From Thunnus maccoyii (Eukaryota > Chordata > Actinopteri > Scombriformes > Scombridae): DNA of 64,000 bases. The first letter of the stretch is position 1, and each line of letters starts with the position of its first letter. This document shows, one piece after another, positions 1 to 64,000 of this stretch. Location: the NCBI RefSeq assembly GCF_910596095.1, contig NC_056547.1:29577647-29641646 (forward strand), read 5' to 3'. The position numbers and the translations under genes were made by a program. Below the pieces are notes generated by a model, which was not told the origin of the DNA, did not search any database, and saw only the letters and a list, made by a program, of their open reading frames with translations.

Positions 1-58
1 TGAAGCTCTGGAGGAGGGAGGAGATGGAGAGGATGAGAGCATGGAGACCCAGGAGTGA
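1..58 (+). CDS. ilf2: ILF2 / NF45, extreme C-terminus (partial)
   Basis: Reading from base 2, the last 18 codons give an acidic tail (EALEEGGDGEDESMETQE) and stop with TGA at 56-58. The final ESMETQE after a Glu/Gly-rich run is how vertebrate ILF2 ends. ILF2 is the NF45 subunit that pairs with ILF3/NF90 in a DZF-domain, dsRNA-binding complex in the nucleus. The DZF domain lies upstream of the window, so only the disordered tail is visible. The exon runs on to base 70, where a GT donor follows; the stop is only 12 nt before that junction, so nonsense decay is not expected. Identification is from the tail plus the neighbours snapin and chtop, which flank ILF2 in human 1q21.3. Confidence 0.72.
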   Translation, partial: EALEEGGDGEDESMETQE

Positions 59-427
59 TGAAGAGTTCAGGTTGGTGACATCTGCACACACTCATAGTTG
101 TGATAATGGATAGATTTCTATGAAGGAACACAAAATCAAACATTAATTTTCACTTCAGTACTTTCACACCTTAAGTTTGGTTAAAACAAACTCTGGTGTG
201 TTTGTTAGTTTAGTGTGTTTTGTTCATTCTGAAAGCTGTCAGTCAAACTCTGATACGGACTAAACACCTTTTCGGGTGGTCTGTCAGCTTTCAAGTGGTC
301 AGCAAACAGACCAGTCACAGTATTTTGTGATGGTAGATGTGTGATTGTAGCATAAATTCAAAATGATGAGGGTGGTTATGGTTATGATGGGTTCATATAT
401 AACACAGTTGCTCTGATCTCTCCACAG

Positions 428-645
428 TAAACTTTGGAAAGCTTATTGGAGTCCCTTCAGCTCAGCCGTCATGTGTCACCTGGACAGAAAGGCCTGTTGT
501 TCCACCTGACAGCCGCTGGTCCCGTGATGTGTTGAGAAGGACAGACACCATTCACTGTCAGTTTTTATGTTGTTTTTACTTTGAGTTTTCACCTCTCCTT
601 TGTTACAGTCAAGAGGGACTGAATAAATGTGTTTTTTTTTTATTT
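428..645 (+). other. ilf2: ilf2 terminal 3' UTR exon with poly(A) signal
   Basis: A CCACAG acceptor ends at 427. The exon is non-coding in the ilf2 frame because the stop lies in the previous exon (1-70). AATAAA at 622-627 is followed by a T-rich stretch, so cleavage near 640-650 is likely. An intron inside the 3' UTR is inferred from the donor after base 70 and this acceptor. Confidence 0.5.
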
Positions 646-3015
646 ATCTTGAGTGTTGTTCTGTGTGTCAGAATGAAAGCAGATGAAACAGACTGTGCAG
701 TCAGTCCAGCCACATATAAGCTCTTTATTGCAGGCAGAAATATCAACAACAAAATCAAACTTGTCAACAAGTTGGACCACAACAAAGGTCCACAAATGAG
801 AACATTCAGTAGGTGTTGACTGACAGATATGGATGAGTAGAAGCATTCCATCATGTAGTCCAGTCAGAATGGTAAAGATACAGGCAGTGATAGTGATATT
901 TCAGCTTCTAATTTAGAAAATAATGTTTTGATATTAGAAAATATGTATTTGCGTTAAATAGAACTCATCTATGCTTTCTCAATCTTCAATTCATAAACTA
1001 ACAAACTATGTCTGTAGGTCTGTTCCTGAAGCTTCTTTCAAATGGGAAAGTGGTTTTTAAATGCTGAACCGTTGATCCGCCTCACACTGACACTACTAAC
1101 TAACCCAGTGTGACATAGGACTCACAGAAGAGAAACAAGTTCATTCAGATCAGTGACAGAAGGCTGAGAAATGACCATTTTTGACTTCAGTAGTGATTTT
1201 GCACAAGGACGGCTGATATTTTATGGGAGAATCTTGAGGGATACATGACTGACCACCAGTGGATGATATATTAGCTGATGGTAGACGATGATAATTGAAA
1301 ATGATATTTTTGCTACCACTAGTGGTACTGTGTTTGGCCTTCATACTCTTAATACTGTAGCAGCAGCTCTGAACAGAGTTGTAGAACCACTTCACTCCAT
1401 GCAAGTCAGATACAAGGTACTGCTTCCTTAAAACATCAGCTCCACAACTCACTGAACTCATCTGTAACAATCAGGGACAGCTGCTGTGACTGCCTCTTCA
1501 GAGTACAAGCATGAAGTAACCTATTGAACAACATGATCTGTCTTCCATCCTCTGAGCAACTCCTACATGCTGTGGTCCCTCGAGACTCTCCCCATCTTAT
1601 ATAAAATTATTTGGACATTTCTTCTTTTGCCGACATCTGAGAACACACATTCAGTCACAAAAAAAATCAACCAGTTAAAAGATTCATGTTGCATCCTTAA
1701 TCTCCTCCCAGCTCACTGCAGATGTTTTTACACCTGTTTCAGTGAGGTGCTGGCCTCTTAAGTAGAAAGATGAAGAGCTGCAGATATAACTGCTGAGATG
1801 TTGATTAATAAGACTTCTAAAACAAGACTGCATCAGAGTTATGCATGTACAGTAGAGTCAGGGGTATGCACCTTCCTGATGATAGCAGAGACATTACAGT
1901 GTCATTTCAGTAGTAGTTCTGTTATTACTGACTGCTACTACAGGAAATAATTAATTAATTAGATTTCCTTCCAAAAGCTCATCAGATTATTCTTGAGGCC
2001 CAGAACAAGTCAACAGTATTTTAACATCGTTTTAGTTTTTAGACACTTCACACTGAAAGTCTTAATATAGAATTTCTACTGTAAATGTATTAGTTTTGTC
2101 AAGATTATAAGGCCTTCAATGGATGTTCTGGTTGTCTGTGGACAATGTGTGTTTTTATTATTACATGTTTTATTCAGAAAACTAAATCTATAGTGAGATT
2201 GTGTTGACTCTATGGTGGGGGTGAGAGGAATGGTACCACATGTCACTCCTTACAAGTTTCTCTTTAAATGAAATATAGGCTTTACCTTCAAACTACATAT
2301 CATGTTCCTGCATCTCTATCTCACAGGACTGAAGCAGATCAATAACAAAAAAACTAAATTTCATGGTCACCGGTTGTCATTTGTCATTTTGATTGGTTGC
2401 TGAACACCAAGAGGGTGGGTCTTATTTAATATGAGCCAGTTGGAGAGCAGATGCCAATGAGGAGGCAAAGAACACGAGAGAGCAGAGCTGCTTCTGATGA
2501 GACTGTAATGACTGATGAGCCTCATAACTCAGGGGTTTTTGGTTCTGTCTGTTAACATAATGAAGTTAAAAACACGAGAAGAGGATCAGAGCGGGCTGGG
2601 CCAATCACACGGTGACAGATAGTGATGCAGGACTGTCAGGGTCAAGGCCTTGCTTTGTGAGAGTGAGAGACAATAAGGACAAGCAGTGGGCTCTGTGCAG
2701 CATCACCACACTTCTTCTCTTCAGTCTGAAGCGTAGCTGGAACTGTGGTCCAGCAGACATGCAGGTCAGTAACCAGCTGAGTTGTTAATCAGTGAATGCG
2801 GTATGTGATGCTGAGTAAAAGAAGCTCCTCATGGATCCACCCTGTCGGTTATTTTGAGGGACATTTCAAGGATTTTGATGTCCTGCCACCTATTTCAAAA
2901 CAAAATCCCACCAGCAGCTGCTGTCTTCACAGAATGATGAGTCTGTTAACTGTTAGATTCTGATTCAGTCCTCCCTTTAGCTCCTCAGATGTGACCCTCA
3001 TCTGTGTTTCAGTGT
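646..3015. other. Convergent intergenic region between ilf2 and pex11b
   Basis: The two genes end towards each other here. I see no convincing coding exon. The 3' UTR of pex11b must lie in the right part; TTTAAT at 2425-2430 (ATTAAA on the - strand) is a possible poly(A) signal about 590 nt beyond its stop, but this is weak. The rest is AT-rich with no repeat that I recognise. Confidence 0.4.
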
Positions 3016-5029
3016 TCATGGCTTGAGTTTGAGCCAAGGGTGTACCATGGTGAGGATGGAGAGGACAGAGGAGGCCAGGCCACACGCCCCGACAAAGCCT
3101 GTCCCCGTGGGGTAAATCCCCAGCCGATCCAGCGGGATGAAGATATCACAACTGTTCTTCAGCAGGTCCAACAGCAGCGGCGGGTTACTGTACAGCACCG
3201 TCACCAGCAGGTGAAGCTGTCTGCGCAGCCACGCTGACATCATGGGCAGGGCGACGGCGGCCGGAGCGGCGGGTGAGGAGGAGGAGGAGGACAGATCATC
3301 AGAGGGCTGGGTGGTGGTGCTGGGGTAGGGTGAGGGTGGTGATTTGGTGGCTCTGTAACGTGCTTCACACTCCATGAGGAGATGGAGCTCGTACACGTCT
3401 CGGGTCAGGTTGAGGATCAGAGCAAAGAGGTAGTACCTGCAAGTTTTAAGCAAATGTTCAAGCACACAGTTGAACAAATTCAAATCTTTCAGCATGTATG
3501 ATCTTATGAAAACAACACTATGAAACTTATGTTACTGTGTCATTACACTGAAAAGTGTCACATCAGCTTCAGCTCAAAGGGTTACTGGTTATCTGACAAA
3601 GAGCCATAGATGCATTTGTTGTGAAAACGTACACATAAAACATAAGAAAAAAAACTAACTGACCTGAAAGATCTCTGACTCCACTTGTGCTGGTCCAGTT
3701 TAGAGATGAGGCCTGTTTTTCCAGCCCACAGGACATTATCACAGGCAAAGTACATGGCTCTGTTGAGGTGGCTGATGGTGAGGCAGAGCTTCAGCACACT
3801 GTCAGAGAGGTGTATGGCCCTCTTCGCTGCCTCCAGTGCCTCCACAGAGTTTCCCAAACGCAGCACTGCGTGACACAAACACACATCAGTTGTAACTTCT
3901 CAGCATTGTTACGTAGGAAAAAAAAAACAGTCAAACGAGCTGGTTCACTCACACTTTCTTGTCAGGCTCATATGTGCTTCCAGCTGACTGACAGTTTTGC
4001 GAAGTTCACCTGCTGCCCCTCCTTTCTGCAGTGTGTAGCCCAGCAGAGTGCAGGCATACTGGGCAGCCCTGTGACAGGACAACACACATGATCAATGAGC
4101 AAACCACAGCTTCCAGAATAATTCATGTAAGATGACGGAGACCTGGCCACACAGTTGAATTTTTATACATCATTTAGGGAAGCAGACTCACTGTGATGAG
4201 TGTCAAGAACTCATTCATCTCTTATAAAAAACAAACTCAAGTCTGGTTTAATAACTAAATGTTAGTGATTTTACAGTACAATACAGAATCTACACATCAA
4301 ACACAGACCATAGCGATTCATAATGAAGAAAATGGGGATCCAATGACAAAAGTTATGGTCACGACCAGAGTGGCACATATATAATATGATATGGCATATA
4401 AAATAATGACATTCAATTGAACACTTAACACTTAAACAAAGACAAAGAGCGCAGGAAACAAATGTAAATGTGTAAGATGCAACATTATATTCATGTATTT
4501 CTGGGTCTATAAACTTATTAGCTTTTATTTTATTTAAGTGCTCAAACTTCCAGTGCATTTAGAAAACACGTATGTGTTAAGCTGGAATTTTGTGTTGACA
4601 TTCAGAAATGTGCAATAACTGCAGCTCACACTGTTACACTGTGGTCAATGATATGTGCCTGCTCAACTCTTCACTATCACTCGTAAGGCCTGAGATGAAG
4701 CCAAGCCTGAAAACTCATCAAAAAGTCAAAAAAGTATATAATAAAGCAAGTCAGAACAACTTAGTTAGTTGAAAGTGTTATCTCTGTAGGGTAGCAACGT
4801 TCATCACTGTGCGTAAAGTTTTTTACTCATTTGTTTATAAGTTGTCTAACGTGACTTTAATTAAGCTAGCAGAGATGTAGCTAACTAGCAAACTTTGACT
4901 ACTTTAGCTACATTAACATTTGCAGCTACAGTGAGGTTTCAAACGTTATTGTTAATAAAAGCCATAACATTACCTAATAATTCTCTCCTTTGCTTGGCTC
5001 TGGGCGTTAAAGCGAACCCAAGAGTCCAT
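3016..5029 (-). CDS. pex11b: Peroxisomal membrane protein PEX11B
   Basis: PEX11 proteins sit in the peroxisome membrane and drive its elongation and division. Four coding exons on the - strand keep phase throughout: 4974-5029, 3953-4068, 3664-3865 and 3016-3436, totalling 795 nt or 264 aa (human PEX11B is 259). The protein starts [17 protein letters not shown], the PEX11 amphipathic N-terminal region. It continues with [46 protein letters not shown] and [18 protein letters not shown], and ends with a hydrophobic segment and PWLKLKP. A Ser/Pro/Thr-rich linker with an acidic DD and a run of six Ser (about residues 165-200) replaces the Gly-rich linker of the human protein. The start is chosen because MDSWVRF matches the family start and no better in-frame ATG is in the exon. 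The gene runs convergently towards ilf2. Confidence 0.93.
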
Positions 5030-5898
5030 ACTAGCTTGTTGTTGTTGGCCTGTCACACTGCTAGCTAGTTAGCTGTCAATCTGCTAACTGTTAATGTCAG
5101 CTGCTCTTCAGCTGCTAGCTAGCAGCTAGATGTTGCTAATAATGAAGCTGACGGCTAGTGCTTTCAAAACTACAATTTTGAGGAGAATTGTAAGCACAGA
5201 AGAGCTCAACGGTCTATTTACTATCTCGTTTTGCTCGCACACGAATGTGACTCTTCCGAGTCTGTCCTTCTTCTTCCTCTTGATGTCTATTTGCGGTTGG
5301 CAAACAACGAAATATTGCATTACCGCCACTCACTGGTTGAGTGTGGATCAACTAATTCAGGCTAACATGCTGTTATCAGGCTAAAATAATCCTGTTCTTT
5401 CTCATCCAGCTAATTTGAATCTTTCTTTCAAGATTGATTTAAGGGCAATAGAATTATGGAATAAGTCTCATTTATTTGTTTTCCTACATTGTTGCTGCTG
5501 TTATTTTATTCTAAATTGTGCTGACATTTTCTTTACTGTCAGATATTGGCAGTAAGTGTGGTTAGACTGATTGATGTTGCCATGAAAATGAGACTTATTA
5601 AACAGCTTAAAATATCTTTACTTCCATAAACATATCTCAATAAAGTGACATCTGTCATTAATCATTTAATAAGTTTTATGTTAAATTAAATGTCTTTAAT
5701 TTAGACCAATTAAGAATCTTTGCGTTGAGTTTATGTCTTCTCGCTCACAGTATCTCAAACTAAATTTGAAATGGTTACTTTTTAGTGTACAAACTTTGTT
5801 TTGTTGTATATTTAATGATGTTTAAATATAGGTAACTCTTCATTATAAAATATAATTGAGAAAATTGGTCTTGGTCATGATCCAGCTAACTGCTAACT

Positions 5899-5926
5899 GT
5901 TTATTGACTGCTAGCTGTCAATAAAC
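5899..5926. repeat. Perfect 10-bp inverted repeat, 8-nt loop
   Basis: GTTTATTGAC at 5899-5908 and its exact complement GTCAATAAAC at 5917-5926 flank TGCTAGCT. It lies in AT-rich DNA upstream of pex11b. No function is apparent. Confidence 0.6.
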
Positions 5927-6424
5927 TGCACCTTTTCAGGTTTGTTTTAAGGACTTGTTGCTATGACAACAGTTCCAGATCAATTATAAACCAGTTTCAA
6001 AGAACCAAAAAGTCTAGATTTATGTCAAATCAATATAACAGATAATATTCTTCTTAAAAATCTCCCATAAATCAAAGTTTAATTGAATCGCTGAATCAGA
6101 TCTTTTCTCTCAGCTTCATTTCTTTGACAGTGAAGCATCACATGTTCTAAAGTCTCTTCTCCACAAAAGTCCTATCTTCCTGTATTATGTTCTATTTTAA
6201 ATAATGTGCTGTTTATGTCCTGTATGACCAAATCTGACTCTGGATATTATTGTCTCTTCTGCTTCTTCTCATATATATACATATATTCCAAGATGGAAAC
6301 ACTCTAATATAACATATGTTTCTTCCTCTTTAGGCTTACCAGCTTTACAAGTGCACTAAAAAATAGTTCAATCAACAGTATGACTGCTCCTAAACCTGGA
6401 TTACCAACTTGGCACAGCTACACA

Positions 6425-6765
6425 AATGTCCTGGTGTCATGTGGGATGAAGCAGGTGGACCCAAACGCAGACACTGTACCAGTAGGTAACAGTGAAATAA
6501 CAAAATTGCTTGAGCAGGCAGATGGTGAGATGGAGGCTGGCTGGTGTTAGGGCTGAGGTCAGGGGGAGGAATCTGGGAAAAGGCTCGGTAGAGAGAATCC
6601 CAAGGATGAGAGCCTTGACTTGGCGGGCTCGGCAGGCAGACAAGGCAAGCAGGTAGGTAATCCTGGTGTAAGGCAAGCTGCAGGCCGGCAAACAACAAAG
6701 GCACTGGTTGTCTGTGCAGTCTTCTTGTAGTGGAGTGGTGATGACAGACAGGTGAGCTGATTCTT
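6425..6765. repeat. Probable dispersed teleost repeat fragment
   Basis: The stretch reads as a purine-rich run with GGTGGACCCAAACGCAGACA near its left end and repeated GGCAGGCAGACAAGGCAAGC-type words, then GACAGACAGGTGAGCTGA. I associate this word pattern with a family of interspersed fish repeats from memory. No terminal repeats or target duplications could be defined. The overlapping open frames here are not credible genes. Confidence 0.35.
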
Positions 6766-9294
6766 TGATTATTTTTTTGTTCCTGTTTTGTATCAAATCT
6801 ATATTGTTTTAGTTTATATTGGGGTATATATTAAATCAAATCCACACAAACTGACTGACCCACAGAAAACCTGGGAGCAGGCAGCATTATTCCAGCAGTG
6901 AACTTCTGGTTCTTGTAAGAATCACATCAAAACAGATGCATCTCTGTCTCTGTGCAGGAACCCAGCGATCTCTGTACATCTTCATTCTCTTCTTCTTTAT
7001 TTACTGAAACTACATTTGGATGTTTTGCAATAACTATTAAAACAGATGAGAAAGGCTTCTTCAATAAATGATCTTGAATTTCTACCTCAGGGTGGATTAA
7101 CATCTCATGCATTATATAAGCATGGCCCGACTCACCACTTCATACGTTCTGGACATGTCTGTCCTCAGCAGAGTTTTCAGTCTTCCGATGACTGTAATTC
7201 TTCAATGTCACATTCAGTTTAACTATTTGACTGCCATCTTCAGTATTCCCCCACATGAACTGTAGTCAAGATTTTGTTCTTCACACTCAATATAAAATAT
7301 TTAGGGGAAGTCTTCACTGGCTCATAGCAGGTCAGGATTAATATACTCTTATAACCAGACAACTTTGTGTGAGCAGTATGAGTGACAACATCACAATTCA
7401 AAGGTCCACTTGCAAGCTTTTTGGAGTTTTCAAACGCAGCTTGAGGTCTTCTTTAGTGAAAGAAGATGGCTCAGGTGTTGACCTTTAACCTCTTTCCAAT
7501 CGATGCTGTGAGTTGTTTTGTTCTGGTGTTGACAGACAGCTGATGTCTGTTCCCTCAGTCTCTTGTCCCGGGTCCTTGCTGTTTCACTGATGTTCCCCTC
7601 AGATGACATCTCCAGTCTCACTCGGTCTTAAGCGTGAACCAGCAGAGAAGTTAAGGTGTTTAATGGTCTCCTGATGTAAAGTCTCATCATCCATCTTGTG
7701 CAACAGCTGGCCCTGAGTGCCCCACTGCTCCCACTAACTGACAAGATGTTCTGCTCCATGTAAGATGGTAACTTTGCATTTATATGTTCTGAGATGTTCT
7801 TTCTGGACTTTACCACTAGAGAGGAGTCCTGCTTGTGAGGTTAGGCCTAATCTTGTCTTCCTATCATCTATTCAGCATTTATCACACACTGAACTCCATA
7901 TTTCATTAGGAAGGCTTTTATTGATAATGAGTTACATAATGCATTGAAACCATTGGGCTGCCATAAGCTCCACTATATGTATAACACAAGCATTGTTTGT
8001 AACCTCCAGCACACTCTTAAAACACTTGGTATGGAAAATGATCACTAATGACAGCGAAATACCTGTACTGTATGTGTATGGCCTATATCTGCACCCATGG
8101 TAGATTTCAATATTTGTAGTTTAATAAGTCTTTTTTTCATTATAGGTGATAAGCATGAGGTAAGCGTTTCATTTCTTCTTCCTCTGAGAGTCATCTAGCA
8201 TCATACTGATGTATGTGTGTTCATGTCAAGGCTCTAGGTCGAGTTTCAGAGGAGGAGAAACACAGTGAAGTCAGTGTCTTTAGTTTGTTTCTATAAAAAA
8301 CTAAACATGTAAATACATAATGGTGCATTTATATGCATTGACATCAATCTCACAAATAACACATGGAAACTCCAGGGACAAAAATAGGATTCTGAGAAGT
8401 GAGGGACTTTATGTCCATGGTTCATGTAGAACATCAGTGAAGCATGTTTGTGTTTCTCTGTAAAACAGATTCAATTATCAACTAGTAGCAAGACTTCATC
8501 AACAATGTTTGTATAAATATGACAATGTCATATGTTTATTTTATTTTAATATACAGTCCACATTACAAGAGCAGCACATATTTACAATAAAATACCTACA
8601 AGATTAAAAAAACAATACTCTAGCCAAATGAAATTCTTTAGTACATATTTTCTATATTAAGTGTCAGAATAAACATGTTCCATGTTTTATGTAAGGGATG
8701 ATGTATATATATTTTCTGATTGTGTCACCATTTGGACACTGAACAAAATTCACAAGGACATTAAAAATAGATAAATGATAAATGTATCATCAGTGGTTTT
8801 GGTATGGGATGAAATCAGATTTTGTCCAGAAATGTTTTACATTTTGTCCTCCTACCTCATATTGTAAGAAATGACAAAGAGAATTCATAAAATATTTGGA
8901 TATTTAACCCAAAACTGTTTAGAAAATTGTGGTGCCATTTCATTTTTTTTTCTCCAATATGTAAATAGGACTTGTCATTTTCCAACACACCCTGGCTGGC
9001 ATTTGACCTCCCTCTGACTCCTCAACTATGTGCAAGACTCTAATAAAGAAAAGCACCAGGACAGTAAAGCAGTAAAGCAGTATGTTTATCCAGCCGTCCC
9101 TGGACAGTGATGAGGCCCATCACAGCTACCAAGGCTCACAACAACTACTGCCAACATTCTACCCAGAATGCAGCACTCCTAAAGGAAGAGATATGTAATG
9201 GATAAGTACGGACTGTTACAAAAGTCTATGGTAACTGCAGCTTCAACTCACATCACTATGATTAATACTGTTGTTCCTCTTAGTGGTATGATGA

Positions 9295-9333
9295 TGCTTA
9301 TTACTTACTGCAGCATACAGTAAGTAATAAGCA
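9295..9333. repeat. Perfect 16-bp inverted repeat, 7-nt loop
   Basis: TGCTTATTACTTACTG at 9295-9310 pairs exactly with CAGTAAGTAATAAGCA at 9318-9333 around the loop CAGCATA. The stem contains consensus-like donor words (GTAAGT) on both strands. There is no coding context. Confidence 0.75.
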
Positions 9334-10730
9334 GTAATCAAAGAATCATCTTCAAAAAATGGACAAACAAAAACAATCTTAACTCACTTACTAGCTTTTT
9401 TCAGAGCTTTCGACCACCTCTCACAGTCATCATTGGCAGATGGAGGTTGCTCACTCTTCTTTATGATTATCACTACTTCTCCTACTGCAATGTCCATCTG
9501 ACTAAACTCCATCCACTGACAAAGACTGTAAGATGTGGTTGAAAGGTCTGGAAAAATCTATTTAGTAGATCTTGAATTGTTTTGTTAAACAGACATGGTG
9601 CAGAACCACTTGAGTCTGGGCTGGGGAGGGGGAGGGGGGGGGATACTAGTTTAACTGACTGCTACACATCAGCTGCACACCATCTACATCACACATGAAA
9701 TATGTATAAAGAGAGGTGTTGTCTCTGTTTACAATGAAGATACTTATCGCTATTTAATGCATTTACTTTGGTCCATGCACAAAGCCATAGAGGCAGTCAT
9801 GCCTGGAGTGTGGGCGTGTTAAGATGCAGCAGCACATTCAAACCAGGCGCCTGTCCTATTTGAGAAGGCTCAGAACTGTGTGGGCTGTCAGATGTGTGTT
9901 TACATTGGAATCACAAGGACTGCATCGATCAGCTGAAGTATTTTTAGAATATGAAAGTGTTTTTATTACAATGTGTTTTAATACTGATACATATTCTACT
10001 ATACTCATGCTGTGAGTGATAACAGATGATGTTCAACCTCCACTGTGTGGAGCAGCTGAGTATCACATGTTGCATGTTGTGTCATGGATCTGAGGTGGAC
10101 TTAATTATGCTTTTTTTTTTTTTTTACAGCAGCTTTTAACTTCATCAAAGGTACTGAGCTCTCAAGGGGAACCAGCATTGATTCTGGAAAAAAAAATGGC
10201 AAGGCTTTATTTCATGGGTTTACCATTTCTTTGAAAATTAATTTCCTCAAAAGTTTCCTGGAAAGAACAGTGTAATTGGTATTAATTACAGGAAGAACAG
10301 ACATTGTTCAGTTGGTTCACGTCCAATTCATTCAGCTGAACATACAAAAATGTGAAATTTGTACAGAGACAGCATGCAACAACATATATAGCCTAAAGAA
10401 TAAATTGACTGATAAAAACGGAATAATAAATGAATATTTAATTATGGTCCCGTATGATAAGAAGCAGTAAGATTACTGCTTACATGGAAAACTCTGGCAA
10501 ACTGGATGGTACCAGTTTCATCCAGTCAAACAGCTGATTAAAACTACAAGCTGAAAACATTTGTCATATAATGAAGGTTGGCTTGAGTTGTCTGGATTTT
10601 CCTGCGTTATTACATCAATAGTGATGATCAAATACACAGTCGCTAACTGCAAAGCATTTCTGGACACATCATGGAGGTGATTTGATATGATCAGCAGTGA
10701 TTTGATTGTAGAGAAATCTGGGTAATCCTC

Positions 10731-10756
10731 TGATGATGATGATGATGATGATGATG
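10731..10756. repeat. (GAT)n microsatellite
   Basis: About eight uninterrupted GAT/ATG trinucleotide units in gene-poor DNA. Confidence 0.85.
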
Positions 10757-13692
10757 AATTTGCTTACTATCTGAGAACGCCTACTTGAACATTTGTACTT
10801 CCCTGAATATGGGCAGAGAACAGATAAATATGACATCTAATTGTGTTGTCCATGCTAAGATTAAAATAGTGCCAAGCTTACTCAGTCATATTTTACACTC
10901 ACAAAATACTAAGGCAATAAATAATACTACTCAGGTATGATGAGTGCTTTGTTAATAGTTATGTCTATCACTATAAACCAGTTTGACACTTTATGATATC
11001 TTCAGTGAGCTACACAGATACCTGAGGGAACCACAGAATATCATCAAAAGATCTCGAACAGATGAAAACCAAATCACTATGTGCAATGTGAATCTTTATA
11101 TGTATAAAGACAAACTAATGTCTGTCTTACAATCCAGTGTTGGTGCATCTACTGTTGACAACAAAAGGCACAAATCACAAATATGCATATGTTTACGGCT
11201 GATCTTTGTAAAGCAGCTGAATCCGATGACTAATGTTTCTCAGATTCCACAGTTTCCTGACAGAATGAAACTCCACCTCTTGCCTCGCAAACCTCACCTC
11301 TACAATAAAACTCATTGGTACATTTATTCACATTTTGATCTGGATCAAGAACAATATACCCAGTATAGCACAGTTCTGATTTGTCCAAAGATTTGAGCTT
11401 GTGACATTGATTATACTGTACCATTTATTTAGTCACATCTGGTGTATGCCAGAACACTGCCAGACTCATCTTAGTATCTAAGACCAAGTTGACAGCACGC
11501 CTGCTTGGAGCAGTTTATTAGAACTCTGGTGTATCATTATCAATCACTGGTGACCTAAAGGACTATACATGTATACAGTAATATATACATCCAGGCTGTG
11601 CAGTGTGCTGGCCTATGGCAGTAAAGGATAGGTTTGTATTTTTAAGTCTTTATACAATATGCATATGATGAAAGAGTTAAGGGTGACTGAAGTGATTCCT
11701 TCCCAGTCCTCCTGTGCAAAATACATTCTAAGCTCAGCTGAGGAGAATAGGAGGCTGCAGCAGTCTGACGGTGCTGCCTCACTGTACGCCACCAATTCAT
11801 ATAAACTGGCGTCCTTCCTGCCCCGCCAGTCGCACAGCTGGTACACATGGCTGTTCAGAAAGTCGCTGGTGCTGCAGCTTGATTGGCTTGTCTTGATGTG
11901 AGCACCGTTTGAATTTTTGAATTTGTCCCGCCAGCTTGGTGCGTGTTGCCAGGTATCCCAGCATGCTTTGTGCAGTGAATTACTCACTTCCCATGGTCAG
12001 TCGCGTACAGTGGGGCAGCACCGTGAGTTAGACAAATCAAGTGGGTGTTTTCATCACATGTAGGGTTTATTGCTCATGTTTTGCTCTGGCAACAAACCTA
12101 CATTCATCTACTAGAAAATATTCCTCTGCAGCAGCGTTACATCCCAGAAACACTGTCAGTGGAGACACAAAGAGGGTATTTTGTTCTAAAAAGACAGACT
12201 TTGGAAGATATTTACCACTTTTGATTTGACTAAGTCTGACTGCTGAAATCTCAGCTTGGAATGCATTTTTACACAGAACGAAGACGAGGATTTGTCCTCC
12301 ACCTCTTCCATTGGAGTCACTCTACAACAGGATCATAGCCAGTAGGGGCAGAAGGGATAACTCTTTAAATATATACAGTATGTGGCAGCTGAGTTTTGCT
12401 TTAAAATAGACTTCAAAAATCCAAAGCTATACTTAATTATTCTTTAATGTGAGTGGGAACAATGAAACAGCAGCTCAAGTTTGATATTTCTTCATGCATC
12501 TTGTGAAAACTTGCCTTCAAAGAAGGGGTGGTGAGTCAAACAAGAAACTGCATTAGAAATTGATGGAATGTCTGGATGGTTTAACTAATCCAGGTCAAGT
12601 TCATTCTCACCCACATAACCTAATATTGGATTATAGTGTTCTCGTATTTGGAATAAAGACCACATGTGTAGAGAGAGAGAGAGAAGCAGTCATATGATTG
12701 GCTGAGTGCTGACCAGCTGGCACTAAGGCTACAGAAGGACATTTAAAGATGAGCAACAACCTCTAACATATTCTGACAATGCAAAGAAACTCTTCTGAAA
12801 CTAGTTTAATTGGTTCTTTTTTGAAGTGCACTGATTTTATTTTGTTATATATTTTATCAATTATAGTTATGGGTTATTCTATATTGTGAACATTTGTTCT
12901 CATCTGAGATGATCATTACTATTTCAACATGTTCTCATTAGGCCTTTAAGAAAAGGAGTCATTTGTGTCTGAAAATGACGATGTTTGCCGTTCACCTTCA
13001 ACCTTTAGTCTTGTTCAACTGTGTTTGTTACTTTTGCACAACACAAAATATACAACAACATAAAATAGATACGCTTAAAAAAGACTGTTAGCTGTTAAAA
13101 GTTAACTAAATTCAAACTTTCTGACTGTTGGAAACAGAAAAGCTGACATTTCACTATGACTTTATGATGGGGTATTGTCATTTGAACAGTAAAATCTATG
13201 AACTGTACTTGCATCACAAGGACGGACTGTTTTTACCTGGATTGAAACAAATGGTTTTAAATTGGAACTAGAGAAGGAGCATTTCCTGAAGAAAAGGTGT
13301 GATTGCTGTCAGCTGATCAGTTTGATTTATCATTGATGGGTTTTGCAGTAGATTGGTGTTATATGCATTTCAAGTGGTCAATGTAGTTTAACATTTGGGT
13401 GACTTATATTTACATTTGAATGCAGCTATTTGTCTGTTATCCATCCCATAAACTCTAAATAGAATTGCTAGAATTATGTGTTCCATCACACTTCATTTGC
13501 ATGTTGAAGTAAATATTTGGAAACTGTAAATGATACCTCTTATTAGCACACTGGAAGTGAAAACAGCTCATTAGCTTGACGTACGTTATATGTCAAATTA
13601 TGTGTTAAGTGTTGTAATCATGAGTTAATTAAGTGGTGATATATAGAGATTGAAAGTTGTAAATTTGAATGGAGTTTCCACTGCATTATATG

Positions 13693-13724
13693 TAAGGGCT
13701 TCATAATGGTCAATGAAGCCCTTA
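13693..13724. repeat. 12-bp perfect inverted repeat (hairpin)
   Basis: TAAGGGCTTCAT at 13693-13704 pairs with ATGAAGCCCTTA at 13713-13724 around an 8-nt loop, and the TATA-rich flanks extend the pairing by a few bases. A third copy of GGGCTTCATTGAC follows at about 13745. This could be a decayed miniature transposon or a small hairpin. It is too short for a standard microRNA precursor unless the flanks pair well. Confidence 0.6.
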
Positions 13725-16328
13725 TATACACTGGGAGTGGACTGGGCTTCATTGACTGTCATGTATTTTAGAACTCTATACAAGTCATCATTATGAAAGT
13801 GTGCATGTTTGATCAGCATGTCATACAGAGCATTTTAAAATTTGACTGGAGTTTCTACTGTACGCAGTGGCTGACATAAATACAATGGTAGTCTGTATTT
13901 TTATTTAAACGTTAATAAATCAAAAAGTATAAGTAGTATCAATAACAAAAGTCATGGCATAAATCTACAATGAATTCTGCACGGGTTGACATATGGAATG
14001 TCTTTGTTGCATAAGAATTGTAGGAGATAGGTCAAAAAAATGCATTAAATCAAATGCATTACGTCATCAAGTATGCAAATTTATGCAATGAATTTGTATA
14101 AATCTACACATAATTCCGCACAGTTTGATATAAGAACGATACATGTCAGTTGAATGGTTTGAGTTACAGACGAGCTAAGAAACGTACAGAATAATAATAA
14201 TAATAATGTATGCAAGAGGACATGAGTGCCAGAGTCAATACGTTTATCAACTAGAGGTAAATGATTTAAGTGAGACAGTATATCAAACACAGTCCAGTGA
14301 AATTCAGCTATGTAATAATCACTTCTTAATCTGGAAAAAAAAATCACTCACGGTATAACCAGCCTAACTCATGGTTCAGACAGAGACACCCCAGGTGACC
14401 TGAACTGATGCAAATATGTATCCACACCAGTTGAAAATGATTCAACTTGAGTGAAATACTTGCGCATATTGCAGGGCTTTATCAATGTACCTTAACCTGA
14501 AGCGAATCTGTCTGAACACACAAATAACTGATTGCATATCAAACGTGTAGTGTGGACACTGGAAACATTATGGAGCACAATGTAGGACAAAATAGTACTG
14601 GTAACAATAACGCAAAAACACACAAAATTACACTTATGTCCATGAATCTGTTGCCCCAGTGCATGCTGGGAGGCTTCCCAACATACCTGCCTCATGATCA
14701 GTACTCAGCCAATCAGATGAATACTGATGATGGTTTCAACTCTCTACTCACGTTGCCTTTATTTCAAGATAACTTCAGTTAAATGAGAATTCATAGGATC
14801 TGTTTAGCCTGGATAAGTTCAGCCATGATTAAAGAGCAGGACGTTGTTCTCTCATGGCAAAACACATGGACCTAGCGGCAGAAACAACCCAGAGTTCAAA
14901 TAAACTGCTAGGAACAGGCACACGATACCACAGATGATCTCCTAACAGAACAGGTCAGACCAGGAGAACAGAAAGGCACTGGTGTCACATGCACAGGTTG
15001 GAGCTGAATGTTTGGTCTGACCATATAAGCACTCAGGCTTCTGTCTCTGGAGTGGCTGGTGGCTGTTTTTACTCTACAACCATTAGAAGTTACTGTAACC
15101 GTCTTTCACAAGTCAATTAAGCTGTAAAACTGTAAAGTGTAACTAATATTCCAAAGTAACAAATATCAGTTAATGTATCCAGTACTGCCAGTAATAAACT
15201 GAAATAAATATAAAACCTAGTAAATAGAGCGTTGCAGTCAGGATCCTATCAGAGGGATTTATTATTAGCACTTTCTATTAGTTTTAGTGACTCCTCCTAA
15301 CTTGACTTCAGCCTGTCAGCGATGAAGAGAGTGTGTGCGGTTTAGGCGGAAAACTAGTTATGCACTGTAGTTATGAGGTATTCTGGCTTTGGTGATTTGC
15401 ACCAACCATTTGGTTACATACAGGGTAGCACTGTTTCATTACAAAGAACGACAACACTACTTTAAAGCTAAATGTTTTTGGTGTTTTAGTCTTTTGGTAT
15501 AAAAATAATATAACTTGAGCTGAGCGTAATAAGAGAGCTAACCAGTTATTGATGCTAACAGTTGGAGTTTAGATCAACAGACAGTGAAGAGCACAGTACG
15601 AGCACAGAGATGACATAACACTGGATCCCTAATCCATATTTATACATCAGTTCTGTTGTTCATAAGACATAAAGAGAACTGTCAGGCTGTTTGTCTTCAG
15701 TGTGGATTTACTGACAGCATGTTCCAGAGGTATGCAGTTAGTTATCTAGAGTGTTTTTGACTCCTGGATGTTCAGCTGCCTGTGCAGCCAAATCATGCAT
15801 GATTTTTACATGTCTGTGTGTATTCCATTAATGAATGTGCACAATGCTTCTACAATTAGAAGAAATCCAAAGTGCATATAGGGGAACTGGATTTCTGAAA
15901 CATCCCTGGATTTCTACAGTGCATACAAATGTCTTTAGGACAGAGACAAATTGGTCAGAACACAAAGTCAAAATCTTTACCTTCAGAGATCCAACTCCCG
16001 TGTGTTGAGAGTTGAGATTGTAGAGAGTAAAGCATTAGAAAAATCCCAAAGACATCAGCAGTTTTATGTCTGTCTGGCCACAGACGTTTTGGTTAGAGTG
16101 TGCGTGTGCATGTGTGTGTCTGTGACAGCATGAGTGATGTGTGTACATTGATTGTTACAAGCATAATGTGTTGTTGGTCGTTTATGTTTTCTGTGTGTTT
16201 TTGATTGGTTTTCCTTGTGTATCAATTAGATAGCATATTTGGCCTGAAGCAAAAATATTCAAACGTGTGTGTGTCTGTGTGCGCACATTCATAGAATCCA
16301 GATTGGAATTTGAATATGGTCTTCGTCC

Positions 16329-30607
<14,279 letters not shown>

Positions 30608-31134
30608 TCATACTGGCCCTTCATCGTACTCTGGTGTAAGGAATAGATTCTAAGTGACAAACACCCTTCTCTGGATGTAAATCTCATTTGCTGGTAGAAG
30701 GATTTTCTCAACATACATTTGTGCATCCCAGGACCAGTAGGTGTCCCAGGCATCTGTACATAGACGACTGCCTGGATCACCAAATCTCCCCCATTTGATT
30801 CCGATCATTTCACCTTATACATGTATTCATCACAAACCAAAACTAACTACATTACAGTATGATAGAAATTTATGTGGACTTTCCAAATTTTTAACACTAT
30901 AGTTATGCTTTCATCACCTTTTGGATACAGATTGAAAAGGAAATTATTTCACATCTTCACTTGCTGATGTTTTCTGGCTTGTCAACTGATACATTTGGAA
31001 GCATACAGAAAAAAATATTGAAGTAGGAAAGGACTGGCATTTACATACTCCAATTTTCAGGATTAACCTCCTTAAGAATGGAAGAAAATCAATTTACTTC
31101 CCTCTGAGGCAAAGCAAATTGATTTATTCAGATA

Positions 31135-31460
31135 TTACACATGATAAAGGACTAAGATGTTTTCAAAATTTAAAAAGTCGTTTAAATTTACCCAGGTCAT
31201 CTTTCTCCACAGTATGTGCTTACAACTATGCAATCAAACACCATGGAGTCTATGACACCCGACGACTGAGTTCATCACAAATGTGTGTCTAAATGTAGGT
31301 TTTGTGTCAAATATAAAGATGAATCGGAGTACAAACATCTTCGTTTTAAAGTCATCCATAGGTATTATGTTACACCTTGCAAAAATCAGTTGCTTCTGAT
31401 ATCCATATGTTTTGTGAATGTCCAGAAGTGCTGTCATTTTGGGATAGGATAATGAAACCT
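31135..31460 (+). pseudogene. LINE (L1/Tx1-like) ORF2 C-terminal fragment, decayed
   Basis: Translating with frame changes gives two stretches typical of the end of L1/Tx1-type ORF2 proteins. The first is GLRCFQNLKSRLNLPRSSF, matching the family's 'F.DL..KYNLPRS.FFRYLQ' region. The second is ECPEVLSFWDR near 31415-31450, the conserved 'ECP.V..FW' motif. Stops and frameshifts lie between them, so this is a dead 5'-truncated copy. It lies in the long 5' intron of smad4, opposite in direction to the host gene. Confidence 0.6.
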
Positions 31461-31589
31461 TATTAATCTGTGTGTGTATATGTATGTGAGTAAGTAGATA
31501 CTGTATGGGCAGGAATGCACATTTATTATCATTACCGCCTTTATATTCTGTTGTTTAATTAACCTTTGTGGCTCCTATCCGAGCTTAAA

Positions 31590-32010
31590 AGGGAACTGCA
31601 GCTATTTTAAATATCAAAGTATGTTTGGGGTGTTGGGGAGTACTGCTGCATATGTGTGTCTCCAGACGGAGCTGTGTGAAATCTGATAAATTGACACAAG
31701 TGAGGTCACTTGAGAAAGAAGTGAGGTTATAGCAGACATCTGATGGCTGTTCCTCCTCTCTGCTTGAGGCTTGTGGTCCCAGGCTACATTAGCCACTACT
31801 AGCATAACACACCTGGAGCTCCAACTAAACTGTTGCCAGTCGAGTTGAATTGTGGGTAATGTAGGTGCCAGGTTTTGACAAAAAAAAAAAGCTCAATACA
31901 TGGAATAAAAAAGACAATGTTTCTGATTTTGCTGCATCACTTTTGATCTTTGACCTTTGTTATTGTCAATGTTACAAGAATAGGTGAAAGTGGAGTAATC
32001 CTTTAAAGAC
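31590..32010. repeat. Probable dispersed fish repeat
   Basis: Contains AGCCACTACTAGCATAACAC, ACCTGGAGCTCCAACTAAAC and TGAATTGTGGGTAATGTAGG, then an A-run and CTCAATACATGGAATAAAAA. The word series is familiar to me from repeats in fish introns, but I cannot classify it. The ends are approximate. Confidence 0.4.
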
Positions 32011-32109
32011 AGTAATAGTGAAATATAGGCTGCTAACCAAACACTGTGGGTTTAAATCCTACTGTTGGCATGGAGGATAATACAGTCAAGCAGGGAGCTG
32101 ATTTATTCC

Positions 32110-32300
32110 ATGTTGAGATGTGTTAATAATTATAATAATACATTTTATTTATAGAACCCTTTTCAAGGTACTCAAGGACGCTTTACATAAGTTAAAAGGA
32201 TCATAAAAAACAACACACTAAAAGCTCAAGCTAAAACATGACAATCACACATTAGAAGCAGTTGAGTGGTGAGTTTTAAGAGGTGAGCTTGGATTAATTA
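32110..32300. repeat. Probable dispersed fish repeat (TTTATTTATAGA...CGCTTTACAT type)
   Basis: ATTTTATTTATAGAACCC followed by CAAGGTACTCAAGGACGC and TTTACATAAG resembles a short interspersed repeat common in fish. It is a single copy here. Assignment is from memory only. Confidence 0.4.
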
Positions 32301-33863
32301 GTGTTTTACTTGCTCATACTGCACTGCTGACATTCTTACAAGGTCGCCAGTTGCCTTTGGACAATGAAGCAAACCAGCATTCAAACAAAGCCCTTGAGAT
32401 TATGCTTTTATACAGTGAACTGGATGTAAACGGAGATGAATGATATTTTAAATTTAATCGGGGGTGTTCCTGTGTGTTGGCTATTATTCAGTCAGACACA
32501 AACAAGTCCAAAGAAATTAGGGACAGGTAAGAAACAAGCCAAGCATCCAACCAGACAACAGGACCTTTATTTTAAAGGTTCACAGTTTTTCAAGTGTGTC
32601 TTAAAACAACAGTCAGGTGTCCATATGAACAGTGAAAGAGGTTTTCCTCGCTGTAATCATTCCTCCTGTTCATACTGGATGTTAAAAGATCCTTCAAATG
32701 TGCTTTCAATGGAAGTGATGGAGGCCAAAATCCACAGTGTGTCCACACAGTCATTTAAAAGTTGATGTGAAGCTTATATGAGGTGGATTTTGTCCCCCAT
32801 CACTTACATTGTAAGTGCATTGTGAAGGGATCTTCTAATGGTCAGTGTGAACAGTGGGAATAATTATGACAAGAAAACCCTGTATCAATGTTAATTTGAG
32901 CACCTGACTGTTGTGCACACTTGAAAAATTGTGAACTTGTCCTTTATAACTCCTCAGAAAAACAAGTCAGTACTCATTTATACCAGGCAGCCATGGTAAT
33001 CTTGGCTTGAAACCAGAGCAGCAGTCCCCTGGATAGTATATTTCAGGCAACTGCATGTTATATCCCACCCAGAACAAAGTCAAACTCAAATGTCCACTTT
33101 CCATTTAGTTTCCACATTAGCCACCTTTCTATTAGTTTTGGTCATTTGAAAGTATTACAGTCATTGAGAGCTAAAACACTTGGTATTGCTGTCATACATG
33201 TTTGCTGTCTTGCTTACCTGGTATTAAGTTGGTCAGCCAATGAGTGACCAGAAAGTTCACTGGGATCATGATGGCCCAACTCTGAATCAGTCCCTGTTAG
33301 TAGAGCGGGGAGACCAGGAATTAGTGGAAGCCAGTTAAGGGTGCAAATCCAACAGTTATTAGAGATGATCAGTGGTTGAAGAGTATTCAGATCCTTTACT
33401 AACGTAAATGTGGTAAATACCACATTAATACTCCATTACTCCATACTCCACAAAAATGTAACTACAGCAATTTTATTACACTTTTGAGACATAGATTAAA
33501 AAAAGGATGGCCAAAATCAAAGCTGAAGGGGCCAAGATATGCTGACTTTTAGTCCCCTTTCAAAATCCACATAACCCTAATTGGTAACGAGCCCAACCTG
33601 AGGAGACCACTCAGGTTTTTCTCAAACTTTAGAAAGCTCTTTCAGACATACACACAACATAATACAATTGTTTTCACAGGCTGAGTTTTACTCCCCATGA
33701 CAACTACACCAAATTTTGTGGCAGTTTTATTGGTGGATTGTTCCTTTAAATAAATGTGCATGAGTATTACCACAAAAAATCTACTTTAGGAATCAAAAGT
33801 AATACTGCTTTTTATAGTGGTGCTTTTAAGAGTTGTATCTTATTATTACAGTATTCTCAGATA

Positions 33864-34210
33864 CCACGCACACCACACACCACACGCACACCACACACAC
33901 CACGCACACCACGCACACCACCCACACCACGCACACACCACACACCACACGCACACCACGCACACCACGCACCACACGCACACCACACACACCACGCACA
34001 CCACGCACATACCACCCACACCACGCACCACCACGCACCACACGCACACCACACACCACCCACACACCATGCGCACACCACCCACACCACGCACCACACG
34101 CACACCACGCACACCACACACACCACGCACCACACACACCACACACCATGCACCACACACCACGCACCACACACACCACACACCATGCACCACACACACC
34201 ACGCACACCA
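33864..34210. repeat. CACACCACG-type short tandem satellite (about 350 bp)
   Basis: An irregular array of CACACCA, CACCACG and CACGCACAC units, strongly strand-biased (C/A on +, G/T on -). Five overlapping open frames of 110-170 codons arise only because the array is almost free of stop codons. Their His/Thr or Val/Cys/Trp-only translations are not proteins. It lies in the 5' intron of smad4. Confidence 0.9.
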
Positions 34211-34952
34211 TATTAGATACCAGATATTACTGGAGTATTATCATATATGCATTAACATGTAAGCAGAATTTTGCTGTAACTACTTTACTACTTGTGTTTA
34301 CTACTTTCTAAAGTGGCACTGAATCTATAAAAAAATCATAAAATGTAATAGGCTGATCTTCTAGTGGTGAAACAATTTATCGACTGATCAATTAGTCAAT
34401 CAACAGAAAATGAATCACTTTTGATAATCATTTAAGTCATTTTCAGTCATCTTTAAGCAAAAATGACAAACTTGAGTATAATTGGTTCTCTTAGTCTTCT
34501 GTGTTAGTGAACTGAATTTCTGTGTTTTGGACCGTTGGTCTCACAAAACAAGCAACTTGATAAAGTTGAGCTCTGAACTTGTGAAAGACTGAATGATTAA
34601 TTGACAAAATAATTGGCATAATAATTGATAATAAAAATAAGTGTTAGTTGAAGCCCTATAACCAACGGGTACCTACAGGTGTCAAATGAATGCAGTGGAG
34701 CATAACATGGAAATACTTGTACTTGTGAGTAAATGTACTTAGTTATTTTCCACCTTTGGAAGTTACAGCTTAACATGTAACATTTACACCTCTCTGAAAT
34801 GACACATTTAAGCCCTCTCTGAGGAGTTTCATTCATGACATTTCCATTTACAACCAAACATACTATACAGCGAAATTATGCTGAAACCACAAGTTGTCCT
34901 GCTACATGGCCATTTATTACAGCATTACAACTCATAGAGCCCCCCCACCCCA

Positions 34953-34953
<1 letters not shown>

Positions 34954-35034
<81 letters not shown>
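34954..35034. repeat. (CA)n microsatellite, about 40 units
   Basis: An uninterrupted CA run of about 80 bp, preceded by a C-rich stretch. It lies 0.75 kb from the CACACCACG satellite. Confidence 0.95.
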
Positions 35035-35037
<3 letters not shown>

Positions 35038-35379
35038 CCATCCATGTCCTCTTACACATACAGTTCATCATACAGACCCCAACCTCTAAAATCATTTTGA
35101 TACCCAGAGGGCACCATACTTCAATTGAAAACTTGAAGTGTTATTCTCAGGAAAACAAAATTGACTGTTATCTTTCTGTCTAACACAACCCAAGCAGAAC
35201 CGTTTCAAGCTATACGCTTTTTCCCATCACTGTAGGAATTGTCACTTGCAACATATGTCATTAAGACAAAAACAGAAAACATGTAGTCATCCTAATGAAA
35301 TAGGTATAACATAACAGGCATGACTCCACTCTCAATAGGACGATATATTCAACACAGCAACAGGACATAGACTAAATGT

Positions 35380-37950
35380 GATAATAATAGAAACAAACAA
35401 ACAAAAACGCTGCAAAAAATTCTTGTAGTGTATCAACTGTATAAGCACATTTCTTATTGTTTATGATTTGGATAGACTCAAAATACTTATTACTACTACT
35501 GAAAGGTTCAGACGATGGGCGAGACTTTGAGAATTTGGCTTTACTGATGTGAAGTTTCCTCAGTAAAATGAATAACTTGACAGTCTGCTGAACCTTCTGC
35601 TTTTTGTTTTTATAGTATAGTATTACATCCTTGGCTTCTAATTGAATGATTGGTTTGAGTGTCAAAATAGTCCTCAATTTTCCAGAATCCCAATGTGTAT
35701 TGACATTCATAAAATACATGTTTAGTTGTTTCTTCTTCCTTTTTCCAAAATTCAAATTTTCTTTCAATTTGTTTGGGATAACGAATCTATCTGGGAGAAG
35801 TCATGTTGTTTCCCACTGAATATAAGGAAAATGGGAGTTCCACACAAATTTCCCCCGTGGAATAATTTCCCTTTTTCTGTGGAAATAATTTCTTATATTT
35901 TTATTAGTACATTAATATTTAATCTGTTAACAAAGATGGTAGGTTCCTGTAACTCTTGCCTCTCATAGTGGCATTTCATCATTGCAAGTGACAGGAAAGA
36001 TTTCAGATCTGAGAAATTCCACATAGCTGAGAATTTGAGCTTCATCGTTTTGTAGGTCTGCAAGAAAAAATTATATTCCTGTCAATACAATGTTGCAAAT
36101 AGAGTGATTTATTCTTTCAGGTTATGTACTCTATGTACTAATAGTTTTGTGAGGAGAGAAAGCATCATTTTGCTGCCATAAGAACCTGTTGATGAAAGTT
36201 AGACAACTGTTGTGGTAATTTTGTTGCAATTGTATTCTAAAAATATTCTGCAGTATGAAATGTCAAAAGGATTCTGGAGCTTTCAAATATTCTTTAATCC
36301 TTTTTAATGTGAAGGTATAGTCCAGTACCTCCATGTGTCCTTCACTTCTCAGGCTGCTAACATCTCCTTTTTTCAAATGATGGCATTTATTTTTCCAAAT
36401 AAAATTAATTAATAAGTGTTGTTTTTTTACCCTGTTGGATAAAAAGAGAGAGGGTAGGGTAAACAAATCTAGAGATACCATCTGCTTTACTCAGAAGAAC
36501 TCTGCCTAACAAGGACAAATCTCTCTGAAGCCACATTTTGGGCTTAAAATTATTTTCCTGTCGTTCAGTGAGATTTTTAGAAATATGGATTCCAAGGTAT
36601 TTAATACTTTTTTAAACTGGTATATCACACATTAAAGTTTCCTTAGTGTTATACACTAAGTGTGTAGTGTTATAGACTTAAGATTTCACATTTTGATACA
36701 TTAAATTTTCATTCTGATGGCAGAGAGAGGGGATGTATCTTATTGATTACTTTCTCAATTTGATGTTTGTTCTTTAAAAAAAGGACAGTGTCATCAGCTA
36801 ACTGAGTTATTCTGATCTCTCTCTCAAAAATACTTAAACCTTGACAATAAAGGCAATGTAAAATATGTATTGAAAGCAATTCAGCAACTATAAGAAAGAG
36901 AAACGGAGAACTGGGACAACCTTGACGGACTGATCCGTGAACTGGAAATCTTTTAGTGGTATTTGGAAACACGCTTCATCAGTAGCTACATCGAAGATGA
37001 ATGTTTTAACAAAGCCAAAGGTATGAAGTGACCTAATTAGGAACTGATGCTCCACTGTGTTGAATGCCTTTAAAAAAATCCAGAAATAAAATTAAGCATC
37101 TGATTCTACATATTCAGAGTAATCTATGAGATCAAGAATAAGCTTAATGTTACAAGTTGTATGTTGATTAGCCATAAGGCCGGTTTGAGTTTCATTTAAG
37201 ATTTCACTTAAGCCTTTTCTTAAACGTCTGGCAAAGATTAGTGAGAGTATTTTATAGTCTACATTTAGTAATGTTTTATTGCTCTCCAGTTATCTATCAA
37301 AAGATGATCTTTGTCTGCTTTGGGAAACAGTGTTATTATACCCTACCCATTTCTTCATTATAACATAGAGAAAAGCAGAGTTTCAATTATATTCCAAAAA
37401 CACTTATAAAATTCAATGGAAAGACCATCCATTCCTAGAGAGTTTCCTTTTTTCATTTTGTTACCAGCTTCAAATATGTCCGATTTTGAGATAGATTTAT
37501 CACAATCCAATCTAAATTCATTTGATATCAGTGGAGTAAATTCTCTTACAGTATTAGTACATTTCTAACACTCTGGTTATAGTTGGAACTATATAAATGA
37601 GAATGGCGTGATTCCCTACATCAGGAGGATTGGAATTTATAGTTATCTATTTTTAAAGATGTCACATTATTTCTCTTATAATGTATTTTTTCCAATGCAA
37701 AAAATAGCTTGTATTCCTCTCACCTTCCTCCAGCCATTTTGCTCTAGAACGTATAAAGGCTATTTTGTCATATTAATATATAATTGGTCTATTTCTTCTT
37801 TCAGACTTGACAATTTTGATTCTTCCTCTACTGTAAGAGTTCCTTTGTTTATTAAGGTATTAGTTCTTTTATAGTTTCAATTTCTTGGCTATACATTCAC
37901 TTCTCTGACCCCATATTGGTCATCATGCGTCACGAAGTCCGCCGTCTCAA
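35380..37950 (-). pseudogene. LINE (L1/Tx1-like) ORF2 remnant with reverse transcriptase motifs
   Basis: On the - strand, 36709-36972 encodes VRQGCPSSPFLFLIVAELL and, downstream, ITQLADDTVLFLKNK. These are RT motifs with the catalytic A-D-D kept. Further on, 36263-36481 gives LINFIWKNKCHHLKK, the 'FIW..K.H..KK' region after the RT, and 35372-35767 carries a Lys-rich C-terminal part with LHISKAKFSKSRPS. The pieces are collinear but separated by stops and frameshifts, so the copy is inactive. The 5' end is uncertain because the RT thumb/palm region fades near 37.9 kb. No endonuclease domain is visible. Same direction as smad4, within its 5' intron. Confidence 0.75.
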
Positions 37951-38314
37951 CATGTTCAACAACCAGCGTACATAGTAAATAAATACATACATGACACATA
38001 ATTCATTTCTACATGGGTTCATTTGCCTGCCTGCTTAAAGTTGAACGAATAGAGGGAAATAAGACACAGGAGCTAATGAAACCGAGAAAACAGAATACAG
38101 AACACAATTTCGCCCAGTATGAACCGTAACATTGAAAGACCGAGACAGCAGGACAGCGTTTGCTGAAGATAAAAGCAGGTTACAGTAAGCAACAATTTAG
38201 CAAGCTAACGTTAATTTGACTGACTTCCACCTCATATGCTCGGTTGTCTGGTCTGGTTGGAATACTGGCGAAAGCACGAGAAACAAACGATTGAGATAAA
38301 TTGTTTCTACTTAC

Positions 38315-38830
38315 ACATCAGCCGGAGTGGAGAGAAGAACTTGGACAGAAAGACCTTTGAGCTTTTCGACAATTGCCTGAAGTGCTGTACTGAGATAGCT
38401 CTACGTGTTGTATGTGTTGACCAGAGCTGGTATTTGTGTTTATTCCCCTCTGTATCAGACCTGTATATTGCTCTGTGTTTACAGGTTTGATGTTTCTGTG
38501 AATTGCTGTAATGTAATGAGCTAGTGTTTATTTTTCATATGATGTACTGCGCTAGCTTGGTGTTTCTCAGTTGTTTTATCCTTTTATCAGCCCCACTGTC
38601 TCCTCGTGCATCCTGCCTGTTCCTCTCGCGCACGCCACAATAACAATAGAGGGGAGACGTCGTGCGCGTCAGTGTCTCGACATGCTGCAGCCAATAGGCG
38701 GTCAGGTCTCACAGGGACTACCGCTCTCGACCAATCGCGTAGCGCTTCTCACAGCAGGGCCGCGAGTCAGGGTCTGTCTGGTTCGTCTAGATTGACAGGC
38801 CCGCGAGACTGTTTTTTTAAGGTGGCGCCG
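38315..38830 (-). promoter_or_regulatory. smad4: Likely smad4 promoter and non-coding first exon
   Basis: 38620-38830 is the most CpG-rich stretch between smad4 and snapin (CGCGCACGCC, GTCGTGCGCGTC, GGCGCCGC). It carries two CCAAT boxes (CAGCCAATAGG near 38690, GACCAATCGCG near 38731). On the - strand a strong donor, GTAAGTAG, begins at 38314, so a non-coding exon could run from the island to 38315 and splice to the acceptor before 30551. The coding start of smad4 lies in that exon, so an upstream exon is needed. The exact start site is not visible. The island could alternatively serve an unrecognised transcript. Confidence 0.4.
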
Positions 38831-38864
38831 CTGAGATTAGTCCCCCCCGCCCCCCCTCTCTACG

Positions 38865-38908
38865 CACACACACACACACACACACACATACACAAACGCG
38901 CGCACACA

Positions 38909-38941
<33 letters not shown>
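38865..38941. repeat. (CA)n microsatellite with CGCG interruption
   Basis: Two CA runs separated by TACACAAACGCGCGCAC, adjoining the CpG-rich promoter. Confidence 0.9.
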
Positions 38942-38943
<2 letters not shown>

Positions 38944-38944
38944 A

Positions 38945-41157
38945 CTGCAACTGTTATTTGAGCAACACTCCACTCTTTTATGAGCAGAGTTAACACGTTG
39001 AAAAAAACTATAACTGATTCAATGTTATACCCACAACTACACAGTTTCTCAATCTTTTCTTGGCTGCCACCCTATTTTTACACCCTAACATCCTCATGAC
39101 TCCTGCAATGTAAGTGTTAGTCGAATTAATTTATTAGTTCAGTCATATTTACAAATCTGTGAAAAACGGGCTCAGTAATTGAATCTATGATGCACGTGTG
39201 ATTTCTTTTATATTTCAAGAGTATGAGGGGAGTTCCACATTATGTGAAAATTCATCAGTATTTGAAAAACATTTAGTTTTGCTACTTTGGAATCAAAAAT
39301 CAATCAATGCATTTTAAAAAATCTTACAGGACTGCATCTACTTGTCAGTGTTGAGCCCCTCAACTCTTTGTTTCGTAGCAGGACAACAGCAGACTGTAAA
39401 AATATAGTATGGATGTTTATTGTCCCCAGAGGATGACTCCTCCTGGATTTGGTGACCCCCTTCCTCTAGTGCAACAATCAGGTAAATATTTCCCCCGATC
39501 AACACTTTGGTGGTCAATAGTTGACTTGAAATGTTCATGTTCCCCAGTGAATAGATTTTGGTCAAAACTTTGCAGACACGGTATATCTCATTATATTATG
39601 GTCAGATGATAACTTCTTATTTTACATGTTGATTATTAAACTGTTAATGACTTTCTAATGATTCCTTCAAAGCGTCCTGTAAAGAACTATGTAATTTACT
39701 TATTATAGATAAAACAGAGACTGTTTTAAATTGCTACACTTCTAATTAACTGCTAAAGTGGAGTGACCTAAAGTCTTTTAGTCAGTTCACAGAAGGTCAG
39801 CTGAACATACAAAAGTATGCAATTTGTGTACAGGCACGCATACAACTCAACATGTACATAGAAGAATTTAGTTTCCAATAATAAATGAATAAGGAAACAT
39901 TTGCTAGGGTTTAAATGAAGCCGTACATGCTCCCATTGTGATCACTTTTTATTTTAGTAATGCTATGTCCTTTCCTGTAGTGCCACCTTCAGGAAAAAAT
40001 AACATTTTTGGCCCATGTTGCTTGCAAGGCGCTAAAAATAGGTTAACTATCAGTATGTTTTACATTCTGAGCAACATCTTCATCTGTGGGGTGCAATAAC
40101 AGCCTTTGCCTTGATTTCATGGGCATGTTGACAAATTAGTAATTTAAGAAAACAGTTTATGCACAAGCTTAAAGAGATAAGAACACAATGTTAATGTATA
40201 CTTTACAAAACATTCACAAAGAAGCCATGAATATCTTAACAAAAAATGGAAATGAGAAGCATTATGTAGGCATTATGTTGCATAATCATAGAGACACAAC
40301 ATTCTCCACTTGGCTAATTTTCATCATCTAATATTCAACCAATCAATATGCTCTGTGTTGGTTTGCTACAGCACATTTATGTCAGCAGAGCTCTCCAGAG
40401 AATACAGGGGCATCCATAAACAAATCTTGGAAAACAAAGGAGTGGAACATGTCTGTACTTTTTAATTTAAGGGAAAACAACGGTCAGCTAAACTCTTTCA
40501 CTTTCTCAAGTTGTTTCCTGGCCAAAACCAGAGAGCAGAAGAAGACATGGAGACTGATACTTTAAAGACAGTGCATTAGGATGATGCTTCCAGCAGTGAA
40601 ACAAGGATCTGTTATTTTGGTCCACAAGATCACTCCGGCCAAGTGTTGTCATCTATCCTGCATACTCAGTAACATTACAGTTGCGGTCTTTTACAACATT
40701 TTGTTCACGTGTAGAATAATTTAAATGATCTGTCCTTGACTGTAGAATCAATGTAAATTAATGTCCCTCAGAGTGCAGGAACGAGTCATTGACATGATGA
40801 GAAGAAAAACTACAAATAAATGTATATGATCATTACCTTTTAGTGGCTACTTATGTGTAGCCATTTGTGTAGATTTACTATGATCAGGTGATACTGTAAA
40901 GCTGATTCTCTGTTTTGTCAGAGGATTAAGACAATAACTTATTTGCGGCTGCCTAACACTAAGCAGGTGGCAGCCTGACTTTTTATTATGACAACATCAG
41001 ACAAAGCAGTGCGGAACATGAGCATGCCATTAGACAAACAGCTAGCTAAAGGTCAAAGGAAGACTTGTCTTCCTCATGTTACAGTTTCCTGTATTGATGT
41101 GTCCCTCCTGGTCAGGACAGTCCAGAGTATTTGCTGTGCAGAGCAGGAGGTGGAGGC
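38945..41157. other. Intergenic region with snapin 3' UTR
   Basis: No coding exon is evident. TTTATT at 40982-40987 reads AATAAA on the - strand, about 170 nt past the snapin stop, and is the likely poly(A) signal of snapin. The remainder is AT-rich and unremarkable. Confidence 0.5.
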
Positions 41158-43073
41158 TCAGGGTTTACTGGGGGAGCGGGAGGTGAACACTCCTGACGCC
41201 TCCAGCATGGTCTTTCGTCGTGCTGTCTCCTTGGCTACGTTGTGGTTGAGTCGCCTCAGACGTTCCTGGGGACAGAATATTGAGGTTCATTTGTGGATTG
41301 TATATTACTTTACTGTTTGTTGCCATTTTTCTGTTTTTAAACCAGTTCAGCACCCGATGAGCTCTAGGAGCAATAGTAATAGTGATGGTGATAATAGTAA
41401 TTGTAGCAGTATAGTGGTATTAGGGGTGGTAGTGGTAGTAATGGTAGCAGTAGTGGCAGCTGTATTGGCAGTAGCACTTGCTACACTGCTTTGGTCTCCA
41501 CCAACTCCTGATAAATATCTGTCTGTTTAGCCATGTTCACCAGCTGGTCTCTAACTGTGTGCTGAGCAGGTAGTGTACAGTTGTTTATCAGAGATTTTTC
41601 TCGGAAAACAGCTGCCCACTGCTGTTGGAAACCAGGTTGATGAAAGAAGAATTTGCAGACCAGAAAACCACAACAAGCTGACCACAAACAACAAGCTGAA
41701 GTTGCTAAAAAGCTCAGTAGAGCTGATGGAAACTGCAGAGCTGTGATCATTCTCTGTGGAGCAACACCTTTAACATTACACATAGTCATTGTTGTTGATA
41801 TAAAAAACATTGACTTGTTCAGCTATTGAGTAACCTGAACAGGAGTCCCACACCAAAGGCTGGCCACTGACCTGAGCATTCTGCAGTATGTTGTTTACCA
41901 GCACTACTCTACGTCTTGCATTCAGCAGCTTCTTTACATAGGGGTCCAGGTCTAAAGCCACCTTCTGATGTTCATTTATCCTGCATAACTCTGCAAAGAA
42001 TGTACATTACAAGAAACACAAGACCAAACCACTTGTTAGCAAGCACATTTGTTATTTAAGGTACTTAATAAATGTATTAAAATGTTCATGTATCCACATA
42101 ATTACATATATTCAATTCAATTTTTGAAGCCTTTGCTAAAACTATATCAACATGCCCACATGTTCATTGACAGGTTTTTGTTGTAATTGTTCTGTCTGTG
42201 CATAGTGTGAAGAAAATTCCTTCTTAAAGTGATTTTAATGTAAGTGATGGGGGAAAAAATCACAGACCAGTTGTGTGTAAAAATGCAGTTTATGGTTCAG
42301 CTGGGTCTAAGTTAATGAGCATCATAATAGCTTCAGCTGAATCTTGAAAGGCCTATCACACAGAAAGAGGGTGGATAATTCATTTCCCTAAAATAGGGAT
42401 TTCTTTGTGGCCGCTATGGAGAGAAGGATTACTTACAGTGACCAAAAACGATTTCAATGTACATATGGGCGCATACCATTTGTATTAAGATAGGCTTTAA
42501 AATTGTGAACTTATCCTTTAACATACACATTATCAAGTTATTTACCTGTGGCAAGATTGTCTATGTGTTCTCTTAATTCCACCTGGCTCTCTCTGCAAAG
42601 ATAAAAAAATCATCACAATAATAATAAAGTGGAAAGTGACGAGATGAAGAATGCCGCACATTTTTTTAGTGTAAATGCAATGGAGTTATGCAAATCCTGT
42701 TTATATTCATTATTGAAATACGCAGTTTCACTGAAATCATTCTAAACAAACATTTACAAAGAAAATACACAGCAAACAAGTATTCAGGTGAAATTTCACA
42801 TACACAGCGGGAAATGTTAAATATAAAAAGCTGATAAACACCACCGAGTAGACATATACACAAGTCACGAGATACGAGATTCTGACAGGCAGCAGCGGCG
42901 TGTGATGTAGATGAATAAACATCATAAATTAAAGATTCAATAACGAACCCAATTTACCTGACTGAGTGCACATGCAAGTCGAGTTGCTGAATAGCTGGTT
43001 TCAGTAGGTCGAGCAGCCCTTCGGCAATAACATCTTTACCTGAAGAAGTCTCTACTAGAGCTACCGCAGCCAT
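41158..43073 (-). CDS. snapin: SNAPIN (BLOC-1/BORC subunit, SNAP25-associated)
   Basis: Snapin is a small coiled-coil subunit shared by the BLOC-1 and BORC complexes. It acts in lysosome-related organelle biogenesis, lysosome positioning and synaptic vesicle priming. Four coding exons keep phase: 42958-43073, 42546-42592, 41872-41990 and 41158-41265, making 390 nt or 129 aa (human 136). The order of motifs matches the family: KDVIAEGLLDLLKPAIQQLD, VRESQVELREHIDNLAT, ELCRINEHQKVALDLDPYVK, KLLNARRRVVLVNNILQNAQ and ERLRRLNHNVAKETARRK. The N-terminus is shorter than in mammals, which have a Gly/Ala/Pro-rich head. The start is the first ATG, preceded by AGTAAA and embedded in the shared promoter. 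Its neighbour chtop diverges from it, as in the human locus. Confidence 0.96.
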
Positions 43074-43200
43074 TTTACTAAATCATCAACACAGCCGGAC
43101 AGGAAGCTACGTCGTCGTGACGTTGAAGTCTTAAAATCCTCTCCATTTTCTTCCCGAGGAGAGTCAGTCAGCCAGCACCATTTTAGGAAGACACATCGCC
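43074..43200. promoter_or_regulatory. Short bidirectional promoter between snapin and chtop
   Basis: The snapin start codon (- strand) and the chtop first exon (+ strand, donor at 43420) lie within about 350 bp, head to head. The interval contains GGAAGCTACGTCGTCGTGACG (TGACG/CGTCA half-sites) and no TATA box, which is typical of shared housekeeping promoters. Exact start sites are not visible. Confidence 0.55.
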
Positions 43201-43419
43201 AGGTCTTGTCTTTAGCATTCTTTAGTTATTCTGAGAAAAAAAGACCTGAATTCAATTAGAGTTCGGTCGTTTCTTTTAGAGCGCTTAGCTTGGAAGCGAA
43301 ACATTTTATAGGTTAGCTATACAGGAGAATATAACGGCCATACCGTGCTAGTACTAGCTAGCTACTGAAGCTAACCCGAGCTGGCTCTAAGGCTTCTCTC
43401 GACCAACGCAACATTCACT
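43200..43419 (+). other. chtop: chtop non-coding first exon
   Basis: A strong donor, ACT|GTAAGTAA, follows 43419. The chtop coding exon begins after the TTTCAG acceptor at 45306 and has 25 nt of 5' UTR, so an upstream exon is required. The 5' boundary is approximate. Confidence 0.5.
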
Positions 43420-44214
43420 GTAAGTAAAAACTGCTGAAAATTATTAAACATTTGAATTGTACTTGAACTTCTTCAATAATTAAACACAAATAAGTGCAAC
43501 TACAAAGCGGGCCGCAGATGTAGGTCCTTTTTATATTCTAACTACGTTATTTTTGTTAGCCAAGTTTAGCCAGTTTCTTTGGATCAAGAAGGAGGACATT
43601 TGAAAAAGGCTACTCTGTATTCCTGACCCAGAAATGCAGAACTAACACAGTAAGAGGTTACTGGGACAGCTTTATTCCTGACAGATTCAACTGTGTGTCT
43701 TTGAGCATTGGTAACGTTACTTTCATTCTAGAGCACTTAGATGCTAACAGGTATTTTACTAATTACACTAATACAACTGAAGGAAGAGCGGAGTAAGGAC
43801 AATGCTTAAACCAGCTCGTTCTATCCGAATCAAAACCCGCATTGTCATTCCACGGCTAATGAGAAGGGAAGCCCTCCTGCTGTCGATCCTCCAGCGCATA
43901 TGTTTGTCTACGCGTGACATAAGTTATGGCCTGGCAGCTGAGAAGCAGGAGTGGGTGGTGTTGACCATGTCAGCTTACCTACCCACTGCTTCATAATAAT
44001 TGTTTGGTAATAGTTTGATGTAGTAGCTGGTTAAAGTTATAAAAAGCTTCACGCAAGGATCTGATAGTAATGTGTCATAGAAAAAGGGGTGAGGGTGTTT
44101 TTAAGTATTTTGGAAGCTCTCCTAAACTGAGTAAACCAACCAAAAAGCAACACCCAAACTGTTATTTGGGGCTGTCACGGATGTATGAAGAGATGCATCC
44201 ATGGGAGCCGTACA

Positions 44215-44540
44215 CTCACTGAGCACTTTATTAGGAACACCTGTGCAGTCTAATGCAACAATCCAATACAACAGATCTGCTATAAATTCCACTTTTCCAA
44301 AGCATTTTCAGTTTTTGGTGATGATGTCAGAAAGGTGATAATTGTACTTTGTTTATTATTGAGGTCGTAGTAGATGGTGGTGGTGTACTGAAATGCATCA
44401 TATCAAAGTGTCCCTAATATTTTGCCCCCCTCATGTATGTTAATGGGGTGGATAAAATATTAGCAACACTATTAGCATATACCACCACCCATTACGACCT
44501 CAGTAAACATAAAGTATCACCATCCTGTGTGCTTGTTGTA
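44215..44540. repeat. Probable dispersed fish repeat in chtop intron 1
   Basis: Opens with TGAGCACTTTATTAGGAACA and contains AATGCAACAATCCAATACAA, GTTTATTATTGAGGTCGTAG and ATATTTTGCCCCCCTCATGT. Part of the interior returns in inverted order (TAATATTTTGCCC... versus ...GGATAAAATATTAGCAAC; TTTATTATTGAGGTCG... versus ...CGACCTCAGTAAACATAAAG), so the right side is partly a foldback of the left. I recall similar copies from fish genomes; the class is uncertain. Confidence 0.5.
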
Positions 44541-45331
44541 GATTTATCCACACCGCCTGCTACAATGTTTTTTTTGTTTGTTTGTTTTGTTTTTTTTTAG
44601 ACAGTTGAGCAAAAATGATAAAAGACCTGCACCATGTTCAAGGCTACCATCATTAAGCATAATATACAGAATATCCCACGCAGCTATTGACTGTCAGTAC
44701 CAGTTGCTTCAGCTAAGTCAGCACATCATTTTACAAACTGTACAATGTAGAATCTGGAAACTGTTCAGTCGACTCCCGGCACTTTAGCTCTCGTAACCAG
44801 AGATGATACCTCGTCAGCTAACAGAAACTGAGAGCACAGATCGGTGTGCAGAGTCATTGTCAGTCACTTCTTCTCATAGATGTAACCTTTAAATTCACTG
44901 TGAGATAGCCAGAGACAGCTAGCCACCTGGAGTCACCACAGTCCAGTAAACTGCAGTTACTGCCTTACTATTTGAGTAAAAGTAACCTTTCTGTGCATAT
45001 TGTAATAACTTGATTTTACAATTTAGACATTTTACACACCATGCAAAGACAAAAATTTGAAAATCAAATTGCCCAACCCTTGTCAGATGTGTGTGTGTGT
45101 GACAGACGACTGGAAAATACAGCTCAAGTGCTCTGTGTGTGGACACGGCTTTAGGCTGAGAATAAATATTACAATAAAAATAACTCTGTATCATACACTT
45201 CATGTAATTGTGTCAAATGTCCATTCTGCCATATTTTCTTGCAGTCTGAATTCATCTTGTGACTACCAGTTGACCTCATTTTATTTTCCGTCCCATTTGT
45301 TTTCAGGAGTCTGCAAGCGAAGCCTGTCAAA

Positions 45332-48300
45332 ATGAGCGCTGCCTCCTCCCAAAAAGTTGTCCTGAAAAGCACCACCAAAGTGTCCCTGAATGAGCGGTGA
45401 GGCGCCACGCACCCTGTCAGCAGTTAGACACCAGATGCAAGGGCCAGCCTTGGCTTGTGAAGGTTCTAGTGCTCTCTGCGGAAGGCTACTGTCAGGGACC
45501 GGACCCGACATGGATGCTATTCTGACTGGCCCCACTGTGTGTACTGCTCACTCAACATCGGCCCTTTCAACATTTGTTGATGTACAGGCGTTAAACGTGA
45601 TTGTATCGTGGAGCAGAAGGGGCTCGCCCGGGCTAAATGTCTTGTGTGAGCAGTGCACACATGTAGACAAGGGGAGAGGGTAGTGGTCATACTTGGTAAG
45701 CCTATGTTGGACCAGACCACTGTCCTGAAAATGCCATGGCACATCTGCTCCCTGTTACTTACACATCACAGTATACATAAAGTATACGCTTTCAAAGGGA
45801 GAGGAAAACTTAAACTAAACCAGGGAGATGACATCTCTTGATCTCTCAAACCTTTCTCTCTCTCAAACCAGTGGACGTGAAGCACATGCTCCTTTTATCC
45901 TCCTGATCTGTCACTGTCTCTCTCCTCTCTGCTCCGAGCCTATAAAAGACCAGGTACCCAGCCCTAGCTTGGACGTGACCAAGAGCTCCCCTTCCCCCTC
46001 CCATCTCGCCTTCCCTGCTCAGTCACTCAGTGGGTTACCCACTCGTCACGGTCCATGCTGTAAGTGGCTGGGTTGCCAAGCACTCCTCATGTCCAGGGCC
46101 TCTGCTGCTGCAGCATGATGACACCCCAGCCAGTCAGCTGGAGGCCTGTAAGTGGCAAATTGTGCTGCTCTTCTGGCACCTACTCTGCTTCTGTCCTTCA
46201 GTCTGTTTTTACTTTTGAGTTTTTTATTTCATCAATTTGCCTTTCTTCTTGTGCTTGGTTTGAAAACACAATGCGAAATTAATGTATAAATAATTCTGGA
46301 ATGTCATATGATTGAGAGAGAAAATGAGTGCCAACAAGTCTTAAATGACAAAAGAGCCACCACAGTCTCTGTGGCCACAACCATAACATGAGAAATGACT
46401 TGATGTGGAACCCTGCTTCCTCCTCCTCTTCTGTATATCCCCTGTCCCCTTCTTTTACTTCCTCCCTCTTTTTTCCCTCCCACCTCTAAAGCTTCACTAA
46501 CATGCTGAAGAACAAGCAGCCCACTGCAGTTAGCATTCGAGCCACCATGCAACAGCAGCATTTGGCCAGTGCCCGCAATCGCCGGCTGGCCCAGCAGATG
46601 GAGAACCGGCCCTCAGTGCAAGCTGCTCTGAATCACAAACAGGTGAGGAGAAAGTTCACACAGGCTGTGTGTCGGTGGACCTTTTTCACCACACAGAGCC
46701 ATGTTGTAAAAATACTGTAACAGTGCAGACTAGTAATGGCAGAGGGGTTTTTATGGCTTCAGTTCTCTTCTTGTTTTTCCAAAACAAGATTTGTCAACAA
46801 TGCTAAAATTGGGGTTGGGAATTGGTTTGATAATCAAATACATGAATAGTAGCTTTTCTTTTTTTAAAAAGTGCAAGAAAGACCAAAATGATAACTAAAA
46901 ACTCTCTGAATTGTCTTGTATGAAAATATTTGATGAACCTGGATCTAGTGAGAAGCATATACACGCCAGGAAATATGTCTTCTTAAGACTATCATATTGA
47001 TTCATACGGCCTACTACAACCTGCATGAATCAGTTTTTTTGATATTGACAATGAAATGACACAATGTAATGTGAAAGGGATCTATCATGGTGTCAATAAT
47101 ACAGCTTTTAGCTCAGAGCCCACATATTTATACACATAATGGCTCTCATCAGTCCTCTGTTTCCAGCTTTTATAAACCCAGCAGCAGAAGTCGGTGAACA
47201 TACTGCAGCGTAGCTTCTAGCTAACGCCTCACAACTAAAAGGAGAATTAGGAGTACTTGACTGATTTAGTTTTGCACTTCCAAAAACGCGTGGAAACATG
47301 TGTGAGACAGATCTGATCAGGGCCTGAGATTCCATTTTTAATCCCCCACTCCCTCAGCTCCACAAACACATAATGCAGCTTGATGGCGTCTCTGTCTATA
47401 CAAGTGTTTTCACAGGTCGAGTAGTGCTAAACACGACTAGTAAAATGAGTGAAGTGGTCATTTTTAATTTGGGACTGAAGGTTTCTTTATGTTTATATTG
47501 AACGTTACTCATCAAAACACGTTGGGCCTCATGCAAGAACGTTTTCATATTCTTATCCTAAAACTGACTTTCTTCTGTGAGGTTTGCTTGTACGAGTGTT
47601 CAAGTCAGACTCAACAAACTCTTATTAACAGGCCAAACTTGTTGTAAGTTGCTCATTTCAGCCTGATGAATGTCACCTGTTCATAAGGAGGTGTGTGTTT
47701 GTGAGATCTGCTTATTAGCATAATCAAGGCCTCTAAAATCGCCATAAAAGGCAACCTGTTCTGCTCCATTTTTGGGTGAGTTTCATTCACCAAACTGTTA
47801 CTAAAGAGTAAAAACAATCTCACACTGCAGAGCCTTACGCTGCGTTTAGTAGTAGGGGGACACACAACAATTAGAAAATATTAATACAGTGTAGAGGGAA
47901 AACTTTGGCGTGAAATTAGATGCTAAAATTATCTTTCTAAAGCAAAGCATTCCATGACTAATAGGAGAGGCAGTCAGGGAATGTGACAGTCCCAGAGATA
48001 TTAGAGCAGAGAATATTTCAGTCTACAGTAGGTGATGTCACACTGTCAACTGCAACACAACATGATAGTAGACAGAGAGACACAGAGGCAGCTGTCACAA
48101 TGAGAGAAGTTTCCTAGATACTACTGAAATGTAGAAGTTGCTGCGCCAAAATAAAAACCCTTTCTGTCAATTGGCAGCCATGATGATAATAGGGTGAACA
48201 GAATTTTGCATTCATTTTGTTTATGTATTTTTATTTAACTTTGGTATCATTTAAACTCCAGTGTCATTCAGATGAAATCATTACTATTGTAAGTTAAACA

Positions 48301-50266
48301 AGTGTTTTCCCCTTGTGAAGAGGCAGAGACCGTCTGTTCAGAAAATTCTAAGTATGAAAAAAATGACGAATGCCACAAATTTCCTTAAAAGGAAACGTAG
48401 GTATTTTTGAGCCTGTATCTTGGTGACTATGTGGGACAACATTTTTTGAAACTGGTCCGGTATTGAGTGAGAACACTTCAGCCAGCAGCCACAGAACAGG
48501 CTGTAACGTAATGTACATCCATTCAAAGTGCTTGTTTTTGTCACCAACAGCCTCAGATTATTATAAGTGTCTGACTACATTATGGTAAGGACCGTACAGA
48601 GAAATAAACCGTTTTCCTTTACCTTTCCAAGTCTCGCTTAAAGAGACGTCTTGTTCTGAAATGCAGCAAGAGTTGAGTTGTTGAAATCAGCTAAATATTC
48701 ATCCATGACTTTGAAAATCTTTTAGATAAGACTTAAGCTATTTTCTGTACTCCAACACAACAAACTCCTCCTGGTACTCCTCTCTCCAGCTCTTTTTTTA
48801 GTGCAATTATCCCAAAGGATTACATTGCAGCCTGTTTCACGGCTGCTGACTGAAGTGTTCTGGCTCAATACTGGATTCATTTCAGAATTCGTTGTCTCCA
48901 TTAGTCACTTAGACATAAAAAGATGGGAAAATAAGGTCCAGGTTGGAAAATACCAAAGTTTCCTTTTAAATCACTCTTGTGCCTCTTGAGAAGGAATCTG
49001 TTTGTACAAGTGGTTCTTGCATGAGGCCCGTTCTGTGTATCTTGGAGATTTAACAAATGTGTTGAGTGCGTTTCCTTCTGCATAAAACATTTGCAAAGCC
49101 ATTTTTTAAGTATTTTGAATCTTGCATTATTTACATCCATGGTTAGCTTGCAGTCTTCTTTCCCTCCTTTTATTCAGACTCTTTAGATGAAAGCATAAAT
49201 AATCATTTTGAGGCTTTTATACTTTTGTTTACTTATGTGTAGTTATATAATTCTGTAACTTTTTGTTTCTGAAACTTTCTCAATACATTTTTGCTAAGTA
49301 TATTTTTAGTAACATTATATTTTTAGTAGTTTTTGTTTAAAACATTTATTCTGCAAATGCACTGTTTTTGGTCTTGGAGAAATGGAATTTAATTTGAGTG
49401 TATGCAAGTACAGAGAAATGACGATAAAGAAATCTTGACTTTTGAAATGAATTGTCATTAAATTGACTTAATAGTTTGACAGTATGGTTTAAAGAAGCCT
49501 GCCCTGATAGGTGTTACACACAAACTGCAGCAGTGTGGAGAGTGGATAAAGTGGCTGACTCATCAACTAGTTGAGCCGTCACTGAGTGCCTATCACCGTT
49601 TCATATTGTCATTATTGTATCTGTGAATAACTTGTGTCAGAGCCTGAAGCAGCGCCTGGGGAAGAGCAACATCCAGGCCAGGCTGGGCCGGCCCGTCGGG
49701 GCTCTAATGCGTGGAGGAGCTGCTGGAGGCAGAGGAGGAATGCGAGGGATGACCAGGGGAGGCCTGCGAGGACGAGGCAGAGGAGGACTGATGAGGGGCG
49801 CTCTGTCCCTGAGAGGTGCCTGTCCACAGCCTTGAACTCTGTTACCTACAAAATACACTTACTACAGTTCTCATTTCACATTTCTAGCAACTTTCAAGAA
49901 AAACATATGATAGACAGGAAAGTTGATGCTTATGGTTATAAATGTTAAATCAGGCTCAGTGTGTGTTGTATCCTGTTTTCTCAGTGAGTGATGATATCAC
50001 TTTGTGTTGCACAGGGAAGCGAGTGTCTACAGGTGGGCCCATGCGAGGCCGTGGCTCTGCTGGCCGTCTGGCGATGCGTAGAGGAGGGCGTCACCGTGGA
50101 GGAGCCCCTGGCCGTGGTGGAGCTCTATCCAGAGGAGCAGCACGAGGAGGAATAGCCAGAGGTGAGGACTGACCTGTTTGATTTTCTCTATTATTCATGC
50201 ATTTAAAAAAGAATTTTCAGTTATCATGAATTGCCACAGTGCTAACCCAATACAACTGTTGATCTG

Positions 50267-50315
<49 letters not shown>

Positions 50316-50526
50316 GGTGACAGGACGCGGCGGGCTGCGCGGGCGTGGCGGTTTCGCCGGCCGAGGCGGTCGTGGCCGTGGGCGGGGCCGAGGTGTTGGC
50401 CGGCCCACTGTGACCCGCGAACAATTGGACAACCAGCTGGACGCTTATATGTCAAAGACCAAAGGTCACCTGGACGCTGAGCTGGACGCCTACATGGCAC
50501 AGGCAGATCCAGACAGTATGGAGTGA
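45332..50526 (+). CDS. chtop: CHTOP, chromatin target of PRMT1
   Basis: CHTOP is a nuclear Arg/Gly-rich RNA-binding protein. It joins the TREX mRNA-export complex and recruits arginine methyltransferases. Coding exons: 45332-45396, 46492-46642, 49641-49815, 50015-50161 and 50324-50526, making 741 nt or 246 aa (human 248). The N-terminus has [20 protein letters not shown], then [19 protein letters not shown] and [18 protein letters not shown]. Residues of about 100-205 form the RG/GR methylation region ([11 protein letters not shown] and similar). The C-terminus carries two copies of the LDxxLDxYM-type helicase-binding motif (LDNQLDAYM and LDAELDAYM). The start has the context AAAATGA and matches the family start. 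In mammals CHTOP autoregulates by retaining an early intron; here the matching intron is 45397-46491, but nothing in the sequence alone proves this. A (TG)22 tract sits just before the last exon's acceptor. Confidence 0.96.
47524..49029. mobile_element. 1.5-kb non-autonomous DNA transposon with perfect 17-bp terminal inverted repeats
   Basis: GGGCCTCATGCAAGAAC at 47524-47540 is matched by its exact complement GTTCTTGCATGAGGCCC at 49013-49029. GTT precedes the left end and follows the right end, a possible 3-bp target duplication. No transposase frame is present. The interior holds a long imperfect foldback (arms about 48385-48535 and 48795-48969). The insertion lies in chtop intron 3. Assignment to a superfamily is open: a 3-bp duplication and GGGCC ends suggest PIF/Harbinger, but the duplication is not the usual TWA. 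Confidence 0.7.
48385..48969. repeat. Long imperfect inverted repeat (foldback) inside the transposon
   Basis: The left arm has TTAAAAGGAAACGTAGGTAT, GTATTGAG-GAGAACACTTCA, GCCAGCAGCC and ACAGGCTGTAACGTAATG. The right arm, read on the - strand, has the same blocks in the same order: TTTAAAAGGAAACTTTGGTA, GTATTGAGCCAGAACACTTC, GTCAGCAGCC and ACAGGCTGCAATGTAATC. Each arm is about 150-175 bp, separated by about 260 bp. Transcribed as part of chtop pre-mRNA, this would fold into a long imperfect duplex. Confidence 0.7.
50270..50315. repeat. (TG)n microsatellite abutting the chtop exon 6 acceptor
   Basis: About 22 TG units end 8 nt before the GACAG acceptor at 50323. The tract takes the place of a normal polypyrimidine tract. 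Confidence 0.95.
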
Positions 50527-51190
50527 CCCTGAAGGACTCTGAAGGATAAGCACATGTAGACTTACTGCAGAACTGTACAGCTGAACTCACACATACAGTG
50601 TAGTGTTGTGCACCAGATTGTTGTGCGGAGAAATAATTGTTTAATTTAGATGAGAGCGGTGACAGTCCAGGATTCTGAACGTTGGAACAGCAGAGTCACT
50701 GAATGTGCTTCGACCACAACGCAATTCTGCATCAACCCTGTTCCTGCAAAACCCTTTTAATTCTAGAATAACTGTGTGAAGGGACCTTTTTAAACATTAA
50801 CAAACTCTGCTGTCTGTAAACTTTTATGTTTTTTATATATGAAAAACACATGTTTTAAATTTGGGACAGATATAATGGTTTCAACCTGGTCAATTATCCT
50901 GTTGTGTTAACCTTCCTTTGTAACCATATTTGCATTACATCTTTTTTTTTTTAAACTTGTATTATAAATTTTTTTGGGATTAATTTGTTGTCTTATCTTG
51001 AAAACACTTTCAATGCAAAACTTTTCTAAATTATTTGTTAAAAAAGAATGTAAGCAAAGGGTTTCTAAGCCAAGTATCCATATGTCTTTGTTTTTGTATT
51101 TAAAGGATGTAGTACTTTTGTTCTTCCATTTGTCAGCATTCTTCAGTGGGCTGTTGGCATTATTAAACTGTGTTTGACAGCATTTGTGTA
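50527..51190 (+). other. chtop: chtop 3' UTR
   Basis: The stretch runs from the TGA at 50524-50526 to an ATTAAA signal at 51162-51167, followed by a TG-rich stretch. The 3' UTR is about 660 nt. Confidence 0.55.
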
Positions 51191-52660
51191 ACACTACACA
51201 AAGCAAGTAAGATGGGTTTTAATGAAAACTGAAATGGTGATTTTCCCAAATGTATACATTTTAATGCCCTTGTGTAAAAGGTTGACCACAAATCAAATTG
51301 AGTTTCAATGTGATGTTTATCTCAACATGAATAATTAAATTAGCCAGTGATGGCAAATTCCCAAAACATGAGCTCAAATTTGATCCTTCTCTAGTGGACA
51401 TGGATAGACGAGGTCCTCACTTTATGGAGTAAATGATAGCAAGAGTAACTTTCTCTCCTGCTCTGATCCAAGTCAACAAATCACAGCTTCAAAGATGAAG
51501 ATAAGGATGTTCTCTGACACCCAGGCTGATCTGTTTGTCTTCACTTTGAAGCTGCACACACTCGGCTTGCTTTGTGTTTAATAGGAGGCAGATTTGAGAG
51601 TCTGGGGCCTTTGCATTGAGCCTTACCCAACGCTGTTTTAAACAAGCATTCAGTGTGTGGATCACCCCCATCGATATTGCACATTGTCAGTAGACAGAAT
51701 GTGTTGGTGCCTCACCAGGCACGATTTTACAGATACTCTCTGAATCATCTGGTGAATGAAAATCTGTCTACCCACAACTCTCAGAAGAGTCTAGTGTAGA
51801 CATTTAGTGGTAATACATGGGAGTACACTACACAAACTACAATAATCCAGTGATCAGTTTTAGCACGCGTCAATTTGTCGTAGTTAATGTAAAATACACT
51901 GGACAAAAGCTAGGCTAGTGATGGCTAATAATGTAATTTTACTTTAACAACTATATCACTTATTAGGAATATGTTAACCCAAGCTGCAGGTGTAAATATA
52001 AAAGCACTCAGAGCTGCGTCTTTTGCTTCGGGGTCATCTTCATCATGGTCTGGGTGCATGTCCGGGGCTTCATCTGTTTTGAGACAACAGCCCAGTTGGT
52101 GACAGGACGAAACCCGGAAATTACAGAATTACAGGAATTAGTCTGGACATGTATTTTTATCCTGCGTCAGGACGTTTCAGCAGATCATTTAGTTTCTAGG
52201 CTCGTTGAATCGTTTCTTTTCTAACTCACCTCATTAACAAAATAGTGGCTGTGACAATCTTCTACATCAAACAAAAAAGCAGATACACTGTAGTGCAGAT
52301 AAGCATACAATGTAATGTAAAGGTAAACTAAGGGTGGGAAAGAGCCGCATCTCGCGAACTGCGCCAGTGTACCCTGTGCGTCTTTCGTCTTTGCCATGGA
52401 CAGCCGTGTGCTGTGTATGCCACTAACATACAATACAAAACTCAGAATCTCCTTAAATAACAACATGTGTGACAGGGACGTATCCAAAGACAGATACATT
52501 AAGAAAAGTGCGTGAATATGAGCAAGAGATCATTTTGACATGGACTACTTGACATAAGGCAGGTAAAAAAAAAAGTGTTTCAATGGGAAGTGGGATTTCC
52601 GAGTTTTCATGAACGCACAGTGGAGCTGTCGAAAAGCAGTTGGGATTGTCGTAACGCAAT
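51191..52660. other. Intergenic region between chtop and the snoRNA host gene
   Basis: No coding exon or repeat that I recognise. The open frames are short and have no splice context. Confidence 0.4.
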
Positions 52661-52661
52661 C

Positions 52662-52697
52662 TATAAATTATTTCGCAGAACAGTCAGAGTTCTTTCC
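52662..52697 (+). promoter_or_regulatory. TATA box plus 5'TOP-like start of the snoRNA host gene
   Basis: TATAAATT begins at 52662. Exactly 30 nt downstream, at 52692, the sequence reads CTTTCC: a C followed by pyrimidines, the 5'TOP start typical of ribosomal-protein and snoRNA-host transcripts. The first exon then ends at a consensus donor, CAG|GTAAGT, after 52748. The start site is inferred from these motifs only. Confidence 0.55.
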
Positions 52698-53558
52698 GAC
52701 GTTGTCCTTGGTAGCGCGAAGGCTTCTGGAAGAGAGCGCGCAGAACAGGTAAGTTTCTTGAGTTAGTTACTAGATCTTTAACATATGTGGAATGACGAAT
52801 GACATCCACACACGAGCACCGTGGTTCAGCACGTGTGAATTTATCCGAAAGTTGAAACGTGACGTCTCCAAATGTTGAGCGCCACATTGTCCTCGTGTGG
52901 CGCGGTGACTGTAGCTAACAGTTAGCTCGATGCTAACATGGCTATGTAGTAGTCGTGTCTTCAGTGCGTTGTGCACTCGTTTCTGGTTAACTACTAACAC
53001 TCCCATTATTTTGAGTAAGTTTCTGTCCAATAAAGCGGGGAAAAGGCTTAATGGGCACATATTTGACTTGCAAAACCCTATTCTGTGCACCGCCTGAAAC
53101 TTGATATGCTGAGGACATTAATTTACTAGCAACACAAATTACACACAAAAGCTGCCGTAGCCACAATTAGCGCCTCCTATATACTTGTAATAACATTTGA
53201 GATGTTGCCTTGAGTACATCAGAGGGAATTAAGTTTCTGTTTTCTTTGATTATAGATGGCAGTTGGACGAAGAAAGCAGCTGCTACCCTTGTTGCCACGT
53301 CGTTTGGTCAAGAAATGGAGAATCACCTGAGAAATGGGTTTTATAAAGCTGCTCAAACCAGCAGCAAGTATCTACAACTGGCTGATAAGGTTTGTCAAGT
53401 TTTTGTGTATTTTGACAGTGGGGAAAATCTTAGTCATGAATAAATGAAAGGAATAAGCTAGGGCTAATTGTGCTATTAATAATGTCAAGATGAAGAGTGC
53501 AAACACAAATGCAGAGTGACAGCAAATGACCTGCCATGTTCATAAAATCACTGCCTGT

Positions 53559-53590
53559 GGGGGAGGGGAGGGGAGGGGAGGGGAGGGGAG
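53559..53590. repeat. (GGGGA)n tract
   Basis: About six GGGGA units in intron 2 of the snoRNA host gene. Four or more G-runs of four could form a G-quadruplex in the RNA. Confidence 0.85.
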
Positions 53591-53620
53591 AAATAACCCA
53601 TAACTTGAATCATCCACTTC

Positions 53621-53747
53621 AGTGCCACAGTTCAGACTAATCAGTGGGGTTGTCCTGTTCAGTGGGCTGATCCCAGGCCAGCAGTGGCTACAGAACATCA
53701 GGTTTTGCTTTCACCTCTGCACTGATGGTTGCTGAACGGTGACAATG
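53621..53747 (+). ncRNA. H/ACA snoRNA candidate 1 (host intron 2)
   Basis: The 5' hairpin is closed by GCCAC (53624-53628) with GTGGC, with an inner stem ATCAG/CTGAT. It is followed by an H box, ACAGAA, at 53690-53695. The 3' hairpin (CATC paired with GGTG at its base) is followed by ACA at 53742-53744, three nucleotides before the predicted end. The 3' hairpin is the weakest of the set, so this call is less certain than the others. Confidence 0.5.
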
Positions 53748-54890
53748 AGGCCTGGCACACTCACCTGTCTGTTGGTTTTAATGTTTTGCCTTGACAACAG
53801 TGTATTATACATAAAATGCAATATGCATGAGGTATCCTATACATATTTAGTTACTAGCTTGGCTACAAGGTGCTTCAGTGGCATATTGAGAGAAATGAAA
53901 CCCAATCTCTCTTTTGTAGGTGATGACCTCATTGCTGGGAGTGTGATGTGGAAGAGCCCTTGCAGTATGTGCTGCCCCTCTGGGACATGAGGTTAGTATT
54001 TGTCATCTTGGTAATGAGTCTTACTGTATTCACTGGAAGAAATAAAATCAAGCCTCTCTGCTTAGAATGAGTTAGCCTGGAGACTGGTGTGCAGCACAGA
54101 GTTCTCCTGAGTAGAGATGCACACATTGCCATCACACTCTGCTGTGCAGAGTTGATGTAAAGCCACTGTCAGTGTTGTGGGCGTGTTTGCTCTAATTGCC
54201 CACCATGTCATTCCAATTAAGATAAGGAGGTTTCCAGCTGGAATGATAGCATGTTAAGTGTGTGCTGATGTTTTAGTTTGTCAAGTAAGATCAAAAAATA
54301 CTCAACAACCTTTTTTTCTTTCTAAGTTTCATGACAAACTTGATTAAAACTAAAGTAAGCTTTTAATAGACAAATGAACTAATTACCGTTTTAATGCTAA
54401 GTCTTATTAAATGATCTGCATGCGTCTGTGCAATCACACTGACACTGCTGCTGCCCAAAAATATCTTCATTCAGAAGTTGATTTATCCAGTTTACCTTTA
54501 ACTCTACTGTCAGTAAGAAGCATCTTACACTCAGTAACATCTGCTGGATACAGCACAATACTTGAGTGTTTGTGGGTTGTTTTTTTTTGTTGTTTTTTTT
54601 TGGTTTTTCTTTTCTTTTTAAATCTTATTATGATTACATGATTTTGAAAATCCTGATGCTACCCAAACATTCCTGGGAAATATAATAGAAAAAGTAATGT
54701 TCTCCCAACACTGCACATAAAATGGCTAATGAAAGAAATGCAAAATGAAAGAATCAGAATATCACCTGTATATTGAAACATACTTCTATTTAAACACATC
54801 CTCTGTTTATAAATTGCAGGCAGTACAGTGGAAACACAACCAGAACTCTGACAATGACTACACATTATGTTTAAGTGTAAAATGTTTGTT

Positions 54891-55019
54891 GGCACAGTAT
54901 GAGCTCTGGTCCTGTCAGGTGGGCCGTAGAGCTCCATACAGTGCAAAGAGCAATTAATTCTCTTGCAACCCACTGCTGTTCACTCTCTGCAGCAGTGTTA
55001 CTGATGAGAAGTGACAGCT
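54891..55019 (+). ncRNA. H/ACA snoRNA candidate 2 (host intron 3)
   Basis: The 5' hairpin pairs GCAC...GTGC and TATG-GCTCT...AGAGC-CATA. The H box AGAGCA is at 54947-54952. The 3' hairpin has a basal stem TTCTC/GAGAA, symmetrical internal loops that could form a pseudouridylation pocket, and an inner stem CACTGCTG/CAGCAGTG. ACA is at 55014-55016, three nucleotides before the end. The 3' end lies 68 nt before the acceptor of exon 4, a usual spacing for vertebrate intronic snoRNAs. Confidence 0.75.
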
Positions 55020-55154
55020 GCTTCTTTGACAGCTTGTTAATGTTTGCTAATGCCAGTGGATTTTAACAGTGTTGTGTCTGTGGCAGGTGCAGGTGCAGGA
55101 GCAGACCACCAGCCAGCAGGGTAAGTTGTGCTACAGAATACATCCACTAGTGAC

Positions 55155-55225
55155 TTGTTATGATGATTGGCTAAATATGTTCAACTGCTCTGAAACTGTG
55201 AGTGACAGCTGCCTCTCTGAACAAC
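55155..55225 (+). ncRNA. C/D-box snoRNA with 28S rRNA guide (host intron 4)
   Basis: Box C ATGATGA is at 55160-55166 and box D CTGA at 55217-55220. The flanks TTGT (55155-55158) and ACAA (55221-55224) form the terminal stem. An internal D' CTGA is at 55190-55193, with a C'-like TGAGTGA at 55199-55205. The 13 nt before D' (ATGTTCAACTGCT) are exactly complementary to AGCAGTTGAACAT of vertebrate 28S rRNA, as I know that conserved stretch. By the D+5 rule it would direct 2'-O-methylation of the last G of AGCAG. The 3' end is 74 nt before the exon 5 acceptor. Confidence 0.78.
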
Positions 55226-55544
55226 GTAATGACTCTGAGATCTGAATGTGCTGATGCTCCTGGAAACATATCCTTCATCCTGCCTCTTCCTCCTACAGGT
55301 TTCTGCTGCAGCCTCCCCTCCTTGCCTCTCTGCACTGAGGCAACAGCATGGAAGTACAAAGGGTGTGTATTGACATCACTGTTTCCCATGACACCCACCA
55401 CCCCCACCAAGTGCCAAAACAAACCAACAGGTGGCTGCTATAAATGGATAGAGCTGTGATACTAGGAGGAAAACAAACCACAATCAGCAGTGACATTGTA
55501 CAGGACACTCAATGGATTAGCATAAACTAGAGACAGACTAGTAA

Positions 55545-55683
55545 CAGCACTGTATGGTATCTGCAGCCAGCTGGATCGTCAGCTGGTTTGTTCATAAGTC
55601 AGTGCTAGAGAATCTCAACATGTGGCATCGTTGGTCTCCTTGCTGCATGTGTGTGGAGTCCTGGTATATCTGTTGAAACACAC
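55545..55683 (+). ncRNA. H/ACA snoRNA candidate 3, copy A (host intron 5)
   Basis: The 5' hairpin is closed by AGCACTG/CAGTGCT, with an inner stem CCAGCTG/CAGCTGG. The H box AGAGAA is at 55607-55612. The 3' hairpin base is CAACA/TGTTG, and ACA is at 55678-55680, three nucleotides before the end. It lies within a 159-bp block (55540-55698) repeated without any difference at 56705-56863. Confidence 0.75.
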
Positions 55684-56181
55684 CCATCCTCTAAGAAAAC
55701 AGGTTGATCATGGATTTGAAACCACTCTTTAATTGTCTATAGTTATTAAAAGTGATGTGTAGAGCAGATATGTTACTGTAGGAGCAGTTCATCCATCTTT
55801 TAAATTAGGACTCTTGTTTGTAGTGTTGACTCAAAGCAGAAGTTGTACTGTGTAAAGTGCAGGCAGTCAAAGGAAACATCAGGGATACACACTTTCTCAT
55901 CTGGTCTCCCAATACTGATTCCAGTTAAATAAACTGGGGGAGGGATGCTGAGTACCGTCTGATGCAGTGCTTTTATTTTTCTCTGTACACCTGGCTGTGT
56001 GGAACTGACTGATTATTCTTAATGTATGTGAGGCTGTAAACAGATTTCTTACTGTCCTGCCTCTACTTCCTGCAGGTTTGCACTGCAGTAAGAGCCTCCT
56101 TATCCCAAGGCTTCAGCAGGGATTCAACAATAAGAGGTGAGTGTCAAAGTGAAAGAAATGATTTGGCTGATTTGGTGAAAG

Positions 56182-56314
56182 CTGAGGTCTATCCCGACAG
56201 ACCTTGATCTGTAGGGTCATGTCGTTGGAAATGCCTCAGAGAGCAAATCTGTAGTTTCGCTTTACCCACATGTTCACTGCCATGAGCCCTGTGGGATATT
56301 ACTGCAGAACATAC
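56182..56314 (+). ncRNA. H/ACA snoRNA candidate 4 (host intron 6)
   Basis: The 5' hairpin is closed by CTGAGG/CCTCAG, with an inner ACAGA/TCTGT. The H box AGAGCA is at 56240-56245. The 3' hairpin is closed by CTGTAG/CTGCAG with inner CCCACA/TGTGGG. ACA is at 56309-56311, three nucleotides before the end. Both hairpins and both boxes fit the family well; the guided site is not worked out. Confidence 0.75.
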
Positions 56315-56709
56315 GCTGACCTGTGGACACTGTTTGAGTAGTAGCAGGCAGTGCTCCACCGTAATGTACCATGACAACACTGGTGTCTGACAAATAACTC
56401 TTCATCAGACATCTGAGCCACAGGAAGCTCGACTCTGGTGCAGAATGAACAGAAGATGTATGAGTGAAGTCAGGTTTCACTTTGTGTGAACAGCAGTTGA
56501 CTTTTTGCTATTAAAGTTGTGCTTTTAAAACTTATTTTACACCATCATGTGACTGTCATGTCATTTGTTGGCACTTTACTGAAAGTTGTCACTCTCTCTT
56601 CAGGTCACACTGATGACAGAATCATGAGTCTTATGGACTTCCAACAGTGGTGAGTGGGTTTGTCTTTCTATGATTACATCATGTGTGAATGACTGGATGT
56701 TAACAGTAA

Positions 56710-56848
56710 CAGCACTGTATGGTATCTGCAGCCAGCTGGATCGTCAGCTGGTTTGTTCATAAGTCAGTGCTAGAGAATCTCAACATGTGGCATCGTTGGT
56801 CTCCTTGCTGCATGTGTGTGGAGTCCTGGTATATCTGTTGAAACACAC
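56710..56848 (+). ncRNA. H/ACA snoRNA candidate 3, copy B (host intron 7)
   Basis: Identical over 159 bp (56705-56863) to copy A in intron 5, so it has the same hairpins, H box (56772-56777) and ACA (56843-56845). The flanks diverge at once on both sides, so the duplication unit or later conversion tract matches the snoRNA closely. Confidence 0.75.
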
Positions 56849-57577
56849 CCATCCTCTAAGAAATCATGTTCATGTAGTCCTGAGCCTGCTGGCTGATCCA
56901 CAGGAGCTGACTAAAGAACAGGCTGCTTCTACACACATCCAGATTTTAATTTCTTGCTGTGAAATTGCTCACTTCACGTTTTTAGCTTTATGATGAAGTC
57001 TCTATTCTTTCTACATTAGGTTTTATATCAAAGTATACCCACTTTTGGTTGAATGTGGCTGTGATGTGTGTGTGTGTGTGGAAAATGATCACATGAATGA
57101 CATGGTACACTAATAAAAATGCATGTGCTTGTCATCAACACGTTTCTGATTTTTAAATCCTGATTCTTGTTCTGCAGGTTTGTGCAGTAGAGCAGAGCCT
57201 CCTTTACCCAGCCTCCATCCAGCCTGATGTAACACAGGTGAGCATTAATGTCAAGCTTGTAACATTTTTTTGTTTTATATTAATCATCACAGGTCAAGTC
57301 AGTATTTTATATAACAAGAATCCTTCTGATGAATGAAGATGTGCAGAAGTTTCTTTTTGTTATTTAGACCTACAATAACAGTTATAATCTAGGAAATGGA
57401 ACTGATGTTTCACCTGAGTGTTTGTGAAGATCAAGGAAATATGAAATGTATAAGATATACTTCAGTGATTGAATGAATAAACTGCTTTCAGATTGCTGAA
57501 CCATCCTGGAGACATCCATGAGGACTGTCAGCAGCCCTTCACTGTGAGTATCCACCACTGCCTCCTCTGCTTTGTGT

Positions 57578-57702
57578 TTGGTCATATACCAAGGCTTTCA
57601 GGCATCTCTGTTCCTGACTTGCTGTGGAATTGACCAGAAAATAAAACCCATCCCAGCGGGTTTCTTTAGCAGCCTGCTGAAGAAAACCTGCAGGGAACAT
57701 GA
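57578..57702 (+). ncRNA. H/ACA snoRNA candidate 5 (host intron 9)
   Basis: The 5' hairpin is closed by GGTCA/TGACC with inner TCAGG/CCTGA. The H box AGAAAA is at 57636-57641. The 3' hairpin has base CCC/GGG and a long stem TTTCTTTAGC/GCTGAAGAAA. ACA is at 57697-57699, three nucleotides before the end. Confidence 0.72.
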
Positions 57703-60116
57703 CCTGTCTTTTGCTTCTGTTGTCAGTTTTACAATACTTTTATCAACCTAATATTTGATCATCTGTGTCATTTGAAAGTGATGCATGAATAAAATCACTG
57801 TAACACTTTGTTGTTGAATGCAACAGCTGAACCTTTGCATCCTTTATTTTTCAGAAGCAGCAGATTGACGCAGAGCTCTGGGACCAGCTGACAACACTGA
57901 TCAGTACTTTGATATGCTGTCACTTGCTTTGTAATTATCACATTTGTAAAAACAGGTGTGTTTACTGCATCAGATTTTGTTTGTTTTCTACTCTGTGCTC
58001 AATAAAAAAAAATCAGTGACTCAATAACTCCTCACTTTTCTTTTAGTCTCGTAATATCTTAACAATAAGGATAAAATGACATGTGTACAGGTTTCTATAA
58101 ACTGACTGAATGTCAGTAAAAAAACAGGTCACTGCAGGCGATAAGTCTGTAGGTGAACTTTCTAACAGGATGTACACTACACAGCAGAACAATTGTGTTC
58201 TTCCAGTGCTACGGTGTACACAATAACACGTTCACTAAAATCAAAGTCAGTGCAATGGATGAAAAGTGCTGTCATACATGTAAGCATGTGTGTTTCATTC
58301 AAAACAAAATGTTCTGTAATGTAGTGTAATTTATCAACTCAAATACTGCAGAGATGAAATGACATCTTTCCTGAGCTGGCTGTTTGTACTAGAGTTCACT
58401 ACAGCTTCCTGCTGAAATGTGGGATTTGATACATCAAGAGCAAAGGTCAATGTCCTCAGGTACCATGGATGAATTCAGAGAAGAAGACAGAACCTAAGCA
58501 CCAACACTGGTCTGGTTCCTATCAATCAGAGAATGGAGTCGTCAGCATCCTGCTGGGGAGGTTGTGGTCGATTTTGAGACCTAAAAAATTTAAGAATCGG
58601 TCTGATTAATAACCCGAAGATAAATGCTGAGATAAAATAATTTTAGACGATCTAAAACATGATGCATTACAAATAATTGATATGATCTCCCCCAGAACTG
58701 GTTCACTATATATCCATGTTTGTAACTGTGGCAGTACGTTTCCTCCACTAGGGGGCAGCAGGGTTACACTAGCAGAGTAACTCAGCTGTTAAACAGACAA
58801 TGAGTTCAGGTTTCATCATGTTCTTTCAGGAGTCATCCTGGAAAGGAGGCTCTTTTCTGATTGGGTGGCACAACAGAATGTCTCCTGACAACCTTCTTTA
58901 GCTCTCTGTGATATAAAAAGCCAACGTTTTGTATTGTAATTAAGTATTTGTCCTCTGTCCATCTATTATGTTTTGACATGCATGAGCCTGTGGAGCTCAC
59001 CACAGGTGCATGTATTGCTTTGTGCACGTTACGTCACTCAGCTCATTCATTGGCTGACAAACATGTACCCATCTCATTCATTGGTCGGACACATTGTTGC
59101 TTACTGATCACCTCAAAGCACATCACTCAGTTTTTTCCTTTACGTACAAACATCAAGCACAAGGCAGGTAGTTATTGCCACCTAATTACATAAGTCTCTA
59201 TTTCAGTGAACGTGTAACAGTACACTCATATCATACATGCATGCATATTTTGTTTACAGGAAGTGCAGAATCAGAGGACTGATCAATTCACTTTCTGAAT
59301 AACAGCCTATATTCTCAGTAAAGAAGCAAGCTGCCGACTCTTTACAACCAGCCTCTACGTCTTCAAATGACTGAGGATTTGGGTGCAGTATCCCTTTAAA
59401 GAACATTCTGCCGATGGAATCAGGGCGTCTACAAAAAATTGGGTGAAAGTTCACAGAAGGGAACAAAGAGATGTCATCAGATCCAAAACAGCTTCTAGTC
59501 CACGCCGCAAGGAACAGCAGTTGGCTGTGCAGGTCACATGACGCCATACGTACAGAAGAAAGAGCTGCGAGAGAAGAGAATGCCACACATTCAAAAACTT
59601 CTCTTCATCACAGCTTGAAACATTAGCACCAATATATATTTAATTTCAATGATGCAGTCAGCCAGGCGGAGCCACAGACAGACTGATGTTCATGTCGTCT
59701 TCAACAAATCTGACTGCAAAGAATTAGACCCCATGTTGGACCATTGTATCCACTTCTCAGAATAACAGGACTTCTGCTAATGAAACATTATGAAGACACT
59801 GTATCTCTGTGATGTCCTCTTCAGTCCTCATATATGAGGCGTCCATAGAATTACACTTACAATCCAATACAACAGCCCTGCAACAAACACTATCTTGGCT
59901 TCTAATGGTCAGTACACAGATATATAACATATACATACAGTACATGTAAAGCATGGGTGTAGTTATATATGCAGTGGTACAAGAAACATCTATATACACT
60001 AGGTAGTAAATGGATGAAGAACTAATGTAACTATTTACATTACAATACACTTAGGCCATGTACATGGTGTGCACATTGTGAAAATAGCTGTGCATGTGCA
60101 CATATTTAAACATTTG

Positions 60117-60173
<57 letters not shown>
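60117..60173. repeat. Compound (TA)n(TG)n microsatellite
   Basis: About 12 TA units followed by about 16 TG units. Confidence 0.9.
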
Positions 60174-60174
<1 letters not shown>

Positions 60175-60244
60175 CACTGTATATATTGTAGTATAATATT
60201 GTGTTATGAAATAGTAATAATAATCATTGTAAATTGTTTTATAA

Positions 60245-60345
60245 TATGTTTTGTTGGCTTTTAGTTCCCTGACCCTGATGAAACAAGACTTTATCTCAGC
60301 TGCATTTGATAAGGCAGACATGACAATAAACTTGAACTTTAAACT
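60245..60345 (+). repeat. Possible LINE 3' tail
   Basis: The end reads AAGGCAGACATGACAATAAA then CTTGAACTTTAAAC. GACAATAAA.TTGAA is the usual 3' end of L2/Maui-type LINEs in fish. No coding part is attached. Confidence 0.4.
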
Positions 60346-61172
60346 TCTTTCTTTTGTCAGAAATGATTTTTGAGTTTAAGGGTTTGAATGTTGTTGTAAG
60401 CTACCAGAGAGCATTTTGCTGTTTGTGTAACCCACTTTCCCACAGAGGTCAATACAAATCAGTCTGAACTCTCACCTCTGATGTGATAGAGAGTCAGTTG
60501 ATAAGCATCGAAAACGACCTGCTGTGTCACTGATAGATCTTCTGCCACAGCTGCTACTGTCCATTCAAACAGAGTGTTTGGTTAAAAGAGTTCATATTTT
60601 GGTATACAGGCAGTTTATGCAGGCTCCACACTTAAAATTGCCTTGAAGAGGTTTAGTTGTTAGTTGACTGTTGGACACTTCAAAGTGTTGACATGTTCTT
60701 ACAACTCTATCCCTTATGTTTCTTGCCCTTTTAAAAGTTACCACAGGTTAAATTTAGGGATGAGTCATTTTGCAGAATATGCCAATGTTTTATGATTATG
60801 TCCCTGACATTCTTAGTTTGCAGGTAGTTTGCAGTGCAGTAACTAAGGTGTGGCTTATACTTAACAATAGTGTGGAAGTCATATAGTACAGGGTGGATGG
60901 GGCATAAATATTTTCCATTAATATCAGTGGCCCATGTTCACATCTCATATCAACTGCTGTTATCAAGGTCAAGAATGAGCCTTCAAGTCCACATGGAAGA
61001 AAAGTCCCAGAGATTCTCAGAATCCTGGAAAGATTTAACGTCTACAGTTCCTTGGCACAGATCTAACTCAGTCTGCTGATGCAGACTGTGTGATACAATC
61101 AAAAGCTCCACAACATTTAAGAGGACACTGAGTTGTGAATCAGTTGATATTGTTCTGTCAGTTGCTCTTTGT

Positions 61173-61533
61173 GAGGTAAAGATGTAAAATCAAGTGGATA
61201 TGGTTGCTTTAAATGAGTCATTTTGAAGTAAAGATGTAAAATCAAGTGGATATGGTTGCTTAAAATGAGTCATTTTGAGGTAAAGATGTAAAATCAAGTG
61301 GATATGGTTGCTTAAAATGAGTCATTTTGAAGTAAAGATGTAAAATCAAGTGGATATGGTTGCTTAAAATGAGTCATTTTGAGGTAAAGATGTAAAATCA
61401 AGTGGATATGGTTGCTTAAAATGAGTCATTTTGAAGTAAAGATGTAAAATCAAGTGGATATGGTTGCTTAAAACGAGTCATTTTGAGGTAAAGATGTAAA
61501 ATCAAGTGGATATGGTTGCTTAAAATGAGTCAT
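61173..61533. repeat. 52-bp minisatellite, seven copies with alternating variants
   Basis: The unit starts GAGGTAAAGATGTAAAATCA, continues AGTGGATATGGTTGCTTAAA and ends ATGAGTCATTTT. Seven copies are in register. The third base alternates strictly between GAGG and GAAG from unit to unit, giving a 104-bp higher-order period. Copies are otherwise nearly identical. Exceptions: unit 1 has CTTTAAA, unit 6 has AAACGAG, and the last unit loses its end. Confidence 0.95.
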
Positions 61534-62616
61534 ACCTTAACTAGTTGACTAAATGTCAATTCTGTCTCATACGCAGAATAAAAAATGTAATTGGGGTATT
61601 TTCCACAAAATGCAGTATGAGTTGAGTAAACAGTAAGTAAATGTGGTTACTTGTATACAAATAATCTGTAAAATGTGTGAAACCCTTTACTAAGACATTG
61701 TCTTGAAGATATATTATTTTGCTAATATTTGCAAGCAAAAGATGCTGAAACAGTTAGCAAACTAAACATAATGGCAAAATGTTTGAAATAACCAAAGACA
61801 ATGGATGAGTGGTTGATATAGTTAGCTAAAAGTAATGAAATGTCCATCTCCTGCCACTCTTAGTGGTAGTAGTACAAATGCAAACTTAACTAAACCAACG
61901 TTAATTAAGATTGACAGGGTCAATTGTATGAAAAGATTAAATAGTACACAGTTTATTATATTTAAATGAACACATTTGGATGAAGGGGTACTTGAGTTTA
62001 TCTGATACATCTGGCAAAAAAGGTTGGGAACCACTGGCCTGGTTAAGGTGACAACCATGAACCCCAACATCCTCAGCTCAAGTCCGGTGGATTTCCCCAT
62101 CTGTCTCTCCTCAAATCTGATTCTCTCTCTACTGCTAAACTTATAGTTCAGTACATTTACTCATACTGATAACTTTACCAACCACATTTTCATTCAGCAG
62201 CCAAATCCACACTGTATTATTTAACTATTTAATTTACCTTATAGTACACGTTTGTCTGTTGACTATTATCCAAAACTGTGAAGTGCTTGTAACAAATTCG
62301 TTAATATATAGTATATATTATATTTTATTAGTATATGCTATTAGGAGATACATGCATATATTCAAAACTTAATCATGCTGTTTTTTTGTCTGGATGTACA
62401 TATTTCCAGCCCATCCCTACTAATAATAGACTGAGGGTTTTCAGGATCGATGTCTGTGACGATGAAACACTTCCAATGATGACTCAATACTCAGGTATAT
62501 TCTGATATCCAAACCGCCTTCACCTAATTTCATGTGTTTACTACAAATGTTCTTTTCTGTGTCTGACTTCAACTTCCTGTGCTACATCTGCTGAGCATGC
62601 TGTACAGTCTCCCAGC

Positions 62617-62764
62617 CATGCGGTGTCCACGCGTCGGTTTCGAGTGCTGATTGGCTAGAGCTCACACAAACAACCGTTCTCCACCAATAAGATCAGTGAG
62701 CACGCGCTGAGCCATGCTGTTCACTCTGGCTCCTCATGGGCAGCTGAGGCTCGTCATATAAAAA
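62617..62764 (+). promoter_or_regulatory. txnip: txnip proximal promoter: ChoRE-like E-box pair, NF-Y boxes, TATA box
   Basis: CATGCG at 62617-62622 and CACGCG at 62628-62633 are separated by exactly 5 bp, the layout of a carbohydrate response element bound by MondoA/ChREBP-Mlx. ATTGG at 62650-62654 and CCAAT at 62684-62688 are likely NF-Y sites. ACAAACAACC between them resembles a forkhead site. A further GCACGCGC is at about 62699. TATAAAAA starts at about 62757, giving a start site near 62788 and a 5' UTR of about 130 nt. Mammalian TXNIP has the same set of elements. Confidence 0.65.
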
Positions 62765-62920
62765 CTGCAGTGCCCTCTTTGTTTACAGCAGACAGAAGTG
62801 GAAGTCAGTACTTCCCAATTCGAGCGATCGCTTCCCAGCGGCTCCATCAAATAGCCAGAAGGCTCGACACGTTTCAGCCCAGTTTTTTTTGTCTGTTTTG
62901 GGTATCCTAAATACGCAGTC

Positions 62921-64000
62921 ATGGTGGCTATGACAAAGAGAGTGAAAACCTTCCAAATTATCTTTTCGGATCCCAGCAAGACTTTTTACTGCGGCGGTGA
63001 GAAGGTGTCTGGCCGGGTGGAGGTGGAAGTGACCGAGGTGACGCGTGTGTCCGCAGTGAAGGTGCTGGGTCTGGGCTGCGCCAAGGTGGAGTACGCTAAA
63101 GGCAAACAGCGATGTCGCCAGGAGGCTGAGTACCTCAGATACGAGGAGGTACTGCGGCTCGACGAGCAACCCACAGGTACAGACATTTACTTTATTAAAG
63201 CTTTATAACTCTTCGCAGTTAAATATTATCACAGTCCACACTGGAACTTTGTAATCCTTGTAACGTTATCAAGTTAACACGGCTTCGATATATTTGTTAG
63301 CGTAACTTGAATCAGTCGCGAACTAATCGTAACATCTTTGTTGGTGCTGTAAAGAGTAATATTCAGTTGCTTTTACCTATTTCTACTCGTGAGTTACTAG
63401 TGTGAATAGATCCATTGACTCTGAGGAATGACTGGCAGGCAGTGGGTTCATTCTGTAAATGATTGTACTAGTACAGCAGAGTAGAGGAACTCCTCCTGGC
63501 ACATGAGGATAATTATTACACTGGTGTTCCCCGTGTGGTATCGTACAGCTGTTCGTATCATCCACCCACACAGGAGTCAGTAGCCAAGTGTAGTCGAGAC
63601 AACTTTTATTACTGGATTCAGGGAGAGGAGCATGCCATTGATGGATGACAGAGTAAAATAATTTTTCTTTTTCTTTTTTCCAGACTCTGATGGATCAGTC
63701 GTCTTGAGGCCTGGCAACAAATATGAGTACACCTTTGGATTTGAGCTCCCCGAGCAAGGGTAAGGCAGCTTTCACAATTTGTTTTTGAATGTGAAGCTTT
63801 TCATTGAGGTTTATTTTACAGAATAGGTTTGGTTTTAACTTTGTTCATCTTCTCACAGTCAGCTGGTGTCGTCATACAAAGGGAAGTTTGGCTATGTCCA
63901 CTACTATGTGAAGGCCCTGATGGAGAGGCCACAGCAGCCCACCCTCGAATGCAAGAAACTCTTTGAGGTGGAGGAGCCTCTGGATGTCAACACCCCAGAC
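62921..64000 (+). CDS. txnip: Thioredoxin-interacting protein (alpha-arrestin), 5' part
   Basis: TXNIP is an alpha-arrestin that binds reduced thioredoxin and promotes removal of glucose transporters from the surface. Exons seen: 62921-63176, 63684-63759 and 63859 to the window end, giving 158 codons in phase. The protein starts MVAMTKRVKTFQIIFSDPSK and continues with GGEKVSGRVEVEVTEVTRV, EYLRYEEVLRLDEQP, LRPGNKYEYTFGFELPEQG, SSYKGKFGYVHYYVKALMER and VEEPLDVNTPD. This is the arrestin N-domain and matches TXNIP better than the ARRDC proteins (LRPGNKYEY.FGFELP, DVNTPD). The cysteine that pairs with thioredoxin and the PPxY motifs lie beyond the window. The start context is GTCATGG. Confidence 0.93.

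Follow-up and report, generated by a model that had tools for sequence, protein, structure and literature searches.

Between chtop and txnip in Thunnus maccoyii lies a predicted gene of 10 short exons (52692..58006, + strand) whose introns appear to carry most of the snoRNA set found in human TAF1D/JOSD3 and in its chicken counterpart, and for which a mechanism can be proposed; we put the probability of this reading at about 0.93. That the gene is a snoRNA host of the SNHG plan is, as judged from the DNA, well supported. The preliminary description had attributed this plan to the locus, and of the features that define it, these are present: seven predicted snoRNAs, one per intron and on the host strand, and a spliced model of 731 nt (cut at 58005) with no long frame.

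All positions refer to the window, by which we mean the whole stretch analyzed, 64,000 nt long (GCF_910596095.1, NC_056547.1, 29,577,647-29,641,646, forward strand). The flanking genes are those named earlier. In a domain search, chtop was recognized upstream by a FoP_duplication match (2.5e-21), its last identified coding piece ending no later than 50.5 kb, some 2 kb before the putative host promoter. Downstream, from about 62.9 kb, the search found two Arrestin_N exons on the + strand, in a gene which we take to be txnip. PEX11, SMAD4-like, and snapin domains were also found in the window. In a search of open-access literature, none of the matches listed described, by its title or the start of its abstract, a fish snoRNA host between chtop and txnip.

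Seven predicted intronic snoRNAs

SnoRNA-like structures had been noted earlier in seven of the nine introns (six H/ACA, one C/D), and a search with the H/ACA and C/D models of Rfam had been suggested. That search names all seven, one to an intron and all on the + strand, in the 5′ to 3′ order SNORA1, SNORA40, snoZ40, SNORA8, SNORA18, SNORA8, and SNORA32. Three matches in the 64 kb exceed their gathering thresholds, and all three are in the host locus (SNORA18, and SNORA8 twice). SNORA1, SNORA32, SNORA40, and snoZ40 score below gathering and are thus treated here as named counterparts, or as “-like,” rather than as formal Rfam members; such scores would be expected for fish members, since the Rfam models are mostly mammalian. 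Ranked by bit score, the seven top the list of 28 Rfam matches. Ranked by E-value, with 2.6e-16 the best at the locus, six of them lead, and SNORA40 (0.043) comes behind mir-3149 (0.018) and SCARNA7 (0.029), both of which lie in a TA/TG repeat around 60.1 kb. No other SNORA family reaches E≤10 in the 64-kb window. Introns 1 and 8, expected to be empty if seven of nine are occupied, gave no credible Rfam match when searched alone with laxer filters, and what they returned was weak and unrelated, as it was for the initial 0.9 kb of intron 3 searched in the same way; a match to mir-7552 at 26.9 bits (gathering 59) in intron 8 is taken as chance or as unproven. Moreover, a scan for H/ACA structures that is independent of Rfam, though written after the snoRNA loci were known, places these six H/ACA loci at the top for the 64 kb on both strands, their hairpin energies adding up to −41.6 or less versus −36.8 for the next best, and lists 11 weaker candidate rows elsewhere in the window. 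All six H/ACA candidates have two hairpins, a hinge of the form ANANNA, and an ACA near the 3′ end.

Taken in order along the + strand, the SNORA1-like H/ACA RNA of intron 2 (53623..53762) scores 44.6 bits against RF00408 (gathering 70; E 2.4e-4), with an H box ACAGAA at 53690 and ACA at 53757, and its fold is not better than that of shuffled sequences (z −0.15). The SNORA40-like H/ACA RNA of intron 3 (54891..55018; RF00561, 33.9 bits, gathering 51, E 0.043; H box AGAGCA at 54947, ACA at 55014) folds with a z of −3.57 against shuffles. Intron 4 holds one of the two C/D candidates in the window (55153..55226), matched to Rfam snoZ40 (RF00342, 49.3 bits, gathering 50, E 1.8e-7) and SNORD6-like by its D′ guide; it has a C box ATGATGA at 55160, D′ CTGA at 55190, D CTGA at 55217, and a 4-bp terminal stem, and 72 nt separate its end from the 3′ splice site of the intron, close to the optimum of 70 to 80 nt for a C/D snoRNA. 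In intron 5 is SNORA8 copy 1 (55546..55683; RF00393, 59.0 bits, gathering 38; H box AGAGAA at 55607, ACA at 55678), whose fold is not clearly better than shuffles (z −1.25), and in intron 6 is SNORA18 (56181..56314; RF00425, 98.8 bits, gathering 70; H box AGAGCA at 56240, ACA at 56309; z −4.01). SNORA8 copy 2, in intron 7 (56711..56848; RF00393, 59.0 bits; H box AGAGAA at 56772, ACA at 56843), is identical to copy 1. The SNORA32-like H/ACA RNA of intron 9 (57579..57702; RF00421, 40.4 bits, gathering 60, E 0.0066) has its H box at one of the positions 57636-57641 and ACA at 57697, with a z of −5.22.

The identity of the two SNORA8 copies extends to a 159-nt block that includes short flanks (55540..55698, +, identical to 56705-56863). 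Retroposition of the second copy was considered; by eye, there is neither a poly(A) tail nor a clear target-site duplication beside either copy, and hence the duplicate may more probably have come from local copying or gene conversion.

Guides and rRNA sites

Three of the snoRNAs have predicted guides that, on assumed rRNA letters, fit rRNA sites tabulated for chicken (PMC2653536). The 3′ pocket of the SNORA1-like RNA fits the assumed 28S as 7+6 with one G-U pair, and that of the SNORA40-like RNA, in its 3′ hairpin, fits the assumed 18S as 7+4, as tabulated for chicken 18S-1132 (PMC2653536). The D′ guide of the C/D RNA pairs over 13 nt with the assumed 28S, placing the G of AGCAG at the +5 position, and matches mgh28S-2411 (28S-G-2185 in chicken, 13 nt, 5′; PMC2653536). 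With its C, D′, and D boxes, its terminal stem, and this +5 nucleotide at the target, the C/D RNA has, on the assumed 28S, the features that identify SNORD6 (28S G2411). The guide search yielded 3 hits on the rRNA letters and, as a control, an average of 0.47 on shuffled rRNA. No targets for SNORA8 or SNORA18 were found in the assumed rRNA stretches; a pocket fit of SNORA32 on the assumed 28S could not be matched to the ACA32 site tabulated for chicken, and we do not count it as a target.

Public contigs were also searched for animal 28S patterns, which gave none in viral contigs and eight loci in genome contigs, all of them on contigs of bacterial MAGs. Four of the eight were run through cmscan, and all four were named eukaryotic LSU rRNA. 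The 18S context of the SNORA40 site was present with 2 mismatches at two of the eight loci and the 28S context of the SNORA1 site with 1 to 2 mismatches at two of the eight; the 28S 2411 region was present at none of the eight. By pattern, these loci do not carry the assumed animal forms of the sites.

Exons, reading frames, and putative promoter

The splice borders were ranked, with assumed PWM frequencies, among all + strand GT (4082) or AG (4218) sites of the window. Sixteen of the 18 predicted borders fall in the top 5%, and two are weak, donor 2 being in the top 9.0% and acceptor 9 in the top 14.6%. The ten short exons proposed earlier hold up. Exon 1 (52692..52748, +) has no ATG and ends in the donor CAG/GTAAGT (12.6 bits, top 0.0% of GT sites). 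Exon 2 (53256..53389, +) begins with the first ATG, which opens a 24-codon frame and then a stop, and has an acceptor in the top 4.4%. They are followed on the + strand by exon 3 (53920..53991; acceptor top 0.1%, donor top 2.7%), exon 4 (55087..55120; top 4.1% and 0.3%, with alternative acceptors at 55093 or 55099), exon 5 (55299..55362; top 0.0% and 1.9%), exon 6 (56076..56136; top 0.2% and 0.1%), exon 7 (56604..56649; top 0.2% and 0.5%), exon 8 (57178..57237; top 0.1% and 0.1%), and exon 9 (57492..57543; donor top 2.9%). Exon 10 (57855..58006; acceptor top 0.7%) is drawn to the AATAAA signal at 58001-58006, and cleavage would probably occur a little downstream of it. As a cluster of exon-like pairs, the host locus is only modestly special in the window. 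At cut-offs of 9/7, the interval 53.0-58.0 kb holds 7 of the window's 24 plus-strand pairs (4 of them model exons) and none of its 8 minus-strand pairs, and equally many plus-strand pairs, 7, fall in the window's first 5 kb; at 10/9, three of the four plus-strand pairs are in the host locus, and all three are model exons.

The lack of a continuous reading frame, also claimed earlier, is borne out by the spliced model, which has stops in all three frames and eight exon junctions downstream of the frame of its first ATG. Among its 14 open pieces of at least 20 residues in the three frames, none has a credible Pfam family (there is one chance match, E 0.27) and none matches TAF1D, a Pfam test that counts only if the library includes a TAF1D model that catches fish forms.

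A TATA box, TATAAAT (52662..52668, +), precedes by about 30 nt a putative TCT/5′TOP-like initiator, TTCTTTCC (52690..52697, +), with the start at about C52692, both as described earlier. The initiator fits YYC+1TTTYY, which is the TCT/TOP initiator consensus. Such TATA and TOP pairs occur twice in the 64 kb on both strands versus 0.33 expected, and the pairing is thus modest evidence for a promoter. TOP/YC initiation together with YR initiation is reported for zebrafish snoRNA host genes in PMC6954239.

Proposed mechanism and alternative explanations

If the gene works as we propose, RNA polymerase II would start at the TATA and TCT/TOP promoter, the transcript would be spliced to an RNA of about 0.73 kb without a long frame, and each of the seven introns would yield one snoRNA, trimmed out as an RNP. 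The snoRNAs would then direct pseudouridylation of rRNA and one 2′-O-methylation. The spliced RNA would be a by-product and, because its first frame is 24 codons long with eight junctions beyond it, an NMD target if translated. The motifs, the architecture, the family resemblance, and the complementarity of three guides to the assumed rRNA, from which this scheme is built, are direct observations.

Three other explanations need to be weighed. The locus may belong to a real, fast-evolving fish taf1d whose coding exons escaped the model, either as its 3′ part or as a non-coding isoform. In human, several H/ACA snoRNAs are retained in non-coding TAF1D isoforms that exist alongside the canonical one (PMC9394076). 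With a similarity of only 45% between the chicken host mRNA and JOSD3, a coding sequence that had diverged could also be overlooked. Nonetheless, exon 1 is immediately preceded by the putative TATA/TOP promoter, with the last identified chtop coding piece about 2 kb further upstream, none of the 14 open pieces shows a Pfam family beyond the chance match, and in the 2009 alignment study of PMC2804597, conservation of TAF1D was seen only between human and mouse and did not extend to zebrafish; we consider this explanation unlikely.

A decaying relic, to which the snoRNAs were copied while working copies persist elsewhere, might account for the doubled SNORA8 and for the four snoRNAs below gathering. 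It would not lead one to expect intact H, ACA, C, D′, and D boxes, three guides that fit the assumed rRNA, or 16 of 18 good splice sites with one snoRNA per intron, and the low scores are what mostly mammalian models would be expected to give for fish members; a relic is therefore very improbable. Finally, H/ACA motifs are degenerate, with the 11 weaker rows elsewhere as a reminder, and strong exon-like pairs also occur outside the locus, from which one might argue that the resemblance to snoRNAs and splice sites arose by chance in ordinary intergenic DNA. Against this stand the Rfam E-values, as low as 2.6e-16, the lack of SNORA family matches at E≤10 elsewhere in the window, and the membership of all named H/ACA families in one known co-hosted set. 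For SNORA18 and SNORA8, chance is already refuted by the Rfam scores, and for the locus as a whole it hardly deserves credence.

Comparison with known hosts

In human, the introns of JOSD3/TAF1D (chr11; also MGC5306) hold SNORA40, 18, 8, 1, 32, and 25 and SNORD5/6 (PMC2653536, PMC4234469), and the chicken counterpart carries the same set in its introns (PMC2653536). All five fish H/ACA families belong to this six-member H/ACA set, for which the chance is about 1e-6 to 1e-7 if families are drawn at random from 60 to 100 (an assumed number); the common membership supports the sub-threshold Rfam matches as well. The preliminary description had supposed that the host might be fish-specific, moved, or lost in mammals. 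For the snoRNAs, the first and the last of these are not supported; they are neither fish-specific nor lost in mammals, because the human gene and its chicken counterpart carry the five H/ACA families and the C/D guide (PMC2653536). For the locus, a move may still be the answer. A fish here joins human and chicken as a carrier of this snoRNA set, and a locus that otherwise resembles a non-coding gene without a clear role gains a proposed function for fish annotation.

SNORA40, SNORA18, SNORA8, SNORA1, SNORA32, and SNORD6 (mgh28S-2411) occupy different introns of human TAF1D, and all have fish counterparts. The human gene differs in coding for an SL1 subunit (PMC2804597), with no such frame in the fish model, in its additional SNORD5 and SNORA25, and in having one SNORA8 as listed versus two in the fish. 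A search for a C2409-type guide with up to 2 mismatches found five places in the window, none of them a SNORD5: the best (1 mismatch) is the SNORD6-like site, and the other four (2 mismatches) are outside the locus. SNORA25 gave no Rfam match at E≤10 in the 64-kb window. The Ensembl counts given in PMC2832892 are 0 for SNORA25 in zebrafish, medaka, and Xenopus, but this is weak evidence of absence, since the count is also 0 for chicken, in which PMC2653536 reports SNORA25.

With regard to order, the fish and human genes have in common 1 of 5 adjacencies and 10 or 9 of 15 pair orders. The chicken gene (ENSGALESTG00000033205, cluster 15 of PMC2653536) has, from intron numbers, the order D5-A40-A1-D6-A18-A8-A32-A25. 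Over the six common snoRNAs, it agrees with the fish in 4 of 5 adjacencies and 14 of 15 pair orders when SNORA8 copy 2 is counted, and in 2 of 5 and 13 of 15 when copy 1 is counted; relative to chicken, A1 and A40 are swapped, a SNORA8 is extra, and D5 and A25 were not found. The fish order thus resembles that of chicken more than that of human, depending on the SNORA8 copy counted. The chicken host mRNA is itself poorly conserved and was called novel protein-coding (PMC2653536). That the snoRNA set and part of its order are kept while the surrounding exons are not recognizably kept suggests itself from these comparisons. We offer, tentatively and as a doubtful rather than a favored history, that the snoRNA set outlived its host. 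The set would then sit in a non-coding gene between chtop and txnip in this fish and in TAF1D, which codes for a Pol I (SL1) subunit, in humans; either the block moved, or a non-coding host was there first and the TAF1D coding sequence arose within it or was grafted onto it. In the latter case, rRNA transcription and rRNA modification would have come under one promoter, and if the history is true, the agreement between fish and chicken would make the mammalian order derived. Whether the RNA or protein of the host is of any consequence, and when the Pol I factor TAF1D was first linked to snoRNAs that modify rRNA, are questions for which the locus offers a natural test.

The closest likeness in class is to SNHG-type hosts such as GAS5 and SNHG1/UHG, which have a 5′TOP start, short exons without a long frame, and snoRNAs in successive introns, those of GAS5 being C/D snoRNAs. 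The fish model likewise has short exons, no long frame, and intronic snoRNAs, with a putative TOP-like start and a spliced RNA that would be a likely NMD target. GAS5 and UHG RNAs are stabilized when NMD is blocked, according to PMC6954239, and SNHG1 is described in PMC5295409 as hosting the C/D snoRNAs SNORD22 and SNORD25-31. The difference is in the guests, which are C/D in SNHG1 and GAS5, whereas six of the seven in the fish host are H/ACA.

Gene model and predicted promoter

The plain reading of the plus-strand interval at 52,692-58,025, flanked by chtop and txnip, is that of a working snoRNA host gene, as judged from its sequence. The model has ten exons (731 nt). Scored with general splice-site frequencies against the GT or AG sites of the window, 16 of its 18 splice borders reach the top 5%; the exceptions are donor 2 and acceptor 9, both weak, and the good splice sites of the preliminary description hold for all but these two. 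At cut-offs of 9/7, the locus holds 7 of the 24 plus-strand exon-like pairs, 4 being model exons, and 0 of the 8 on the minus strand; the opening 5 kb of the window likewise contains 7 plus-strand pairs. At 10/9, three of four pairs lie within the locus, and all three are model exons. The TATA box described earlier is present at 52662, followed by the polypyrimidine start TTCTTTCC; such pairs number 2 in 64 kb, both strands included, versus 0.33 expected. Nor is there a continuous reading frame, as had been noted: the spliced model has stops in each of its three frames, and the first ATG, which opens exon 2, begins only 24 codons. Pfam gave no match for the 14 open pieces of at least 20 residues in the spliced model, except a chance one (E 0.27). 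From this anatomy and from known genes of the kind, Pol II would transcribe the host from a TOP-type promoter, the transcript would be spliced, and each snoRNA-bearing intron would be trimmed to one snoRNP; the host RNA, if translated, should be a substrate for NMD. In zebrafish, genes that host snoRNAs reportedly combine YR with TOP/YC initiation (PMC6954239).

snoRNAs in the introns

The snoRNA-like structures that had been seen in seven of nine introns, six H/ACA and one C/D, are all named by Rfam, one per intron, which bears out the SNHG-like plan. Three matches in the 64 kb reach gathering, and all three are at the locus: SNORA18 in intron 6 (98.8 bits, E 2.6e-16) and two copies of SNORA8, in introns 5 (55546-55683) and 7 (56711-56848), at 59.0 bits each. 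Four more, all at the locus, come from the Rfam listing at E<=10, which holds 28 matches in the window: the C/D RNA snoZ40 in intron 4 (55153-55226; 49.3 bits vs gathering 50), SNORA1 in intron 2 (44.6 vs 70), SNORA32 in intron 9 (40.4 vs 60) and SNORA40 in intron 3 (33.9 vs 51). By bit score these seven are the top of the 28; by E-value SNORA40 (0.043) ranks below mir-3149 (0.018) and SCARNA7 (0.029), both within a TA/TG repeat near 60.1 kb. No further SNORA family appears in the window at E<=10. Each of the six H/ACA RNAs has two hairpins, a hinge of the form ANANNA and, at its end, an ACA tail. A scan without family models, written once the loci were already known, ranks the six first over both strands of the 64 kb; the best outside candidate trails the weakest of the six by 4.8 kcal/mol. 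Compared with shuffles, the fold is strong in SNORA18 (z -4.0), SNORA32 (z -5.2) and SNORA40 (z -3.6) and not strong in SNORA1 (z -0.15) and SNORA8 (z -1.25). Two C/D-like candidates occur in the window; one of them is the C/D RNA of intron 4, whose 3' end lies 72 nt short of the intron end. Elsewhere in the introns, a GGGGA repeat run just upstream of SNORA1 (53559-53590, intron 2) is a possible G-quadruplex-forming tract, and intron 8, which has no snoRNA, carries a 60-nt hairpin at 57309-57368 (fold z -2.39 for 57300-57375) with a weak mir-7552 match (26.9 bits vs gathering 59).

Guide pairing was judged against presumed vertebrate rRNA letters. On these, the C/D RNA pairs through its D' guide over 13 nt with 28S, placing +5 at the last G of AGCAG, which we take to be the mgh28S-2411 (SNORD6) site; the SNORD5 site would, on the same assumption, be the C that lies two bases upstream. 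The 3' pocket of SNORA40 pairs over 7+4 nt with 18S GGAGUA(U)GGUUGCAA, and both the pairing numbers and the hairpin match the chicken 18S-1132 entry (PMC2653536). That of SNORA1 pairs over 7+6 nt, with one G-U, with 28S AUCAUUG(U)GAAGCAGA; chicken ACA1 is likewise tabulated with a 3' pocket (5+6, 28S-3926; PMC2653536). With these presumed letters, 3 pocket matches were observed versus 0.47 on average in shuffled rRNA; one of the three, that of SNORA32, is not trusted as a target. SNORA8 and SNORA18 have no target match in the presumed rRNA letters, and both are orphans in the chicken table (PMC2653536).

The two SNORA8 copies lie in identical 159-nt blocks (55,540-55,698 and 56,705-56,863) that extend beyond the snoRNA by 6 nt on its 5' side and 15 nt on its 3' side. 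Given this identity, with unrelated flanks in introns 5 and 7 outside the blocks, the copying or gene conversion was probably recent. A three-way alignment also finds the 3' intron end and exon start alike at exons 5, 6 and 8 (55262-55375, 56039-56149 and 57145-57250), with 82% identity over 34 nt between exons 5 and 6 (E 6e-4), hinting that exon-intron modules were duplicated within the host.

Neighboring genes

A Snapin/Pallidin domain (41779-42006) and a PEX11 domain (3585-3899) are encoded on the minus strand. Together with chtop and txnip they are reminiscent of human 1q21 genes, and not of the 11q21 surroundings of TAF1D. A SMAD gene, recognised by its MH2 and MH1 exons, also lies on the minus strand (16332-25759). 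Its MH1 exon is closest in the PDB to Smad4, and the gene is possibly the fish smad4-like paralogue (smad10). A reverse-transcriptase fragment at 36712-36975 on this strand (RVT_1, 1.4e-7) is a LINE-like remnant.

Human and chicken counterparts

All five H/ACA families of the fish locus fall within the six-member H/ACA part of the set hosted by human JOSD3/TAF1D, an overlap that random draws from 60-100 families (an assumed pool size) would give with a probability of about 1e-6 to 1e-7. Because of this shared membership, the sub-gathering assignments are very probably correct as well. The introns of JOSD3 carry ACA40, ACA18, mgh28S-2409, ACA8, ACA1, mgh28S-2411, ACA32 and ACA25, and chicken ENSGALESTG00000033205 carries the identical eight in a different order, its mRNA showing only 45% similarity to JOSD3 (PMC2653536). 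JOSD3 is TAF1D (PMC2804597), a chromosome 11 gene in which SNORA25 is listed with SNORA32 and SNORD5 with SNORA18 (PMC4234469). The suggestion that mammals might lack the gene does not hold for its snoRNAs, as humans carry them in TAF1D (PMC2653536). In the alignment of PMC2804597, TAF1D is conserved between human and mouse only, which leaves room for its being absent, or diverged past recognition, in fish. The novelty here lies in the host gene of the fish and in where it sits; the snoRNA set is already known in human and chicken. No published account of a fish host at chtop-txnip is among the matches listed (titles, abstract starts and passages, with partial journal coverage), and Ensembl or another genome database may well already list the locus as an unnamed lncRNA that includes some of the snoRNAs.

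The order of the six shared snoRNAs was compared using either SNORA8 copy for the fish, the chicken order following intron numbers and the human order the listing sequence of the paper (PMC2653536). Scored with copy 2 (intron 7), the fish shares 4 of 5 adjacencies (p 0.033) and 14 of 15 pair orders (p 0.008) with chicken, and 1 of 5 (p 0.88) and 10 of 15 (p 0.23) with human. With copy 1 (intron 5), the values are 2 of 5 (p 0.56) and 13 of 15 (p 0.028) for chicken, and 1 of 5 and 9 of 15 for human; human and chicken themselves share 2 of 5 adjacencies and 11 of 15 pair orders.
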